From assembly GCF_014204975.1 (NCBI RefSeq), contig NZ_JACHMM010000001.1, positions 3,100,001 to 3,164,000 on the forward strand: DNA of 64,000 nt, given 5' to 3'. The stretch is from Jiangella mangrovi (lineage in GTDB: Bacteria; Actinomycetota; Actinomycetes; Jiangellales; Jiangellaceae). Below are positions 1-64,000 of the stretch, piece after piece (the first letter of the stretch is position 1; the number at the start of each line of letters is the position of its first letter). The notes below the pieces were generated by a model, which did no database searches, had not been told where the DNA came from, and worked only from the letters and a program-made list of their open reading frames with translations. The translations under genes were made by a program, and so were the position numbers.

Positions 1-639
1 AGCGCGGGCCGCGGGCGGCTCGACCGGCGCTGGGAGGCCCCTCCCGGCACGGCGCTGGCGATGTCGTTCCTGCTCCGGCCCGACGGCGTCCCGGTGGCGC
101 GCTGGCCGTGGCTGCCGCTGCTGGCCGGGGTCGCGGTCGTCGAGGCGGTCGCTGCCGCGGCCGGGGCGTCCGCCGTCCTCAAGTGGCCCAACGACGTCCT
201 GCTCGACGGCGGCAAGCTGGCGGGCATCCTCACCGAGCGGGTCGACACGCCGTCGGGACCGGCCGCCGTCGTCGGCATCGGGCTCAACGTCCTGCAGACG
301 GCGGACCAGCTGCCGCCGGGCGGGGTCTCGCTGGCGTCCGCGGGCGCGGGGGCCGCGCCCGACGCCGTGCTGGACGCCGTCGCCCCCGCCCTGGGGGAGC
401 GCTACGCGGGCTGGCGCGCGGCCGGCGGCGATCCGCTCGCCAGCGGGCTGGCCGCCGACTACGCGAGCCGCTGCGACACCGTCGGCCGTGACGTGCGGGC
501 CGAGCTGCCCGGCGGCGACGCCGTCGAGGGCAGAGCGACCGGCGTCGACGGGTCCGGGCGGCTGCTCATCGCGACCCCGGCGGGCGGTGACCCCGTCGCC
601 GTCGGCGCCGGAGACGTCGTCCATCTGCGTCCGCGGTGA
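1..639 (+). CDS. birA: Biotin-[acetyl-CoA carboxylase] ligase, 3' part
   Basis: The reading frame is open from the first base, so the gene starts outside the window; 212 residues are visible. It attaches biotin to the carrier domain of acyl-CoA carboxylases in the cytoplasm. The first residues carry the biotin-ligase loop (AGRGRLDRRW), which binds biotinyl-AMP in this family. KWPNDVLLDGGKLAGIL, with the conserved lysine, follows at about visible residues 61-77. The C-terminal 50 residues look like the small SH3-like BPL domain. An internal ATG at position 61 is not the start, because the catalytic loop lies before it. In mycobacteria birA also sits near a PH-domain gene, gtrA and purK, as here. 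Confidence 0.93.
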   Translation, partial: SAGRGRLDRRWEAPPGTALAMSFLLRPDGVPVARWPWLPLLAGVAVVEAVAAAAGASAVLKWPNDVLLDGGKLAGILTERVDTPSGPAAVVGIGLNVLQTADQLPPGGVSLASAGAGAAPDAVLDAVAPALGERYAGWRAAGGDPLASGLAADYASRCDTVGRDVRAELPGGDAVEGRATGVDGSGRLLIATPAGGDPVAVGAGDVVHLRPR

Positions 640-685
640 GAGAGCCTGGTTCTCTCCTGTGGCATGACGTGCCAGGATTCACGCC

Positions 686-1195
686 ATGGGGTTTTCCGAT
701 AAGCAGCTCAGCGACGACGAGCAGGTGATCTACCACCTGCACACGCACGTCAAGGCGCTGATCGTGCCCGTGCTCGTGCTGCTGGTCCTGGCCGCGGGGG
801 TGGGCTTCGGGCTCAGCGCCCTGCCCGACGGCGAGCTCGTCGGCACCGTCGGGCGCTGGGCCATCGTCATCGTCGGCGTCGTGGTGCTCGGCGTCTGGGT
901 CATCTGGCCGTTCCTCACCTGGCTGACCACGACGTACACCATCACCAGCGAGCGGCTGATCACGCGGCAGGGCATCATCACCCGCACCGGCCGCGACATC
1001 CCGCACACCGTCATCAACGACGTCGCGTACGAGATGCAGCTCACCGACCGCATCCTGCGCTGCGGCACGCTGGTGGTCTCGGCCGCCAGCGAGCAGGGCC
1101 AGGTGCGCCTGCACGACGTCCCGCGGGTCCACCAGGTCCAGCTGCGGCTGAGCGAGCTCGTGCGCGAGGCGCACGACCTGGACGAGCGCGCGTGA
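686..1195 (+). CDS. PH domain-containing membrane protein (bPH2/YdbS-like)
   Basis: A 169-residue protein of unknown precise role. Two hydrophobic segments (about residues 28-50 and 57-78) anchor it in the membrane. After them comes a bacterial PH domain (about 80-165) beginning TTTYTITSERLITRQG and containing the typical RDIPHTVINDV stretch of the bPH2/DUF304 family. The ATG lies about 45 bases after birA. Its stop overlaps the GTG of the cyclase gene (GTGA), so the two are probably translated together. A homologous gene lies between birA and gtrA in mycobacteria, so this is a conserved neighbour rather than a chance one. Confidence 0.85.
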   Translation: MGFSDKQLSDDEQVIYHLHTHVKALIVPVLVLLVLAAGVGFGLSALPDGELVGTVGRWAIVIVGVVVLGVWVIWPFLTWLTTTYTITSERLITRQGIITRTGRDIPHTVINDVAYEMQLTDRILRCGTLVVSAASEQGQVRLHDVPRVHQVQLRLSELVREAHDLDERA

Positions 1196-2223
1196 CACTG
1201 CCGCCCGAGCCGCCGCGGCGACCCACCGCCGACGAGCTCGAGCGGCTGCTGCTCGGCGCGTCCCGCCGGTACACCCGTGAGCAGATCGCCGAGGGGGCCG
1301 GCCTCAGCGTCGACGAGGTCACGCGGTACTGGCGGGCGCTCGGCTTCCCCGACGTCGGCGAGGAGCAGGCGTTCACCGTCTGGGACATGGAGGCGCTGCG
1401 CGGCGTCACCGAGCTGGTCCAGGACGAGGTGGTCGACGAGGCCACCGCGGTGCAGATGGTGCGGGCGCTGGGCCGCATGACCGGCCGTCTGGCCGAGTGG
1501 CACGTCGAGACGCTCGCCGAGATCATCGAGGACAACGAGGCCGAGGGCCGCGGCACCGGCAGCCGGCTGACGTCGGCCTACCTCGTGGCGCAGAAGCTGC
1601 TGCCGGAGTTCGAGCGGCTGCTCATCTACGCGTGGCGGCGCAAGCTGGGCGCGTCGGTCAACCGGCTGGTCGCCATCGGGCGCATCGGCGAGGCGCCGCT
1701 GCTGGCCGCGCCCGCGTCGGTCGGGTTCGCCGACCTGGTCTCGTTCACCCGGCTGTCCCGCGGACTGAGCGTCGACGAGCTCGGCCAGCTGGTCGAGCAG
1801 TTCGAGGCCACCACCAACGACGTCATCTTCGGCACCGGCGGGCGGGTCATCAAGACCCTGGGCGACGAGGTCGTGTTCACCGCCGACGACCCCGAGACGG
1901 CGGCGCGCATCGGCTGCCGGCTGGTCGAGGAGATCGGCGAGGACGAGGACCTGCCCGACATCCGCGTCGGCATCGCGACCGGCCCGGTGGTCGCCCGGTT
2001 GGGCGACGTCTTCGGCACCCCGACGAACCTCGCCGCCCGGCTGACCGCGCTGGCCGAGCGCAACACCGTCCTGGTCGACGACCTGACCGCGAAGGAGCTG
2101 GCCGACACCCCGGAGTTCCTGCTGCGGGCGCTGCCGCCGACGACGGTGCGCGGCCTCGGCACCGTCAACGCGTTCACCGTCTCGCCGCGGCGCGAACCGC
2201 CGTCGCCGGCGTCGCCGGCATGA
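1192..2223 (+). CDS. Class III adenylyl cyclase with N-terminal regulatory domain
   Basis: A 343-residue protein expected to make cAMP from ATP. The C-terminal half (about 175-335) is a cyclase homology domain. Metal-binding aspartates are seen in GFADLVSFTR and TLGDEVVF, the ATP-selecting lysine in VIKTLGDE, the ATP-selecting aspartate in GDVFG, and the transition-state Asn and Arg in NLAAR, so the enzyme looks active. The N-terminal 160 residues are helical and resemble the autoinhibitory domain of mycobacterial Rv1264-type cyclases, which responds to pH in that protein; the same role here is inference. There is no membrane segment. The GTG start overlaps the previous stop, and the stop overlaps the next ATG. 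Confidence 0.88.
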   Translation: MTLPPEPPRRPTADELERLLLGASRRYTREQIAEGAGLSVDEVTRYWRALGFPDVGEEQAFTVWDMEALRGVTELVQDEVVDEATAVQMVRALGRMTGRLAEWHVETLAEIIEDNEAEGRGTGSRLTSAYLVAQKLLPEFERLLIYAWRRKLGASVNRLVAIGRIGEAPLLAAPASVGFADLVSFTRLSRGLSVDELGQLVEQFEATTNDVIFGTGGRVIKTLGDEVVFTADDPETAARIGCRLVEEIGEDEDLPDIRVGIATGPVVARLGDVFGTPTNLAARLTALAERNTVLVDDLTAKELADTPEFLLRALPPTTVRGLGTVNAFTVSPRREPPSPASPA

Positions 2224-2624
2224 CGGTCGAGCACCGGGTCGCGGTCGCCGTGCTGGTGCGCGATGACCGCGTGCTGATGTGCCACCGTCGCGCCGACCGC
2301 ACCTGGTACCCGGACGTGTGGGACTTCCCGGGCGGGCACATCGAGGACGGCGAGACCGTGGCCGACTGCGCCCGGCGCGAGTGCGGCGAGGAGCTCGGCA
2401 TCGACGCGGGGGCGGCGCACCGCGAGCTGGCGCGCTGGGTCGAGGGCGACGAGGACATCACCTTCATCCAGCTGCTGAGCTGGACCGGCACGCCGTCCAA
2501 CTGTGCCCCCGAGGAACACGACGACGTGCGTTGGTTCGGCCTCACCGAGGCGCTGGAGCTGACGCTGCCCGACCCGCGCTACCCAGAGCTGCTGCGCCGC
2601 GTTCTCGTCACCCCTGGCGTGTAG
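2220..2624 (+). CDS. Nudix hydrolase, 8-oxo-dGTPase-like
   Basis: A 134-residue protein with a complete Nudix box (GHIEDGETVADCARREC followed by GEELGI), matching the GX5EX7REUXEEXGU pattern of this pyrophosphohydrolase family. The substrate is a nucleoside diphosphate derivative; a MutT-like sanitising role is possible because the protein is little more than the core domain (LVRDDRVLMCHRRA start, DFPGGH before the box). The ATG overlaps the cyclase stop (ATGA), so it is the third gene of a coupled PH-cyclase-Nudix run. The true substrate cannot be read from sequence. Confidence 0.85.
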   Translation: MTVEHRVAVAVLVRDDRVLMCHRRADRTWYPDVWDFPGGHIEDGETVADCARRECGEELGIDAGAAHRELARWVEGDEDITFIQLLSWTGTPSNCAPEEHDDVRWFGLTEALELTLPDPRYPELLRRVLVTPGV

Positions 2625-2634
2625 GGTCCGCCCC

Positions 2635-3363
2635 ATGAGCAGCTCGAGCGCGGTGATCGTGCGCCAGGCTGTGATCCTCGCCGGTGGGCAGGGGTCGCGG
2701 CTCAAGCCGTACACCGACACCGTGCCCAAGGTGATGATCGAGATCTCGGGCCGGTGCATCATCGACCACCAGCTCGACTGGCTGGCCGAGGCCGGCGTCA
2801 CCGACGTGGTCGTGTCGGCCGGGCACCTCAGCGAGGTCCTGATCGACCACCTGTCCTCGCGCGAGCTGCCGGTGCGGGTGCGCACCGTCGTCGAGGACCA
2901 GCCGCTGGGCCGCGGCGGCGGGCTGAAGTACGCCGGCAAGCAGCTGCCCGCCCCCGACGAGGGCTGGTACGCGCTCAACGGCGACATCTGGACCCGCTTC
3001 GACCTGCGCGGCATGACGGCGTACCACCGCGAGCGGCAGGCCGTCGCCACCATCGGACTGGCCCGGCCGCGCATGCCGTGGGGCGTCGTCGAGCTCGACG
3101 AGCTGGGCCGGGTCACCGACTTCGTGGAGTCGCCGCCGTCGCCGTACCCCATCAACGGCGGCGTCTACGCGTTCTCGCCGCGCATCCTCGACCTCCTGCC
3201 CGACGTCGGCGACCACGAGCGCACCACGTTCCCGTCGCTGGCCAAGGAGCGGCTGCTGGCCGGTTACCCCATCGAGGGGTACTGGCGGGCCATCGACACC
3301 GCCAAGGACCTCGCCGAGGCGGCGAAGGAGCTCGAGGCGCTGCGGTCGTCGCTGGGGGACTGA
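2635..3363 (+). CDS. NDP-sugar nucleotidyltransferase (GT-A fold)
   Basis: A 242-residue cytosolic enzyme of the sugar-1-phosphate nucleotidylyltransferase family, which makes NDP-sugars for glycans. The N-terminal signature LAGGQGSRLKPYTDTVPKVM binds the nucleotide triphosphate. NGDIWTRFD supplies the metal-binding Asp, and the INGGVYAFSPRIL and AIDTAKDL segments are also typical. There is no left-handed beta-helix tail, so no acyltransferase fusion. It most resembles mannose-1-phosphate guanylyltransferases or RmlA-like proteins, but the sugar cannot be told. It starts 10 bases after the Nudix gene. Confidence 0.82.
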   Translation: MSSSSAVIVRQAVILAGGQGSRLKPYTDTVPKVMIEISGRCIIDHQLDWLAEAGVTDVVVSAGHLSEVLIDHLSSRELPVRVRTVVEDQPLGRGGGLKYAGKQLPAPDEGWYALNGDIWTRFDLRGMTAYHRERQAVATIGLARPRMPWGVVELDELGRVTDFVESPPSPYPINGGVYAFSPRILDLLPDVGDHERTTFPSLAKERLLAGYPIEGYWRAIDTAKDLAEAAKELEALRSSLGD

Positions 3364-3385
3364 GCGCGCCCGGTAGGTTGTGCGC

Positions 3386-4177
3386 ATGGGCAGTGTGACG
3401 ATCAACCAGCCGGATGGTGCCCCGGGTGTCATGGAGCTGGTGCTGGACCGGCCCGAGGCGCACAATGCGCTCTCCACGGACCACGCGCGGCAGATCGTCG
3501 CGGCCGTCGGCGAGCTGGCCGCGGACCCGAAGGTGCGCGCCGTCGTGCTCTCGTCGTCCTCGCCGAAGGCGTTCTGCGTCGGCGCGGACCTCAAGGAGCG
3601 CAACGACATCGACGACGACGGGCTGCGCGCGCAGCGGGTGGTCTTCCGGGCGATGTTCACCGGGCTGCTCGAGCTGCCGGTGCCGACGGTGGCGGCGGTG
3701 CACGGGTACGCGCTGGGCGGCGGGCTGGAGCTGGCGCTCTCGTGCGACCTGATCGTCCTGGAGGAGACCGCCGTCGTCGGGCTGCCCGAGGTCTCCGTCG
3801 GCGTCATCCCGGGCGGCGGCGGGACGCAGCTGCTCACCCGTCGCCTCGGCTGGAGCCGGGCCGCCGACCTGATCTTCACCGCCCGCCGGCTCGACGCCGC
3901 CGAGGCGTACCGGCTGGGGCTGGCCGACCGGCTGGTGCCGGCGGGGGCGGGCGCGGCGCGGGCGGCCGCGTTGGAGCTGGCCACGACGATCGCCGGTCAC
4001 TCGCCGGTCGGCGTCCACAACGCCAAGCGGGCCATGCGGCAGGGCTTCGACGCCCCGCTGGCCGCCGGGCTCGACATCGAGGACGCCGCCTGGCGCGCCA
4101 CCGCGTTCAGCGGGGATAGAAAGGAGGGCGTCGCGGCGTTCAACGAGAAACGGCGCCCGGATTGGCCAGGTGAGTGA
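3386..4177 (+). CDS. Methylglutaconyl-CoA hydratase-like enoyl-CoA hydratase
   Basis: A 263-residue crotonase-fold enzyme. The CoA and oxyanion-hole segments GADLKER and VHGYALGGGLELALSCD are present, as are the acid-base region GLPEVSVGVIPGGGGTQ and the usual C-terminal helices. The GADLKER and IPGGGGTQ segments resemble AUH, the methylglutaconyl-CoA hydratase of leucine degradation. This fits the next gene, HMG-CoA lyase, which uses the hydratase product and overlaps by 8 bases. A GTG six bases upstream (3380) is an alternative start. No methylcrotonyl-CoA carboxylase genes are visible in the window. Confidence 0.85.
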   Translation: MGSVTINQPDGAPGVMELVLDRPEAHNALSTDHARQIVAAVGELAADPKVRAVVLSSSSPKAFCVGADLKERNDIDDDGLRAQRVVFRAMFTGLLELPVPTVAAVHGYALGGGLELALSCDLIVLEETAVVGLPEVSVGVIPGGGGTQLLTRRLGWSRAADLIFTARRLDAAEAYRLGLADRLVPAGAGAARAAALELATTIAGHSPVGVHNAKRAMRQGFDAPLAAGLDIEDAAWRATAFSGDRKEGVAAFNEKRRPDWPGE

Positions 4178-5078
4178 CGTGTCGTTCCCCACGAGCGTGA
4201 GCGTGCGCGAGGTCGGGCCGCGCGACGGGCTGCAGAACGAGGACCCGATCTCCACCGTCGCGAAGGTCGAGCTCATCGACGCGCTGTCGCGCACCGGCGT
4301 GCGGCGCATCGAGGCCGTCTCGTTCGTGCACCCCAAGGCGATCCCGCAGATGGCCGACGCCGACGAGGTGTGGGCGAAGGTCACGCGCGACCCGTCGGTG
4401 CGGTACTCCGCGCTGGTGCCGAACCTGCGCGGCGCCGAGCGGGCGCTGGCGACCGGCTTCACCGAGCTGGAAGTCGTCGTGTCGGCGTCGGACACCCACA
4501 ACCAGCGCAACATCAACCGGACGACGGCGGAGTCACTGGCGGAGCTGCCCGCGCTGGCGTCGTTGGTGCATGGGGCCGGCGGGACCCTGCAGCTGATCGT
4601 GTCGACGGCGTGGGGCTGCCCGTACGAGGGCGACGTGCCGGTCGACCGGGTGCTGTCGGTCGTCGACTCCGGGGTGGCCGCGGGCGTCGACTCGCTGGTC
4701 TACGGCGACACCACCGGCATGGCGACGCCGCCGCGAGTGACGCGGCTGGTCGGCGCGACGCGGACGGCGCACCCGGAGCTGCCGCTGGGACTGCACTTCC
4801 ACAACACCCGCGGCACCGGGCTGGCCAACGTCTACGCGGCGCTGGAACTGGGCGTCGACGACTTCGACGCGTCGGTCGGCGGACTGGGCGGCTGCCCGTA
4901 CGCCCCGGGCGCGTCCGGCAACATCGCCACCGAGGAGCTCGTCTACCTGCTCGAGGACATGGGCATCGACACCGGCATCGACCTGCAGGCGATGATCGGG
5001 GCCGCGGGCCTGGCCGAGCAGCTGGTCGGCCGGAAGCTGGACTCGCAGGTGCTGCGGGCCGGGCCGGCGGTGCGCTGA
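4170..5078 (+). CDS. mvaB: Hydroxymethylglutaryl-CoA lyase
   Basis: A 302-residue TIM-barrel enzyme that splits HMG-CoA into acetoacetate and acetyl-CoA, the last step of leucine degradation. The start motif VREVGPRDGLQNE holds the metal-binding Asp19. HFHNTRG gives the His209 and His211 ligands. SVGGLGGCPYAPGASGN holds the catalytic Cys242 of the HMG-CoA lyase signature. The GTG start lies inside the end of the hydratase gene, so the two are co-translated. Length and motifs match the family; the gene is complete. Confidence 0.92.
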   Translation: MSDVSFPTSVSVREVGPRDGLQNEDPISTVAKVELIDALSRTGVRRIEAVSFVHPKAIPQMADADEVWAKVTRDPSVRYSALVPNLRGAERALATGFTELEVVVSASDTHNQRNINRTTAESLAELPALASLVHGAGGTLQLIVSTAWGCPYEGDVPVDRVLSVVDSGVAAGVDSLVYGDTTGMATPPRVTRLVGATRTAHPELPLGLHFHNTRGTGLANVYAALELGVDDFDASVGGLGGCPYAPGASGNIATEELVYLLEDMGIDTGIDLQAMIGAAGLAEQLVGRKLDSQVLRAGPAVR

Positions 5079-5096
5079 GGGCTGGTCTGCGCGGGC

Positions 5097-5618
5097 TTAC
5101 GTCGTCTGCTGCTGGGGCTGGGCGTGCGCCGGGAAGACCCAGGTGCGGTACGACCAGAACCGGAACAGCGTGCCCAGCAGCAGCCCCACCACGTTGGCCG
5201 CGATGTTGTCGGCCAGCGGGCCGGACAGCCCCAGCACGTAGCGCGAGAACCCGAGGCACGCCAGCGCGATGCCGAGGCCGATGCCGTTGAGCACGAAGAA
5301 CAGCGTGTACTCGCGGGCCAGGCCGGTGCGGGCGCGGTGCCGGAAGGTCCAGAGCCGGTTGCCGGTGTAAGTGACCGAGGTGGCGCCGACGACGGCGATG
5401 GTCTTGGCCCACAGCGGGGAGTCGTGCAGCGGGCCGATGCCGTCGTCGCCCCAGAACAGCAGCGCGTTGAAGATGATGAGGTCGACGACGAAGCCGATGC
5501 CGCCCACCGTGGCGAACTTGGCGGCCTCGCGGATCAGGTGGTGCAACCCGTACCAGAGTCGGGACACCGCACCCGGCAGACGCGGGGTGCGGCGCTTCTG
5601 TGGTGCGGTATCGAGCAC
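5097..5618 (-). CDS. GtrA family membrane protein
   Basis: A 173-residue protein with four hydrophobic segments (roughly 30-50, 60-80, 100-122 and 132-152). It matches the GtrA family, small membrane proteins thought to help move lipid-linked sugars across the membrane for cell-surface glycans. FATVGGIGFVVDLIIFNALL and NRLWTFRHR are typical. The frame stays open upstream to 5882, but GTG at 5618 gives the normal family length and leaves room for the divergent purK promoter. A gtrA gene is a standard neighbour of purK in actinobacteria. Confidence 0.87.
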   Translation of the reverse strand: MLDTAPQKRRTPRLPGAVSRLWYGLHHLIREAAKFATVGGIGFVVDLIIFNALLFWGDDGIGPLHDSPLWAKTIAVVGATSVTYTGNRLWTFRHRARTGLAREYTLFFVLNGIGLGIALACLGFSRYVLGLSGPLADNIAANVVGLLLGTLFRFWSYRTWVFPAHAQPQQQTT

Positions 5619-5746
5619 GGCCCCAGGGTAAGGCACGCTGCCCGGATCGTCGCATTCCACCGTGTTTCCCCAGGTCAGCGGTTGATCGTTCGTCTCACGA
5701 CGTGGCTGTGCGGGTGCCGCCGGGCGGTGCCGTACGCTCGTGGCTC

Positions 5747-6904
5747 GTGGGTGATGAAGCGACGTGGCCCGTGGTGGGCATGGTCGGCGGCGGACAGCTG
5801 GCCCGAATGACCCAGCCGGCGGCGGTGGCCCTCGGCGTGCGGCTGAAGGTTCTCGCGGCGTCGCCCACGGAGTCGGCGGCACAGGTGGTGAACGACCCCG
5901 TCATCGCCGACGAGAAGGCGCTGGCCGACCTGCGCGCGTTCGCCGCCGGCTGCGACGTCCTGACGTTCGACCACGAGCACGTGCCGCCCGCCTGGCTCGA
6001 GGCGCTGGAGTCCGACGGCGTCCTGGTGCGGCCCGGCTCCTCCGCGCTGCTGCACGCCCAGGACAAGGGCGTCATGCGGGCGCGGCTGACTGCTCTCGGG
6101 ATTCCGTGCCCGCGGTGGGCGGTGGTGCCGGAGCCGTCCGACGTCGCATCGTTCGCCGCGTCGGCAGGCGGCGACGTCGTCCTCAAGACGACACGGGGCG
6201 GCTACGACGGCAAGGGCGTCTGGCTGGTCTCCGATGACACGCCCGCCGAGGTGATCGCGGAGCCGTTCCGCGCCGGCGTCCCCGTCCTGGCCGAGGAGCG
6301 GGTCGACTACGCGCGTGAGCTGTCCGCCGTCGTCGCCCGTTCCCCCCACGGCCAGGCCGTCGCCTACCCCGTCGTCGAGTCGGTCCAGCGCGACGGCATC
6401 TGCGTCGAGGTGGTGGCGCCCGCGCCGGGGCTGGCCGGCGACCTGGCGGTCGAGGCGCAGCGGCTGGCGCTGACGGTGGCGGCCGCTCTGGACGTGGTCG
6501 GGGTGCTGGCGGTCGAGCTGTTCGAGACCACGGACGGGCGGCTGCTGGTCAACGAGCTCGCGATGCGGCCGCACAACTCCGGTCACTGGTCCATCGACGG
6601 TGCCGTGACCAGCCAGTTCGAGAACCACCTGCGGGCCGTGCTGGACCTCCCGCTCGGCTCGCCGGCGGCCCGCGCCCCGTACACCGTCATGGTCAACCTG
6701 CTGGGCGGCGACCTGCCCGAGGTCTACTCGACCTACCGGCACATCATGGCGCGCGACCCCGAGCTGAAGGTCCACTGGTACGGCAAGGGCGTCCGGCCGG
6801 GCCGGAAGGTGGGGCACGTGACGGCTTATGGGGCGGACGTGGAGGACCTGCGGTCGCGGGCCTGGCACGCAGCGGACTACATCCGAGGGGACATCGATGA
6901 GTGA
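5747..6904 (+). CDS. purK: N5-carboxyaminoimidazole ribonucleotide synthase
   Basis: A 385-residue ATP-grasp enzyme that carboxylates AIR to N5-CAIR with ATP and bicarbonate in purine synthesis. The start [13 protein letters not shown] is the PurK N-terminal signature. [21 protein letters not shown] (ATP loop) and [17 protein letters not shown] (metal and substrate site) follow at the usual spacing. The GTG at 5747 was chosen because it puts the Rossmann-like beta strand close to the start. The stop overlaps purE by 8 bases, so PurK and PurE are translationally coupled. Confidence 0.95.
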
Positions 6905-7454
6905 CGGCGGCGCCGGCGTCGGCGACTTGGTGACGGCGCGGGGTTCGGGGACGCCGCTGGTCGGCATCGTCATGGGCTCCGACTCCGACTGGCCGGTCAT
7001 GTCGGCGGCGGCTGGTGCGTTGGACGAACTGGACGTGGCCTACGAGGTCGGCGTCGTGTCGGCGCACCGGATGCCGCAGGCGATGCTGGCGTACGGTTCG
7101 GCGGCGGCCGGGCGGGGGCTGCGCGTGCTGGTGGCGGGGGCGGGCGGGGCGGCGCACCTGCCCGGCATGCTCGCCTCGGTGACCTCGCTGCCGGTGGTGG
7201 GGGTCCCGGTGCCGCTCAAGTACCTGGACGGCATGGACTCCTTGCTGTCGATCGTCCAGATGCCGGCCGGCGTCCCCGTCGCGACGGTGTCGGTGGGCGG
7301 GGCGCGGAACGCGGGGCTCCTGGCTGCCCGCATCCTCGGCGCCTCGGATGTGGCTCTGCGCGAGCGCCTCGACGCCTTCCGCGCTTCCCTGGAACAGGCC
7401 GCGACCGACAAGGGCGCCGCCCTCCGCGCCCAACTCACCACCCCCGAGCCCTGA
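6897..7454 (+). CDS. purE: N5-carboxyaminoimidazole ribonucleotide mutase
   Basis: A 185-residue enzyme that converts N5-CAIR to CAIR, the step after PurK. The active-site signature [13 protein letters not shown] and the following VVSAHRMP (catalytic His) are class I PurE motifs. [14 protein letters not shown] and [20 protein letters not shown] are also typical. The ATG at 6897 lies inside the end of purK. In many actinobacteria the next gene is an acyl-CoA dehydrogenase; here its likely counterpart lies only at 61915-63084, after a long accessory stretch. Confidence 0.95.
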
Positions 7455-7459
7455 CCCAC

Positions 7460-7665
7460 CCACCTTCGATACCGCGAGCCGTCTTCACTAGCCCCAGCCG
7501 CCTTCGATTCCGCGACCCGACTTCGATACCGCGAGCCGTCTTGGATGGCGTCAGCCGTCCTCAACATCGCGAGCCGTCTTCAATAGCGAGAACCGTCTTC
7601 TGCGCCCGGAAATCTCCGCAGAAGACGGCTGGCGCTATTGAAGACGGCTGACGCCATCGAAGTCG
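7460..7665. repeat. Cluster of degenerate, self-complementary intergenic repeats
   Basis: About 200 bases after purE are built from variants of a unit of about 20 bases resembling GAGCCGTCTTCAATAGC. A perfect 22-base direct repeat is at 7464-7485 and 7521-7542. Perfect inverted pairs are AGCCGTCTTCAATAGCG at 7572-7588 with 7633-7649, and CCGTCTTCTGCG at 7593-7604 with 7617-7628. A 13-base pair at 7544-7556 with 7646-7658 competes with the first. The RNA or single-stranded DNA could fold into a long hairpin around 7601-7618. Related units recur at 25098-25176 and 27679-27701. Spacing is irregular, so this is not a CRISPR array. Confidence 0.85.
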
Positions 7666-7766
7666 GTCAGGCGGCGGCATCCACAGGCTGGCCGAGTTGG
7701 CTCAGTTGTCCACAAATCGTGGAGTCGGCCCCTCGCCCGGGGCGGGCGATCGCGGACGCTGGTGAT

Positions 7767-8840
7767 GTGACGATCCTCCGAGCTCGCGCGCTACCGGCCG
7801 CCATCGTCGACCTGCTGCACAGAGGCGACGGCCTGATCGACGTGCAGTCGGCCAGGGCGGCCGGCGTCGGCATCGACCGGCTGCTCCGGCTGGTCGATGC
7901 CGGCGAGCTGGTTCGGGTCGCGGCCGGCGTCTACGCATCGGCGCAGCAGCTGGCCGCCGCCGACGACTGGACCGGGCACCTGCTCCGTGCCCGAGCCTTC
8001 GCATTGTCGTGCGGCGATGACGAGGCGATGCTGACCGGTTGGTCCGCGGTTGGGGCCTGGGCGTTGCCCACCATCCGCGTGCCGCCGCGGCTGCCCATCG
8101 TCGTGCGGCGCAAGGCACCCGGTTTGGGGCCGACGGTCATGGCGTTCGGTCGCGTCCTGGTGGCCGAGGTGCCCGCGGCTCATCGACGTCGTGCGGCCGC
8201 GGTCCCTGTCGTCAGCCAGCCGTGGGCCGCGGCCGACGTCGCCCGCACGGCGCCGGTCGTCGAAGCGTTGATGGTCGCCGACGCGGTCGCCCGAGCCGGC
8301 TTCGACGTCCACGGGGCGACTGCTCAGATGCGGCACTGGCCGGGGGTGGCGCGGGCGCGGTGGGTGGCCGAGCATGCTGATGCCGGTGCGGAGTCGCCGC
8401 TGGAGACGCTGGGCCGGTTCACCTGCTTGCAGTTCGATCTGCCGCTGCCGGTCTGCAACGCGTGGGTGGGTGAGAGTGAACCCGAGTATCGGGTCGATGG
8501 GTTGTGGCCGTATCACCACGCCGCGTTCGAGGCCGATGGTGCGTTGAAGTACGACAACCGGCCCGACGCCTCGCAGATCGTGGCGCGGCAGGGTGAGCGC
8601 GAGTGGCGGCTGCGGCGCATGGGCCTGGATATCGTGCGGTTCGGGTGGGACCTGGCCTGGCGTGACCGTCCCGAGCTGGCCGCGCGGTTCGCGGCTCTGC
8701 TGCGGAACAGCGCGCGGCGTGAGGGGCCGATCCGTTGGTGGAAGCACGTTCCGGGCAGAGGCGCCGTCGACCCCGAGCCGGCGGACTGGCCGTCGCCGGG
8801 ATCGGTGGGGATCGTGCTGCCGGCCGGGTGGGACCGCTGA
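7767..8840 (+). CDS. AbiEi-like antitoxin / DUF559-type protein
   Basis: A 357-residue protein. The N-terminal 60 residues look like the winged-helix domain annotated as type IV toxin-antitoxin AbiEi antitoxin (RLLRLVDAGELVRVAAGVYAS). The C-terminal 120 residues resemble the DUF559/Vsr-like nuclease-fold domain: ESPLETLGRF, a central YRVDGLWPYHHAAFEADG and a final EREWRLRRMGLDIVRFGW. The frame runs back to 7638 through the repeat cluster, so GTG at 7767 is the more likely start. No AbiEii toxin lies beside it. Such lone genes are common in actinobacteria; whether this one acts in a toxin-antitoxin or defence setting is unknown. Confidence 0.7.
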   Translation: MTILRARALPAAIVDLLHRGDGLIDVQSARAAGVGIDRLLRLVDAGELVRVAAGVYASAQQLAAADDWTGHLLRARAFALSCGDDEAMLTGWSAVGAWALPTIRVPPRLPIVVRRKAPGLGPTVMAFGRVLVAEVPAAHRRRAAAVPVVSQPWAAADVARTAPVVEALMVADAVARAGFDVHGATAQMRHWPGVARARWVAEHADAGAESPLETLGRFTCLQFDLPLPVCNAWVGESEPEYRVDGLWPYHHAAFEADGALKYDNRPDASQIVARQGEREWRLRRMGLDIVRFGWDLAWRDRPELAARFAALLRNSARREGPIRWWKHVPGRGAVDPEPADWPSPGSVGIVLPAGWDR

Positions 8841-8924
8841 CGCCCGGGAATCAGGTCGACGCTCGGGAAACCGACGCGTCCGGGGCCGGAACGCTCGCCA
8901 AGCGCCGGATTCCCGAGCGTCAGC
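8836..8924. repeat. 17-base inverted repeat after the AbiEi-like gene
   Basis: GCTGACGCCCGGGAATC (8836-8852) and GATTCCCGAGCGTCAGC (8908-8924) are inverted copies with one mismatch, 55 bases apart; CTCGGGAA is repeated once more inside. The left arm begins in the last codons of the preceding gene. It may be a terminator or the ends of a decayed small element. The rest of the 345-base gap up to 9185 shows no gene; an AGGAG before GTG 9186 is the ribosome site of the next gene. Confidence 0.5.
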
Positions 8925-9185
8925 CGGAATCAGGGGCGTCGCGACCGCGGAAATTCGGTTGCGATGCACGGCCGGCAACCGGTTGGCTGGACGACGCACA
9001 GGTGTGCCGGAGCCCATGAGGTGCCCGGCGTTGGTGAAGGGAGGCGTGACCCGATGGCTGCCGACTCGAGGCGGCGCGACTTCGCGTGCGCGCCACAGCG
9101 ACCTCACCTTCCCGTTCCCACCGCCTGAATCCGAACGACCGGCAACCGGCCGCGGTGGGGACCTCCTCGTCAGGAGACCACCGCA

Positions 9186-10142
9186 GTGCCGAACCACGAT
9201 GAGTTCCAACCCATGCGCACCCGCGGACGCCCGGGCCAACGCACCCGCGAGGACCGCGCAGCACTCGTCGCCAACCGCCATGGCGACGACACGTTCGCCT
9301 ACTACGCCGCCAAGTACGGCCTCACGCCCCCTGGAGAGGAAGCGGTCACCGACGACCCGCCGTACGGGGATCGGTGGACCACCTGGGACGACTCGACCGC
9401 CGGTGAACGCGGCCCGCAGCCGTACCCGGACTGGGTCGTCACCGAGCTCGGCGCCGTCGACACCGAGCTCGGCATCCTGAAGACCGGCAAGGAGGCCGAC
9501 GTCTTCCTGGTCGAGCGCTCGGTCCCGAACGAGGACCGCGGCACGATCATGGCCGCCAAGCGCTACCGCGACCCGAAGCACCGGATGTTCCACCGCGACG
9601 ACGGCTACCGCGAGGGCCGCCGCGACCGCGAGTCGCGGGTCAACCGGGCCATGGCCAAGGGGAGCGCGTTCGGTCGCGAGGCGGTCGCCGGGCAGTGGGC
9701 GCGCGCCGAGTTCGACGCGCTCAACGCCCTGTGGACCGCAGGCGTCGCCGTCCCGTACCCGGTGCAGATCCTCGGCACCGAGCTGCTCATGGAGTTCATC
9801 GGCGAGGGCGACGGGGTGGCGGCGCCGCGACTGGCCCAGCTGCGGCCGGAACCGGAGGAGCGCGACGACCTCTGGGACCAGCTGGCGCACAACCTGGAGC
9901 TGCTGGCGCTGGCCGGCTTCGCCCACGGCGACCTGTCGGCGTACAACCTGCTGGTGCAGGACGGCCGGCTGGTGGTCATCGACGTGCCGCAGATCGTGGA
10001 CGTCGTCGGGAACCCGCACGGCCGCGAGTTCCTCGACCGCGACGTCCGCAACGTCGGCGCCTGGTTCGTCGCCCGCGGCCTCGACCCCGCCCGGGTCGAC
10101 GACCTCAGCGACGCCCTCGCCCGGGACGCCCGCCTCGCCTGA
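9186..10142 (+). CDS. RIO1-family serine protein kinase
   Basis: A 318-residue atypical protein kinase. An N-terminal basic tail (about 1-80) precedes the RIO domain: nucleotide loop GKEADVFLVE, ATP lysine in MAAKRYR (Lys125), catalytic loop HGDLSAYNLL (Asp249, Asn254) and metal-binding Asp266 in VVIDVPQIVD. These match RIO kinases, which mature ribosomes in archaea and eukaryotes; the bacterial role is not settled. All key residues are kept. GTG 9186 follows a good AGGAG. It is a single-gene unit ending at a strong two-way hairpin. Confidence 0.88.
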   Translation: MPNHDEFQPMRTRGRPGQRTREDRAALVANRHGDDTFAYYAAKYGLTPPGEEAVTDDPPYGDRWTTWDDSTAGERGPQPYPDWVVTELGAVDTELGILKTGKEADVFLVERSVPNEDRGTIMAAKRYRDPKHRMFHRDDGYREGRRDRESRVNRAMAKGSAFGREAVAGQWARAEFDALNALWTAGVAVPYPVQILGTELLMEFIGEGDGVAAPRLAQLRPEPEERDDLWDQLAHNLELLALAGFAHGDLSAYNLLVQDGRLVVIDVPQIVDVVGNPHGREFLDRDVRNVGAWFVARGLDPARVDDLSDALARDARLA

Positions 10143-10162
10143 CACACCCGCAACACGAAGAA

Positions 10163-10205
10163 CGCCGGCGCGGCGGACCCCTGGAGGGAGCCCGCCGCGC
10201 CGGCG
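10163..10205. terminator. Bidirectional terminator-like hairpin
   Basis: CGCCGGCGCGGCGG (10163-10176) pairs perfectly with 10192-10205 across a 15-base loop. It lies between the convergent ends of the RIO kinase and the subtilase. There is no T-run, which is usual for GC-rich actinomycete terminators. Confidence 0.75.
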
Positions 10206-10224
10206 CTACTGCGGATCAGACCCG

Positions 10225-13200
10225 TCAGCGACCGTCGCTGACGATGTCGACCGTGGCCGAGGCCGGGTCACCGACCTGGTAGCCGGCCCCGTCCTCGATC
10301 GTGACCGTCACCGAACGCGGCTGGGGGCTGGGCCCGCGTCGGTCGATGACGCCCACGGTCTCGACGGCGGTGGCCTGGCCGGGCGCGAACGTGACCGTGC
10401 CGTCCAGCGCCTCGTAGTCGCGACCCGGCTTGGTGTACCGGCTGTTCGCCACCGAGTAGTTCACCGTCAGCGAGCCTGCCACCGACCCCGCCGGGCGGGT
10501 GAAGGTGAGCGTGCCGTCCGTCGCCGGCTCGACCGCGTCCGCCGTCGCCGCCACCGTGATGGCCGGCAGCGAGACCGTCACGCTGTCGGTGACGGTGACC
10601 TCCTTCGCACCCGGGTTGTCGGTGACGTGTACCGCCGAGTTCGTCAGCACCGTGCCGTCCGCGACGTCGCCGTCGACGGTGACGTCGTAGGTGATGACGA
10701 CGGGGTCGAGGTCCGGACCTTCGTAGCTGGCGCAGACGATGGTGTCGTTGGCGATGACACCGGCCGCGCTGCCCGCGTTCACCAGCGACGACGCCGCCGT
10801 GCCGGTGGCGTTCTCGGTGCCGACGGTGATCGGCCCGGCCAGCGGCCCGGTGAGGTTGTCGTAGGCGAACACCAGGTCGTTGCTGCCGGTGATGAGGAAC
10901 GCCTCCATGTCGTACGTCCCCTGCGCACCGGTCGGGTCGCCGGCCAGCCGCAGGTCGTCGTACTCGACGACGGCGAGCGCGGCACCGGCGGTCGCGACCG
11001 AGAGACCGGAGTTGGCGGCCTGGTCGTAGACGATCTCCATGTCCTGCCAGAGCATCGCGGCCAGGTTGTTCGGTCGCGTCGCCGACGGCAGCGTCTGCGG
11101 CGTGGCCGGGCGGGGCCCGTCGTTGTTGGCCCAGTCGTAGACGAGGAAGCCGTCGTCGGCGAGCCCGACACCGGCGTACGGCCGGTCGTAGAACCCGTAG
11201 GTGCGGGTGCCGAGCGCGGTGACGACGATGCCGTCGCCCTCGAGTCCGGCCTGCGCCAGGATGCCGAAGTCCTGCAGGTTCGTGTACTCCTGCGTCCCGG
11301 TGAACGGGTTGACGCACTGGGCGTCGGTGGCGCTCGTGGTGATGCTGTACGAGCCCTCCGCGCCGACCGGCGTGGGCAGGGTGCCCTCCCACGTCAGCAC
11401 GCCGTCCTCGACGGTGGCGCCCTCGGTCGCCGAGCCCTCCACGTACGTCGTGCCCTCGGGGAGGGTGTCGGTGATCGTGTAGGCGAGGTCCTCGGGCGTC
11501 ACGTTCGGCGCGACCGTCAGCGTGTACCGGATGGTGTCGCCCGGCCCGGCGGTGTCGACGGAGGCCGTCTTGGTGACGTCGTCGGCGTGCCGCTCGACGG
11601 TGACGGGGATGACGCCGATGTCGCCCGGCGAGTCCGGCGCGGAGCCCAGCGCGATGGCGCCGTACCAGGTCTCACCCGGGTCGAGGTCGTCCTCGTCGTA
11701 GAAGGCGCGGACGGTGAACGGCTCGCCGGCCGGCTGCGTCTCCGGGCCCTCGACCGTCAGGTTGCCCTGGCCACTGGTCACGACGGCGGTGCCCAGCGTG
11801 ACGGTGTCGGTGCCGCCCGGCGTCGAGGCGTCCCAGTTCTGCACCAGGATCCACCAGGTGCCGGCCTCGGGGCTGCCGACGTCGCAGAACTCGTCGGCGG
11901 TGCCGGTGGCGCTGGAGCAGACCTCGGTCGCGGCGCTCGGCGTGCTGCCGGTGCCGACGAACAGGTCGAGGTCCGGCGCCGTCGAGTCGGACAGGTCCGC
12001 GATCAGCCGTGCGGCGTTCTCGGGCACGTCGACCAGGATCGTCTGGGTGCCGTTGCCGTCGTACGGGTCGGTGTTGGTGGTGTCCTCGGGGATCGAGAGC
12101 TGCTGCTCCTGCACCGGGACCAGGCCCGACACCGTCGCGGTGAAGTCCTCGATCTCGATCGCCTCGATCGGCGCGGACTCCTGCGAGCCGGCGTCGCGGC
12201 GGGTGTCGATGTCGATGCCGTCGGGCAGCACGCCGGTCGACGGCAGCGCCGCCACGGGCAGGTGCGCCGCCGGCGCCTCGGAACCCGCCTCCGGCGTCAG
12301 GACGACCGAGCCGAACAGGTACGCGTCGGTCGGGGCGCCCGCGACGTCGGCGGTGATGGTGAGCTCGACGTCCTCGCCCTCGGCGATGGTGAAGGTCGAC
12401 GGCTCGGCGGTGACGGTGATGCCGTCGCTCTGGGACTCGGTGCTGACCGTCCAGGTGCCGGCGCCGGTCGAGGTGCCGGTGACGGTCCGGGTCCACTCAC
12501 AGGTCTGCAGGCACTGGCGGTCGGCCATGCTCGGCAGGTTGAGGTCCTTGACGTCGCCGCCCTCGGCCGGGTTGGCCGCCTCGTACTCGGCCGGCGTGAC
12601 GTCGAGGACCAGGCCGGCCTTCGCGGCGACGTTGAGGTCGACCCGGCCGGAGCCCATGTCGAACCAGTCGGCCACGGTGCCGTCGTTGTCGGTGACGGTG
12701 GTCTTCGACGTCGTCATGGCGGCGGACTGCGCCTCGGCGGGGGTCCAGTCGCCGTGGACGGACTTGAGCAGGGCGTACGAGCCGGCCATGTGCGGGCTGG
12801 CCATCGAGGTGCCAGAGATGAAGCCCCAGCTGGTCTCGTTGCCGGTGCCGTTGGCGGCGATGATGTCGACGCCCGGCGCGGTGATGCTGGGCGAGACGAT
12901 CTCGACGGCGCGGTTCGGGCCGCGGCTGGAGAACGAGGCCATGATGTCGCCGAGGGAGTCGGAGACGACCTCGATGCCGCCGGACAACGACGCCTTCTCG
13001 CCGGTGACCGACGCCATCCACGCCTTCAGCTCGACGCCGTCGTCGAACGTGATGTGCACGGTCGGCAGGACGTGGGCGTCGGCGTTGAGCGAGTCGCCGC
13101 TGGGGGCGTCGTTGGCGAGGATCATGCCCTCGGCGCCGAGCGCGGCGACGATCTGGCCCTTCTCGACCCGGCCGTTGTTGCCGCGGTCGCAGACCACGAT

Positions 13201-14643
13201 GTCGCCGGTGAAGTCGGTGCCGGCCGGGAACGCGCCGGTCAGGCAGAGCGGGTTGCCGAGGTCGCCGGCGTAGACGATCGGGAACGCGCCGGTGGTCGGG
13301 GCGCTGAAGCCGAGACCGCGGACCGGCTCGTGCGTGGCGCCGCCGTCGGCGGTGACGTTCTGCACCTCGGCCTGCCACTGCCGGTTGTGCTGGGCGGCGG
13401 CGGTCGACGTGGTCCACGGGATGTCCGCGGGGGAGCCGACGGTGGCTTCGCCCGGGCCCTCGTTGCCGGCCGACTGCGCGACGAAGATGCCGGCCGCGCG
13501 GGCGTTCAGGAAGCCGACGGCGTCGGTGTCGGTCCACGGGTCGGGCGAGGCGTCCGGGCTGCCGATCGAGTAGTTGATGACGTCGACACCGTCGGCGATG
13601 GCCTGGTTGATCGAGGCGAGCGTCGCGGCGCCGGGACAGCCGGCGGCGCAGGCGTCGTAGGCGATGACGTTCGCGTGCGGCGCGACGCCCTGGATGTTGC
13701 GGGTGACGCTGAACTCGTGCTCGGTGCCCTCGGCGCTGTAGACCGTGGCGTCGGTCTTGTTGCCTGCCGCCGTGCTGGCGGTGTGGCTGCCGTGGCCGTC
13801 GTTGTCGTACGGGTTCGGGCCGTCGGGGGTGGCGAAGTCCCACGCGCCGATCAGCTTGTCGTTGCAGCCCCAGTTCGCGATGTAGCCGGGGTTGGCCGGG
13901 TCGCAGACACCGACGTAGACGCCGGCGCCGCGCGGGTTCGTGTGGTCGTAGCCGTCGCCGCCGGCCGAGGTCGGCACCACGTCGGCGAAGGACGGGTTGG
14001 CCGGGTTGATGCCGGTGTCGATGACGCCGACGACGATGCCCTCGCCCTTGGTGCCGGTGTCGTTCGTGTCGGGCGTGCCGGAGCCGTCCCAGATGGCCGG
14101 TGCGCCGATCCAGGCCGGGCCGCGGTCGGTGTGCAGCTCGCGCATCTGGTCGACCAGCACCGAGGTGACGCCCGGCAGCTCCGAGACGGCGAGCGCCTCG
14201 TCCTTCGTCAGCTCGACGGCGATGCCGTTGAGCGCGTAGGTGTAGGTGTACCGGACCTCGGGGGTGCGGCCGATCTCCTCGTCGATCTGCTCGACCAGGG
14301 TGGCCTGCTCCTGCTCGAGGTGGCCGGCGTAGGCCTGCGCGGCCCGGCTGCCGGCGTCGAGCGGCGCGGCGCCGCGGGCCTCGGGGCCGGTGGCGGCGAG
14401 ACCCTCGATGCCGCCGTCGTAGGCGGGAACGGCGGCGTCCTCGAGCTGGACGATGTACAGCTCGGGCGCGGCCGCCGTGCCGAGGCGGAGGGCGACGCCC
14501 TTCTCCTGCTGATGCAGGCTGAGGTCGGTCACCGCCTCGAGCGGATCGGATCTCGGCGACTCCACGGGAGCGGCGCCGGCGCCCTGGGTGAGTCCCAGGG
14601 CCAGGGCCACCGCCGCCGTGAGGGTCAGGCTGCGACGCAACAT
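10225..14643 (-). CDS. Large secreted subtilisin-like serine protease (S8)
   Basis: A 1472-residue exported protease. A signal peptide (1-25, basic MLRR then a hydrophobic core ending GAGA) is followed by an I9-like propeptide (about 55-170). The S8 domain has catalytic Asp209 (VVGVIDTG), His284 (GHGSHTA), oxyanion Asn393 (SAGNEGPG) and Ser613 (GTSMASPHMAG), with a PA domain inserted at about 450-545. The C-terminal half holds Fn3-like and PPC-like segments, a DUF11-like repeat (TLPEGTTYVEGSA) and a terminal Calx-beta-like domain. ATG 14643 follows AAGGAG; the open frame further upstream lacks this site. There is no sortase motif, so it is probably released. A TrmB-type regulator is divergent from it. 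Confidence 0.9.
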   Translation of the reverse strand: MLRRSLTLTAAVALALGLTQGAGAAPVESPRSDPLEAVTDLSLHQQEKGVALRLGTAAAPELYIVQLEDAAVPAYDGGIEGLAATGPEARGAAPLDAGSRAAQAYAGHLEQEQATLVEQIDEEIGRTPEVRYTYTYALNGIAVELTKDEALAVSELPGVTSVLVDQMRELHTDRGPAWIGAPAIWDGSGTPDTNDTGTKGEGIVVGVIDTGINPANPSFADVVPTSAGGDGYDHTNPRGAGVYVGVCDPANPGYIANWGCNDKLIGAWDFATPDGPNPYDNDGHGSHTASTAAGNKTDATVYSAEGTEHEFSVTRNIQGVAPHANVIAYDACAAGCPGAATLASINQAIADGVDVINYSIGSPDASPDPWTDTDAVGFLNARAAGIFVAQSAGNEGPGEATVGSPADIPWTTSTAAAQHNRQWQAEVQNVTADGGATHEPVRGLGFSAPTTGAFPIVYAGDLGNPLCLTGAFPAGTDFTGDIVVCDRGNNGRVEKGQIVAALGAEGMILANDAPSGDSLNADAHVLPTVHITFDDGVELKAWMASVTGEKASLSGGIEVVSDSLGDIMASFSSRGPNRAVEIVSPSITAPGVDIIAANGTGNETSWGFISGTSMASPHMAGSYALLKSVHGDWTPAEAQSAAMTTSKTTVTDNDGTVADWFDMGSGRVDLNVAAKAGLVLDVTPAEYEAANPAEGGDVKDLNLPSMADRQCLQTCEWTRTVTGTSTGAGTWTVSTESQSDGITVTAEPSTFTIAEGEDVELTITADVAGAPTDAYLFGSVVLTPEAGSEAPAAHLPVAALPSTGVLPDGIDIDTRRDAGSQESAPIEAIEIEDFTATVSGLVPVQEQQLSIPEDTTNTDPYDGNGTQTILVDVPENAARLIADLSDSTAPDLDLFVGTGSTPSAATEVCSSATGTADEFCDVGSPEAGTWWILVQNWDASTPGGTDTVTLGTAVVTSGQGNLTVEGPETQPAGEPFTVRAFYDEDDLDPGETWYGAIALGSAPDSPGDIGVIPVTVERHADDVTKTASVDTAGPGDTIRYTLTVAPNVTPEDLAYTITDTLPEGTTYVEGSATEGATVEDGVLTWEGTLPTPVGAEGSYSITTSATDAQCVNPFTGTQEYTNLQDFGILAQAGLEGDGIVVTALGTRTYGFYDRPYAGVGLADDGFLVYDWANNDGPRPATPQTLPSATRPNNLAAMLWQDMEIVYDQAANSGLSVATAGAALAVVEYDDLRLAGDPTGAQGTYDMEAFLITGSNDLVFAYDNLTGPLAGPITVGTENATGTAASSLVNAGSAAGVIANDTIVCASYEGPDLDPVVITYDVTVDGDVADGTVLTNSAVHVTDNPGAKEVTVTDSVTVSLPAITVAATADAVEPATDGTLTFTRPAGSVAGSLTVNYSVANSRYTKPGRDYEALDGTVTFAPGQATAVETVGVIDRRGPSPQPRSVTVTIEDGAGYQVGDPASATVDIVSDGR

Positions 14644-14865
14644 GCGGGCTCCTTCAACGACGAACCCGCCAGCCACTCCGGGGTGTGGTGGCGGCGGGTC
14701 TGCGGTTCGCACGAACTGCGGGCGGCTCCAGGGGTGCGGCAGCCGCGGTGACAACGCGATGGCGTCGGCATCACCGGCCTCCCCGAAGCGGTGCGTTCCC
14801 GGGCAGATGACGTGCGGAGATGCACATTGTCATGAGCCACCCGGTACCCGGTGAAACTAGACGAA

Positions 14866-14895
14866 CCCTGTCACCACTGTCAATGGTGACAAGGG
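14866..14895. promoter_or_regulatory. Palindromic operator before the TrmB-type gene
   Basis: TGTCACCA (14869-14876) and TGGTGACA (14884-14891) form a perfect inverted repeat with a 7-base spacer; flanking CCC and GGG extend it. It lies 11 bases before the GTG of the regulator and within the 259-base gap shared with the divergent protease. Autorepression and control of the protease by the TrmB-like protein are the likely functions. The rest of the gap (14644-14865) shows no gene. Confidence 0.65.
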
Positions 14896-14902
14896 GGTTA
14901 AA

Positions 14903-15718
14903 GTGAGCCGCATGGACACGTCCGCGAACGTCGCCGGCCTGGTCGATCTCGGCCTGACCAGGTACGAGGCGCGGGCCTACCTGGCGCTCATCGGCCGCAG
15001 CGACGCCACGCCCGCCGAGATCGCGCGCATGGCGTCCATCCCGCGGCAGCGCGCCTACGACGTGCTGGCCTCACTGTCCGAGCGCGGCCTTGTCCAGCAG
15101 GTGCCGGGGCAGGCGGTGCGCTACCGCGCCCAGCCGCCGGACCAGGTCACCGACCTGCTCATCGCGGTGCGACGGCGCGAGCTGGAGCGGCTGGCCCGCA
15201 CCACCACCGACATGGTGGGCCAGTTACGCTCGCTGTACCAGCGCGGCCAGGACCACGGGAACCCGTTCGACTTCGTCGAGGTGCTGCGCGACCGCGAGCA
15301 CGCCGTCGAGCGGGTGCAACGCCTCTGGACCGACGCCCGGCACGAGGTACTGACGTTCGTCCACCCGCCCTACCTGGGCGCGTCGACGCCGTCGAACTCC
15401 GAGGTGCCGGCCGGCATCGTGCAGCGCTCGATTTATGAGACGTCGATCCTCGACGACGCCGAGATGGCCGAGCGGGTGCGCACCTGGGCGGCGCTGGGCG
15501 AGCAGATCCGGCTGACGACGGAGCTGCCGCTGAAGCTCACCATCGTCGACGGCCGGTCGGTGGCGTTCAACATGCCCGACCCCGCCGAGGGCGACGGCTC
15601 CGTCACCACGCTCGTCGTGCAGCACGAAGCGCTGGCGGCGACCCTGAAGATCGCGTTCGAGAGCCTGTGGTCGCAGGCGCGCTCGCTCGACGACGTGGTG
15701 GCGGCGCGGTCGTACTAG
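14903..15718 (+). CDS. TrmB family transcriptional regulator
   Basis: A 271-residue DNA-binding protein. The N-terminal winged helix (about 10-80) reads LVDLGLTRYEARAYLALIG and YDVLASLSERGLVQQV, the TrmB pattern. The rest resembles the TrmB effector domain with a phospholipase-D-like fold (GNPFDFVEVLRDREHAVERV). TrmB proteins sense sugars or other small molecules; no ligand can be assigned. GTG 14903 follows AAGGGGG and a palindromic operator. The stop overlaps that of the convergent CoA-binding gene by three bases. Confidence 0.82.
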   Translation: MSRMDTSANVAGLVDLGLTRYEARAYLALIGRSDATPAEIARMASIPRQRAYDVLASLSERGLVQQVPGQAVRYRAQPPDQVTDLLIAVRRRELERLARTTTDMVGQLRSLYQRGQDHGNPFDFVEVLRDREHAVERVQRLWTDARHEVLTFVHPPYLGASTPSNSEVPAGIVQRSIYETSILDDAEMAERVRTWAALGEQIRLTTELPLKLTIVDGRSVAFNMPDPAEGDGSVTTLVVQHEALAATLKIAFESLWSQARSLDDVVAARSY

Positions 15719-16146
15719 AGGCCGAGGCGAGGGGCTTCGATGGCCGGGCAGGTGTCCATGACGACCTCGAGCCCGGCCGCCTTCGCGCGTTCGGCCGCGG
15801 CCTCGTCGACGACGCCGAGCTGCAGCCATACGGCCGTGATGCCCAACCGGTCCTTCTCGGCGATGGCGTCGTCGACGACCTCACCGACCCGCCGGCTGTT
15901 CACGAAGCAGTCCACGACGTCGACCAGTCCCGGGACGTCGGCCAGCTTCTTGTGGCCGACGGCGTCGTGGGCGCCCTCGCCGCGCGGGTTCACCGGCACG
16001 ATCGCCATACCAAGGCGGTCGCGCAGGAACCGCGCGACCCCGTACGCAGCACGCGCCCGGTTCTCCGACAGCCCGACGACCGCCCAGGTGGCGCGGGTGG
16101 TCAGCAGCCGGCGAACGGTGCCGGGGTCGTTCACGTGCGTGGTCAC
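15715..16146 (-). CDS. CoA-binding domain protein (YccU-like)
   Basis: A 143-residue Rossmann-fold protein of the CoA_binding_2 family. WAVVGLSENRARAAYGVARFL forms the nucleotide loop; IVPVNPRG, DVVDCFVNSRRV, AVWLQLGVVDEAAAERA and VVMDTCPAIE are the usual family blocks. It is the stand-alone form of the CoA-binding domain of succinyl-CoA synthetase-like enzymes; the role is unknown. It is convergent with the TrmB-type gene and has no operon partner. Confidence 0.82.
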   Translation of the reverse strand: MTTHVNDPGTVRRLLTTRATWAVVGLSENRARAAYGVARFLRDRLGMAIVPVNPRGEGAHDAVGHKKLADVPGLVDVVDCFVNSRRVGEVVDDAIAEKDRLGITAVWLQLGVVDEAAAERAKAAGLEVVMDTCPAIEAPRLGL

Positions 16147-16225
16147 CCTTCGAGCGTATGCCCGTCACGGCTTGCGCGCCCCCTGACCGACGCGCGGCGA
16201 CGGGGCGAGAATGTCCAACTCGGAC

Positions 16226-16269
16226 GTGTAGACACTGACGCCAACTGCTGTTGGCATCAGCGTCTACAC
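16226..16269 (-). terminator. Hairpin terminator of the SMC/peptidase operon
   Basis: GTGTAGAC (16226-16233) pairs with GTCTACAC (16262-16269), and inside it GCCAAC (16240-16245) pairs with GTTGGC (16250-16255) around a TGCT loop. It lies 12 bases past the stop of the prolyl aminopeptidase gene, the last gene of the minus-strand operon. Confidence 0.75.
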
Positions 16270-16280
16270 CTTCGACGTGT

Positions 16281-17252
16281 TCATCCTCGCTCCGCGAGGG
16301 CGTCGGTCGCGCGGCGGAGCTCGGTGGCGAGGCCGGAGTCGGCGGAGACGTGGCCCGCATCCTCGACGACGACGAGGCGGGCGTCGGGCCAGGCCTGGGC
16401 GAGGTCCCACGCCGTCCGCACCGGGGTCTGCACGTCGCCGCGGCCGGCGATCAGCACGCCGGGGATGCCGGCCAGCCGGCCGGAGTCGCGCAGCAGCTGC
16501 CCGTCCTCGAGCCAGCCGCCGTGGCGGAAGTAGTGGACCACGATCCGCACGAACGTCGCCGCGAAGTCCGGGTCGGCGAACGCGTCGGCGGCGTGCGGGT
16601 CCGGGTGCAGGCTCACGGTCGCCGTCTCCCAGGCGCACCAGGCCGCCACCGCCCGGTCGCGCACGGCGGGGTCGGGGTCCTGCAGCAGCCGGTGATACGC
16701 CTCGAAGACGGCCGCGGCGCCGCCGGCGGCGTCCGCGCCGTCCGCGCCGTCTGCGTCCGAAACGACCGCGCTGAACGCCGCCCACGCCTCCGGGAAGAAC
16801 CGGGCCGCGCCGCCGCCGTAGAGCCAGTCGTCCTCGTCGCGGCGCAGCAGCGCGATGCTGGCCAGCACCAGCGCCGTCACCCGCGACGGATGCGCCTGCG
16901 CGTACGCCAGCCCGAGCGTGCTGCCCCACGAACCGCCGAGCACCAGCCAGCGCTCGATCCCGCGGTCCGCCCGCAACCGCTCGAGGTCGTCGACCAGCGC
17001 CCAGGTGTGGTTCGCGGCCAACCCGGCGTCAGAACCCGCGCGAGGCGTGCTCCGGCCGCAGCCGCGCTGGTCGAGCAGGATGATCCGGTAGCGGTCCGGG
17101 TCGAACAGCGTCCGGTGACCGGGGCCGCAGCCGGCGCCCGGCCCACCGTGCAGCACCACGGCCGGCTGACCGGCCGGGTTGCCGCACTCCTCCCAGTAGA
17201 CGCGGTGCCCGTCGCCGACGTCGAGCAGCCCGTGCGCGTACGGCTCGATCAC
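16281..17252 (-). CDS. pip: Prolyl aminopeptidase (alpha/beta hydrolase)
   Basis: A 323-residue cytosolic enzyme of the S33 family that removes N-terminal proline. HGGPGAGCG is the oxyanion-hole motif and DQRGCGRSTP is the family signature. GGSWGSTLGLAYAQ holds the nucleophile Ser; the acid lies near GRGDVQTP and the His in VEDAGH. The GTG start (17252) overlaps the stop of the SMC-like gene by four bases, so it is the last gene of that operon. This is unusual company for a peptidase and is treated as a finding. Confidence 0.9.
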   Translation of the reverse strand: MIEPYAHGLLDVGDGHRVYWEECGNPAGQPAVVLHGGPGAGCGPGHRTLFDPDRYRIILLDQRGCGRSTPRAGSDAGLAANHTWALVDDLERLRADRGIERWLVLGGSWGSTLGLAYAQAHPSRVTALVLASIALLRRDEDDWLYGGGAARFFPEAWAAFSAVVSDADGADGADAAGGAAAVFEAYHRLLQDPDPAVRDRAVAAWCAWETATVSLHPDPHAADAFADPDFAATFVRIVVHYFRHGGWLEDGQLLRDSGRLAGIPGVLIAGRGDVQTPVRTAWDLAQAWPDARLVVVEDAGHVSADSGLATELRRATDALAERG

Positions 17253-20200
17253 GCGACCCCGGACTCGACGTCGAGCGTGCCGGGGCGGAACGACGTCATC
17301 CAGGTGCGCAGCAACTCGACCCGGGCGGCGTTCGCGTCGTTGCCGACCACCACGGGCTCCTCGTTGTACGCCATGGTGTCCGACCGGCGGCGCAGCTTGA
17401 CGTAGAGGCCGGACGCCTCGATGGCGTAGCGCTCCATGTCGTCCTGGAGGGCGCCGACGACGGTGATGTTGTGGTCGTTGCCGATGCGCTCGAACAGGGC
17501 GACGGCCTCGCGGCGGTGCTGCTTGCCGAGGTTGCGGCCGAGCTCGTCGAGGATCAGCAGCAGCGGCCGGTCGCCGCCGCGGGCCAGCGCTGCGGCGCAG
17601 ACCAGTTTGACCGCCTTCTCGTCCATCTGCGCGGTGTTGCTGCGCAGCGTGTACGCGGACATCCGCTGGCCCTCGGCGCGACGCCACTTGGGGCTGACGG
17701 TCCAGCGCCACGGCTTGTCCGGCTCCGACGGCGGCTCCGGCTCGGGATAGTCGAGGCCGGCGCCGTAGCCGCCGTACTCCTGGTCGAGCCGGTCGAACTC
17801 CGCCGCGACCTTCTTGAGCATCGCCTTGATGCCCGACGCCAGCGAGGTGCGGTGGGCTCGCGCGGTCTGCTCGGCCTCGCCGTGCCCGAGCCGGGCGGCG
17901 GAGAGGTCCGCGGTGCGCCGCGAGCGTTGCTCGGTGATCTGCTTCAGCTGGTGTTGATCGTGCTCCTCGGTGTCCTCGAGGTGCGTGTCGAGCGCCCGCA
18001 GCAGCGGCGCGACCAGCGTCACCCGGGTCTCGAGCGTCCCGCCGGTCCAGTTCTGCGTGACCAGCAGCTCGCGCAGCTCGGCGGTCAGCTCCTCGGGCGG
18101 CGTGCCGGGCGGGAAGCAGCGGACGGCGACCTCGTTGGTCAGCCGCGTGGCGTCGTCGTCCCAGGCGGCGGTGGTCCGCGTCTGCACCTCGTCCGGCAGC
18201 GAGACGAGGTGACGGCGGGCGGCGTCGGGGGAGTCGCCCCACGCCTTCTCGCGGTCGAGCAGGACGAGCCCGTCGCGCTCCTCGGTCAGCGCGAACCGCT
18301 CCGCCTCCCTCTCGCGCAGCGTCTGGGTGAGCCGCTTTCGGGTGTCGCGCAGGCTGGTCACCCGCTCCTCGCGGGAGTTGTGCACGCCCAGCTCGCGGGC
18401 GTAGGCGTCCTCGGCGGCGGCGAGGTCGGGGGCGAGCGCCTCGCGGCGGTCCTGCCGGTCGGTGTTCGCCTCGCGCAGTTCGCCGATCTCCTTCTGCATC
18501 GCGTCGGCGCGCTCGGCGGCGTCGGCGGCCTTGGCCCGGGCGTCGGCCCGCGCGAGCGCCGTCCGGGCCTGCTCGACCACCGCGGCGGCCGCCTCGAGCG
18601 CCGTCGTCGACTCGCGGTGTGCCTCCTCGGCGGCGGCGACGCGCGCGGGCTGACCCGTGATCGGCTCGGCGAACCCGCCGATGGCCAGCACTCCGGCCGC
18701 TTCATCGACGACGGGGTCGGCCCCGGCTCGCGCGGCGACGGCGTCGAGGAACGCCGTGAGGTCGGGCGCGCCCTTCTTCTCGTCGGCCAGCACCAGCAGC
18801 GAGCCGGGCAGCCCGGCCAGCGCCTTCGCCGCCTTCGCGGCGTCCTTGCGCCCGACGACGACGGCCTCGCGGTACGGGGCCAGCCGCGGCTCCCACACGT
18901 CGCGCTCGCCGGGGTCGACGGCGACGACGTCGACCAGCGCCGTGGCCTCGATCTTGGCCGCCCGCAGCCGTTCGACCTGCTCGGCCGCGACGTCGTCGCC
19001 GGACTCGGCGGCCGTGACCTTGCGGCGGGCCTCGGTGGCGGCGGCCCGGGCGAGGGCCTGCGCGGCGATGGCCTCCTCGAGCGCCGTCCGGGCGTCGTCC
19101 AGCTCGGCCGCCGCGACCGGCGGGGTGCGGCCGTCGGCGCCGCGGGCCTCGTCGGTGAGCGATCGGACAGCCGAGCTGAGTCTTTCAATGTGCTGGGCCG
19201 CGGCCAGCTGGGCGGCCTCGAGCTCGCGGTCGCGCGCGATCAGCTCGTTGCGGCTGCGCTGGGCCGCCTCGAACCGGCGGGCGGACTCGTCGTCGTCGGT
19301 CAGCGCGGCCAGCCGGTCCTCGGCCGCCTCGATCTCCTGCTTCAGTCCCGCCTCGGTCTCGTCCAGCTCGGCCAGCGCCTGGCGCAGCTCCGACGCCCGC
19401 TCGACGCCGTCGAGCAGATGCCGGGCGCAGCGCGAGCGCCAGGCCGAGCGCGCCTCGTCGAGCAGCTCGCGCGCCGCCAGCCGGCGGGCGATGCCGGCCT
19501 CGACGACGGCCATCTCGCTCTCCCACGAGGCGAGGTCGCGCTCGGCGTCGAGGACGTCGCTGCGGTGGCGGTGCTCGGCCGTGCGCAGGACCTGCTCGTG
19601 CTCGAGCTCGCGGTCGAGCCCGGTGAGCGTCGCGATGGCGTCGAAGATGCGGTGCGGCGGCAGGTCGTTCAGCGGCTGGGCCAGCAGGTTCGCCGCCTGG
19701 CTGGCGCGCACCGACGTCGACAGGAACGACACGCAGCGCGCGTTCTGCCCGAACAGCACCCGCGACAGCTGGCCGGCGTGGAAGTCGGTGCGGCCGTTGC
19801 TGCGCGGCAGCTCCTGCCACAGCTCGTCGACCCGCGCGGCCCGCTCGGACTCCGTCGCGCCGTAGGGGACATGCAGTCCGGCGGTCCAGCGCAGGTCGAG
19901 GTAGGGCGCCTTGCGGTTGACGCGCAGCCAGACGGTGATGACGTCGCTGGTCAGCTCCGTGAGCGAGGCCGTCCCGGGGGTCGCGAACACGCCGATGACG
20001 TAGCCGCGGTCGACGTTGGACCAGCGGCCCTCCTGGGCGGCCAGCTCGGCGGTGAACAGCAGCTCGGCCGCCCCCGCCGCCCCGCTGGCCAGCCGCCACT
20101 GCTCGTCGGCGTGCAGCAGGCTGAGCGCGGCGATGAACGACGACTTCCCGGCGCCGTTGGAGTCCTTGGGCCCCTGCCCGGCGACGGTGACCAGCCCCTG

Positions 20201-20299
20201 GCCGATCATCGGGACCGGGTGGGTGGACAGCCGGGAGATGTCGACGACCTGGACGCCGACGAGCACGCGCTCGCCGACGACGTCGAAGGCTGCGCTCAC
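17249..20299 (-). CDS. SMC-like chromosome segregation ATPase (MukB/MksB/JetC-like)
   Basis: A 1016-residue ATPase with SMC layout. The N-terminal head has a Walker A (GPKDSNGAGKSS, Lys52). Long coiled coils (about 230-455 and 555-680) flank a globular hinge-like part (about 455-550). The C-terminal head has a Walker B (PLLLILDEL, Asp918 and Glu919). I find no normal LSGG signature before Walker B; YTLRSNTAQMDEKAVKL takes its place. The size and order fit MukB/MksB/JetC-type proteins, which load on DNA with kleisin and Kite partners. GTG 20299 overlaps the previous stop (GTGA). The family assignment is by architecture, not by a clear match. Confidence 0.72.
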   Translation of the reverse strand: MSAAFDVVGERVLVGVQVVDISRLSTHPVPMIGQGLVTVAGQGPKDSNGAGKSSFIAALSLLHADEQWRLASGAAGAAELLFTAELAAQEGRWSNVDRGYVIGVFATPGTASLTELTSDVITVWLRVNRKAPYLDLRWTAGLHVPYGATESERAARVDELWQELPRSNGRTDFHAGQLSRVLFGQNARCVSFLSTSVRASQAANLLAQPLNDLPPHRIFDAIATLTGLDRELEHEQVLRTAEHRHRSDVLDAERDLASWESEMAVVEAGIARRLAARELLDEARSAWRSRCARHLLDGVERASELRQALAELDETEAGLKQEIEAAEDRLAALTDDDESARRFEAAQRSRNELIARDRELEAAQLAAAQHIERLSSAVRSLTDEARGADGRTPPVAAAELDDARTALEEAIAAQALARAAATEARRKVTAAESGDDVAAEQVERLRAAKIEATALVDVVAVDPGERDVWEPRLAPYREAVVVGRKDAAKAAKALAGLPGSLLVLADEKKGAPDLTAFLDAVAARAGADPVVDEAAGVLAIGGFAEPITGQPARVAAAEEAHRESTTALEAAAAVVEQARTALARADARAKAADAAERADAMQKEIGELREANTDRQDRREALAPDLAAAEDAYARELGVHNSREERVTSLRDTRKRLTQTLREREAERFALTEERDGLVLLDREKAWGDSPDAARRHLVSLPDEVQTRTTAAWDDDATRLTNEVAVRCFPPGTPPEELTAELRELLVTQNWTGGTLETRVTLVAPLLRALDTHLEDTEEHDQHQLKQITEQRSRRTADLSAARLGHGEAEQTARAHRTSLASGIKAMLKKVAAEFDRLDQEYGGYGAGLDYPEPEPPSEPDKPWRWTVSPKWRRAEGQRMSAYTLRSNTAQMDEKAVKLVCAAALARGGDRPLLLILDELGRNLGKQHRREAVALFERIGNDHNITVVGALQDDMERYAIEASGLYVKLRRRSDTMAYNEEPVVVGNDANAARVELLRTWMTSFRPGTLDVESGVA

Positions 20300-20976
20300 G
20301 TGTCGTCGTTCCTCTCCACGGTGGTACTCGGTGCGGGTGCCGGGCGGCGGGCGCGGATGGCCGCCGCCAGCGGGCTGTCCGGCGCGGCCGCCAGGATCAG
20401 CTCGTGCTCCAGCCGCTCGCGGGCCGGTTTGGTCAGCCGGTGCAGCGCCGGCCCGGGCAGGTAGGCAGGCCCGTCGGTCGTGGTGGTCCGGCCGCGCGCC
20501 GGGGCGATCTGCACCAGCCCGGCGGCGCGCAGCCGCTGCAGCGCCGGGCGGATCTCGCCGCGTGGCAGCTGCGTGTACCGGGTCAGCTCGTCGACCGAGG
20601 TCGGGTGGCCCGACGTCCACGAGTCGCCGCCGATGAGCCCCTGGCTGCGCGGAATGGCGACCGAGTGGACGAGCACCAGCACCAGCACCGCGCGGTCTAT
20701 GCGGGACTGGGCCGTGGCGCCCTCGGCGGCGAGCTGCGCGGCGACGTCATCGCGGAACCCGGACGTCCAGTGCGTGCTGCCGACGCGGACCAGCGTGCGG
20801 CCCATGCGATAGAGGAGTCGCTGCAGGTCGCGGCGGACGGTCGCGTCGCGCAGCGCCAGCAGGTGCGCCTCGGGGACCGGTTCGCGGCCGTGCTCGAGCG
20901 CGGCGAACGCGGCCATGACCTCGTCGCGGTGGCGCTCGTTGAGGTCGGCGAGGACAGTGTCGAAGAGAGTGCTCAT
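20296..20976 (-). CDS. Winged-helix protein, putative Kite subunit (second)
   Basis: A 226-residue protein. The first 110 residues are helical (LFDTVLADLNERHRDEVMAAF and RDLQRLLYRMGRTLVRVG). A winged-helix segment follows at about 135-180 (SVDELTRYTQLPRGEIRPAL then QRLRAAGLVQIAP). The position between the first small subunit and the SMC-like ATPase, with ATGA and GTGA overlaps on both sides, suggests a subunit of the same complex, as MukE/MksE (Kite) proteins are. The sequence does not show a clear MukE or JetB signature, so the role is inferred from context. It may bind DNA by itself. Confidence 0.5.
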   Translation of the reverse strand: MSTLFDTVLADLNERHRDEVMAAFAALEHGREPVPEAHLLALRDATVRRDLQRLLYRMGRTLVRVGSTHWTSGFRDDVAAQLAAEGATAQSRIDRAVLVLVLVHSVAIPRSQGLIGGDSWTSGHPTSVDELTRYTQLPRGEIRPALQRLRAAGLVQIAPARGRTTTTDGPAYLPGPALHRLTKPARERLEHELILAAAPDSPLAAAIRARRPAPAPSTTVERNDDT

Positions 20977-21521
20977 GCCGCGCCACCTGCCGGCGGGGCC
21001 GATGGCGGGGGCATCGAGCGCCAGAGCTCGCGCAGCGTGCTCAGCTCGGCGGCGCTCCACGACGCGACCCGCGGGCCGAGCCGCACGACGCGGGCGTCCT
21101 CGTCGAACAGCACCCAGCCGGCGCCCGCGAGGCGGCGGACCGCACCCATGGCGGCGGCGTGCAGTGCGCGCTCGTCGCGGTTGCCCGTGATGCCGCGGAA
21201 GACGCCGACGACCTGGTCGTACGGCGCGGCCACGGCCGGCCAGACCGGGCCGCTGGGCTCGGCCCAGCAGCAGCGCAGGCACGCGGCGAGCACGCGGGCG
21301 GTGTCGTTGGGCTGGTCGACGGCGACCCCGGCCAGGCCCAGCTCGTCGAGCACGTCGGGGCGGGCGTTGTCGGGCAGCTCCGGCAGCAGCCAGACGGCGC
21401 TCGCGTCGGGCTCGACCAGGCGGGTCATGCCGGCCGGGTAGGCGTCGGCGGGCCTGATGCGCTGGGGTCCGGCCGCGCGGTAGCGCGCCCACCAGAGGGT
21501 GGTGTCGTCGTCGCTGGTCAT
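20973..21521 (-). CDS. Small operon protein, putative Kite-like subunit (first)
   Basis: A 182-residue protein I do not recognise. Two helical, winged-helix-like parts can be made out: RVLAACLRCCWAE with VVGVFRGITGNRDERALHAA, and AMGAVRRLAGAGWVLFDEDARVV. The C-terminal helix ends in a Pro/Ala tail. It starts one base after the stop of the 401-residue gene and overlaps the next gene by four bases, so it is made in step with them. By analogy with mksF-mksE-mksB operons it sits where MksE would be. It has no enzyme motif, signal peptide or membrane segment. Confidence 0.45.
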   Translation of the reverse strand: MTSDDDTTLWWARYRAAGPQRIRPADAYPAGMTRLVEPDASAVWLLPELPDNARPDVLDELGLAGVAVDQPNDTARVLAACLRCCWAEPSGPVWPAVAAPYDQVVGVFRGITGNRDERALHAAAMGAVRRLAGAGWVLFDEDARVVRLGPRVASWSAAELSTLRELWRSMPPPSAPPAGGAA

Positions 21522-21522
21522 G

Positions 21523-22728
21523 TCAGGCGGTCCTGCGGAACGTTCCGTCGGAGGCCCACGCCGGGCTGCGCTCGGGGTCGACCCGGAACCCGTCGGACCA
21601 GGTCAGCTCGTACTCCAGGTCGGCATGGTGGTGGATGGCGGTGAGGTCGGCCAGCACCCGCCGCGCTGCGAGCCAGTCGCCGGCGCCGTCGAGCACAGCG
21701 GCGACCGGCACGCTGTCGCCGTCGTTCAGGAGTCGTTCCGCCGTCTCGCGCAAGGTCGTCGCGTCGTCGGCCGGGCGGACGTCGTCGGGCGGCGGCGCCG
21801 TCGCACCCTCGGGCCGGGGCGGCGGCTGCCGGACGGTGGTCGCGCTGCGGCCGCTCTCGACCGCCTCGGTGAGTAGGTTCGGCGAGAACCAGGGCGCCGG
21901 CGCGTCGAAGACGAAGGTGTCGAGGACGCCGGCGAGGTCGTCCTCGGAGGCCGAGCGGGCGAAGCTCAGCCAGGCCTCGACCGACAGCAGTCCCAGCGCC
22001 CGCGTCGTGCCGGCCTGTTCGATGAGCCGGCCGGCCGCCTTCTCGACGGCGTCACCGTAGGCGGCCAGGGCGATGCGCAGCGCGGTGCACTCGCGGTCGA
22101 GCTGCGGCCAGCGGGTCAGCACGACGGTGTGGACCTCTTCGGCCTGGCTGATCAGGCCCTTGTTGCCCCAGAGCAGCTGCGCGTGGTCGCCGAGCTGCTC
22201 GGCCGTGCTGCCGGCGGCGAGGATGGCCAGCTCGTTGCCGAGGTGCCGGAAGATCCTGGTCAGCCGGCTGATCGTGGTCTGCCCGGTCTCGGGCTCGGCG
22301 TCGGGCGCGGTGACGCTGACGTGCTCGAGTGTGAGCAGCTGGTGCAGCTCGGCCTGGCCGCCCTGCTCGGCCAGCCGGCGCAGGAACAGCAGCATGACGT
22401 ACGGCGCGAACGCGGCCCGGTGGAAGCGCTCGTTGGGGCGCTCGACGACCTTGCTGATGGCGCCGTAGTCGCGCAGGACCTCGAAGCGGCGGTGGATGAG
22501 CCCCGGGTCGATGGGCCGGCAGGCCGCGACCGCCTGGTCGACGGTGAGGCCGTCGCGCCCGGCGTCGGCGAACGCGTCGAGGATCGCCTCGTCGACGTCG
22601 AGCAGCTCGACGTCGCTGATCATGGCCCCGGACTCGCGGGCCAGGACGGCGAAGACCTGCCGGTAGAGCCGCTCGACGGCGGCATCGCCGGCCAGCTGGT
22701 CCAGCGTCAGCTCGGGCCCGGCGGTCAT
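21523..22728 (-). CDS. Putative kleisin-like first subunit of the SMC operon
   Basis: A 401-residue protein with an N-terminal winged-helix-like region (about 14-110; VERLYRQVFAVLARESGAMI and LIHRRFEVLRDYGAISKV). Long helices follow (about 150-275; TRIFRHLGNELAILAAGSTA, EEVHTVVLTRWPQLDRECTA), then a Pro-rich linker (about 300-325) and a C-terminal helical domain (330-401). This layout resembles MukF/MksF kleisins, and the gene holds the first place in the operon as mksF does. I could not match JetA (DUF3375). The gene starts 43 bases after the SDR stop. Kleisin identity is inferred from layout and context. Confidence 0.5.
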   Translation of the reverse strand: MTAGPELTLDQLAGDAAVERLYRQVFAVLARESGAMISDVELLDVDEAILDAFADAGRDGLTVDQAVAACRPIDPGLIHRRFEVLRDYGAISKVVERPNERFHRAAFAPYVMLLFLRRLAEQGGQAELHQLLTLEHVSVTAPDAEPETGQTTISRLTRIFRHLGNELAILAAGSTAEQLGDHAQLLWGNKGLISQAEEVHTVVLTRWPQLDRECTALRIALAAYGDAVEKAAGRLIEQAGTTRALGLLSVEAWLSFARSASEDDLAGVLDTFVFDAPAPWFSPNLLTEAVESGRSATTVRQPPPRPEGATAPPPDDVRPADDATTLRETAERLLNDGDSVPVAAVLDGAGDWLAARRVLADLTAIHHHADLEYELTWSDGFRVDPERSPAWASDGTFRRTA

Positions 22729-22771
22729 CGGGACAGCATGCCATCCGAGGTGGGCCCGCTGTCCAACGGAG

Positions 22772-23491
22772 TCAGAGGTGGTGACCGATCGGCCGAACGA
22801 CGATCTCGGTCACGTCGACGTGCGGGGGCTGGCCGAGGGCGTAGAGGACGGCCGCGGCGACGTCGTCGGGCTCGAGCTGGGGGTCGTTCGCGCGCGACGG
22901 CGGGATCGACCCGGTGTCGGTGAGGCCGGGCTGCAAGAGCGTGACGCGCACGCCGGTGCCGGCGCACTCGGCGTGGATCGCCTGCGCCAGCCCGGTGACC
23001 GCCCACTTGGTGGCCGAGTACAGGCTGCCGCTGCGGATGCCCCGGCCCGCGGTCGAGCCGGTGAGGACGAGGTGACCTCTCGTTCGGCGCAGCGCGGGGA
23101 GGGCCGCGCGGGCGGTCAGCGCCGGCCCGTAGACGTTGGTGAGGACGAGGTCGCGCCACTCCTCGGGCGGGGCGCCGCCGTCGCCGAAGAACGACGTCAG
23201 GACGCTGACGCCGGCGTTCGCGACGACGGCGTCGAGGCGTCCCCGCCGCTCCTCGATCTCGGCGACCAGGCCGCTCAGCGCCGTCCAGTCGGTGACGTCG
23301 ACGGTCCGGGCGAGGACGCCGTCGGCCCCGCCGTCGTCGCCGTCGTCGCCCAGTTCGGCGGCGAGTTGCTCGAGCGGGCCGGCTGTTCTGGCCGTGAGGA
23401 CGAGGCGGTAGCCGGCCGCCGCGGCCCGCCGGGCTACGGCCGCGCCGATGCCGCGCGAGGCGCCGGTGATGAGCAGGACGGGTCGCGTCAT
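22772..23491 (-). CDS. SDR family NAD(P)-dependent oxidoreductase
   Basis: A 239-residue classical short-chain dehydrogenase. The cofactor loop TGASRGIG, the NAG motif (VVANAGVS), catalytic Ser in LTGSTAG and YSATK (Tyr and Lys) are all present. The substrate is unknown. It is on the same strand as the SMC-like operon, 43 bases before its first gene, so it could be the promoter-proximal gene of that unit, but nothing in its sequence links it to DNA work. It is divergent from the ROK regulator. Confidence 0.88.
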   Translation of the reverse strand: MTRPVLLITGASRGIGAAVARRAAAAGYRLVLTARTAGPLEQLAAELGDDGDDGGADGVLARTVDVTDWTALSGLVAEIEERRGRLDAVVANAGVSVLTSFFGDGGAPPEEWRDLVLTNVYGPALTARAALPALRRTRGHLVLTGSTAGRGIRSGSLYSATKWAVTGLAQAIHAECAGTGVRVTLLQPGLTDTGSIPPSRANDPQLEPDDVAAAVLYALGQPPHVDVTEIVVRPIGHHL

Positions 23492-23548
23492 GCGGCGACC
23501 CTAGGGTGTTGTGTCGCGCGCCTCGCTTGCGCATGCGGTAATACTTTT

Positions 23549-23573
23549 CATCGGAAGGCGTCTTTCCGGATGG
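23549..23573. promoter_or_regulatory. Palindromic operator before the ROK gene
   Basis: CATCGGAAG (23549-23557) and CTTTCCGGATG (23562-23572, ending at the G of GGATG) form an imperfect inverted repeat with a 4-base centre. The core GGAAG-N4-CTTTCC resembles the operator at 28107-28127 before the ABC sugar operon. It lies just before the chosen GTG start of the ROK gene, fitting autorepression. Confidence 0.5.
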
Positions 23574-23584
23574 AGCGAGCAGAC

Positions 23585-24769
23585 GTGTCGCAACGACCTG
23601 GCACTCCGAGCCTGCTGCGGGCGATCAACGACCGCAGCGCGCTCGAGCTGCTGCTCGCCGCCGGGCCGCTGACACGGGTCGACCTCGGCCGCATGACCGG
23701 CCTCTCCAAGGTGACGGCGTCGCAGCTGCTCGCGCGGCTGCAGGAGCGCGACCTCGTCGAGGTGGTCGGCACGCGGTCGGCCGGGCGCGGGCCCAACGCC
23801 GAGCTGTACGCCGTCCGGCCCGGCTGCTCCTACTCCGTCGGTGTCGAGCTCAACCCCGACCTCGCGAAGGCGTCGGTGGCCGACGTCACCGGCGCGGTCA
23901 TCGGGTCGGCGACGGCGGACGTGTCGGCCGAGATGGGCGCAGGCGGGGCCGACGCGCGCCGGCTCATCCACGACATGGCGCTGGCCGCGGCGTCCGACGC
24001 CGGCATCGCGCTGGCCGACGTCGACGACCTCGTCATCGGCATGCCCGGCGTCGTCGAACCGTCCACCGGCGACATCCAGCTCTCCTTCGACCTGCCCGGC
24101 TGGCACCGCGGCCTGCGGGAACGACTGGCCGACGACCTCGGCTGCGCGGTCACCTTCGAGAACGACGTCAACCTCGCCGCCGTCGCCGAACGGGCCGAGG
24201 GCGCCGGCCGCGACGTCGACGACATGGTGCTGCTGTGGGTGGGGCGCGGCGTCGGTCTCGCGGTGGTGCTCAGCGGGCACCTGCACCGCGGCGCGACCGG
24301 GGCGGCCGGCGAGATCGGCTACCTGCCGGTGCGCGGCGTCCGCTCGCCGGCGACGGTCGAGCGGCCGGCGCAGGGCGCGTTCCAGGGCCTGGTCGGCGCC
24401 GGCGCGGTCGACGAGCTGGCGCGTGAGCACGGCGTGTCGGCCGACGGCGCGGCCGCGGCGGTGCGTGCGGCGCTGGCCGGCGGAGGTGCCGCGGCCGAGG
24501 CGTTCCTGCAGGTGTTCTCGCACCGGCTGGCGCTGGGCGTCGCGGCCGTCTGCACCGTCGTCGATCCCGCGCTGGTCGTGGTGGCCGGCTCGATCGGCGC
24601 GGCCGGCGGGGAACGGCTCTGCGAGATGGTCGGCGAGGACGTCCGGCGCATCGCCCCGGTCAATCCTCAGGTGGTTCCCACGACGGTGACGGACGCGCCG
24701 GTGCTGCGTGGTGCCGTGCTGACCGCGGTGGACCTGGCTCGCCAGACCCTCTTCACTTCGACGGAGTGA
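23585..24769 (+). CDS. ROK family transcriptional repressor
   Basis: A 394-residue regulator. The N-terminal winged helix (about 10-75; LLLAAGPLTRVDLGRMTGLS then KVTASQLLARLQERDL) precedes a ROK domain with a sugar-kinase-like fold (VIGMPGVVEPSTG; GAAGEIGYLP). The usual CXCGXXGC zinc loop after that segment is absent, replaced by RSPATVERPAQG, so it lacks the usual zinc site. GTG 23585 gives the typical SQRPGTP start and has GGAG nine bases before; ATG 23570 is an alternative but overlaps the operator. It is the likely regulator of the sugar operon at 28170-32787, now 3.4 kb away across an IS island. Confidence 0.85.
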   Translation: MSQRPGTPSLLRAINDRSALELLLAAGPLTRVDLGRMTGLSKVTASQLLARLQERDLVEVVGTRSAGRGPNAELYAVRPGCSYSVGVELNPDLAKASVADVTGAVIGSATADVSAEMGAGGADARRLIHDMALAAASDAGIALADVDDLVIGMPGVVEPSTGDIQLSFDLPGWHRGLRERLADDLGCAVTFENDVNLAAVAERAEGAGRDVDDMVLLWVGRGVGLAVVLSGHLHRGATGAAGEIGYLPVRGVRSPATVERPAQGAFQGLVGAGAVDELAREHGVSADGAAAAVRAALAGGGAAAEAFLQVFSHRLALGVAAVCTVVDPALVVVAGSIGAAGGERLCEMVGEDVRRIAPVNPQVVPTTVTDAPVLRGAVLTAVDLARQTLFTSTE

Positions 24770-24800
24770 GGTTCGCTGTGGTTCGTGGGGTGGGGTTGGG

Positions 24801-24955
24801 TTTCCCGTCCCCCTGCTGCCCAGTGTCTTAGCCCCGGCCGGTCGCCTCAAGCGGACCCTTGGGCGCTGCGCGCCGTTGGGGTCCGCTTGACCCGCCCGTC
24901 CGGGGCCAAGAACTCGGCAGCTATCAGGCGGACGGGGGGAGTCTGGCGACGGGTG
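24801..24955 (+). repeat. Structured repeat H1, left copy
   Basis: About 155 bases that fold on themselves: CTTAGCCCCGG (24827-24837) with CCGGGGCCAAG (24900-24910), and CAAGCGGACCC (24848-24858) with GGGTCCGCTTG (24879-24889). The same element lies inverted at 27855-27995. Stem bases differ between copies but pairing is kept (GCCCCGG/CCGGGGC here, GCCGCGG/CCGCGGC there). Confidence 0.8.
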
Positions 24956-24981
24956 GGTGGTCGCCGGACTGCTTGGTCTTG

Positions 24982-25069
24982 GGTCTGTGTGGCGTCTTGG
25001 GTTTGCGCCGCGTTTCTGGGCCCGATTCGGCCGGTTGGTGCGGCGCAGACCCAAGACGTGCGTCAGACC
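24982..25069 (+). repeat. Structured repeat H2, left copy
   Basis: Bases 24993-25011 (CGTCTTGGGTTTGCGCCGC) pair with 25040-25058 over 19 positions with one T-G mismatch; outer GGTCTG (24982-24987) pairs with CAGACC (25064-25069). The loop contains GATTCGGCCG. A related hairpin with a different stem but a similar ATTCGGCCG core lies inverted at 27712-27793. Confidence 0.75.
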
Positions 25070-25097
25070 CCCCAGGAGGGTGTGGGCGCGGTAGGTC

Positions 25098-25176
25098 GAC
25101 TTCACTACGCAGAGCCGACTTCACTATCGGAAGTCGTCTTCTGAGCTCGCGTTGGGGCGCGGAAGACGGTTCTGGC
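25098..25176 (+). repeat. Structured repeat H3, left copy
   Basis: GACTTCACTACGC then AGAGCCGACT at 25098-25120 returns inverted at 27679-27701 with 2 differences in 23. The following bases to 25176 (GTCTTCTG, spacer, GGAAGACGG) resemble the hairpin units of the cluster at 7460-7665. No gene is present in the whole stretch 24770-25200. Confidence 0.7.
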
Positions 25177-25200
25177 TAGACATCCCAGGGGCGTAACTTG

Positions 25201-26424
25201 TCAAGCGGCCTCTGGTTGATCTTGGCCCCGGTGGGCCCAGGCGGTGTGTTCGTTGTAGTGGGTGTGGTGGCGTAGGCAGCCGTGCAGGATGCCGACGAGT
25301 CGGTTGCCCAGGGCGCGTAGTGCCTGGTGGTGCAGGTCCCCGGCGGCGCGGTGCTGGTCGTAGAACGCTCGGCATCCGGGGCTGGCGCTGAGTGAGCAGA
25401 ATGCCCACTGGTCGATCGCGTCGTAGAGGCGGCGGTTACGAACGTGGCGGGCGAGCACGGCACGTTTCTTGCCCGAGGCGATGGTCAACGGTGACGTGCC
25501 GGCGTAGTTCTTGCGAGACTTGGCGGTGGTGTAGCGGTCGGGGTCGTCCCCGAACTCACCGAGCACCCGGGCGCCGAGCACATCACCGAGTCCTGGCAGG
25601 GAGAGGTAGATGTCGGCGTCCGGGTGTTGCTCAAAATGGTCGTTGAGCTGGGTTTCCAGCTCGCTGATCTGCCGGTTCAACTCCACGATGATGCCGGCCG
25701 TGGCGCGGGTGGTCGCAGCGAACGCGGCCGTCACCGGGCCGGGCGCGGTGAGCTGTTCGGTGCGTAGCGCGGCCTGGATCTGCGCCGCCCGCTGGTCCAG
25801 GTTGCGGCGCCGCCCGGCGTGCTTGAGCGCGGAACGGATCGCACCGATCGTCAGCCGGGCGCCGTCGGCTGGAGCCGGGGCACGGCCCAGCACCGCCAAC
25901 GCGTCACGATCATGCAGGTCGTCGAAGGCCTGCAGGGCGGCCGGGTAGTACTCCCGCAACGCCGAGCGCAGCGCGTTGGTGTGCTTGTTCCGCGCCCAGA
26001 TCAGGCTCTGGTGGGTGCGGGCGAGCACCTTGATCGCCTCGGCCTGGCCAGTGTCGCCGGCGACCGGGCGGTGGTTGTGCCGATCGGTGCGGACCAGATC
26101 GGCCAGAAGCTTGGCATCCCCGGCATCGGACTTGGCACCGGACACATGGTGGCGGTCGCGGTAACGGGTCACCGCCAGCGGGTTGATCGCATACACCTGG
26201 TAGCCGGCCGCGGTCAGCGCGTCGACCCACAGGCCCCGGTCGATCTCGATCCCGATCACCACGTCGCCCGGCTCGTCGGCATACCCGGCGATCAGCTCGT
26301 GCAGCCCGCCGATGCCCGCCAGCCCCTCGGGAAGCCGCCGCGACGCCAACCGGGTCCCGCCCTCGTCCATGACATGCACGTCGTGGTGGTCCTCGGCCCA
26401 GTCATCACCCACGAAGATCATCAC
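25201..26424 (-). CDS. IS110-family DEDD transposase
   Basis: A 407-residue recombinase. The N-terminal RuvC-like DEDD domain shows FVGDDWAEDHHDV (first Asp), GIEIDRG (Glu) and SGAKSDAGDAKLLADL (two Asp). The C-terminal Tnp_20 domain has LPGLGDVLGARVLGEFGDD and a serine-bearing FCSLSASPGCRAFYDQ, followed by LRALGNRLVGILH. It is full length with all catalytic residues and no frameshift, so it may be active. Enzymes of this family work with an RNA encoded in the element (bridge RNA). Confidence 0.92.
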   Translation of the reverse strand: MMIFVGDDWAEDHHDVHVMDEGGTRLASRRLPEGLAGIGGLHELIAGYADEPGDVVIGIEIDRGLWVDALTAAGYQVYAINPLAVTRYRDRHHVSGAKSDAGDAKLLADLVRTDRHNHRPVAGDTGQAEAIKVLARTHQSLIWARNKHTNALRSALREYYPAALQAFDDLHDRDALAVLGRAPAPADGARLTIGAIRSALKHAGRRRNLDQRAAQIQAALRTEQLTAPGPVTAAFAATTRATAGIIVELNRQISELETQLNDHFEQHPDADIYLSLPGLGDVLGARVLGEFGDDPDRYTTAKSRKNYAGTSPLTIASGKKRAVLARHVRNRRLYDAIDQWAFCSLSASPGCRAFYDQHRAAGDLHHQALRALGNRLVGILHGCLRHHTHYNEHTAWAHRGQDQPEAA

Positions 26425-26680
26425 ATCGCCTCAGCCCTCTCGATGTCGTGACACAGGTCGGAGCCACGAGGGCCTCGGCGGCGACCTAATGGATCAGTGC
26501 TCGCACGGCACGACACCCCATCAGCGCTACGACAGCCCTCACCGACCGGCCGGGGCACGATCTAGCCCTAGGAATCAACCATCTCCGAGGCGTGGCAGTG
26601 CTCACCGGCCGGCGGCTCGACGACCAGCCTTCCCATCGACGCACAACAGCCAACGCAGAAACGCCGGTCGATCCCCATTA
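26425..26680 (-). ncRNA. Possible IS110 bridge RNA region
   Basis: The 256 bases upstream of the transposase start hold no open frame of note and fall where the bridge RNA of IS110-group elements such as IS621 is encoded. Short repeats such as CAGTGCTC (twice) are visible, but I could not fold a reliable two-loop structure by eye. This is a positional prediction only. Confidence 0.3.
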
Positions 26681-26727
26681 GGGTGTGTCTCCCATATCTG
26701 TGATGAGTCGCGCTGCATGATCGCAGT

Positions 26728-27129
26728 GTGAGTTCGTCTCGGTTTGAGTCGTTGACCGATGCTCAGTGGGAGCAGATCGAGCCGTTGCTGCCGTCGAACG
26801 CGGGGCGGCGGGGCCACCCGTTCTGGGATAACCGGCGGGTGGTGGAGGGGATCGTCTACCGGTACCGGACCGGGATCCCGTGGCGGGACCTGCCCCGAGA
26901 GCCATTCGGGCCGTGGAAGACGGTCTGGAAGCGGCACCGCCGATACGCCGAGGATGGGACCTGGGACAAGGTGCTGGCCGGGCTGCTTGCCCAGGCGGAC
27001 GCCGCTGGTCAGATCGATTGGACGGTGTCGGTGGACGCCACGATCAACCGTGCCCACCAGCACGCCACGAACACCACGCGCCCGGAGCGGGACACGGGGG
27101 GCGCGGGCGAATCACACGAGTCAGCCTGA
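26728..27129 (+). CDS. IS5-type transposase, first frame (OrfA)
   Basis: A 133-residue product with the DUF4096-like N-terminal domain (LTDAQWEQIEPLLPSN, GIVYRYRTGIPWRDLP, FGPWKTVWKRHRRYAEDG) and the first catalytic Asp in VSVDATINRAHQH. The frame stops at 27129, soon after a run of six G (27096-27101). The rest of the transposase continues in another frame. Alone it lacks the other catalytic residues. Confidence 0.85.
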   Translation: MSSSRFESLTDAQWEQIEPLLPSNAGRRGHPFWDNRRVVEGIVYRYRTGIPWRDLPREPFGPWKTVWKRHRRYAEDGTWDKVLAGLLAQADAAGQIDWTVSVDATINRAHQHATNTTRPERDTGGAGESHESA

Positions 27130-27661
27130 CGGGTTCGTTCCTAGCCCGATCGGCGGGGAACGTGAACCTGCAGGTCACGGTATCGGCAAGTCGCGTGGCG
27201 GACTGACCAGCAAGATCCACTTTGCGGTGGATGGACACGGCCGCCCGCTGGCCGCGGTCATCACCGGCGGGCAGCGCAACGATGGCGTGATGCTTACCGA
27301 GGTGCTGGCCGACATCCGCGTCCCTCGCCTGGGGCCGGGCCGGGCCCGCACCACCCCGGACGCGGTGATCGCCGACCGCGCCTACACCTCCGGCGTCAAC
27401 CGCCAGATGCTCGCAGCCCGGCACATCAAGGCCGTGATCCCGCAGAAGAAGAACGAGATCGCCGCCCGCAAACGCAAGGGCTCGGCCGGCGGGCGACCTC
27501 CGGCCCTGGACGAGCAGACCTACAAGCAGCGCAACGTCGTCGAACGCTCCTTCGCTCTGATCAAGCAATGGCGAGGACTGGCCACCCGCTACGACAAGCT
27601 CGCGATCACCTACCGCGCCGCCGTCGTGCTGTCCGCCTGCATCACATGGGCGCGCATATAG
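27102..27661 (+). CDS. IS5-type transposase, second frame (OrfB part)
   Basis: The C-terminal half of the DDE transposase: KSRGGLTSKIHFAVDG, AVIADRAYTSG (second Asp) and RNVVERSFALIKQW (Glu). It is read in the +1 frame relative to OrfA, and the homology joins near the G-run at 27096-27101. No good separate start exists, so it needs frameshifting there or is the result of a one-base change. The upstream limit given is approximate. Confidence 0.8.
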
Positions 27662-27678
27662 GAGACACGCTCTAGTCA

Positions 27679-27701
27679 GGTCGGCTCCGCGTAGTGAAGT
27701 C
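27679..27701 (-). repeat. Structured repeat H3, right copy (inverted, short)
   Basis: The reverse complement reads GACTTCACTACGC then GGAGCCGACC and matches 25098-25120 at 21 of 23 bases. It starts four bases after the TA next to the IS5-type element. Confidence 0.75.
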
Positions 27702-27711
27702 GCGGCCGTAG

Positions 27712-27793
27712 GTCCTGGTCTGGTGTCACGTGCTGGTCTGCCGTCACGCGAAACGGCCGAATGGGGTCCGTGGCCGTGACACCAGACCAGGAC
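27712..27793 (-). repeat. Structured repeat H2, right copy (inverted)
   Basis: GTCCTGGTCTGGTGTCACG (27712-27730) pairs perfectly over 19 bases with 27775-27793. The reverse complement of the loop contains CCATTCGGCCG and GGCAGACC, as in the left copy, but the stem sequence differs. The position relative to H1 and H3 mirrors the left side. Confidence 0.75.
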
Positions 27794-27854
27794 GCGGCCG
27801 CGGACATCCATGATCCCGGCGGAACCGGTGCAGAACGGCGAGGCGTGCCCAGGG

Positions 27855-27995
27855 TCTCCCCGTCCCCCTGATAGCTGCCAGGTTCTTGGCCGCGGGAGCG
27901 CGGGTCAAGCGGTCCTCCTTGGCGCGAAGCGCCCCGTTCGGTCCGCTTGAGGCGCGATTCCGCGGCTAAGAGACTGGGCGGCAAGGGGATGGGGA
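27855..27995 (-). repeat. Structured repeat H1, right copy (inverted)
   Basis: CTTGGCCGCGG (27885-27895) pairs with CCGCGGCTAAG (27960-27970), and CAAGCGGTCC pairs with GGTCCGCTTG inside it. The reverse complement aligns with 24801-24955 along most of its length, including CTCAAGCGGACC and GGCAGCTATCAGG. The gap 27662-28169 otherwise holds only these repeats and the promoter of the next operon. Confidence 0.8.
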
Positions 27996-28106
27996 GCTGA
28001 CCTCATCACCCCGGCAGAACCTCAGCGCCCCGGCAGACCTCCATGGCCCGAAGTTACGGAACCGTGACGGACAAGACTGGCAAGAAACCTTACAGTAGGC
28101 TCAATT

Positions 28107-28127
28107 ACTGGAAGGTTAGCTTCCAGT
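28107..28127. promoter_or_regulatory. Palindromic operator of the sugar ABC operon
   Basis: ACTGGAAG (28107-28114) and CTTCCAGT (28120-28127) are a perfect inverted repeat around GTTAG, 42 bases before the GTG of the binding-protein gene. The GGAAG/CTTCC core matches the operator in front of the ROK gene, so the ROK repressor is the probable ligand. Confidence 0.65.
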
Positions 28128-28169
28128 TCACCGTCAGCGCCCTGCTCGGGCCGAACCGGAGGAACCGCC

Positions 28170-29465
28170 GTGAACAGAGCACTTCGCCTCACCGCCGGCC
28201 TGGCCGCCGCGGCGCTCGCCCTCTCCGCATGCGGCGGCGACGGCGACGACAGCACCGAACCCGCCGCCGGTGGCGAGAGCGCCGGCACGCCGGAGCCCGC
28301 CGACCTGCGGCTGTGGCTCAACGGCCCGGACACGCCCCAGTCGATGCGCGACTGGCTGGTCGCCGAGTTCGAGGAGCAGAACCCCGGCTCGACGCTGACC
28401 ATCGAGGAGCAGCAGTGGGAGGGCCTGGTCGACCGGCTCACCACGTCGCTGGGCAGCGAGTCGGAGACGCCCGACGTCGTCGAGGTGGGGAACACGCAGG
28501 CGCCCACCTTCACCACCGTCGGGGCGTTCACCGACATCACCGACCTGGTGCCGGACCTGGGCGGCGACGACCTGCTGCAGGGCTTCGTCGACGCCGGCAG
28601 CGCGGACGGCAAGACGTACGCCGTCCCGTTGTACGCCGGCTCGTCCTACATCTTCTACCGCAAGGACCTGCTCGCGGCGTCGGGCCTCGAGGTCCCGACG
28701 AACATGCAGGAGTTCGTCGACGCGGCCGTGAAGCTCAAGCAGGACAACGCGGCCACGCCGAACTTCTCCGGCTTCTGGCTGCCCGGCCAGGACTGGCGTG
28801 ACGGCGCGGCGTTCCTGTGGGACGCGGGCGGCGACTTCGCCGTCGAGGACGGCGGCACCTGGTCCGGCGCCCTGTCCAGCCCGGAGTCGCAGGAGGGCCT
28901 GGCGTTGGTCCAGCGCCTGTTCACCGAGGCCTCCGGCGCGCCGAAGGACGGCAACGAGGCCGACGGTCACGTCCCGATGTGCGCCGGCGAGGTCGGCATG
29001 ATGCTGCGTCCGGGCTGGCTGCGCGGCAGCCTGGAGGACCCGGCGATCGGCTGCCCGGACATGATGGCGAACATCGGCGTCTTCGCCCTGCCCGGCACCG
29101 ACGGCGAGCCGGCCCCCGTCCTGCTCGGCGGCTCGAACATCGCCATCTCGGCGACGTCGCAGAACCAGGAGCTGGCCGCGAGCCTGCTCGAGCTGATCAT
29201 GAGCGACGAGTTCCAGAGCCAGTACGCGGAGAACGGCCTCACTCCGGCGAAGGTCTCGCTGGCCGAGGGCCTGGGCACCGACGAGTTCGCCGCCGCGACC
29301 ATCGAGGCGGTCACGAACGCCAAGCTCACGCCCGCCGCCGCCAACTGGGCCACCGTCGAGGGCTCTCGCGTCCTCGAGGACCTGTTCGTCGCGCTCGCCA
29401 ACGGCGGCGACGTGCAGCAGCTGGCCGAAGAAGCCGATGCCACCATCGCCGACCAGCTCGGCTGA
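28170..29465 (+). CDS. ABC transporter sugar-binding lipoprotein
   Basis: A 431-residue extracellular solute-binding protein of the family 1 (MalE/UgpB) type. The signal peptide ends in a lipobox (LALSAC), so it is tethered to the outer face of the membrane; a low-complexity acidic linker follows. PDVVEVGNTQAP, YAVPLYAGSSYIFYRKDLL and FYRKDL-type segments are usual for sugar binders. GTG 28170 follows GGAGGAA. It is the first gene of an operon with two permeases and a GH3 enzyme. No ATPase gene is present, as is common in actinomycetes that share one MsiK-type ATPase. Confidence 0.9.
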   Translation: MNRALRLTAGLAAAALALSACGGDGDDSTEPAAGGESAGTPEPADLRLWLNGPDTPQSMRDWLVAEFEEQNPGSTLTIEEQQWEGLVDRLTTSLGSESETPDVVEVGNTQAPTFTTVGAFTDITDLVPDLGGDDLLQGFVDAGSADGKTYAVPLYAGSSYIFYRKDLLAASGLEVPTNMQEFVDAAVKLKQDNAATPNFSGFWLPGQDWRDGAAFLWDAGGDFAVEDGGTWSGALSSPESQEGLALVQRLFTEASGAPKDGNEADGHVPMCAGEVGMMLRPGWLRGSLEDPAIGCPDMMANIGVFALPGTDGEPAPVLLGGSNIAISATSQNQELAASLLELIMSDEFQSQYAENGLTPAKVSLAEGLGTDEFAAATIEAVTNAKLTPAAANWATVEGSRVLEDLFVALANGGDVQQLAEEADATIADQLG

Positions 29466-30468
29466 CGCCCGAGCGGAGGAGCAGGCCGGCCGGGACCAGG
29501 GACCCGGCCGGCCCACTCCGCCCACCACGAGGACCGGCCGGGGGCCGGCGGGTGACGTCGCACCCCGCCGGCCCCGACGGCCGAAGCGTTCGCCGCTCCC
29601 GTACGTGCTCCTGGTGCCGGCGCTGGCGGTCCTGGTCGCCGCGCTCGGCTACCCGCTGTACCGCCAGGCGGTCATGTCGTTCCAGGAGTACGGGCTGGCG
29701 CAGCAGTTCGGGCAGCCGCCGGAGTGGGTGGGCCTGGACAACTACGTCACGCTGGTCACCGACTCCTACCTGTGGACGGTGATCGTCCGGTCGGTGCTGT
29801 TCTGCATCGTCAACGCCGCGATCACCATGGTGGTCGGCACGGCGCTGGCGGTCCTGATGACGCTGGTCGGCCGCGGCCCGCGGCTGACACTGCAGATCGG
29901 GCTGCTGCTGGCGTGGGCGATGCCGCACCTGGCGTCGCTGACAGTGTGGCAGTGGCTGTTCGACTCGCAGTACGGCGTCATCAACTGGCTGCTGACGAAC
30001 CTGGGCCTGGACCAGTTCGCCGGGCACTCGTGGCTGATCGACCAGCTCTCGTTCTTCACGGTCGCGACGGTGATCGTGGTCTGGATGAGCGTGCCGTTCG
30101 TCGCGTTCTCGGTCTACGCGGGCCTGACCCAGGTGCCGGGCGAGCTGTACGAGGCGGCGGAGATCGACGGCTCGACGGCGTGGCAGCGGTTCCGTCAGAT
30201 CACCGTTCCGCTGGTGAAGCCGGTGCTGCTCATCGTGGCGCTGCTCCAGATCATCTGGGACCTCAAGGTGTTCACCCAGATCTTCGTGCTGCAGGACGCC
30301 GGCGGCATCACGGCCGAGACGAACCTCATCGGCACCTACATCTACCGGCTCGGGCTGGGCGAAGGGGAGTTCGGGCTGGCCGCGGCCGCGTCGTGGTTCG
30401 TCCTGCTGCTCACCGTCGCGCTGAGCCTCTACTACGTCCGGGTCCTGGTCCGCGAGGAGGAGCTGTGA
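29437..30468 (+). CDS. Sugar ABC transporter permease (MalF-like)
   Basis: A 343-residue membrane protein with about six transmembrane segments after a long Pro/Arg-rich cytosolic tail (1-50). The EAA loop for ATPase contact is ELYEAAEIDGSTAWQRFRQI followed by TVPLVKP. The only in-frame start before the first membrane segment is ATG 29437, which overlaps the binding-protein gene by 29 bases; the ribosome site is weak, so translation is probably coupled. It partners with the next gene. Confidence 0.87.
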   Translation: MPPSPTSSADARAEEQAGRDQGPGRPTPPTTRTGRGPAGDVAPRRPRRPKRSPLPYVLLVPALAVLVAALGYPLYRQAVMSFQEYGLAQQFGQPPEWVGLDNYVTLVTDSYLWTVIVRSVLFCIVNAAITMVVGTALAVLMTLVGRGPRLTLQIGLLLAWAMPHLASLTVWQWLFDSQYGVINWLLTNLGLDQFAGHSWLIDQLSFFTVATVIVVWMSVPFVAFSVYAGLTQVPGELYEAAEIDGSTAWQRFRQITVPLVKPVLLIVALLQIIWDLKVFTQIFVLQDAGGITAETNLIGTYIYRLGLGEGEFGLAAAASWFVLLLTVALSLYYVRVLVREEEL

Positions 30469-31304
30469 GTACGCGCACCCGCGTCCGCACCCGGCAGCGC
30501 ACGTTCGGCGTCGTCGCCGTCGTCATCGCGCTGATCTGGATGTTTCCGGTCTACTGGATGCTGAACAGCTCCTTCCTGCCGTACAACCGGATCCGGGCGG
30601 CCGACCCCACGTTCTTCCCGCTGGACGGGACGGCGGCGGCGTACGGCCGCGTGTTCGACAGCAACTTCTTCGACACGCTGCGGGTGAGCGCGACCGTCAC
30701 CGGCATCACCGTCGTGGCGGCGCTGCTGTTCGCGTTCTTCGCCGCTCTGGCGCTGTCGCGGTTCCGCTTCAAGGGCCGGCGCAGCTTCATCCTGGCGGTG
30801 CTGATCATCCAGATGATCCCGGCCGAGGGCCTGTTCATCTCGCAGTTCAAGCTGCTCGAGGGCTGGCAGCTGCTGAACAGCGTCATCGGGCTGTCGCTGC
30901 TGTACATCGCGGCGGTCGTGCCGTTCACGATCTGGATGCTGCGCGGGTTCGTCAACGGCGTCCCGCGCGACCTGGAGGAGGCGGCGCTGGTCGACGGCTG
31001 CAGCCGCCTGCAGGCCTTCTTCCGCATCACCCTCCCACTGCTGGCGCCGGGCCTCGTCGCCAGCGGGGTGTACGCGTTCCTGCAGGCCTGGAACGAGTTC
31101 ACCCTGTCGCTGGTGATCATGACGAGACCGGAGAACATGACTCTTCCGCTGTGGCTGCGCTCGTTCACCGAGTCCAATCGCATCAGTGACTGGGCCGGTA
31201 TCATGGCCGGATCCGTCCTGGTGGCGGTGCCGGTGATGATCTTCTTCCTGCTCGTCCAGCACCGCATGACCTCGGGTCTGGTGTCCGGGGCGGTGAAGGG
31301 CTGA
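30465..31304 (+). CDS. Sugar ABC transporter permease (MalG-like)
   Basis: A 279-residue membrane protein with six predicted transmembrane segments and the EAA loop DLEEAALVDGCSRLQAFFRI. MNSSFLPYNRIRA and AWNEFTLSLVIM are typical of MalG-type permeases. GTG 30465 overlaps the previous stop (GTGA) and has GAGGAGGAG just before it. It forms the channel with the MalF-like protein. Confidence 0.9.
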   Translation: MSTRTRVRTRQRTFGVVAVVIALIWMFPVYWMLNSSFLPYNRIRAADPTFFPLDGTAAAYGRVFDSNFFDTLRVSATVTGITVVAALLFAFFAALALSRFRFKGRRSFILAVLIIQMIPAEGLFISQFKLLEGWQLLNSVIGLSLLYIAAVVPFTIWMLRGFVNGVPRDLEEAALVDGCSRLQAFFRITLPLLAPGLVASGVYAFLQAWNEFTLSLVIMTRPENMTLPLWLRSFTESNRISDWAGIMAGSVLVAVPVMIFFLLVQHRMTSGLVSGAVKG

Positions 31305-31305
31305 C

Positions 31306-32787
31306 ATGAACCACCCTCACGACCTGCGCGAGCTCGCGCTCGCCACGCTCTTCCCGGGTTTCCTGGGCGCCCACGAGGTGCCGTCCTGGCTCGCCGGCAT
31401 GGCGGCCGAGGGGCTCGGGGGCGTCGTCCTGTTCGGCCGCAACGTCGACCCCGCCCGCGGTGACGCCGGTGTGGCCGCACTGACCGGCGCGCTGCATGCG
31501 GCCAACCCGGACCTCCTGGTCGGCATCGACGAGGAGGGCGGCGACGTCACCCGGCTCGACGTCTCGACGGGGTCGACGCTGCCCGGCAACGCCGCGCTCG
31601 GCGCACTGGACGACCCCGAGGCGACGGAGCGGGCGGCGGCCGAGGTCGGCGCCCGGCTGCGGGCCTGCGGCGTCGACCTCAACTTCGCCCCCGTCGCCGA
31701 CGTCGACTCCAACCCGCTGAACCCCGTCATCGGAGTGCGCTCGTTCGGCTTCGACCCCGACCTCGTCGCCCGGCACGTCGCGGCGTTCGTCGCGGGGCAG
31801 CAGGCGCAGGGCGTCGCGGCCACGGCGAAGCACTTCCCGGGTCACGGCGGCACCAGCGAGGACAGCCACCTCACCGTCCCGTCCATCGACGACGCGCTCG
31901 ACGTCATCCAGGCGCGCGACCTGCCGCCGTTCCGGGCCGCCGTCAAGGCCGACGTGAAGATCGTCATGACGGCGCACATCCGCTTCCCCGCGCTCGACGG
32001 CGACCGCCCGGCCACGCTGTCGCGGCCGATCATCACCGGCCTGCTGCGCGACGAGCTCGGCTACGACGGCCTGGTCATGACCGACGGCATGGACATGCAC
32101 GCCATCAGCCACACCGTCGGGCACCCCGAGGGCGCGGTGCTGGCGCTGGCCGCCGGTGTCGACGCGCTGTGCGTCGGCGGCGACACCGTCACGCCGGAGC
32201 CGCTCGAGGCGATCGTCGCGGCGATCATCGAGGCCGTGCGGTCGGGCCGGCTGCCCGAAGAGCGGCTGGCCGAGGCGGCCGGCCGGGTCCACGCGCTGCG
32301 CCGCTGGTTGCGCGAGGTCTCGCCGTCGGCGGTGGTGCACGGTGCGGCGGCCGAGGCCGCACGGCGCGCCGTCACCGTCCACGGCGACGTCACCCTCGAC
32401 GGGCCGCCGCTGGTCGTCGAGCTCGACGACGACCCCACCATCGCCGCCGGCCCCATCCCGTGGGGCATCGGCCGGCACCTGGTCGACCGGTTGCCGGGGA
32501 CGGTGCTCGCGCGGGTCACGGAGTCGACGGCGGACCTGCCGGCAGTCCTCGCCGCGCTGCCGTCACGGCGGCTGATCGTCGGCGTCCGCGGGGTCCGGCG
32601 GCGTCCGTGGCAGGTCGCGGTGGTCGAGGCCGCCCGGGCCGCCCGGCCGGACCTCATCGTCGTCGACCACGACGTCAACCCGCTGCCCGAGGTGCTGGGC
32701 CAGAACTACGTGCTGACGCACGGGGCCGCGCGGGTGACGGCGGAGGCGGCGGCCGAGCTGCTGGCAACCGGCCTCACCGCGGGCTGA
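31306..32787 (+). CDS. GH3 beta-N-acetylhexosaminidase-like (NagZ type)
   Basis: A 493-residue cytosolic glycosidase without signal peptide. The GH3 barrel contains GIDEEGGDVTRLD and the NagZ-type loop KHFPGHGGTSEDSH, whose Asp-His pair is the acid/base in NagZ enzymes. The nucleophile Asp lies in VMTDGMDMHAI. The C-terminal 150 residues resemble the extra GH3 domain of longer members. It starts one base after the permease stop, so it hydrolyses what the transporter imports, probably GlcNAc-containing disaccharides or muropeptides. The exact sugar is inferred. Confidence 0.85.
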   Translation: MNHPHDLRELALATLFPGFLGAHEVPSWLAGMAAEGLGGVVLFGRNVDPARGDAGVAALTGALHAANPDLLVGIDEEGGDVTRLDVSTGSTLPGNAALGALDDPEATERAAAEVGARLRACGVDLNFAPVADVDSNPLNPVIGVRSFGFDPDLVARHVAAFVAGQQAQGVAATAKHFPGHGGTSEDSHLTVPSIDDALDVIQARDLPPFRAAVKADVKIVMTAHIRFPALDGDRPATLSRPIITGLLRDELGYDGLVMTDGMDMHAISHTVGHPEGAVLALAAGVDALCVGGDTVTPEPLEAIVAAIIEAVRSGRLPEERLAEAAGRVHALRRWLREVSPSAVVHGAAAEAARRAVTVHGDVTLDGPPLVVELDDDPTIAAGPIPWGIGRHLVDRLPGTVLARVTESTADLPAVLAALPSRRLIVGVRGVRRRPWQVAVVEAARAARPDLIVVDHDVNPLPEVLGQNYVLTHGAARVTAEAAAELLATGLTAG

Positions 32788-32794
32788 AACCGGG

Positions 32795-32856
32795 CCCCCG
32801 TCGCACCCCTCAGCACCGCCGTCCGGCCGTACGGTGGTGCTGAGGTCCGACGGGGG
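32795..32856 (+). terminator. Long hairpin between GH3 and CocE genes
   Basis: CCCCCGTCG (32795-32803) pairs with CGACGGGGG (32848-32856), and CCTCAGCACC pairs with GGTGCTGAGG inside. It ends the sugar operon. Its right arm runs into the GGGGAGGGG ribosome site of the next gene (start 32864), so it could also hide that site. Confidence 0.6.
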
Positions 32857-32863
32857 AGGGGCC

Positions 32864-34609
32864 ATGGCACACCCCATGGCGGCCGGGACGGCGCCCGGCC
32901 AGCGGCAGCTCAACGGTCCGCAGACGACCGGCAGGGAGTACCGGAACCTGTCGACGGCCGAACACGACATGGTGGTGCAGTACGACGTCGGCGTCCCGAT
33001 GCGCGACGGCACCGTGCTGCGGGCCGACATCCGCCGGCCCGCGTCCGGCGGGCTGTTCCCGGCGCTGCTGTCGGCGGCGCCGTACCCGCGCCAGCTCCAG
33101 GACCTCGGCGCACCGGCGGGGGTGATCGAGGCCGGCGCCAGCGACTTCTGGGTTCCGCGCGGGTACGGCCACGTCATCGCCAACCTGCGCGGCACCGTCG
33201 GTTCGGGCGGCACCTGGGGAGCCTTCGACTCCCAGGAGCGGCGCGACCTGTACGACCTGGTCGAGTGGGTCGCGGCCCAGCCCGGGTGCGACGGCGGCGT
33301 CGGCATGATCGGCATCAGCTACTACGCGATGACCCAGCTGGCCGCGACGTCGCAGCGGCCGCCGCACCTGCGTGCGGTGTTCCCGTTCGACGTCACCGTG
33401 TCGCTGCGAGAGGCGGCCTACCACAACGGCCTGCTCAGCAGCGGGTTCATCGGCCCGTGGCTGAACACGGTCGGCGTGCTCTCCGCCCACGGCGACCGGG
33501 TGTACCGCGGCCCGGTGGCGAACCTGCTGCGCCGGGTGTTCGCCGCCCCCGCCGTGCACCGCCGGTTCGCCACGACCGGCGGCGCGGCGGTCGTGCGGGC
33601 GCTGCGCCTGACCGGCCGTCTGCCCCATGCCGGCCGGCCGTGGAACGACCTCTGGAACGCCGTGGCGGTCGATCACCCGACCCGCGACGTGTGGTGGGCC
33701 GAGCGGGACCTGACGCCGTTGCTCGCCGGCGTGGACATCCCCGTCTACCTCGGGTCGGAGTGGAGCAACGTGCCCCTGCACCTGCCGGGCGCCTTCGCCG
33801 CCTGGGACGCGCTGTCAAGCAACCCGCACGTGCGGCTGAGCATCCTCGGCGAGCACGGGCTGCCCTGGCCGTGGGAGAGCATGCACCTCGAGGCCCTCGC
33901 CTGGTTCGACCTCTGGCTCAAGGGCCGCGAGACCGGGATCCTGGACGGCCCGCCGATCCGGTACCGGCTGCCCGGCGCCGACGGTATCGACGGTTCCGAC
34001 GGCGCCGGCGGGTGGCGGACCAGCGACGTCTGGCCGCCGCCGGCCGACCACACCGAGCTCGCCCTCAACGCGGACGCCAGCCTGGGCGGGGCCGAGCACC
34101 AGGGCGCCCGGAGCTACGCCACGCCCGACCTGGCGGCGCCGGGCCTGCCGGACGTCATCGCCTGGACCACCGGGCCGCTGACCGCCGATGTCGACGTCGT
34201 CGGCCACGGCGAGCTGCAGCTCACCGCGAGCAGCAGTGCCACCGACACGGCCTGGATCGCCCTGCTGCAGGACGTGGCGCCGGACGGGTCGGTGTCGGAC
34301 GTCACTCAGGGCTGGCTGCGGGCCGGGCTGCGCGAGGTGGACGAGGCCGCCAGCACGCTCGGGCGGCCAGTGCTGCCGCAGCGCCGCTCCGTCCCCGTCC
34401 CGCCGGACCGGCCCGTCCGCTACCGGATCCCGCTGGTCCCGGCCGCCCGCCGCTTCGGCCGGGGTCACCGCATCCGGCTCGCCCTCACCAGCGACGACAC
34501 CAGCCGCAACGCACACGCGATGCTGAACTTCACGCACACGCCCGTCGGGGACGACACCGTCAACACCGTGTACTCGTCGTCGCGGTTGCTGCTGCCCGTC
34601 CTCCGCTAA
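32864..34609 (+). CDS. CocE/NonD family alpha/beta hydrolase
   Basis: A 581-residue protein of the cocaine esterase / X-Pro dipeptidyl peptidase S15 type. The core has MRDGTVLRADIRRPA, GYGHVIANLRGTVGSGG and the nucleophile elbow MIGISYYAMTQ (Ser in GISYY). The acid-His region lies around GEHGLPWPW. The C-terminal 200 residues are the beta-jelly-roll domain (GPLTADVDVVGHGELQLT). There is no signal peptide. ATG 32864 follows GGGGAGGGG; GTG 32834 is a less likely start. The substrate (ester, amide or Xaa-Pro peptide) is not predictable. Confidence 0.82.
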   Translation: MAHPMAAGTAPGQRQLNGPQTTGREYRNLSTAEHDMVVQYDVGVPMRDGTVLRADIRRPASGGLFPALLSAAPYPRQLQDLGAPAGVIEAGASDFWVPRGYGHVIANLRGTVGSGGTWGAFDSQERRDLYDLVEWVAAQPGCDGGVGMIGISYYAMTQLAATSQRPPHLRAVFPFDVTVSLREAAYHNGLLSSGFIGPWLNTVGVLSAHGDRVYRGPVANLLRRVFAAPAVHRRFATTGGAAVVRALRLTGRLPHAGRPWNDLWNAVAVDHPTRDVWWAERDLTPLLAGVDIPVYLGSEWSNVPLHLPGAFAAWDALSSNPHVRLSILGEHGLPWPWESMHLEALAWFDLWLKGRETGILDGPPIRYRLPGADGIDGSDGAGGWRTSDVWPPPADHTELALNADASLGGAEHQGARSYATPDLAAPGLPDVIAWTTGPLTADVDVVGHGELQLTASSSATDTAWIALLQDVAPDGSVSDVTQGWLRAGLREVDEAASTLGRPVLPQRRSVPVPPDRPVRYRIPLVPAARRFGRGHRIRLALTSDDTSRNAHAMLNFTHTPVGDDTVNTVYSSSRLLLPVLR

Positions 34610-34638
34610 CTCCCCCGGGGTAGCCGCGCCCGTCCGTT

Positions 34639-34652
34639 CCCCCGTGCGGGGG
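34639..34652 (+). terminator. Short hairpin after the CocE gene
   Basis: CCCCCGTGCGGGGG forms a 6-base stem with a TG loop 30 bases after the stop; there is no T-run. Confidence 0.4.
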
Positions 34653-34689
34653 AGGCCGGGCGGTGGGCCGGGCCGGGAGCATCGTCGGC

Positions 34690-35595
34690 ATGACGATGAC
34701 GCGCACCCGGCCCGGCGTCCGGCAGCTGGCCGGCGACGTGCTGGCGATCGGCCGGCCCTGGTTCTGGTTCGTCTCGCTGGTGCCGTACTACCTGGGGGTG
34801 GTGCTGGCCACGCGCAGCATCGTGCCGCCGGTGGACGACTGGCCGGTGCTGGCGCTCGGCGCCGTCGTGATCGGCCCGCTGGTCTGGCTCTCGGTGCTGG
34901 CCGTGAACGACGCGTACGACCTGCGCGGCGACCGGCTCAACCCCCGCAAAGCCACGTCGCCGCTGGTCAGCGGCAGGCTGACGCCGTCGGCCGCCCTCGG
35001 GGTGTCGGCCGGGGCGGCGGTGCTGGCCGTGGCGGCGTCGCTGGTCGTGGGGCCGCTGTTCGCACTCGGGACGGCGGTCGTGCTGCTGGTCGGCTGGGCG
35101 TACAGCGCGCCGCCGCTGCGGCTCAAGGCTCGCCCCGGCTTCGACGTCACCGTCAACGCCCTGGCCATCGGCGCCGCCGGGCAGCTGGCCGGGTGGTCGC
35201 TGCTCCGGCCGCTGTCGGAGTTCCCCTGGCCCATGGCGGTGCTCGGCACGCTGGTCGGCGCCGCACTGTACGTGCCGACGACGCTCGCCGACCTGCAGGC
35301 GGACCGGATCAGCGGCTACACGACGGTGGCGGTGGCGCTCGGGGCACGGCGCACGTACCTGCTGGGGCTGGCGCTCTGGCTGGCGGCCGGGCTGCTGTCG
35401 CTGGTCATGTCGGCGGCCGACGTGGTGATCCCGCGGTCGATGCTGCCGATGGAGATCGTGCTGGTGCCGCTGCTGGTGGTGGCCTACCGGCGGCTGGTCC
35501 GGGCCGAGCAGACCTTCCGCGGCATCATCGCCGTCGCCACGCTGTTCCTGGTGCCGAGCGTGACGTTCGTCCTCACCTACACCGGCGCGGTCTAG
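34690..35595 (+). CDS. UbiA family prenyltransferase
   Basis: A 301-residue membrane enzyme with eight or nine hydrophobic segments. The two aspartate-rich motifs of the family are visible: NDAYDLRGDRLNPRKATSPL (Mg-prenyl-diphosphate site 1) and LADLQADRISGYTTVA (site 2). It transfers an isoprenyl chain to an acceptor; the spread and the AYSAPPLRLK segment resemble chlorophyll-synthase or UbiA-like proteins of actinomycetes. No neighbouring gene reveals the acceptor. ATG 34690 was chosen; an upstream GTG at 34663 is possible. The stop overlaps the convergent gene. Confidence 0.85.
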   Translation: MTMTRTRPGVRQLAGDVLAIGRPWFWFVSLVPYYLGVVLATRSIVPPVDDWPVLALGAVVIGPLVWLSVLAVNDAYDLRGDRLNPRKATSPLVSGRLTPSAALGVSAGAAVLAVAASLVVGPLFALGTAVVLLVGWAYSAPPLRLKARPGFDVTVNALAIGAAGQLAGWSLLRPLSEFPWPMAVLGTLVGAALYVPTTLADLQADRISGYTTVAVALGARRTYLLGLALWLAAGLLSLVMSAADVVIPRSMLPMEIVLVPLLVVAYRRLVRAEQTFRGIIAVATLFLVPSVTFVLTYTGAV

Positions 35596-36491
35596 TCGTC
35601 CGCGCGGCCGGAGAGCTGCTCGACCTGCAGGAGCAGGGCGCCGTGGTCGAGGTCGCCGTGGCCCTGGGCGCGCAGCGAGGCCATGAGCGTCGCCACCAGC
35701 GCGCCGAGCGGAATGGCGACCCCCGCCTCTCGGGCGGCGGCGGTGACGATGCCGAGGTCCTTGTGGTGCAGGTCGACCCGGAAGCCGGGGTCGAAGTTGC
35801 GGGCGAGCATGGCCGGCGCCTTGCGGTCGAGGACGGCGCTGCCGGCCAGACCGCCGGCCAGCACCTCGACCGCCCGCGACCGGTCCACCCCGTGGGCGTC
35901 GAGGAAGACCAGCGCCTCGGAGACCAGCTGCAGCGTGCCGCCGACGATGAGCTGGTTGGCCGCCTTGACGGTCTGGCCCGCGCCGGCCGGGCCGACGTGG
36001 ACGATGGTGCGGCCGACGGCGTCGAGCACCGGCCGCGCGGTGTCGAACGTCGCTGCCTCGCCGCCGACCATGACCGAGAGCGTCGCGTCGACGGCGCCCT
36101 GCTCGCCACCGCTGACCGGGGCATCGAGCACGCCGATGCCGCGCTCGGCACCCGCTGCGGCCAGCGACCGCGCCACGTCCGGGCGGATGGTGCTCATGTC
36201 GACGACGACGGTGCCGGGCGCCAGCCGCGCCAGGACGCCGTCGTCACCCTTGCCGGACCCGCCCAGCAGCACGGCCTCGATGTCGGGGGAGTCGGGGAGC
36301 ATGGTGACGACGACGTCGGCGCCCTCGACGGCCTCGGCCGCCGACGTCGCCCCGCGCCCGCCCGCGGCGACGAGCCGCTCGACCTTCGCCGGGCTGCGGT
36401 TGAACCCCGTCACGTCGAACCCGGCCTTCACCAGGTTCGCCGCCATGGGGCCGCCCATGACCCCCAGGCCGATGAAGCCGATGGCCGTCAT
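35592..36491 (-). CDS. Tartronate-semialdehyde reductase / 3-hydroxyisobutyrate dehydrogenase family
   Basis: A 299-residue NAD(P)-dependent beta-hydroxyacid dehydrogenase. The Rossmann start IGFIGLGVMGGPMAANL, the substrate-binding DAPVSGGEQGAVDATLSVM, the catalytic Lys in GAGQTVKAANQL and HHKDLGIV are family hallmarks. The start of the gene overlaps the end of hydroxypyruvate isomerase by four bases, which is the classic glxR-hyi pairing: the isomerase interconverts hydroxypyruvate and tartronate semialdehyde, and this enzyme reduces the latter to glycerate. Confidence 0.85.
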   Translation of the reverse strand: MTAIGFIGLGVMGGPMAANLVKAGFDVTGFNRSPAKVERLVAAGGRGATSAAEAVEGADVVVTMLPDSPDIEAVLLGGSGKGDDGVLARLAPGTVVVDMSTIRPDVARSLAAAGAERGIGVLDAPVSGGEQGAVDATLSVMVGGEAATFDTARPVLDAVGRTIVHVGPAGAGQTVKAANQLIVGGTLQLVSEALVFLDAHGVDRSRAVEVLAGGLAGSAVLDRKAPAMLARNFDPGFRVDLHHKDLGIVTAAAREAGVAIPLGALVATLMASLRAQGHGDLDHGALLLQVEQLSGRADD

Positions 36492-37294
36492 CGCCAGCTC
36501 CCTTCCGTGCGCCACGCGAACGGGTCCGCGTCGGCGCTCACGTGTTCCAGTGCCATCCAGCCGTCGTATCCGCCGGCGGCGAGGTCGTCGATCCAGTCGG
36601 AGAGCGGCAGCGAACCGGTGCCGGGCGCGCCACGGCCCGGGGCGTCGGCCAGCTGGACGTGCGCGATGCGGTCGCGGTACAGCTCGATGGCCGCCGGCAC
36701 GTCGTCGCCGTTGACGGAGAGGTGGTAGACGTCGAGCAGCAGCCCGATGTTGGTGCGGCCGGTCTCGGCGGCGACTCGGTCGGCGACGGCGACGACCTGC
36801 GCCGCCGTACGCAGCGGATAGGCGTCGATGCCGCTGACCGGCTCGAGCAGCACGGTCGCGTCGATGACGCCCAGTCCGGTGGCGGCCGCCATGAGGGTCC
36901 CGACGGCGACGGCGTCCTGTTCCGCGGGGTCGCGGCCCGGGAGCCGGTTGCCGTACAGCGCGTTGAAGCGGCGACAGCCCAGCTCGCCGCCGATGTACGT
37001 CGCGACCCGGACGCTGGCCAGCAGCTCGTCCTCGCGGCCGGGCCAGGACACGAGGCCGCGCTCGCCGGCCGGGAGGTCGCCGGCGAACAGGTTCAGTGCG
37101 ACCAGCCGCAGCCCGGACGCCCGCACGGCGTCGACGAACGCCTCGACCTCGGCGTCGGCCGGAGTGGCGGTGGGGAACGGCCACCAGAACTCCACCGCCT
37201 CGAAGCCGGCGGCGCGCACGGCGTCGAGCCGTTCGCGCAGCGGCAGGTCGGTCAGCAGGATCGAGCAGTTGACGGCGAGTCGCGGCTCAGGCAT
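36488..37294 (-). CDS. hyi: Hydroxypyruvate isomerase
   Basis: A 268-residue TIM-barrel isomerase. AVNCSILLTDLPLRERL at the start, FNALYGNR, LLEPVSGIDAYPL (metal Glu), LLLDVYHLSVNGDD (metal Asp and His), HVQLADAPGRGAPGTG and MALEHVS are close to Hyi proteins. It interconverts hydroxypyruvate and tartronate semialdehyde. ATG 37294 was preferred over GTG 37297. It is the first gene of a two-gene operon with the reductase, transcribed from the promoter at 37354-37383 that carries a GntR-type operator. Confidence 0.85.
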   Translation of the reverse strand: MPEPRLAVNCSILLTDLPLRERLDAVRAAGFEAVEFWWPFPTATPADAEVEAFVDAVRASGLRLVALNLFAGDLPAGERGLVSWPGREDELLASVRVATYIGGELGCRRFNALYGNRLPGRDPAEQDAVAVGTLMAAATGLGVIDATVLLEPVSGIDAYPLRTAAQVVAVADRVAAETGRTNIGLLLDVYHLSVNGDDVPAAIELYRDRIAHVQLADAPGRGAPGTGSLPLSDWIDDLAAGGYDGWMALEHVSADADPFAWRTEGSWR

Positions 37295-37325
37295 CACAAT
37301 CCCGTCGTAGGTGGTGGCCCGCCGT

Positions 37326-37383
37326 AGATTGGTCGAACCACTCGGCCGATTCGACCATAGAAGCGTCGTGACAGCGCTGTCAA
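37326..37383 (-). promoter_or_regulatory. hyi promoter with GntR-type operator
   Basis: On the minus strand TTGACA (37378-37383) and TATGGT (37354-37359) are spaced by 18 bases, and the operator AGATTGGTCGAACCAC (37326-37341) lies 12 bases downstream of the -10. The same operator, with one change, lies at the same place in the promoter at 38271-38327. The -35 overlaps the gntR stop codon. Confidence 0.75.
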
Positions 37384-38117
37384 CCAGCGCGCTCGACCTC
37401 GGCCAGCAGACCGGTCTCGATGGCGCTCATGTGCATGACCATGAGCTGGCCGGCCCGCCGCGGGTCGCGATGCCGGATGGCCTCGAGCACCAGCCGGTGG
37501 TGCTCGAGGTAGTCCTCGGAGGCGTGCGACCGGGACCGCGACCGGTGCTTGAGGTCGCTCCACGTGTGCTCGTGCATGAGGTCGTTGAGCGTGCGCTGCA
37601 GCGCCACCAGGACGCCGTTGTGCGAGGCCACCGCGACGGCCAGGTGGAAGGCGGCGTCGGCCTCGCTGGGGTCGCCGCCGGCGTGCGTGACCTGGGCCTG
37701 CTCGGTGACGGCGTCCTCGATGGCCTGCAGGTCACTGGGGTGGTGCGAGCGCGCGGCGTGCTCGGCGCAGACCGGCTCGATGGCGGCCCGGGCGACGATG
37801 AGGTCGAGCGGGCTGTGCTCGCCGATCAGGGCCGCCTGGGCGCGCAGGATGGTGGTGTCGGAGCCGCTGTCGAGGCTGACGTAGGTGCCGCTGCCGACCC
37901 GGACGTCGAGGACGCCGGCGTGCTCGAGCACCCGGATCGCCTCGCGCAGCGATCCGCGGCTCACCTGCAGCTGGTTGGCGAGGATCCGCTCGGCCGGCAG
38001 TGCGCTGCCCGGTGGCAGCCGCCCGTCGCGGATGCTCGCGAGGATCTGGTCGACGACCGAGGAGTAGACCTTCGACCGTTCGACCGCGTGGAACGCGGGG
38101 CCGTCTGGTTGAACCAC
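37380..38117 (-). CDS. GntR family regulator, FadR subfamily (FCD domain)
   Basis: A 245-residue repressor. The N-terminal winged helix (about 10-80) reads ILASIRDGRLPPGSALPAER, then QVSRGSLREAIRVLEHAGVL and VGSGTYVS. The FCD ligand domain follows with the expected metal-binding His and Asp (EADAAFHLAVAVASHN; EHHRLVLEAI). Such regulators usually bind an organic or sugar acid. GTG 38117 follows AGAGGA; the frame is open further upstream but without such a site. It sits between the two units that carry its probable operators. Confidence 0.87.
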   Translation of the reverse strand: MVQPDGPAFHAVERSKVYSSVVDQILASIRDGRLPPGSALPAERILANQLQVSRGSLREAIRVLEHAGVLDVRVGSGTYVSLDSGSDTTILRAQAALIGEHSPLDLIVARAAIEPVCAEHAARSHHPSDLQAIEDAVTEQAQVTHAGGDPSEADAAFHLAVAVASHNGVLVALQRTLNDLMHEHTWSDLKHRSRSRSHASEDYLEHHRLVLEAIRHRDPRRAGQLMVMHMSAIETGLLAEVERAG

Positions 38118-38270
38118 CTGATGTCGATCCTCTCGTCTTCGTGTGGCCACTGTAGCCCTCGTCCTACGCCGATGTGGACGGGTGAACGCACAGGTCAGTA
38201 CCGGTGTCGCCGGGTCCGGCGGATGAGCGCCGCCGCGTGACCGCCGGACATTCCGCACATGACCGACCTG

Positions 38271-38327
38271 TTGACAGTGGCGTGGGTCACTCCTAGTCTC
38301 GGACTGGCTGGGTGGTTGGACCAATCT
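38271..38327 (+). promoter_or_regulatory. Promoter and GntR-type operator of the second sugar operon
   Basis: TTGACA (38271-38276) and TAGTCT (38294-38299) are 17 bases apart. GTGGTTGGACCAATCT (38312-38327) begins 12 bases after the -10 and is the reverse complement of the hyi operator with one change. A repressor bound there would block the start of transcription. No gene lies in the gap 38118-38377. Confidence 0.78.
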
Positions 38328-38377
38328 AGCGTGTCCCACCACCTGGGGCCGCGGTCCGACGTCGAAAGGACACCCCC

Positions 38378-39718
38378 ATGGCTGCTCACGACGGTGCGCT
38401 CTCGCGGCGCACGTTCCTCCAGGCCAGCGCCGCGGTGGGCGCCGGGCTGGCCGGGTCCGGCCTGCTGGCCGGCTGCGGCGACGACGGCGGCTCCAGCAGC
38501 AGCGGCGGCGGTGGCGGCCCGGCCACCATCCGGTTCGCGTTCTGGGGCTCCGACGACCGCGTCAAGCGCTTCCAGGAGGCCGTCGACCACTTCCACACCG
38601 AGCACAGCAGCATCCGCGTCGAGCCCGAGTTCGGCGCCATCGACGCGATCGAGACGAAGACGACGGTCGCGATGGCCGGCGGGAACCTGCCAGACGTGTT
38701 CTGGATCGTCGGCCCGCTGCTCCCGCAGCTCGGCCGCGACGGCCACCTCGTCGACCTCTCCACCGTCATCGGCAACGGCATCGACGGCGACGGGTTCGAG
38801 GACTCGCTCCTGCTGTCCGGGCAGGTCGACGGCGTCCAGTACGCGCTGCCGCACGGGCTGCAGTCCATCGGGCTCTTCGCCAACCAGCGCGTCCTCGACG
38901 AGGTCGGCATCGAGGCCCGCAAGTACCCCGAGTCGTTCAGCTGGGACGAGTACGCCGACGTCTGCCGGCAGATCCGCGAGGCCAAGGGTGACCTGTTCTA
39001 CGGCACCGACGAGCCCACGTACGCCGGCGCCCCGCACTTCTTCCGCGCCTGGGCCCGGCAGCGCGGCGAGAACCTGTACGACGACGGCGGCGACCTCGGC
39101 TTCACCGAGGACACGCTGCGCTCCTGGCTGGAGTACTGGCAGGAGATGCGCGACTCCGGCGCCGCCGTCCCGCCGCAGCTGGCGCTGGAGCAGAACCCGT
39201 TCTTCGAGGGCGCGCCGATGATCCGCGGGCTGTCGGCGTTCCACATGCGCAACTCCAACCAGCTGCTGGAGCTGCAGGGCCTGAGCGAGGACGACCTCAC
39301 GCTGATGCCGTGCCCCGGCAACGGCGGCGACGGCGCCTCGTCCATCGGCATCGACCCGAACATCCTCGGCATCTCCGCGGACAGCTCGAACGTCGACGCC
39401 GCCGTCGAGTTCGTGAACTTCCTCCTCAACGACCCCAAGCGGGCCGAGGTCATCGGAACCACCATCGGCGCGCCGGCCACGCAGGCGATGCGCGAGCACA
39501 TCCTGCCGACGCTGAGCGAGCCCGAGGCGGAGTTCATCGAGTACATCGACTTCGAGGCCACCGCGCCGATCGACCCGATCCCGCCCGCCCCGGACACCGC
39601 CGGCGCCTTCCAGGACGGCGTCAACCTCGCCATGGAGGAGCTCGCCTACGGCCGCATCAGCATCGACGACGCGGTCGAGCAGGTCTTCGGCGACCTGCGT
39701 CAGACGCTCACCGGCTGA
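38378..39718 (+). CDS. ABC transporter sugar-binding lipoprotein (Tat-type)
   Basis: A 446-residue family 1 solute-binding protein. The leader has a twin-arginine motif (SRRTFLQ) and a lipobox (LLAGC), so it is exported folded and lipid-anchored; a Ser/Gly linker follows. IRFAFWGSDDRVKRFQEAVD and NLPDVFWIVG are typical of this family. GAAAGGA precedes ATG 38378. It is the first gene of the operon 38378-44094. The ligand is unknown; a sugar acid or acidic oligosaccharide is suggested by the operon's enzymes. Confidence 0.88.
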   Translation: MAAHDGALSRRTFLQASAAVGAGLAGSGLLAGCGDDGGSSSSGGGGGPATIRFAFWGSDDRVKRFQEAVDHFHTEHSSIRVEPEFGAIDAIETKTTVAMAGGNLPDVFWIVGPLLPQLGRDGHLVDLSTVIGNGIDGDGFEDSLLLSGQVDGVQYALPHGLQSIGLFANQRVLDEVGIEARKYPESFSWDEYADVCRQIREAKGDLFYGTDEPTYAGAPHFFRAWARQRGENLYDDGGDLGFTEDTLRSWLEYWQEMRDSGAAVPPQLALEQNPFFEGAPMIRGLSAFHMRNSNQLLELQGLSEDDLTLMPCPGNGGDGASSIGIDPNILGISADSSNVDAAVEFVNFLLNDPKRAEVIGTTIGAPATQAMREHILPTLSEPEAEFIEYIDFEATAPIDPIPPAPDTAGAFQDGVNLAMEELAYGRISIDDAVEQVFGDLRQTLTG

Positions 39719-39761
39719 GCCCCGCGCACCCGTCCGCTCGTCCCCCACCGAGAGGAAGACC

Positions 39762-41108
39762 ATGCCGCTGACCGAGATCGCCGCCAGCCTGTACGCCTGG
39801 GACCTCGCCGACGAGACCGCCGACCACGCCCTCGACGTGCTGGCCAGCCGGTCCACCGTCAACTCGGCCTACCTGGTCGGGGTGATGCACAAGGAGAAGC
39901 GGCCGCTGCACGCGCGGTTCTACCCGCACAACCCGGTGCGCCGTTTCTACGTCCCGGAGGACAGCCGGGTGTACTGGCGCCCGGACCCGGCGATGTACCC
40001 GGGCCGGATCCAGCCGCTGACCAGCGAGCGCGACTTCCTCAAGGGCACCGACTGGCTGCAGGTGCTCATCGACGCGGCGCGGGCGCGGGGGATGCGCACC
40101 GGCTGCGAGATCTCGCACACCGTCCTCGACGCCGCCGTCGCCCGCGAACAGTTCCCCGACGTGCTGCAGCGCAACGTGTTCGGGCAGATCGTCGGTCCGT
40201 TCGAGGCCGTCGAGGCGCAGCGGGCGCTGCCGTGCCTCAACCACCCCGAGGTGCGCACGTATCTCACCGGGCTGTTCCGCGACCTCGCCACCCACTACGA
40301 CGTCGACTACGTGCAGACCTGCCTGGTGCTGTTCGGATCCGGCGGCGGCGACGGCGGCACGCTCGGCGACGGCGGGCGCTCCTGGCAGGGGCTGCTGCAG
40401 ACGGCGACCGGCGGCTGCTTCTGCTCCGAGTGCGAGCGGCTGGCCCGCTCGCAGGGGCTGGACTGGGACGCGATCGTCGACGAGGTCGGCCACCTGGCCC
40501 GCCTCTCGACGAGGACCGGGCTGGCCGAGCTGCACGAGCGCCAGCTGCTCGACGAGGCCAGCTACCGCGAGTCGACGCTGCTGCTCGAGAACGACGCGTT
40601 CGCCGCCTGGCTGCGGTTCCGGAAGGACTCGGTGAACTCGCTGTTCGCGGACGTCCGCTCGGCGTTGACGTCGTCCGGCCGCGACGTCGAGTTCCGCTAC
40701 AACACCTACATGGCCGTCCCGGAGCGGGCCGGGCTCGACTTCAGGTCGGCGTTCGCCCACGTCGACTCCGTCCGCGAGTCCGACTACTCCGACCAGCACG
40801 GCACCGCCGAGGGCGTCGCCATCAAGCGGGCCAAGCTGATGAAGGCCCGCCGGGCGCTGCGCGAGGACCAGCGGCTGATCGCCGCGCTGGGCGTCCGCCC
40901 GAACGCGACGACCGAGTCGCTGACGCAGAGTGTGAAGGCCGCCGTCGACTCCGGCTGCGACGGCCTCTCGCTCGGCCACTACGACGGCGCGACGATGGAG
41001 CGTCTCGACGCGGTCCGCATCGGCCTGCGCCGCTGGGAGGGCCAGGTCGAGGACTGGCAGCCGCTCCCGGGCGTCGAGCCGGCGCTGCCGCTGGAACCGG
41101 CCCGCTGA
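39762..41108 (+). CDS. Putative glycosidase-like TIM-barrel protein of unknown role
   Basis: A 448-residue cytosolic protein that I cannot assign to a named family. It starts like a barrel (EIAASLYAWDLADETADHAL) and contains LPCLNHPEVRTYLTGLFRDL, VDYVQTCLVLFG and a cysteine cluster GGCFCSECERLA. A CFCxxC element after a pattern of this kind is seen in glycosidase-like barrels that act on small sugars, and the cysteines could bind a metal. No signal peptide. GAGAGGAAG precedes the ATG. Its place between the binding protein and permeases suggests it acts on the imported compound. Confidence 0.55.
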   Translation: MPLTEIAASLYAWDLADETADHALDVLASRSTVNSAYLVGVMHKEKRPLHARFYPHNPVRRFYVPEDSRVYWRPDPAMYPGRIQPLTSERDFLKGTDWLQVLIDAARARGMRTGCEISHTVLDAAVAREQFPDVLQRNVFGQIVGPFEAVEAQRALPCLNHPEVRTYLTGLFRDLATHYDVDYVQTCLVLFGSGGGDGGTLGDGGRSWQGLLQTATGGCFCSECERLARSQGLDWDAIVDEVGHLARLSTRTGLAELHERQLLDEASYRESTLLLENDAFAAWLRFRKDSVNSLFADVRSALTSSGRDVEFRYNTYMAVPERAGLDFRSAFAHVDSVRESDYSDQHGTAEGVAIKRAKLMKARRALREDQRLIAALGVRPNATTESLTQSVKAAVDSGCDGLSLGHYDGATMERLDAVRIGLRRWEGQVEDWQPLPGVEPALPLEPAR

Positions 41109-41112
41109 CCCC

Positions 41113-42066
41113 ATGGCCGTCGTGACCGGAGCCGCCGGCGCCGCCGGGCCGACCGGGGCCGCGGCGCGCGACCTGGCCGCCGCCCGCGGCCGGCGCCGCA
41201 GCCGGGTGGCGTACCTGTTCCTGGCGCCGTGGATCCTCGGCGTCCTCGGGCTCACACTCGGCCCGATGCTGGCGTCGCTGTACCTGTCGTTCACCGACTA
41301 CCGGCTCAGCGGCGCGCCGTCGTGGGTCGGGCTGGCGAACTACCAGCGGATGTTCACCGACGACCCGCGGTACTGGTCGTCGGTCTGGGTGACGGCGAAG
41401 TACGTGCTGCTGTCGGTGCCGCTGCAGCTGGCGTTCGCCCTGGCCATCGCGGTGTTCCTCGACCGCGGCGTGCGCGGGCTGGCGATCTACCGGTCGGTGT
41501 ACTACCTGCCGTCGCTGCTGGGATCGAGCGTGGCGGTCGCGGTGCTGTGGCGGCGGCTGTTCTCCAGCGACGGGCTGGTGGTCGACGTCGCCGGCTGGGT
41601 CGGCATCCAGATGAGCGGCGGCTGGATCTCCGACCCGGAGCGGGCGCTGGACACCCTGCTGGTGCTGAACGTGTGGACGTTCGGGTCGCCGATGGTGATC
41701 TTCCTGGCCGGGCTGCGGCAGATCCCGGACGAGCTGGTCGAGGCCGCGAAGGTCGACGGCGCCGGCGCGGTGCAGCGGTTCTTCCGGGTGGTGTTCCCGC
41801 TGCTCACGCCGGTGGTGTTCTTCAACCTCATCCTGCAGATGATCGGCGCGTTCCAGGCGTTCACGCCGGCGTACATCGTCAGCGCCGGCACCGGCGGCCC
41901 GGCCGACTCGACGCTGTTCTACACGCTGTACCTGTTCCAGTCCGGCTTCCAGGCCTTCGACATGGGCTACGCGAGCGCGATGGCGTGGGGGCTGTTCGTC
42001 GTCATCGGCGCCTTCACCGCACTGAACTTCGCCGCGTCCCGGTACTGGGTGCACTATGGCGACTAG
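41113..42066 (+). CDS. Sugar ABC transporter permease (MalF-like)
   Basis: A 317-residue membrane protein with six predicted transmembrane segments after a 35-residue Ala/Arg-rich tail. VAYLFLAPWILGVLGLTLGP and the EAA loop ELVEAAKVDGAGAVQRFFRV are standard. It begins four bases after the previous stop with no clear ribosome site, so coupling is likely. The stop overlaps the next gene by 11 bases. Confidence 0.9.
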   Translation: MAVVTGAAGAAGPTGAAARDLAAARGRRRSRVAYLFLAPWILGVLGLTLGPMLASLYLSFTDYRLSGAPSWVGLANYQRMFTDDPRYWSSVWVTAKYVLLSVPLQLAFALAIAVFLDRGVRGLAIYRSVYYLPSLLGSSVAVAVLWRRLFSSDGLVVDVAGWVGIQMSGGWISDPERALDTLLVLNVWTFGSPMVIFLAGLRQIPDELVEAAKVDGAGAVQRFFRVVFPLLTPVVFFNLILQMIGAFQAFTPAYIVSAGTGGPADSTLFYTLYLFQSGFQAFDMGYASAMAWGLFVVIGAFTALNFAASRYWVHYGD

Positions 42067-42925
42067 AACCGCGCTCCGCAGGCCGGCGCCTCGGCGCGCC
42101 GTCGCCTGGCTCACCGGCCAGGGCTGGAAGCACCTGCTGCTCATCGCGTTCGGGTTCGTCATGCTCTACCCGCTGGTGTGGATGTTCACCCAGTCGTTCA
42201 CGCCCAACGACGCCGTCATGGGCCGGGCCGGCGAGGGCGGGTTCACGCTGGACAACTACCTGGACGGGTGGTCGGCGCTGGGCATCTCGTTCGGGCGGTT
42301 CATGGCGAACTCGTTCCTCGTGGCCGCGCTGAGCATCGTCGGCAACCTGGTGTCGTGCACGCTGGCGGCGTACGCGTTCGCCCGGCTGGAGTTCCGGTTC
42401 CGCGGCCCGATGTTCGCGCTCATGCTGGCGACGATCATGCTGCCGTTCCATGTGACCGTCGTGCCGCAGTACATCGTGTTCCACCAGCTCGGGCTGATCG
42501 ACACCTACGTGCCGCTGATCCTGCCGAAGTTCCTGGCCGTCGAGTCGTTCTTCGTCTTCCTCATGGTGCAGTTCATCCGCGGGCTGCCGCGCACGCTCGA
42601 CGACGCCGCGGCGCTGGACGGGGCCGGTCAGCTGCGCACGTTCTGGAGCGTGATCCTGCCGCTGTGCCTGCCCGCCATCGCGGTCACCGCGGTGTTCACG
42701 TTCATCTGGACCTGGAACGACTTCTTCACGCCGCTGCTGTACCTGACCTCGCCGGACAAGTACACGGCCGTCATCGGGCTGAGCACGTTCCAGGACGCCA
42801 CGGGCCTGACGAACTACGGCGCGCTGTTCGCCATGTCGGTGGTGACGCTGCTCCCGGTGTTCGCCGTCTTCCTCATCGCGCAGAAGGCCCTGACCCGCGG
42901 CATCGCCACGACCGGACTCAAGTGA
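42056..42925 (+). CDS. Sugar ABC transporter permease (MalG-like)
   Basis: A 289-residue membrane protein with six predicted transmembrane segments. ITVAVFTFIWTWNDFFTPLL-like and TLDDAAALDGAGQLRTFWSV (EAA loop) segments identify it as the second permease. The ATG lies 11 bases inside the previous gene. No ATPase gene follows, as in the first sugar operon. Confidence 0.9.
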   Translation: MATRTALRRPAPRRAVAWLTGQGWKHLLLIAFGFVMLYPLVWMFTQSFTPNDAVMGRAGEGGFTLDNYLDGWSALGISFGRFMANSFLVAALSIVGNLVSCTLAAYAFARLEFRFRGPMFALMLATIMLPFHVTVVPQYIVFHQLGLIDTYVPLILPKFLAVESFFVFLMVQFIRGLPRTLDDAAALDGAGQLRTFWSVILPLCLPAIAVTAVFTFIWTWNDFFTPLLYLTSPDKYTAVIGLSTFQDATGLTNYGALFAMSVVTLLPVFAVFLIAQKALTRGIATTGLK

Positions 42926-42933
42926 GGAGACCC

Positions 42934-44094
42934 ATGCCGACCATCGAGCAGGTCGAGGTCCTGGAGTACGAGCACACCGTGTCGTTCCGGTACGACGGCG
43001 ACGGCGTCCGCCTGCGTGACGACGTGGTGCCGACGCGGACGACCCAGCGGTTCGCCGTCCGGCTGCGGTGCTCCGACGGCGTCGAGGGCGCCTACGTCGT
43101 GCTGTGGAGCGCGCCGCCGTACGCCGTCCGGCAGGTCACCGCACTGGCCGGCTCGCTGGTCGGCATGGACGTCGCCCAGCGGGAGCTGATCTGGGACCGC
43201 GCCAACCGGATGCTCGGGAAGACCGACCGGATCGGCGTCGGCGCGATCGACATCGCGCTGTGGGACGCGGCGGGGCGGGCGGCCGGGGTACCGATCGCCG
43301 ACCTGCTGGGCCGCTACCGCGACCGGCTGCCGGCGTACTGCAGCACCGTCGGCGGCGGGCACGGACTGGGCGCGCTGGCGTCGGCGGACAGCTATCGCGC
43401 GTACGCGGAGCAGTGCGTGAAGGACGGATTCCTCGCCTACAAGATCCACGGGCCCGGGACGGGGGTGCGCGCCGAGATCGCGGCCCTCGAGGCGAGCGCC
43501 GAGGGCGCGGCCGGGCGGATGGACGTCATGACCGACCCGGGCAAGTCGCTGCGCACGCTCGCCGACGCCCTGTCGCTGGGCCGGGCCTGCGACGACGTCG
43601 GCGCGTACTGGTGGGAGGACCCCATGCGCGACGATGCCGCGTTCGGCCACCGGATCCTGCGCCAGCGGGTGCGCACGCCGCTGCTCATGACCGAGTTCGT
43701 CCGCGGCCTGGAGCAGCGGGTCGCCGTCGCGCTGGAGGGCGGCACCGACTTCCTGCGCTCGGACCCTGAACTCGATATGGGCATCACCGGCGTCATGAAG
43801 ACGGCGCACGCCGCGGAGGCGCTGGGCATCGACCTCGAGGTGCACGCCTCCGGGCCGGCGCAACGGCACTGCATGGCGGCGATCCGCAACACCAACTACT
43901 ACGAGCTCGGCCTGCTCGACCCCGAGACCGGCAACCCGCTGCACCCGCCGGTCTACACCGACGACTACGCCGAGGACGTGACGGCGCTCGGCCCGGACGG
44001 CTGCGTCGGCGTGCCGGCCGGGCCCGGGCTCGGCGTGAGCTACGACTGGGACTACATCGAGGCGCACCTCACCGATCGCGCCGTCTTCACCTGA
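42934..44094 (+). CDS. Enolase-superfamily sugar-acid dehydratase (MR/MLE type)
   Basis: A 386-residue protein with the mandelate-racemase capping domain (1-130) and barrel. Metal ligands are Asp201 (VMTDPGKS), Glu228 (YWWEDPM) and Glu254 (LLMTEFVRG). His304 (LEVHASGP) is the likely general base. At the KxK place it has Lys170-Ile-His172, an unusual pairing for this superfamily. Such enzymes dehydrate aldonic or aldaric acids. GAGGAGA precedes ATG 42934. With tartronate-semialdehyde reductase in the same regulon, an aldarate-like route is plausible. Confidence 0.82.
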   Translation: MPTIEQVEVLEYEHTVSFRYDGDGVRLRDDVVPTRTTQRFAVRLRCSDGVEGAYVVLWSAPPYAVRQVTALAGSLVGMDVAQRELIWDRANRMLGKTDRIGVGAIDIALWDAAGRAAGVPIADLLGRYRDRLPAYCSTVGGGHGLGALASADSYRAYAEQCVKDGFLAYKIHGPGTGVRAEIAALEASAEGAAGRMDVMTDPGKSLRTLADALSLGRACDDVGAYWWEDPMRDDAAFGHRILRQRVRTPLLMTEFVRGLEQRVAVALEGGTDFLRSDPELDMGITGVMKTAHAAEALGIDLEVHASGPAQRHCMAAIRNTNYYELGLLDPETGNPLHPPVYTDDYAEDVTALGPDGCVGVPAGPGLGVSYDWDYIEAHLTDRAVFT

Positions 44095-44178
44095 CGGCGG
44101 CTGTAGGGTTTCCCCTCGCAGAGCGGCATCGGACGGGCACTCGATTCCGCTGACCGTCCGAACCAGGGGAGCCCGTCC

Positions 44179-45822
44179 GTGAAACGCACCACCCGGCTGG
44201 CCGCCGCGCTCGCCGTCGTCGTCGCCGTCGCTTCCGTGTCGCTGGCCGCTCCGGCCGCCTCGGCCGGTACCCGCGCGGAATCGCAGGCTGACGCCGTCGT
44301 CGATCCGGTCGCACCGTTGCCGCGGATCGCCGCCGGACCCGGCCGGACCCTGGTGAACACCGAGACCGGCGAGCAGTTCCGGCCGCGCGGCTTCAACTAC
44401 GTGCGGCTGACGCCGATGCCGTCCGCCCCGGCCAACCCGTACCACTCGACGTTCGAGCCGGGGACGTACGACGCCGCGCGCGCCGACCAGATGCTCGCCG
44501 ACCTCACCGTGAAGGGGTACGACACCGTCCGCGTGTTCGTCGACCCCGGGAACGGGCAGGACAACCTCGTCGGGCGGCCGCACGGGCTCGGGCACGGCGA
44601 CGCGGACCGGAGCCCGGCGAACGCGGCGTACCTCGACAACCTGGCCGACTTCGTCCGCCGGGCCGCGTCGTACGGCCTGTACGTGCTGCCGTCGCTGGAC
44701 GCGTTCCCGCAGAACGGCTACTACCGCGACATCATCGTGAACAGCCCGCAGCCGGTGAACATCGAGGGGCGCAACCGGTCCTTCCTCTACGAGGGGTACA
44801 TCCGGGCGAAGGAGGAGTACCTGCGGGTCTTCACCAGCGAGATGCAGGCACGGCTGGGCGATCTCATGAGCACGTTCCTGGCGCTGCAGCTGGACAACGA
44901 GGCCTACCTCGACCACACCCAGGCGCCGTTCCACCAGTTCAGCGGGACGGTGACCGTGGCCGGGCGGACCTACTCGATGGCCGTTGCGGCCGAGCGCCAG
45001 GCCGCCGCCGACGACGGCTTCGTCGCCTACGCCGACCGCGGCGTGGCCGCCGTGAAGGCCGTCGACCCCGAGCTCATGGTCACCATGGGCGCGTTCACCA
45101 ACCTGGCCGTCGGCAAGGCGTTCGACGGGCTGTCCGGACTGTGCGGCGGCGTGCGCTGCGGCGACGTGCGGTACCCGGTGCGGGCGTCGGTGCTCACCCG
45201 CGAGTCCGGCCTCGACTTCTTCGACATCCACCTGTACCTGATGACCGGGCGCACCCTGAAGGCGCAGCTGGACTCGATGGAGTGGTCGCGGGTCGTCGGC
45301 CCGGTGATCAACGGCGAGTTCGGCACCGAGCGCAAGTGGTTCGGCAACGACATCCAGCGCGGCCGCCAGGCGCTGGTCGAGCACCAGGTGGCGACCTGCT
45401 CCTACGGCATCAGCGGCTGGCTGTACTGGACCTGGGACACCGACGAGGACCCGACGCAGCGGTTGTTCTTCACCGGCGCCGAGGCGGGCGGCGTCATCGG
45501 CAGCGCGCTCTCACCGCGCATCCGGCCCAACCCGTGCGGGGTCAACCAGGTCCGGGTGCCCGCCCTGGTCGTGTTCCCGCTGACCGCGGCGGAACGGGTC
45601 AAGGCACGACCGGAGTTCCGCGGCTACCAGGGCGACGACGTCGTCACGCTGACGGTCGGCGGCGAGCAGGTCGGCCGGGCCGACGGCGGTTCGTGGCAGT
45701 GGCGGCTGGTGCCGACCCGCGACCTCCCGCTCGGCGAGCCGTTCGACGCGGTCTTCCGCCGCTACCGCGACGGCCGGCTGTTCGACGTCGTCACCAAGCA
45801 GGACATCGTCCTCGGACCGTAG
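44179..45822 (+). CDS. Secreted GH5-like glycoside hydrolase (copy A)
   Basis: A 547-residue exported protein. Signal peptide 1-29 (VKRTTRLAA, hydrophobic core, ASA). The clan-A barrel shows an Asn-Glu acid/base in LQLDNEAYL (Glu241) and a nucleophile in VINGEFGTE (Glu380), plus HGLGHGD and YLDNLADFVRRA. About 100 extra residues follow the barrel. CAGGGGAG precedes GTG 44179. It is a paralogue of the protein at 51969-53453 and shares its barrel motifs. The polysaccharide is unknown; a beta-mannan or beta-glucan is usual for GH5. Confidence 0.8.
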   Translation: MKRTTRLAAALAVVVAVASVSLAAPAASAGTRAESQADAVVDPVAPLPRIAAGPGRTLVNTETGEQFRPRGFNYVRLTPMPSAPANPYHSTFEPGTYDAARADQMLADLTVKGYDTVRVFVDPGNGQDNLVGRPHGLGHGDADRSPANAAYLDNLADFVRRAASYGLYVLPSLDAFPQNGYYRDIIVNSPQPVNIEGRNRSFLYEGYIRAKEEYLRVFTSEMQARLGDLMSTFLALQLDNEAYLDHTQAPFHQFSGTVTVAGRTYSMAVAAERQAAADDGFVAYADRGVAAVKAVDPELMVTMGAFTNLAVGKAFDGLSGLCGGVRCGDVRYPVRASVLTRESGLDFFDIHLYLMTGRTLKAQLDSMEWSRVVGPVINGEFGTERKWFGNDIQRGRQALVEHQVATCSYGISGWLYWTWDTDEDPTQRLFFTGAEAGGVIGSALSPRIRPNPCGVNQVRVPALVVFPLTAAERVKARPEFRGYQGDDVVTLTVGGEQVGRADGGSWQWRLVPTRDLPLGEPFDAVFRRYRDGRLFDVVTKQDIVLGP

Positions 45823-45850
45823 GCCGGCGGGCCGCCGTCAGGCGGTTCCG

Positions 45851-46106
45851 TCAGGCGCTCAGGATCCGCAGTCCCTCGTAGCGGGCGAAATCGGCGAAGT
45901 CCTTGACGTTGAGGGTCGCTGAGTCCCGATCGCTTGCCCGCCCCCCAGCCGCGAATCGCCGCCCAGCAGTGCAACTCGCCGAGGGTCACGAAGGTGATGC
46001 CGGCCTGGGCACCGATCAGCTCTCGCAGCAGCGCGGGTGGCAAGGCGTTCTTGATGTTCAGGGAGGCGACGTCGGTATCCAGGATGGTCGTGCGGCTCGG
46101 GCTCAC
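45851..46106 (-). pseudogene. VapC-like PIN toxin remnant with internal deletion
   Basis: The N-terminal part of a PIN domain is intact (TTILDTDVASLNIKNALP, first catalytic Asp, then FVTLGELHCWAAIRGWG). After about 50 residues the frame continues into unrelated sequence, while the typical PIN C-terminus (TLNVKDFADFARYEGLRIL, stop at 45851) is found in another frame. The span is 256 bases, not a multiple of three and about 140 short of a normal VapC. The middle acidic residues are lost, so the toxin should be dead. The GTG start overlaps the antitoxin stop. Confidence 0.78.
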
Positions 46107-46291
46107 GCGAAGCCGGCGCGCCGCATCGTCGCGAGATGGGCGAGGAACAGTTCGACCTCGCCGTCGTCGAAGACGCCGTCTTGAGCGAGGTCGTCCGCGG
46201 AGGTCACGACGGGCACATCGCGGAACAGCTCGGCAACGCTCGCGGCCGGCCCCGCGGAGTATGCCGGGTGGTCGCTGCTGGTGGCGGTCAC
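46103..46291 (-). CDS. Small antitoxin-like protein (VapB position)
   Basis: A 62-residue acidic protein (ELFRDVPVVTSADDLAQDGV then FDDGEVELFLAHLATMRRA). It has AAGGAG nine bases before GTG 46291 and overlaps the PIN-domain remnant by four bases, the usual antitoxin-toxin arrangement. It has the length of an antitoxin but no clear DNA-binding domain that I can name. It appears intact although its toxin is broken. Confidence 0.6.
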   Translation of the reverse strand: MTATSSDHPAYSAGPAASVAELFRDVPVVTSADDLAQDGVFDDGEVELFLAHLATMRRAGFA

Positions 46292-46399
46292 AGTGCATCT
46301 CCTTCATCGTCGGGCGGCCGGTCGCTTCAGTCTGTCACGTCCTCGACCGGTTGTCCTGGGTCGAATCCGTACCTGTGGACAACTCGATGTTTCCGCAGT

Positions 46400-48292
<1,893 letters not shown>

Positions 48293-48330
48293 GTGTGACC
48301 CTCCTGAGTCTTGCTCTCCGTGTCGATACA

Positions 48331-48350
48331 GAGGTTACCTCTTTAAGAGG
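48331..48350. promoter_or_regulatory. MarR-type operator between exporter and regulator
   Basis: Two overlapping palindromes, GAGGTTACCTC (48331-48341) and CCTCTTTAAGAGG (48338-48350), lie in the 89-base gap between the divergent starts. This is the pattern of a MarR site that controls both genes. Confidence 0.7.
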
Positions 48351-48381
48351 CTGCAGCGCAAATTTGTGGTAGCGTGGCGCT

Positions 48382-48807
48382 GTGGAGACGGAGTCCGCGG
48401 CGCGCATCGCCGACCTGCTGACCAGGACGAACCGCCGGCTGCGGCGTGCGTCCGGCCCCTCGCTCGACGCGACCGGGGTGACGCCGTCGCAGCTGCGCGT
48501 GTTGCGGGTGCTGGCCGGTGTGGGGTCGCCGCTGCGTGTGAGCGAGCTGGCCCGCCGCCTCGACGTCATCCCGCGCTCGGCGACGTCAGTGGTCGACCTG
48601 CTCGAGTCGCGGGGCCTCGTCGAGCGCCGCCCCGACCCCGACGACCGGCGCGCCACCCTGGTCGCCCTGACGCCGTCGGGCGGAGAGGTCCTGCGTGCCT
48701 TGCGCGACCGCCGGGCCGCCGGACTCGCCGAGCTGCTCGACCGGCTGACGGCCGACGAGCAGGCCGAGCTGATCCGCCTGCTCACCATCCTCACCGCCGA
48801 CGACTGA
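48382..48807 (+). CDS. MarR family transcriptional regulator
   Basis: A 141-residue winged-helix repressor. TPSQLRVLRVLAGVGSPLRV, then SELARRLDVIPRSATSVVDL, then the wing VERRPDPDDRRATLVALTPSG are the family signature. It probably represses the divergent exporter and itself and is released by a small molecule. GTG 48382 is the start; no strong ribosome site is seen. Confidence 0.9.
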   Translation: METESAARIADLLTRTNRRLRRASGPSLDATGVTPSQLRVLRVLAGVGSPLRVSELARRLDVIPRSATSVVDLLESRGLVERRPDPDDRRATLVALTPSGGEVLRALRDRRAAGLAELLDRLTADEQAELIRLLTILTADD

Positions 48808-48842
48808 TCTCGTCCCGCGCCGCGCTGCGGTGCCGCCTCTCG

Positions 48843-48931
48843 CCTCCGCGACCGAAGTTGATCATGGAGAAGAGCGGCTTCCGGTCGCCTCGGAACCCCC
48901 TCTTCTCCATGATCAACTTCGGTCGCGGAGG
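48843..48931. repeat. Perfect 32-base inverted repeat (giant hairpin)
   Basis: Bases 48843-48874 and 48900-48931 are exact inverted copies over 32 bases, around a 25-base loop that itself pairs (TTCCG with CGGAA). The arms contain GAAGTTGATCATGGAGAAG, which is AT-richer than the surroundings. It lies between the MarR gene and the DUF4234 gene, where a terminator would be, but is longer and more perfect than a terminator needs. Confidence 0.9.
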
Positions 48932-48987
48932 TGAAGTGTCCGGCCCTGTGGGTACGGTGCCGCCGGTCAACGCGTCGAGGGGGCGCC

Positions 48988-49365
48988 ATGGATGATCGAG
49001 CCGTCAAGCGCAGGGATCCCGGCATCGCCTGGGCGCTGTCGATCATCACGCTCGGCATCTATTTCCTGTTCTGGTACTACCTCGTCAACCGCGAGATGTC
49101 CGACGACTTCCCGGACGTCGAGGTGAACCCACTCGGCGCGGTGGCGGCGGTGACCATCGGCGGGTTGATCGTCGTCCCGCCGTTCGTCAGCACCTACAAC
49201 ACCGGCCGCCGCATCCGGATCGCCCAGCGTGCCGCCGGCGTGGAGCCGAGCTGCCGGCCATGGGTGGGGCTCCTGCTCATGTTCGTGCTCGGCCTGCACG
49301 TCGCCTACTACCAGCTCAAACTGAACACCGTCGCCGACGAGGCGGCAGAGCCGGCCGCTGCCTGA
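48988..49365 (+). CDS. DUF4234 small membrane protein
   Basis: A 125-residue protein with three hydrophobic segments (about 10-30, 48-70 and 95-112). ALSIITLGIYFLFWYYLVNR is the typical start of the DUF4234 family, whose role is unknown. GAGGGGG precedes ATG 48988. It stands alone downstream of the large hairpin. Confidence 0.8.
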   Translation: MDDRAVKRRDPGIAWALSIITLGIYFLFWYYLVNREMSDDFPDVEVNPLGAVAAVTIGGLIVVPPFVSTYNTGRRIRIAQRAAGVEPSCRPWVGLLLMFVLGLHVAYYQLKLNTVADEAAEPAAA

Positions 49366-49371
49366 CGCGGT

Positions 49372-49731
49372 TCACCGGCCGGTGGCGGCCTTGATGACCT
49401 CGTCGAGGACCTGGCGGGAGCGCTCGAGGTCGCCGATGGCGCGATCGAGCTTGTCACGCTGGGCGACCAGCTCCTGCTCGAGCCAGGGCGTCGCGTTGTC
49501 GCCCGGGCCGCCGTCGACGTCGCGCATGCAGGGGAGGAGCTCGGCGATGACGGCGGAGTTGAGGCCGGCGGCGTACAGCTCCTGGATGCGGATGACGCGG
49601 TCGACGCAGGCGGGGGCGTACTCGCGGTGCCCGCCCGGCGTGCGGGTGGACACCAGCAGGTCCTGCTGTTCGTAGTAGCGCAGTGACCGCTCGCTGACGG
49701 CGGTCAGTCGCGCGAGCTCACCGATCCGCAT
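49372..49731 (-). CDS. MerR family transcriptional regulator
   Basis: A 119-residue activator. MRIGELARLTAVSERSLRYY, then EQQDLLVSTRTPGGHREYAP is the MerR winged helix; a dimer coiled coil follows (WLEQELVAQRDKLDRAIGDL). There is no cysteine cluster for metal sensing, so an organic or redox signal is likelier. ATG 49731 follows GGAGG; an upstream ATG at 49764 would place the operator inside the gene. It is divergent from an old yellow enzyme, the probable target. Confidence 0.88.
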   Translation of the reverse strand: MRIGELARLTAVSERSLRYYEQQDLLVSTRTPGGHREYAPACVDRVIRIQELYAAGLNSAVIAELLPCMRDVDGGPGDNATPWLEQELVAQRDKLDRAIGDLERSRQVLDEVIKAATGR

Positions 49732-49748
49732 CGCCGGCCTCCGAAGGG

Positions 49749-49780
49749 TTGAATCTGACATCAATGTCAGATTCTACGGT
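49749..49780 (+). promoter_or_regulatory. MerR-type promoter with 20-base spacer
   Basis: GAATCTGACAT (49751-49761) and ATGTCAGATTC (49764-49774) form a perfect palindrome between TTGAAT (49749-49754) and TACGGT (49775-49780). The over-long spacer of 20 bases is the hallmark of promoters activated by MerR twisting. The -10 is only seven bases from the ATG of the enzyme gene. Confidence 0.8.
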
Positions 49781-49786
49781 AGCGTC

Positions 49787-50863
49787 ATGACGACCAACGC
49801 CCTGTTCAGGCCGGTGCGGGCCGGCCGGCTCCAGTTGCCGAACCGGATCGTGATGGCGCCCATGACGCGGCTGCGCGCCACCGACGACGGCACCCCGACG
49901 GCGGAGATGGCCGTCTACTACGCCCAGCGCGCGAGCGCCGGGCTCATCGTCACCGAGGGCATCTGGCCCGAGCCCGCCGGGCAGAGCGAGTGGCGGGTCC
50001 CGGGCCTGTCCGACGGCCGGCACGTCGACGGCTGGCGCCGTGTCACCGCCGCGATCCATGCTGCGGGCGGCACCGTCGTCGCGCAGCTCATGCACGGCGG
50101 GCGCAACGGTCATCCCGGGGCGCGCTACGACGGGACGGTGCCGGCTGGGCCGTCAGCCGTCGCGAAGACCGAGCCGGTGCACCTGCCCGACGGGTCCAAG
50201 GCCGCGCCGCCCGCGCCGCGGGCCATGACCGTCGCCGACATCGACCGCGTCGTCGGCTCGTACGAGAACGCGGCGGCGAACGCGCTGGCCGCTGGGTTCG
50301 ACGGCGTCGAGATCCACGCCGCGAACAGCTACCTGCCGCACCAGTTCCTCGCCGACAACACCAACCTGCGCACCGACGACTACGGCGGCGACGTCGCCGG
50401 GCGGATCCGGTTCCCGCTGCGCGTCGCCCGGGCCGTCGCGGACACCGTCGGCGCCGATCGGACCGCGATCCGGCTCTCGCCGGGCAACCCGCAGTTCGAG
50501 ATGGTCGAGCGCGACCCCGCGCCCGTGTACCGCGCCCTGCTCGCCGAGCTGGACCGGCTGGGCCTGGCGTACCTGCACCTCACCGACGACGACGCGTACC
50601 CGGCGCTCGCCGACCTGCGGCCGCGCTGGTCCGGGACGCTGATCGCGAACGTCGGCGAGAACCGGGAGCCGACGACGGCGTGCGCTGCGGTGCGCGCGCT
50701 GGAGGCCGGGCTGGCCGACGCGGTCTCGTTCGGCCGCGGCTTCCTGGTCAACCCCGACCTGCCGCACCGGCTGCGCCATGACCTCACGTGGAACCCTCTG
50801 GACGAGGCGCACCTCTACACGCCCGGCCCGGTCGGCTACACCGACTACCCGGTGGCCTCCTGA
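49787..50863 (+). CDS. Old yellow enzyme family alkene reductase (NemA/OYE-like)
   Basis: A 358-residue FMN flavoprotein that reduces activated C=C bonds, quinones or nitro compounds with NAD(P)H. LFRPVRAGRLQLPNRIVMAP, then MTRLRA, HGGRNGHP, GFDGVEIHAANSYLPHQFL, then TDDYGGD and FGRGFLVNPDLP are OYE motifs, including the paired His/Asn region. Control by the divergent MerR-type protein fits a response to electrophiles. The transcript may be leaderless given the promoter spacing. Confidence 0.92.
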   Translation: MTTNALFRPVRAGRLQLPNRIVMAPMTRLRATDDGTPTAEMAVYYAQRASAGLIVTEGIWPEPAGQSEWRVPGLSDGRHVDGWRRVTAAIHAAGGTVVAQLMHGGRNGHPGARYDGTVPAGPSAVAKTEPVHLPDGSKAAPPAPRAMTVADIDRVVGSYENAAANALAAGFDGVEIHAANSYLPHQFLADNTNLRTDDYGGDVAGRIRFPLRVARAVADTVGADRTAIRLSPGNPQFEMVERDPAPVYRALLAELDRLGLAYLHLTDDDAYPALADLRPRWSGTLIANVGENREPTTACAAVRALEAGLADAVSFGRGFLVNPDLPHRLRHDLTWNPLDEAHLYTPGPVGYTDYPVAS

Positions 50864-50929
50864 CCGTCAGGCAGGCCTCGATGCACGGAGCGCGGCCGCC
50901 GTTGCACCGGCCGCGCCGGCCGCGTTGAC

Positions 50930-51925
50930 ATGAAGAACTTCAAGAGCCGCGCCATCCCGTCGAACATCGCCCTCTACACCGTGCTCTCGGCGCCGCAGAC
51001 GGACGAGACCTGGGGCGAGAACTGGGGAGAGCCGGTCCGGATCTCCGCCGACGGCGGCAACTCGCCGTCCGTGGAACTGCTGGGCAACGGCTCGCTGGTA
51101 CTGGCGTCGGGGCGCACCGACAACCAGCTCCGGTTCTCCTACGACGGCCGTGGCACGACCTGGGACGGGCCGTTCCGGCCGTGGACCAACTACCCGACGA
51201 CCGGCGGCGAGACCTCCGGTGAGTTCGCCGGCTGGTATCGCTACGACCCGGACTCGTCCGGCTGCTGCCTCTACCGGCCGATGCGCCACCTCGGCTCCAG
51301 CGGCACGATGGGGGTCGAGGCGATCTCCGGCACCCAGGCCTTCGTCATCGGCGACAACTGCGGGTCCGGCTGGGGGTGCCCCTGCCCGTGGGGCGCCGGG
51401 TGGATGTGCCCGCAACGCGCCGGCGGCTACGCCCGCGGCACCACTCACGGGTTGTGGAAGACCACCGTCACCGTGAACAACGGTCGCGCCGGCCGGCTCG
51501 ACCTGCCCGCGATGTTCCGGAACGACCAGCTGACCGTGGTGGAGACGTCCTTCAGCCGGTACGGGCTGTGCCCCGAGGGCATCGCCGGCTGCCGGCAGTC
51601 GTACGCGGCGTTCGCGTTCGACGGCGACATCCGCTCCGACACCAGCCTGGTCACCCCGAACCGCTCCGTGACGCTGCGGCTGCCGCGGGCGTACCAGCTC
51701 ACCGGCGTCGGCCTGCACATGAACCTGCAGGGCGATGACGACGCCCGCATCCAGGTGTCGACGAACGGGGTCGACTTCAGCACCCCGGCGAGGGCGGCAC
51801 GCGACGGCTACCTCCGTCCGTTCGCGAGTCCGGTGACGGCGCAGTACGTGCGGATCAGCGACCCCAACCCCATCACCAACACCCTGGAGGCCTTCCTCAA
51901 CGAGGTCGAGCTCTACGGCTCCTGA
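50930..51925 (+). pseudogene. Truncated sialidase-like protein (C-terminal half)
   Basis: A 331-residue open frame without signal peptide or ribosome site. The first 200 residues look like the last blades of a sialidase-type propeller (WGEPVRISADGGNSPSVELL, NGSLVLASGRTDNQLRFSYD, with one Asp-box-like FSYDGRGTTW). The C-terminus is an F5/8-type carbohydrate-binding domain (DARIQVSTNGVDF, AQYVRISDPNPITNTLEAFL). The same frame continues upstream without stop to the previous gene's TGA. It is probably the 3' half of a lost secreted glycosidase gene; it could still be expressed. Confidence 0.5.
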
Positions 51926-51968
51926 GCGATGAAGCCGATCTGAAGCACGTCGCTCGAGGATGCGTGGC

Positions 51969-53453
51969 GTGAAACGATCGAACCCACTCACGGGAGTCCT
52001 CGGCGTCCTGGCGTTCGCCGCGGCCGCCCTGACCGGCGGCGCGGCCACAGCTGACGCCGTCACCCCAGCGGTCGCCGCGAGCGGGACCGCAGCCGCCGCC
52101 GTCGACCCACTGCCGCGCATCACCGTCTCCGACGATCCCGCGAGCCGGCACCTCGTCGACTCCGAGACGGGGGCGCGGTTCATCCCGCGCGGCAACAATT
52201 ACGTCCGGCTCGCACAGGTCGCCGACTGGCACCACCACGCGACGTTCGAGCCGGGTGAGTACGACCCGGCCCGCGTCGAGGCCGCGCTGACCTACATGGG
52301 CAACAGCGGCTACAACGTCGTGCGGATCTTCCTCGACCCCGGGCATCCGCAGCACAACGTGGACGGGCAGCCGCACGGGCTCGGCCACGGGAACGACGAC
52401 CACACGGTCGGCAACGCGGCGTACCTCGACAACCTCGCCGACTTCCTGGTGCGGGCGGCCGCGCGCGGCATCTACGTCCTGCCGGCCATGGACTACTACC
52501 CGTTCAACGCGTACTACGCGGACATCGCCGCGACCAGTGCGCCGCAGCAGCCGAACCTCGCCGGCTGGAACGCGTTCTACCTGCAGCGCTCCCGCATCAA
52601 CGCCAAGGCGGCCTACCTGCAGAACGTCGTGCTCGAGCTGCGCGAGCGGGTCGGCGCGCCGCTGATGACGACGCTGCTGGCGCTCGAGACCGACAACGAG
52701 GCGATCTTCGAGGCCGACCAGAAGCCGTTCTCGCTGACGACGGGCCGGGTGACCGGCCCGGACGGGCGCACCTACGACCTCGCCGTCCCCGCGGAGCGCC
52801 AGGCACTGGGCGACAACGGCATGGTCGAGTACGCGAACTCGCTGGTCGCCGCCGTCCACGAGGTCGACCCGGACCTGATGGTCACCACCGGGATGTTCAC
52901 CTACCTCGCCGTGAACAAGACGATCGACGGGTTCGGGGTGCGCTGCGACCGCACCGTCGCGGGGAACTCCTGCAAGGACGCCTGGCACTACTGGTACCCG
53001 CCGCGTCCGGCCGCGCTCTCGGCCCGGTCGGACCTCTCGTTCCTCGAACTGCACCTCTACCCGGAGCCCGGCAAGACCCTGGACCAGAACCTCGCCTCCG
53101 TCGAGTGGCCCTCGGTGACCGGCCCGGTCGTCGTCGGCGAGTACGGCACCCGGCGCAGCTACCACGGCGGTGACGTGCGCGCGGCCGCCGTCGCGATGCG
53201 CGACCTGCAGGTGGCGACCTGCAGGGCCGGCTTCGGCGGCTGGTTCTACTGGACCTGGGACACCGACGAGGAAGCGGTGCAGCGCGAGTTCGTGACGGCG
53301 ACCGAGCAGAGCGGCGCCGTGAACGGGCAGCTCGCCCCGGTCGTGCGCTACGACCCCTGCCTGACCGAGCCGAGCCGGCGCCCGGTGAGATGGACGCCGG
53401 GCTGGCCGGTGCCGGGCCTGCCGTTCCCGGGCGGCTACGGGGTCAGCCGCTGA
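51969..53453 (+). CDS. Secreted GH5-like glycoside hydrolase (copy B)
   Basis: A 494-residue exported barrel enzyme, paralogous to the 44179-45822 protein. Signal peptide about 1-38. HGLGHGNDD, YLDNLADFLVRAA, acid/base Glu244 in LALETDNEA and nucleophile Glu391 in VVVGEYGT. Two cysteines in GVRCDRTVAGNSC may form a disulfide. GTG 51969 gives the same VKR start as copy A and has GAGGA eight bases before; ATG 51960 is the alternative. The barrels align over their full length, but copy B lacks the extra C-terminal domain. Confidence 0.8.
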   Translation: MKRSNPLTGVLGVLAFAAAALTGGAATADAVTPAVAASGTAAAAVDPLPRITVSDDPASRHLVDSETGARFIPRGNNYVRLAQVADWHHHATFEPGEYDPARVEAALTYMGNSGYNVVRIFLDPGHPQHNVDGQPHGLGHGNDDHTVGNAAYLDNLADFLVRAAARGIYVLPAMDYYPFNAYYADIAATSAPQQPNLAGWNAFYLQRSRINAKAAYLQNVVLELRERVGAPLMTTLLALETDNEAIFEADQKPFSLTTGRVTGPDGRTYDLAVPAERQALGDNGMVEYANSLVAAVHEVDPDLMVTTGMFTYLAVNKTIDGFGVRCDRTVAGNSCKDAWHYWYPPRPAALSARSDLSFLELHLYPEPGKTLDQNLASVEWPSVTGPVVVGEYGTRRSYHGGDVRAAAVAMRDLQVATCRAGFGGWFYWTWDTDEEAVQREFVTATEQSGAVNGQLAPVVRYDPCLTEPSRRPVRWTPGWPVPGLPFPGGYGVSR

Positions 53454-53859
53454 GGCCGATCCGCACGGTGTCGAGCAGGTCGGCCGGCTGGCAGCGGCCG
53501 GCCACCTGCTCGACGGGGATCCACTCGGACGCGGTGTGCTCGGCGCTGAGCGTCACGGCCGTCCCCCACGGGACTTCGAGCCGGTAGACGCCGACCTCCT
53601 CGGACTCGTCGACGCGGACGGGCTCCGGCGTGGCGACGATCCCGGTCTCTTCCCGCAGCTCACGGGCCGCGCAGTCGGCGATCTTCTCGCCCGGCTGCCG
53701 GACCCCGCCGGGTGGCACCCAGGCCCACTCGCCCTCGAGGGTCTCGATGTCCGCCGGGTGCAGGAGCAGCACGTGCTGCCCCTTCGGCCCGCGGCTGGTC
53801 ACCACGATGGTGGCGACGAAGGGGCTCGTCTCGAGCGCCTCGCTGGTCGGGTCGGTCAT
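53443..53859 (-). CDS. Nudix hydrolase
   Basis: A 138-residue protein with a complete Nudix box (GGVRQPGEKIADCAARELR followed by EETGIV). FVATIVVTSRGPKGQHVLLL and WVPPGG precede it. The substrate is not predictable. ATG 53859 was chosen; the open frame further upstream has no family match. The stop overlaps the convergent GH5-like gene by 11 bases. Confidence 0.85.
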   Translation of the reverse strand: MTDPTSEALETSPFVATIVVTSRGPKGQHVLLLHPADIETLEGEWAWVPPGGVRQPGEKIADCAARELREETGIVATPEPVRVDESEEVGVYRLEVPWGTAVTLSAEHTASEWIPVEQVAGRCQPADLLDTVRIGLSG

Positions 53860-54064
53860 GGCGGACAAGTGTGACGCATGAGCTGGCGTGATGCGGGCGA
53901 ATCGCCGGGATGCCACCCGTTCGGCGTGCCGCGGGCGGGTTGTGGCCGGGTTGAGGCGGGCTCGTGTCGCCGTCGCCGGCACCCGGGAAGGATCCGCCCG
54001 GGCGATCCGCGACGTTGTCCCGGCGTCCGCCCGGCGTTTGCCGGGCCGTCCTAGCGTGACGCTC

Positions 54065-54937
54065 ATGAAGCCTCGCGTGACGCTGATCACCCTCTGTGCC
54101 CTGGGCGTCGTGGCGGCCACGGCGGTCACCGTCCCCGCGGAGGCCGGTCCGCTGGACCGTCGCATCTCGCCCACCGCGGTGGCGCCTCGCCCGATCGTCG
54201 TCGATGCGGCGCCCGCGCAGCTGACGTACTCGCGGCAGGCCCGGTCGGAGTGGCAGCTGACGGAGTTCGACCGGGCCGGGAACGCGATCCTCGCGACCCA
54301 CGTCCCGAGCGGGATCACCCTCGCGATCGACTACGACGACCCGAGCGATGACCGGCACGCCGCCGGGATCGCGCCCGACACCGGGTGCGGCCCCATGGAG
54401 GGCCAGTTCTGGGGCTCGACGACGCCGCTGCTCTACCCGATCCTCGAGCCCGAGACGCACGTCATCGAGAACGTCACGGTGGCGATGGACGGCGACGAGG
54501 TGCGCGTGCGGATGGTCGGCGGCGCCTACGACCTGGTCGAGCCGGGAGCCGGCGACGAGCCGCTGTTCATGGACGCGGTGTTCACCGTCGAGGACGGGCA
54601 GCTGCGCGCCCACACGAGTGGCCTGCACTACGTCCTGCCGTCCAAGGACCGGGGCACGACGGTCGACCTGACGCTGGCCGACGGCACCCGCGTCAGCCGC
54701 ACGTTCACCATGGCGTCCCCGACCGGCCGCGAGTACCTCGACGACGTCCGCCTGGTCGAGGTGAGCGACGGCCGGTACGGCGACTTCTCCTGGACGACGG
54801 ACATCGAGCGGCTCCAGTTCGACCTCAACACCAACCCGCTGCTCGACGTCTTCGAGATCGACGCCGACCACGCGCTGAAGGACCGCGGCCAGCGCGTCGT
54901 CACCAACGACTTCACCTTCGCCGCCCACTGCGGCTGA
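54065..54937 (+). CDS. Secreted protein of unknown function
   Basis: A 290-residue protein with a signal peptide (MKPRVTLITL, hydrophobic core, cut near AEAG). The rest is predicted beta-rich: WQLTEFDRAGNAILATHVPS, MDGDEVRVRMVGGAYDL, YVLPSKDRGTTVDLTLADGT. Two cysteines (in TGCGPMEG and the last residues HCG) could form a disulfide. I recognise no family. It stands alone; the upstream frame from 53888 has no domain. Confidence 0.65.
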   Translation: MKPRVTLITLCALGVVAATAVTVPAEAGPLDRRISPTAVAPRPIVVDAAPAQLTYSRQARSEWQLTEFDRAGNAILATHVPSGITLAIDYDDPSDDRHAAGIAPDTGCGPMEGQFWGSTTPLLYPILEPETHVIENVTVAMDGDEVRVRMVGGAYDLVEPGAGDEPLFMDAVFTVEDGQLRAHTSGLHYVLPSKDRGTTVDLTLADGTRVSRTFTMASPTGREYLDDVRLVEVSDGRYGDFSWTTDIERLQFDLNTNPLLDVFEIDADHALKDRGQRVVTNDFTFAAHCG

Positions 54938-54967
54938 GGGACGCCCCGGCTCAGGCGACACGCCGGC

Positions 54968-55384
54968 TCAGGCGACGGGCCGGCCCTGCGCGTTCCGCTT
55001 GCTCCGCTGCAGGGCGTCGACGAACCCGATGGCGCCGAAGAGCCCGACGCCCGCCGCTGCCGGCCAGAGGAGGACGGTCCAGGGGAGGCTGCCCGTGGCG
55101 GCGAAGTAGCCGATCACGATCGCCACCGAGAGGGAGAAGACCCCCAGCACGATGCCGGGCGGATCGCGGCGCAGCTCGCTCTCGCGAGTGATCAACTTCT
55201 CCACCGACGCCTCGACGTGGGCGAGCAGCCGCGCCCTGGCCTCACCCTCGGGGAGGACCTTCAGCAGCTCCGCGTCCTGCCGGATCTCGTCACGTGGCCC
55301 GCCGCGGTTGCGTTGGTACTGGAGCAGTGCCGCCCCGATGGCGAGCAGGGCGACGACGATCTGTCCGAAGATCTCCCAGTCCAC
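54968..55384 (-). CDS. Small membrane protein of unknown function
   Basis: A 138-residue protein with an N-terminal transmembrane helix (IFGQIVVALLAIGAALL), a charged cytosolic stretch with a predicted coiled coil (ARLLAHVEASVEKLITRESE) and a C-terminal hairpin of two transmembrane helices. No family recognised. GTG 55384 is the start. It is on the same strand as the NTF2-like gene upstream but 25 bases from it, so they may be co-transcribed. Confidence 0.65.
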   Translation of the reverse strand: MDWEIFGQIVVALLAIGAALLQYQRNRGGPRDEIRQDAELLKVLPEGEARARLLAHVEASVEKLITRESELRRDPPGIVLGVFSLSVAIVIGYFAATGSLPWTVLLWPAAAGVGLFGAIGFVDALQRSKRNAQGRPVA

Positions 55385-55409
55385 GGGGCCAAGGCTAGAG
55401 GGGCCCTCG

Positions 55410-56180
55410 TCACGCCTTCACATAGCCACGCGCTTCGACGATCCGGCCGTCGCGGATCCGGATGAGGTTCACGCCGCGGACGCGGTCCTGCTCGCCCTCG
55501 CCCCACTGCAGGTGCCACGGCTGGACGGCGAGGTCGCCGTGGATCTCGGCAAGCTCCGGCGTGAAGGTCAGATCATGGTTCGCCGCGAGCTCGGACCAGC
55601 GGGCGAGGCTCGCCTCGCGGCCGACGCGGAGCACCCCGTCCGGCGCCGGGCCCGAGTCGTCGATGACGCAGTCGTCGGCGATCAGGTCGGTCAGCAGGCT
55701 GGGATCGTGCAGGCGGAAGGCCTCGTTGTACTGGTCCAGGACCTCTCGGGTCGACCTCCCGGCGGCGACGGCGTCCGCTGCGGCGCCGTCGGCCTCGTCG
55801 GTCTCGGCCGCCAGGGGGACGCCGCCGGTCTTGCTGTAGCCGAGGAGCTCGACGATGCGGCCGTCGCGCAGCCGCACGAGCGAGACCCCGCGCAGCGATT
55901 CGGTCATGCCGTCGCCGAAGCGGAGCCGCCAGTGGATGGTCGCCCGCTCGCCGTCGACGATGACCTCCCCGGGCTCGAACTGGCTGGTGCGGTCCTCCGC
56001 GAGCGCCTGCCAGAACGCCAGGCAGGCGTCGTAGCCCTCGACGCGGGTGCCGTCGGGGGCCGGCTGGATGGCCTCCATGACGCAGTCGGCCCCGATCAGC
56101 TCGGGGAGCGGCGCCGGGTCGTGGTCGATGAAGACGCGGTTGAAGAGCTCGATCGTCTCGGCAGTCGTTCGCGTGGTCAT
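55410..56180 (-). CDS. Protein with two NTF2/SnoaL-like domains
   Basis: A 256-residue protein made of two repeats of a SnoaL-like fold (about 5-115 and 130-255). Both halves share the pattern HDPxxLxxLIxxDCV, APDGxxR, and VSLVRLRDGRIVELLGY versus VNLIRIRDGRIVEARGY. Such domains act as small-molecule enzymes or binding pockets; none can be named. AAGGAG precedes ATG 56180. It is divergent from a TetR-type gene with two operators between, so it is the probable target. Confidence 0.78.
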   Translation of the reverse strand: MTTRTTAETIELFNRVFIDHDPAPLPELIGADCVMEAIQPAPDGTRVEGYDACLAFWQALAEDRTSQFEPGEVIVDGERATIHWRLRFGDGMTESLRGVSLVRLRDGRIVELLGYSKTGGVPLAAETDEADGAAADAVAAGRSTREVLDQYNEAFRLHDPSLLTDLIADDCVIDDSGPAPDGVLRVGREASLARWSELAANHDLTFTPELAEIHGDLAVQPWHLQWGEGEQDRVRGVNLIRIRDGRIVEARGYVKA

Positions 56181-56198
56181 GGCGGGCTCCTTCGTAGA

Positions 56199-56239
56199 TA
56201 GACCATTCGGTCTACTCACCATATAGACCGGTCGATCTA
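56199..56239. promoter_or_regulatory. Pair of TetR-type operators
   Basis: TAGACCATTCGGTCTA (56199-56214, perfect arms) and TAGACCGGTCGATCTA (56224-56239, one imperfection) are centred 25 bases apart in the 81-base gap between the divergent NTF2-like and TetR-type genes. Two sites on nearly the same face suggest binding of two dimers. Confidence 0.78.
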
Positions 56240-56261
56240 CTCGTCAAGTACACTCGGTGCC

Positions 56262-56822
56262 GTGACCACACGTGCCATGCCGGGACCGCGGGACCGCCTG
56301 CTCGCGGCGGCCAAGGACTTGACCTACTCGCAGGGCGTGGGGGTCGGCGTCGACGCGCTGCTGAAGGCCGCGAACGTCGCCCGGCGCTCGCTCTACGAGC
56401 ACTTCGGTGGCAAGGACGGCCTGATCGCTGAGGTCCTGCGGCTGACCGCCGACGAGGACGTCGCCGCGTACCGGCGGGTCATGGAGGCGGCCGGAGACGA
56501 CCCGCGCCGCCGCCTGCCGGCGATCTTCGACTGGCTCGGCGAGGTCATCGACGCGCCGGACTTCCGTGGCTGCCGCTACCTCGGCGCCGACCTCGCGCTG
56601 GCCGACCCGGACCACCCGGCGCACGCCGTCGCCCGCCGGTACCGCGAGGGCCTGCACGAACTCCTCGAGCGGGAGTTGCGCGACCTCGACCATCCGCAGC
56701 CCGCGGACGCCGCCGACCAGCTCCTGCTGCTGATCGACGGCGTCCTGGCGGTCGGTGCCACCCGGCCCGAGACCCATCCTGCCGCGGCGGCCCGCCGGCT
56801 GGCCGAGCCGATCTGGAGCTGA
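56262..56822 (+). CDS. TetR family transcriptional regulator
   Basis: A 186-residue repressor. The helix-turn-helix is GPRDRLLAAAKDLTYSQGVG, then VDALLKAANVARRSLYEHFG and GKDGLIAEVL. The ligand domain resembles the TetR C-terminal 6-type (RGCRYLGADLALADPDHPAH). GTG 56262 starts just after the operators. It probably represses the NTF2-like gene and itself. Confidence 0.88.
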   Translation: MTTRAMPGPRDRLLAAAKDLTYSQGVGVGVDALLKAANVARRSLYEHFGGKDGLIAEVLRLTADEDVAAYRRVMEAAGDDPRRRLPAIFDWLGEVIDAPDFRGCRYLGADLALADPDHPAHAVARRYREGLHELLERELRDLDHPQPADAADQLLLLIDGVLAVGATRPETHPAAAARRLAEPIWS

Positions 56823-56837
56823 CCCGGCGGGCGAGGC

Positions 56838-58457
56838 TCAGCGGGCGAGGCTCAGCTCGGCCAGCATCGAGGCTCCGTCGGACTGGGTGATGACGACCTT
56901 GACGTGCTGCGCGGTCGTGCGATCGATCTCGGCCCACGCGATCTCGCCGGCGACGGCGACGTGGCCGGTGCGCACGTCGACGGCGTCACCCCAGCTCACG
57001 CCGTCGGCCGAGAGGTAGACCGAGGCGGTCTCGGCGTAGCCGGGCTTGAGGTTCAGCCCGATCCACGAGATCCGCTGCGGCTCGGCGAAGCTGAGGGTGA
57101 ACTGTCGCGGCGCCGCCGGTGTGGCGACGGGGCCGAGCGAGGAGTACCAGTACTCCGCCACGCCGTCGACCGCTCCGCCCGGCTGGGCGGTGGGGTGGTT
57201 CTGATGCCTGCTGGTCAGGTCGGTCTGGTAGGTGGCCTCGCCGGCGGCGACCAGGGCGGGAAGGTCCAGGACGGCGTCCGCCGCGGGCGCCTCGGCCTCC
57301 GGCGGCTGGATGCCGACATAGTCGCCGAGGGAGCTGAAGGTGCCGACGACGGCGTGCAGGTTCGTGTCGTAGCTGACGGTGAGGAACCGGCCGCCCCGCA
57401 CGACCGCGGTGCTCGGGTCGCCCTGGTCCACGTTCTGCTGCGACATGTACAGCAGAACGGGGCTGGTGTCGGTCCAGGCCTGGTCGCGGCGCTTGAGCCG
57501 GCCGATGACCGGCTCGTTCGAGCCGTAGTCCCGCCCGCCGTAGGTGAGCAGTGCCCTGCCGCCCGGCAGCGTCATCAGGTCCGGCGCCTGCATGCTCCAC
57601 GGGACCTTGCTCGCGGTGGTCCACGTCCGGCCGCCGTCGTAGGAGTCGCTGACGAACCCGGGGCGGATCACCGCGGTCACGTGCCCGCCGGGAAGGACGG
57701 CCAGCTCGGTCTCGGAGAGGGCGACGCCGGGCTCCGCGGGGAGCATCACCTCGTTCTCCAGCGGCCAGGTCCGTCCGCCGTCGGTGCTGCGCACGACGCT
57801 GGCGCGGCCGAGTGTGGAGTCGGGGCGCGTCCCGTAGAGGGGGATCAGCAGGTCGCCGTCGTCCAGTTCGACGACCTCGCCGGACTCGCCGGCCCAGCCC
57901 AGGTTGTACGCGCCGCTGCGCGGGCCGCACCCACAGCTCATCGACGACCCCACCAGGGCCGGCTCGGACCACGTCTGCCCGCCGTCCTCGGAGCGCACCA
58001 CGTAGGTGCCCCGCAGGATCGCGGCCTGGTCGGGATAGCCGGTCCAGTCGGTCTGGAACCAGGTGATCACGATGGTCCCGTCGCGCAGCTGCGTGATCTG
58101 CGCGTCGCGGTCGTCGTACGCCGTGTCGATCACGGTCCGCGGCTGCGACCAGGTCGACCCGCCGTTCGTGCTCTCCGTCCACCGGACCTCGCCGTCGTGG
58201 TCGCCTCCGGGGATGCCGGCGGAGTGCTCGTTGTTCCAGTAGAAGACGGTCACCAGGCGGCCGTCGTCGAGAGGGGCGATCTCGGGGAAGAACGGCTTCT
58301 GGTCGCCCTCGGGCGTCGCGATGAGCACGTCGGGCTGTGTCGGGGTGTCCGGCCCGGCACTGGCCGGCGCGCCGGCGAGTCCGCTGAGGACGAGAGCCGA
58401 ACCGGCGATCAGGGCGGCGAACAAGGCCCTGCGGGGGTTCCGGGGACGTCTGGTCAT
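56838..58457 (-). CDS. Secreted sialidase (exo-alpha-sialidase-like) with C-terminal binding domain
   Basis: A 539-residue exported propeller. Signal peptide 1-34 (ASA). Four Asp-box motifs are clear: STNGGSTW, SEDGGQTW, STDGGRTW and SYDGGRTW. An Arg-bearing FFPEIAPLDDGRL start and DRDAQITQLRDG fit GH33-like folds. The last 140 residues form a binding domain (QFTLSFAEPQRISWIGLNLK) of the F5/8 type. AAGGAG precedes ATG 58457. Asp boxes are not proof of sialidase activity, so another glycan or none is possible. It is divergent from the propeller gene. Confidence 0.8.
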   Translation of the reverse strand: MTRRPRNPRRALFAALIAGSALVLSGLAGAPASAGPDTPTQPDVLIATPEGDQKPFFPEIAPLDDGRLVTVFYWNNEHSAGIPGGDHDGEVRWTESTNGGSTWSQPRTVIDTAYDDRDAQITQLRDGTIVITWFQTDWTGYPDQAAILRGTYVVRSEDGGQTWSEPALVGSSMSCGCGPRSGAYNLGWAGESGEVVELDDGDLLIPLYGTRPDSTLGRASVVRSTDGGRTWPLENEVMLPAEPGVALSETELAVLPGGHVTAVIRPGFVSDSYDGGRTWTTASKVPWSMQAPDLMTLPGGRALLTYGGRDYGSNEPVIGRLKRRDQAWTDTSPVLLYMSQQNVDQGDPSTAVVRGGRFLTVSYDTNLHAVVGTFSSLGDYVGIQPPEAEAPAADAVLDLPALVAAGEATYQTDLTSRHQNHPTAQPGGAVDGVAEYWYSSLGPVATPAAPRQFTLSFAEPQRISWIGLNLKPGYAETASVYLSADGVSWGDAVDVRTGHVAVAGEIAWAEIDRTTAQHVKVVITQSDGASMLAELSLAR

Positions 58458-58538
58458 GACTGCTCCTTATCGATGCTGGCCGGGCGGGGCGACCGTTCGA
58501 GAGAGCTGTTCCGACGCAATGGCAGAACTCAACCTGGC

Positions 58539-58611
58539 ATGAGATTCCATGTCAACAGCACGTCGGGCACCGTCTCGCCAAGCGGGCGGCGGCGTTGACA
58601 TGGAACGTCAT
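58539..58611. promoter_or_regulatory. Divergent promoter with inverted 18-base boxes
   Basis: GTTGACATGGAATCTCAT (minus strand, 58556-58539) and GTTGACATGGAACGTCAT (plus strand, 58594-58611) differ at two positions and face outward toward the sialidase and the propeller gene. Each contains TTGACA, a likely -35. The gap 58458-58666 has no gene. The boxes suggest joint control by one regulator. Confidence 0.65.
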
Positions 58612-58666
58612 TCTGCGCTTCCTTCTCAGCTACGCGACGTCGGTCCGATCCCCGTGGAGTGATCAG

Positions 58667-60661
58667 ATGAGGCTGTCTCGACGACTTTCCGCCCCCGCCG
58701 CACTGGCAGTCGCCTCTGCCGTCGTCGGGGCCGCGCTCACCCTCACCCTCGAGCCCGCCGGGTCGGTGACCGCCGATCCGCCTCCGCCCTTCGGTGAGGC
58801 AACGGCTGCCGCCTCTGCCGAGCCGGTCGACGTCGCCATTCCGAACGCCGGCTTCGAGGAGGTCGACGGCGACGGCTGGGCGGTCGGGTGGCTACTGGAC
58901 CCCGCGCGGGCCCAGACGGCCGCCGTCGTCGATGGTGATGCCCACGGCGGAGAGCGCAGCCTCGAGGTGGTCGACCCCACGGGAGGCGGCATCGCGATCT
59001 GGTCCAGCCCGGTCGAGTCCGTCCGGGGCGGCGAGTACGAGGCGACGGCCTGGATGCGGACGACGGCGGGTGTCTCGGCCTGGCTCTACCTGGAGTTCTA
59101 CGACGCGAACGGCCGCCGGGTCAGCGAGACGCACGTGGCGCCCGCGGCGTCGGCGACGTGGCAGCAGGTCACCATCGCGGGCACCGCGCCTCCGGCCGCG
59201 ACGTCGATCAAACTGCTCGTCTACGGCTCCACCAGCACGGCCGGCACGACCTACGTCGACGATGTGGGGCTGCGGCTGCTGAATCCCGAGCCGCCGTACG
59301 ACCCCGAGATCGGCCAGCGGACGCAGCTCTTCCACGACCTGGACCGGGTCGACACCATGACGCAGGTCGGCCGCGTCGTCCATGAGGCCGCGACCAGCGA
59401 CGAGCCGATCCTCCGCCCGGACCGGCCGTGGGAGGCCAACAACGTCTACCTCTACGGCAGCGTGCTCTTCGACGAGGACGAGCAGCTCTACAAGATGTGG
59501 TACCACTCGTACAACTGGGACCTGGGCGAGTACCTGAACATGTACGCCACGTCCCGCGACGGGCGCACCTGGGACAAGCCCGAGCTCGGCGTCTTCGAGT
59601 TCGACGGCTCGACGGCGAACAACATCGTCCTCGGCGACGGCATCCACAGCCCGACGGCGCTGAAGGACCCGTTCGAGGACGACCCGGCCCGCCGCTACAA
59701 GATGATGGCGATGGACTACGACCAGGGCTACGTGGTTTATTTCTCCCCCGACGGCATCCACTGGACCGCCTGCGGCTGCAACCCCGTCAGCACCGGTGCC
59801 GACGTCGCCAACGTCACCCAGAACCCCGAGACCGGGCAGTTCGTCGTCACGTGGAAGCAGCCGGACCTGCGGCCGGTCCCGGGCATCCGCTACGCCTTCC
59901 TGTCCACCAGCGACGACTTCGAGACGTGGAGCGCGCCGGAGCTGGTGCTCGCGGCGGACGAGCGCGACAACGCCGCCGCGACGGCGGGCGGGCACACCAA
60001 CGCGCAGATCTACGGCTTCCCGGTGGTGCCGTACGAGGGCGGCTGGGTCGGGTTCCCGTGGATCTACCAGCCAGGCGGCGGCACCCCCGGCATGGCCGGC
60101 TCCGGCCCCGTCGACGTGCAACTGGCGTTCAGCGACGATCTGCGCACCTGGAACCGCGACGACCGCCGCACCGTGATCCCGCGCGGCGTCCCCGGCTCGT
60201 GGGACGCCGGCATGATCTACACCGCCAGCTCGGTCGTGCGTGCCGGGCGGGAGCTACGGCTCTACTACTCCGGCTGGGACGGGTTCCACGACGGCTCGCC
60301 CGGACGGGGCGCCTCCATCGGCCTCGCCACCTGGCGGGTCGACGGCTTCGCCTCACTCGCCAACGGCGGCGACCTCCCCGGTGTCGTCACCACCCGGCCG
60401 CTGGTGTTCGACGGGCGCGAGCTGAGCGTGAACGCCGACCTGGCACCCGGCGGCACCCTGCAGGTCGAGATCCTCGACGCCGACGGCGAGCCGATCCCCG
60501 GCTTCACCCTGGCGGAGAGCCGCAAGGTCATGGGCGACCGCACCGACCACCGGATCCGCTGGGCCGGCGCCCACGACCTCAGCGCCCTGGCCGGGACACC
60601 CATCCGGCTGCGCTTCCACCTCGACGACGGGGACCTGTACTCGTACCGCTTCCACGACTGA
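58667..60661 (+). CDS. Secreted five-blade propeller glycosidase-like protein (GH32/GH43/GH117 superfamily)
   Basis: A 664-residue exported protein. Signal peptide about 1-38. A CBM4/9-like domain (about 50-205; [20 protein letters not shown]) is followed by a propeller (about 215-560) with [58 protein letters not shown] and a [10 protein letters not shown] segment. An end domain follows. GH32/GH68 and GH43-like proteins have such DEDE and KDP elements, but I cannot fix the family or activity. ATG 58667 with GGAG eight bases before is preferred over the TTG at 58595. Confidence 0.72.
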
Positions 60662-60762
60662 GGCAGCGCCCATGGCGGGTGTCGCTGACGTCTGAGTGGT
60701 CCGAGGCCCGCTATCGTCGGGGGCTTCCATCGCGACGATTTCGATGTGTTCACGAGGTGCGG

Positions 60763-61824
60763 GTGACGGCGGTACTGACGGCGGGCGTCGTGGGTCTGCT
60801 GGTCTCGATCTTCGGAACTCGAGCGGCCATCTGGGGCCTCGTCCGGCGCGGGTTCGGCCAGCCGATCCGCGACGAGCTGTCGACGAGCCATCAGGTGAAG
60901 CGGGGCACGCCCACCATGGGCGGGGCGGTGATCATCGTGGCCGCGCTGGCCGGCTACGCGATGGCCCACCTGGTCCGCGGTACCGAGCCGACCGCCTCGG
61001 CGATGCTCGTTCTCGGCCTGACGGCCGGGCTCGGTCTGGTCGGCTTCCTCGACGACTACATCAAGATCTTCAAGCAGCGGAGCCTGGGGCTGCGCAGCCG
61101 GGCGAAGATGGCCGGGCAGGTGGTCGTGGCGCTCGCGTTCGCGCTCCTCGCCATCCGGTTCGAGGACGACGGGGGCTTGACCCCGGCCTCACAGGCCGTG
61201 TCGTTCCTGCGCGACACCCCGGTCGTCCTGCCGGCCGCGCTGTTCGTGGTGTGGGCGCTGCTGATCATCTCGGGGACGTCGAACGCGGTGAACCTGACCG
61301 ACGGTCTGGACGGCCTCGCCACCGGCGCGTCGGTCATGGTGTTCGGCGCCTACACGCTGATCGGGATCTGGCAGTTCAACCAGAACTGCCGCACCGCTCC
61401 GGGACCGGCCTGCTACGACGTGCGCGACCCGCTGGATCTCGCAGTGGTGGCGGCCGCCCTGGCCGGCGCGTGCATCGGGTTCCTGTGGTGGAACGCGCAT
61501 CCCGCCAGGATCATCATGGGCGACACCGGAGCGCTCGCGCTCGGCGGAGCGATGGCCGGCCTGGCCATCACCACCCGCACCGAGCTCCTCCTCGTCGTCC
61601 TCGGCGGACTGTTCGCCATCATCACCGTGTCCGTGGTACTGCAGGTCGGCTACTTCAAGCTGACCGGCGGCCGGCGCCTGTTCCGCATGACGCCGCTCCA
61701 CCACCACTTCGAGCTCCTGGGCTGGAGCGAGGTCACCATCGTGATCCGCTTCTGGATCATCGCCGGCGGTTGCGTCGCCGTCGGGCTCAGCATCTTCTAC
61801 GCCCAGTGGGTCGCCTCGGGCTGA
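60763..61824 (+). CDS. mraY: Phospho-N-acetylmuramoyl-pentapeptide transferase, stand-alone copy
   Basis: A 353-residue membrane enzyme with about ten transmembrane segments. It moves phospho-MurNAc-pentapeptide to undecaprenyl phosphate to form lipid [16 protein letters not shown] (Asp97, Asp98), [13 protein letters not shown] (Asp180), [13 protein letters not shown] and the [13 protein letters not shown] loop are all conserved. GTG 60763 gives the usual start; GTG 60757 is possible. In bacteria mraY usually lies in the dcw cluster between murF and murD. Here no cell-wall gene is near, so this is probably an extra copy. Confidence 0.92.
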
Positions 61825-61914
61825 TCGGTCGGCCGGGCGCGTGTCAGGAGGGAGTTCTCCCCGCTATAGCGAGGAAAAGTCCCACCCGACGCCACCAACG
61901 GCCGATTTCACCCA

Positions 61915-63084
61915 CTAGAAGCTGACGGTGCCCTTGAGCAGCTGTCTTGCCATGACCATGCGCTGGATCTGGTTGGTGCCCTCGTAGATCTGGGTGATCT
62001 TCGCGTCGCGCATCATGCGCTCGACGGGGTAGTCGCGGGTGTAGCCGTAGCCGCCGAAGAGCTGCACCGCGTCCGTCGTCACCTGCATGGCGACGTCGGA
62101 GGCGAAGCATTTTGCCGCCGCGCCCAGGAACCCGAGCGAAGACTCGTCACGTTCCGAGGCCGCCGCGGCGCGGTAGACCATCTGACGCGCCGCCTCGGTC
62201 TTCATGGCCATGTCGGCGAGCATGAACTGGACGCCCTGGAAGTCGGCGATGGGGCGGCCGAACTGCTGGCGCTCCTGGACGTAGGCCGTAGCGGCCGCGA
62301 CCGCGCCGGCGGCGATGCCGACGGCCTGGGCGCCGATGGTGACGCGGGTGTGGTCGAGGGTGCGCAGCGCGATCTTCAGGCCCTGCCCGAGGTCGCCCAC
62401 CACGCGGTCGGAAGGGATCCAGCAGCGATCGAACAGCAGCTCGCGCGTGGGGGAGCCCTTGATGCCGAGCTTGCGCTCGGGCGCGCCGAACGAGAATCCC
62501 TCGTCCGTCGACTCGACGACGAAGGCGGTGATGCCGCGTGATCCCGCGGAGGGGTCGGTGACCGCCATGACGGTGTAGTACTGCGAGACCCCGGCGTTGG
62601 TGATCCAGGACTTCTGGCCCGACAGCACCCAGCCGTCGCCGTCGCGGACGGCGCGGGTGGTCATGGATGCGGTGTCGGAGCCGGCCTCGCGCTCGGACAG
62701 GCCGTAGGAGAACATCGCCTGCCCGGCCGCCACCGGCGGCAGGTACTTCTGCAGCACCGACGGCGACGCGGCCAGCAGCAGCGGCATGGTGCCCAGCTTG
62801 TTGACGGCCGGGATGAGCGACGACGAGGCGCAGGCGCGGGCGATCTCTTCGATGACGATGCAGGTGGCCAGGGCGTCGGCGCCGGCGCCGCCGTACTCCT
62901 CGGGGATGTGCGGCGCGTGGAAGTCGGCCGAGCGCAGGGCGTCGTAGGAAGCCTGCGGGAACGTGCCGGTCTCGTCGGCCTCGGCCGCGTGCGGCGCCAC
63001 CTTGTCGGTGCAGAGCTCGCGCACCGCGGAGCGGATCGCCTCGTGCTCGTCGCTGAGCCGGTACAGGTCGAAGTCGGCATCCAT
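61915..63084 (-). CDS. Acyl-CoA dehydrogenase (FadE25-like)
   Basis: A 389-residue flavoprotein that oxidises acyl-Co[19 protein letters not shown] (FAD site), [50 protein letters not shown] and the catalytic Glu in [14 protein letters not shown] are present. In mycobacteria and streptomycetes its close relatives lie next to purE and purK. Here it is 54 kb away from purE. The chain length of the substrate is not evident; short branched acyl-CoA is likely. It is divergent from ugd. Confidence 0.92.
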
Positions 63085-63138
63085 TCCCCGATGCTACTCG
63101 TCGGTAGCCTGGCCATGGCAAGTGCGCCGTGGCGGGCG

Positions 63139-63189
63139 TCCCACCCGACTTGTAGCCTCGACCCGTCGAACCGGCCACAACGGGTGGGA
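63139..63189. promoter_or_regulatory. Inverted repeat in the ugd/acyl-CoA dehydrogenase gap
   Basis: TCCCACCCG (63139-63147) and CGGGTGGGA (63181-63189) lie in the 112-base gap between divergent starts, the right arm just before the ugd start. TCCCACCCG also occurs at 61876-61889 near the other end of the dehydrogenase gene. It may be a regulator site or a leader hairpin. Confidence 0.4.
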
Positions 63190-63196
63190 TCTGATC

Positions 63197-64000
63197 GTGA
63201 GCTTGCGCATCTCCGTCATCGGCACCGGCTACCTGGGCGCGGTGCACGCCGTCGGCATGGCCGAGCTCGGCTACACCGTCGTCGGCATCGACGTCGACGC
63301 GGACAAGGTGGCCGCGCTCGCCCGGGGCGAGGCCCCGTTCTACGAGCCCGGGCTCGACGAGCTGCTGGCCAAGCACTCCGGCACCGGACGGCTCAGCTTC
63401 ACCACCGACTTCGCCGCGGCCGCCGACGCCGACGTGCACTTCATCTGCGTCGGCACCCCGCAGCGCCGCGACAGCCTGGCCGCCGACATGCGCTACGTCG
63501 AAGGGGCCGTCGACTCGCTGGCCCCGTACCTGACCACCGAGTGCCTCGTCGTCGGCAAGTCGACGGTGCCGGTGGGGACGGCGGCAGCGCTCGCCGACCG
63601 TCTCGCGAAGTCCGCCCCGGTGGGCGCCGGCGCCGAGCTGGCCTGGAACCCGGAGTTCCTGCGCGAGGGGTTCGCCGTCGAGGACACCCTGCACCCCGAC
63701 CGCCTCGTCTTCGGCGTCACGTCCGACGAGGCCGAACGGCGCCTGCGTGAGGTCTACGCGCAGACCATCGCCGATGGCACGCCGGTCATCGTCACCGACC
63801 TGCCGACCGCGGAGCTGGTCAAGGTCTCCGCCAACGCCTTCCTCGCCACGAAGATCTCCTTCATCAACGCCATGGCCGAGATCAGCGAGGTCGCCGGCGC
63901 CGACGTCACCAAGCTCGCCGACGCCATCGGGCACGACGCCCGCATCGGCCGCAAGTTCCTCAACGCCGGCATCGGCTTCGGCGGCGGCTGCCTCCCCAAG
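63197..64000 (+). CDS. ugd: UDP-glucose 6-dehydrogenase, 5' part
   Basis: The frame stays open to the window end; 268 residues are visible of about 430. It oxidises UDP-glucose to UDP-glucuronate for surface glycans. The NAD loop RISVIGTGYLGAVHAVGMAE, VHFICVGTPQ, STVPVGTAA, ELAWNPEFLREGFAVED and KVSANAFLATKISFINAMAE are family motifs. The last codons give GGGCLPK, with the catalytic Cys265, so the substrate site is reached. GTG 63197 is the start. In streptomycetes this gene also sits close to the acyl-CoA dehydrogenase and purE region. Confidence 0.93.
   Translation, partial: MSLRISVIGTGYLGAVHAVGMAELGYTVVGIDVDADKVAALARGEAPFYEPGLDELLAKHSGTGRLSFTTDFAAAADADVHFICVGTPQRRDSLAADMRYVEGAVDSLAPYLTTECLVVGKSTVPVGTAAALADRLAKSAPVGAGAELAWNPEFLREGFAVEDTLHPDRLVFGVTSDEAERRLREVYAQTIADGTPVIVTDLPTAELVKVSANAFLATKISFINAMAEISEVAGADVTKLADAIGHDARIGRKFLNAGIGFGGGCLPK

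Follow-up and report, generated by a model that had tools for sequence, protein, structure and literature searches.

Why does this genome hold a complete mraY gene that stands apart from the dcw cluster? An earlier note, made from the letters of the DNA, had described the gene as an orphan with all the motifs of MraY and with no murF, murD or other dcw gene near it. It had suggested two roles, i.e. that of a second, target-modified MraY protecting against nucleoside antibiotics such as the capuramycin or muraymycin types, or that of an enzyme of another lipid-linked sugar pathway.

A complete second mraY outside the dcw cluster

The window analysed here is a stretch of 64 kb (3,100,001-3,164,000) of a genome that consists of one contig of 7,162,500 bases. 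One of its open frames encodes a complete MraY of 353 aa (Table 1), which is matched by both Pfam models Glycos_transf_4 and MraY_sig1 and passes the curated equivalog model TIGR00445 (300.3 bits, cut-off 192.05); an identity by chance is excluded. In the alignment (A. aeolicus numbering) the protein keeps K70, D117, D118, N190, D193, D196, D265 and H324-H326, and the HHH motif and the NLTDGLDG loop are intact. The score and the kept catalytic residues bear out the statement that all MraY motifs are present. The WecA model TIGR02380 gave no match to the protein at E 0.001.

The isolation of the gene was confirmed as well. A tblastn search of the window (E 1e-3) with eight proteins from this genome's own dcw cluster (FtsZ, MurC, MurG, MurF, MurE, FtsI, MraW and MraZ) gave no match, and the MurD and FtsW frames of that cluster likewise had none, i.e. 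0 of the 10 tested dcw genes lie in the window. Nine of these 10 gene names rest on scores above curated cut-offs, while FtsI matches penicillin-binding-protein models below the cut-off. Three Glycos_transf_4 genes are present in the genome, namely the orphan, a WecA-like gene and the second mraY that had been proposed for a search of the dcw cluster; the latter adjoins murF there, and its product and that of the orphan share 73% identity over 350 residues. The orphan is, therefore, not the sole mraY of a genome whose dcw cluster lacks one, and it stands beside an intact housekeeping copy.

Table 1. Positions of the orphan mraY, its flanking features and its relatives in the same genome (window positions unless a locus is given).
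Feature	Position	Strand	Remarks
Upstream neighbour, 665-aa protein	58664..60661	+	No Pfam match
GAGGCCCGCTATCGTC	60703..60718	+	Promoter-like (putative); TATCGT as possible -10 box
Possible ribosome-binding site GAGGTG	60754..60759	+	By eye
Orphan mraY (second phospho-MurNAc-pentapeptide transferase)	60763..61824	+	353 aa, GTG start, TGA stop
Codon 251, ATC (Ile)	61513..61515	+	A. aeolicus F262 position; TTC (Phe) in the dcw copy
Short interspersed repeat core	61843..61891	+	Soon after the orphan stop codon; many genome copies
Acyl-CoA dehydrogenase	61915..63084	-	Convergent neighbour; Pfam
dcw mraY	L004:11977-13038 = 4,651,977-4,653,038	-	Adjoins murF; murD also beside
WecA-like gene	L005:7164-8282		Glycos_transf_4 match

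Loss of the uracil cap from the drug pocket

Pocket residues were assigned by alignment to the A. aeolicus MraY sequence of PDB 4j72, in which chain positions are, by our own count, six above the published numbers. Residues K46, T51, N177, D180, G181 and L182 of the orphan correspond to K70, T75, N190, D193, G194 and L195, and D183, G253, D254, Q294 and H313-H315 to D196, G264, D265, Q305 and H324-H326; all of them are kept. The uracil cap F262 is absent, its place being taken by Ile at residue 251.

According to the accessible part of PMC6606608, F262 caps uracil by pi-stacking in the case of carbacaprazamycin and likewise interacts with capuramycin, muraymycin D2 and tunicamycin, and the uridine of mureidomycin is bound similarly to that of the other uridine-type MraY inhibitors. 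The same text names T75 as an inhibitor contact in the uridine-adjacent pocket and A321 as a TM9b contact of muraymycin D2 and mureidomycin, and considers it likely that the pocket residues around the inhibitor uracil also serve the uracil of the substrate (PMC6606608). The change at F262, at the probable binding place of the substrate uracil, may thus cost some substrate affinity.

Other differences from the dcw copy were dropped as marks of the orphan. Ala in place of Ser at 257 occurs in 8 of the 30 non-dcw copies described below, and the accessible part of PMC6606608 gives no inhibitor contact there; His313, in place of Gln, is common in other dcw copies; and ELS (one ELT), in place of DGP at 38-40, occurs in the dcw copies of six same-genus relatives that have no orphan. 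The dcw MraYs of these six (L014, L017, L018, L019, L023 and L025) have the loop RDELS or RDELT, not RDDGP, near residues 36-40, possibly through gene conversion with an orphan since lost. An AlphaFold2 model of the orphan (mean pLDDT 67 from 13 sequences, with stretches 32-50 and 308-325 below 50) was too weak around the pocket and was also dropped as evidence.

Distribution in the family

The orphan was found in 6 of 21 family relatives, three of the same genus (G006, G007 and G008) and three of another genus (G019, G020 and G021), so that its presence is patchy (7 of 22 family genomes, own included). The family orphans are 85-90% identical to the one in the window, while the dcw copies of the same six genomes are only 72-74% identical to it. 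All seven have Ile at residue 251, and six of the seven have Thr at the A321 position.

Gene calls around the family orphans differ, except for the pair G006/G007, which share a common locus. The acyl-CoA dehydrogenase that follows the orphan in the window sits away from it in the other carriers of the same genus (G006, G007 and G008), and in G003 and G011, which hold the best matches of the upstream 665-aa gene, this gene and that of the acyl-CoA dehydrogenase are on separate contigs.

Synonymous divergence was compared between the two kinds of copy. For the 12 cross-genus orphan pairs mean dS was 0.29 (0.17-0.42), compared with 0.58 (0.45-0.67) when the dcw copies of these genomes were paired likewise, and the orphan value was lower in 12 of 12. 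Within the window's genus (six pairs) the two were alike (orphan 0.26, dcw 0.23), and within the other genus the orphan was lower in all three pairs (0.26-0.34 versus 0.45-0.75). The cross-genus pattern fits a transfer of the orphan between genera. Because dN/dS was 0.17-0.39 over the 21 family orphan pairs, the protein is under purifying selection.

Recurrence of pocket changes in other lineages

MraY genes of other lineages were collected by a similarity search of named genomes, from which the best 80 of 584 loci were kept, ranked by likeness to the Ile-bearing query, and whose search peptides exclude residue 251; a separate search covered 60 genomes. In the set gathered before the residue was used, which includes these best 80 of 584 loci, Ile251 was present in 14 of 18 non-dcw copies compared with 1 of 105 dcw copies. 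By non-dcw we mean the lack of any match to the eight dcw proteins, mostly within about 8 kb per side and less at contig ends (L084, L184 and L186).

A DNA pattern for the Ile form ([V/I/M]-Ile-Met-Gly-Asp, which other replacements would escape) occurred in 18 of 393 genomes of the class. MraY matches numbered two in 23 of these genomes, one in 363 and none in seven, and the pattern was found in 14 of the 23 two-match genomes versus 4 of the 363 one-match genomes (Fisher p 1.5e-16, relatedness ignored). Outside the family the figures were 7 of 16 versus 4 of 349 (Fisher p 2e-8, relatedness again ignored), the 16 including the apparently contig-broken genes of G042 (two partial matches) and G170 as well as a fragment in G330 and a 40%-identical copy in G133. 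When distinct genes were pooled and counted once, including those of genomes picked by the Ile pattern, Ile251 was present in 21 of 30 non-dcw and 5 of 133 dcw copies; this count skips MraY pieces shorter than 340 aa (L228, L235 and L249) and leaves unclassified the G133 copy, which is on a 4.6-kb contig. The Ile-262 pattern was also seen in G446 and G438, of the same phylum and another class (3 of 60 searched including the own genome, DNA pattern only).

Another pocket change, T75Q, is carried by 4 of the 9 Phe-bearing non-dcw copies (two from Brachybacterium, and those of G232 and G359), which form one clade, and by 0 of 133 dcw copies (110 Thr, 22 Ser, 1 Val). Five of the 30 non-dcw copies (L106, L109, L237, L240 and L244) have neither F262I nor T75Q, and three of these five have Ile at the L191 position. 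In the class sample, 12 second copies from outside the family are intact, and 3 of these have neither change.

Among the 128 columns that are at least 90% conserved in dcw copies, non-dcw copies deviate most often at column 251 (70%), then at column 90 (53%) and at columns 310 (A321) and 309 (47% each). The uracil-pocket residue L195 is altered in 8 of the 30 non-dcw copies, and no departure was seen at K70, D117, D118, N190, D193, D196, D265, Q305 or H325. This is the pattern of a drug-gripping residue altered and the chemistry left alone. It can be added that L195 is replaced by Ala in the Kribbella/Nocardioides-type orphans L062, L065, L068, L084, L190, L191 and L192, with NLTDGADGLL in the rows inspected.

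These counts bear on the idea that the orphan is a redundant duplicate drifting under relaxed constraint, with F262I as a neutral change. The step from TTC to ATC takes a single base, and non-dcw copies leave other conserved columns too, such as column 90. However, Ile is the only replacement of F262 in the set, also among the 14 copies that predate use of the Ile pattern, column 251 tops all the conserved columns while K70, N190, D193, D196, D265, Q305 and H325 never change, and dN/dS is well below 1. We regard drift as an improbable explanation.

The five Ile-bearing dcw copies (G118, G199, G209 and G348 of the class sample, and Nocardioides alpinus) are each the sole MraY match of their genome; G118, G199 and G348 are small-genome actinobacteria (1.3-1.5 Mb). 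As these five copies show, an MraY with Ile at this position can be the only one found in its genome, and this favours the view that the orphan is active; for the same reason, Ile alone is no proof of resistance.

Independent origins of the Ile copies

Three trees were built, one of 101 of 151 rows (71 of 121 Phe-bearing dcw copies; column 251 omitted), a second larger one of 108 of 164 rows (78 of 133 dcw copies), and one of 48 rows with 19 of the 21 Ile orphans, four T75Q copies and 25 dcw copies, which excludes the five non-dcw copies with neither change and the five Ile-bearing dcw copies. The 21 Ile orphans need five changes on the 101-row tree, and the 19 need five on the 48-row tree, where they form one group in 0 of 200 bootstrap trees and where a topology that unites them in one clade is rejected (AU p 4.2e-65). 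They fall into groups from the window's family, Mycobacteriaceae, family f40, Arthrobacter and Nocardioides/Kribbella, each of which except f40 lies close to dcw copies of the same lineage or of one related to it. It should be noted that the f40 group entered solely via the Ile pattern, which also enlarged the Mycobacteriaceae and Nocardioides groups. A sign test on independent pairs gave a mean of 4.4 for and 0.1 against (median p 0.125) in a first run and of 4.8 for and 0.0 against (median p 0.0625) in a later one; it leans toward an association and, with too few pairs, does not fall below 0.05. Taken on the tree topologies, the second, non-dcw MraYs of other actinobacteria are seen to have made the Phe-to-Ile change separately.

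In the 48-row tree the Kribbella orphans nest inside Nocardioides-type orphans and apart from Kribbella's own dcw copies. This placement is a second sign of horizontal transfer, and the orphan mraY looks to be a horizontally transferred gene.

With the trees at hand, a further explanation can be weighed, namely that the orphan is a condition- or stage-specific isozyme, i.e. a normal lipid I synthase that is retained for reasons of dosage, development or stress and tolerates Ile262 as a side effect. The intact catalytic residues and the dN/dS values would suit such an enzyme, as would the sole dcw MraYs that tolerate Ile and the five non-dcw copies with neither pocket change. An accessory, transferred gene, in contrast, better fits the patchy presence, the differing location and the low dS between genera, and the convergence of separate second copies on one pocket residue also speaks against a mere side effect. 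On balance, this explanation seems unlikely.

Flanking elements and neighbours

The sequence GCTATCGT occurs upstream of all seven family orphans, though most of their flanks differ, and the stretch around it, which lies 53 to 194 bases ahead of the start codon in the seven genomes, resembles a promoter. The 16-base pattern GAGGCCCGCTATCGTC has a single exact copy in the genome; a search for a regulon in the genome found no second copy with fewer than two mismatches (nine matches versus five for the reversed control). A leader peptide or riboswitch was considered for the upstream region and dropped, and no model was built; the leader of about 39 to 180 nt has many indels, though GCTATCGT is kept. 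Downstream of the gene, an 85-base repeat query that contains CGCTATAGCG gave 48 matches in the genome (G000), self included. The repeat is partly palindromic, because some matches lie on both strands at one place, and it probably does not belong to the orphan gene.

Selected neighbours in the window and in 12 other orphan contexts, 34 genes in all (four in the window, 20 in the six other family contexts and 10 in other lineages), were scanned against Pfam. They comprise regulators, a histidine kinase, oxidoreductases, transporters, small enzymes and unknowns, and no biosynthetic set was found among them. An all-against-all comparison of gene calls in 25 non-dcw contexts revealed no conserved neighbourhood, no family being present in more than two contexts save for the pair G006/G007; the families that recur more often near non-dcw copies are widespread types (response regulators, kinases and ABC ATPases) at varying distance.

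Self-resistance of an antibiotic producer by a modified copy of the target is a known principle. As a special case of target bypass, the orphan might be the self-resistance gene of a producer of a nucleoside antibiotic, with the cluster elsewhere in the genome. The pocket evidence is the same as for target bypass in general, no biosynthetic set was seen among the scanned neighbours, and we regard this special case as improbable.

Even less probable, in our opinion, is a changed substrate, with the orphan working on a different nucleotide-sugar or forming a different lipid-linked intermediate, which takes in the second role named in the earlier note. The changed residue does lie within the nucleotide pocket, and a family-2 glycosyltransferase (L121:11050-12381) adjoins the orphan in one of the seven family contexts, that of G019. 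Yet it is the only glycosyltransferase among the 34 neighbours scanned, and the protein is an MraY equivalog at 300 bits with no WecA match and with the HHH motif and NLTDGLDG loop kept, so that this suggestion finds little support.

Some individual contexts can be recorded. A histidine kinase gene directly follows the orphan mraY in two unrelated contexts (L084:2955-4670 and L118:10755-12785), and a YCII-like small protein is encoded near the orphans of L062 and L192. In one Brachybacterium genome, a HelD/HelR-like gene for RNA polymerase recycling (L081:5818-8004; a 728-aa frame with 437 bits to a HelR model, below its cut-off of 1100) has its stop codon overlapped by the T75Q orphan; no counterpart of this gene is present at the other three T75Q loci. 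About 5.6 kb separate a weaker HelD/HelR-like relative (36% identity; L055:14523-16715) from the Nocardioides Soil797 orphan, directly upstream of which is a gene for a fusaric-acid-resistance-type exporter (L055:6779-7849). HelR proteins are reported, in the accessible part of PMC10719064, to give protection from rifampicin in actinobacteria. The HelD/HelR-like and exporter neighbours are anecdotes.

Proposed function and comparison with known systems

The best explanation of these data, to which we assign a probability of roughly 0.6, is that of a mobile isozyme for target bypass, i.e. a second, stand-alone MraY that is functional and would make lipid I in the presence of uridine-type inhibitors. 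Normal work would be done by the dcw MraY. With the dcw enzyme blocked by a uridine-type inhibitor (of the tunicamycin, muraymycin, caprazamycin/liposidomycin, capuramycin or mureidomycin type, or an as yet undescribed relative), the orphan would continue the synthesis of lipid I, because its uracil pocket, without the aromatic F262 cap, would hold the inhibitor less tightly, while its unchanged catalytic residues would still handle Mg2+, UDP-MurNAc-pentapeptide and undecaprenyl phosphate. From the sequence of the orphan we infer that it is catalytically active, binds the inhibitor less tightly, protects the cell and is transcribed from a promoter of its own.

The first suggestion of the earlier note, that of a second, target-modified MraY, has thus gained ground in that a dcw copy exists, F262 is changed to Ile with the catalytic residues kept, and separately derived non-dcw copies are alike. 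The change does not single out one antibiotic, F262 being a contact of the inhibitor classes with complexes described in the accessible part of PMC6606608.

With slightly less than even confidence, the proposal can be extended. Stand-alone MraYs that are insensitive to the drugs, recognisable by a missing F262 cap or by T75Q, may be widespread in actinobacteria, where they would have arisen repeatedly and spread by horizontal transfer; uridine-type inhibitors would thus be a common selective force, and natural target-site resistance to them would already exist. No published second MraY serving as a resistance copy, and no version without the F262 cap, was among the literature matches listed, a set with little of the subscription literature in it, so that such a description may exist elsewhere.

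MraY is being pursued as the target of a new class of antibacterials. In the accessible part of a paper on the optimisation of such inhibitors, MIC rose only 2-fold over 30 days' exposure to the lead analogue (PMC11178787). The recurring F262 change in second copies suggests a natural, mobile resistance gene, and a family of second MraYs changed at a residue shared by the inhibitors would show a possible source of target resistance, and would also supply a set of enzymes for testing the pocket and a bait for unknown producers. Such enzymes would allow a direct test of whether F262 can be spared in catalysis while being required for inhibition.

Compared with the dcw-encoded MraY (TIGR00445), the orphan is alike in family model, length, catalytic Asp residues, HHH motif and, at 73% identity, much of its sequence; it differs by its place outside the dcw cluster, its own promoter-like motif, its F262I change and its differing locations, and six of the seven family orphans also by A321T. 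The resistant second copy of a drug target is a well-known kind of gene, examples being the mupirocin-resistant IleS2, the novobiocin-resistant GyrB and the platensimycin-insensitive FabF. As in these cases, the housekeeping copy is kept and the drug pocket of the second copy is changed; in the present case, however, MraY is the target, the neighbours scanned include no biosynthetic cluster, and resistance is predicted from sequence. A precedent for the effect of a single pocket change is the laboratory mutant D193N of A. aeolicus MraY, in which, according to the accessible part of PMC6606608, affinity for muraymycin D2 is nearly abolished; this mutant was engineered, and it concerns another residue than F262I, one that is kept in all 30 non-dcw copies. 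Finally, protection from tunicamycin is ascribed, in the accessible part of PMC6105854, to the tunIJ exporter and the tunM methyltransferase. These genes resemble the orphan in its proposed role, that of a guard against a nucleoside directed at MraY, but they encode an ABC transporter and a putative methyltransferase, whereas the orphan encodes a second MraY.
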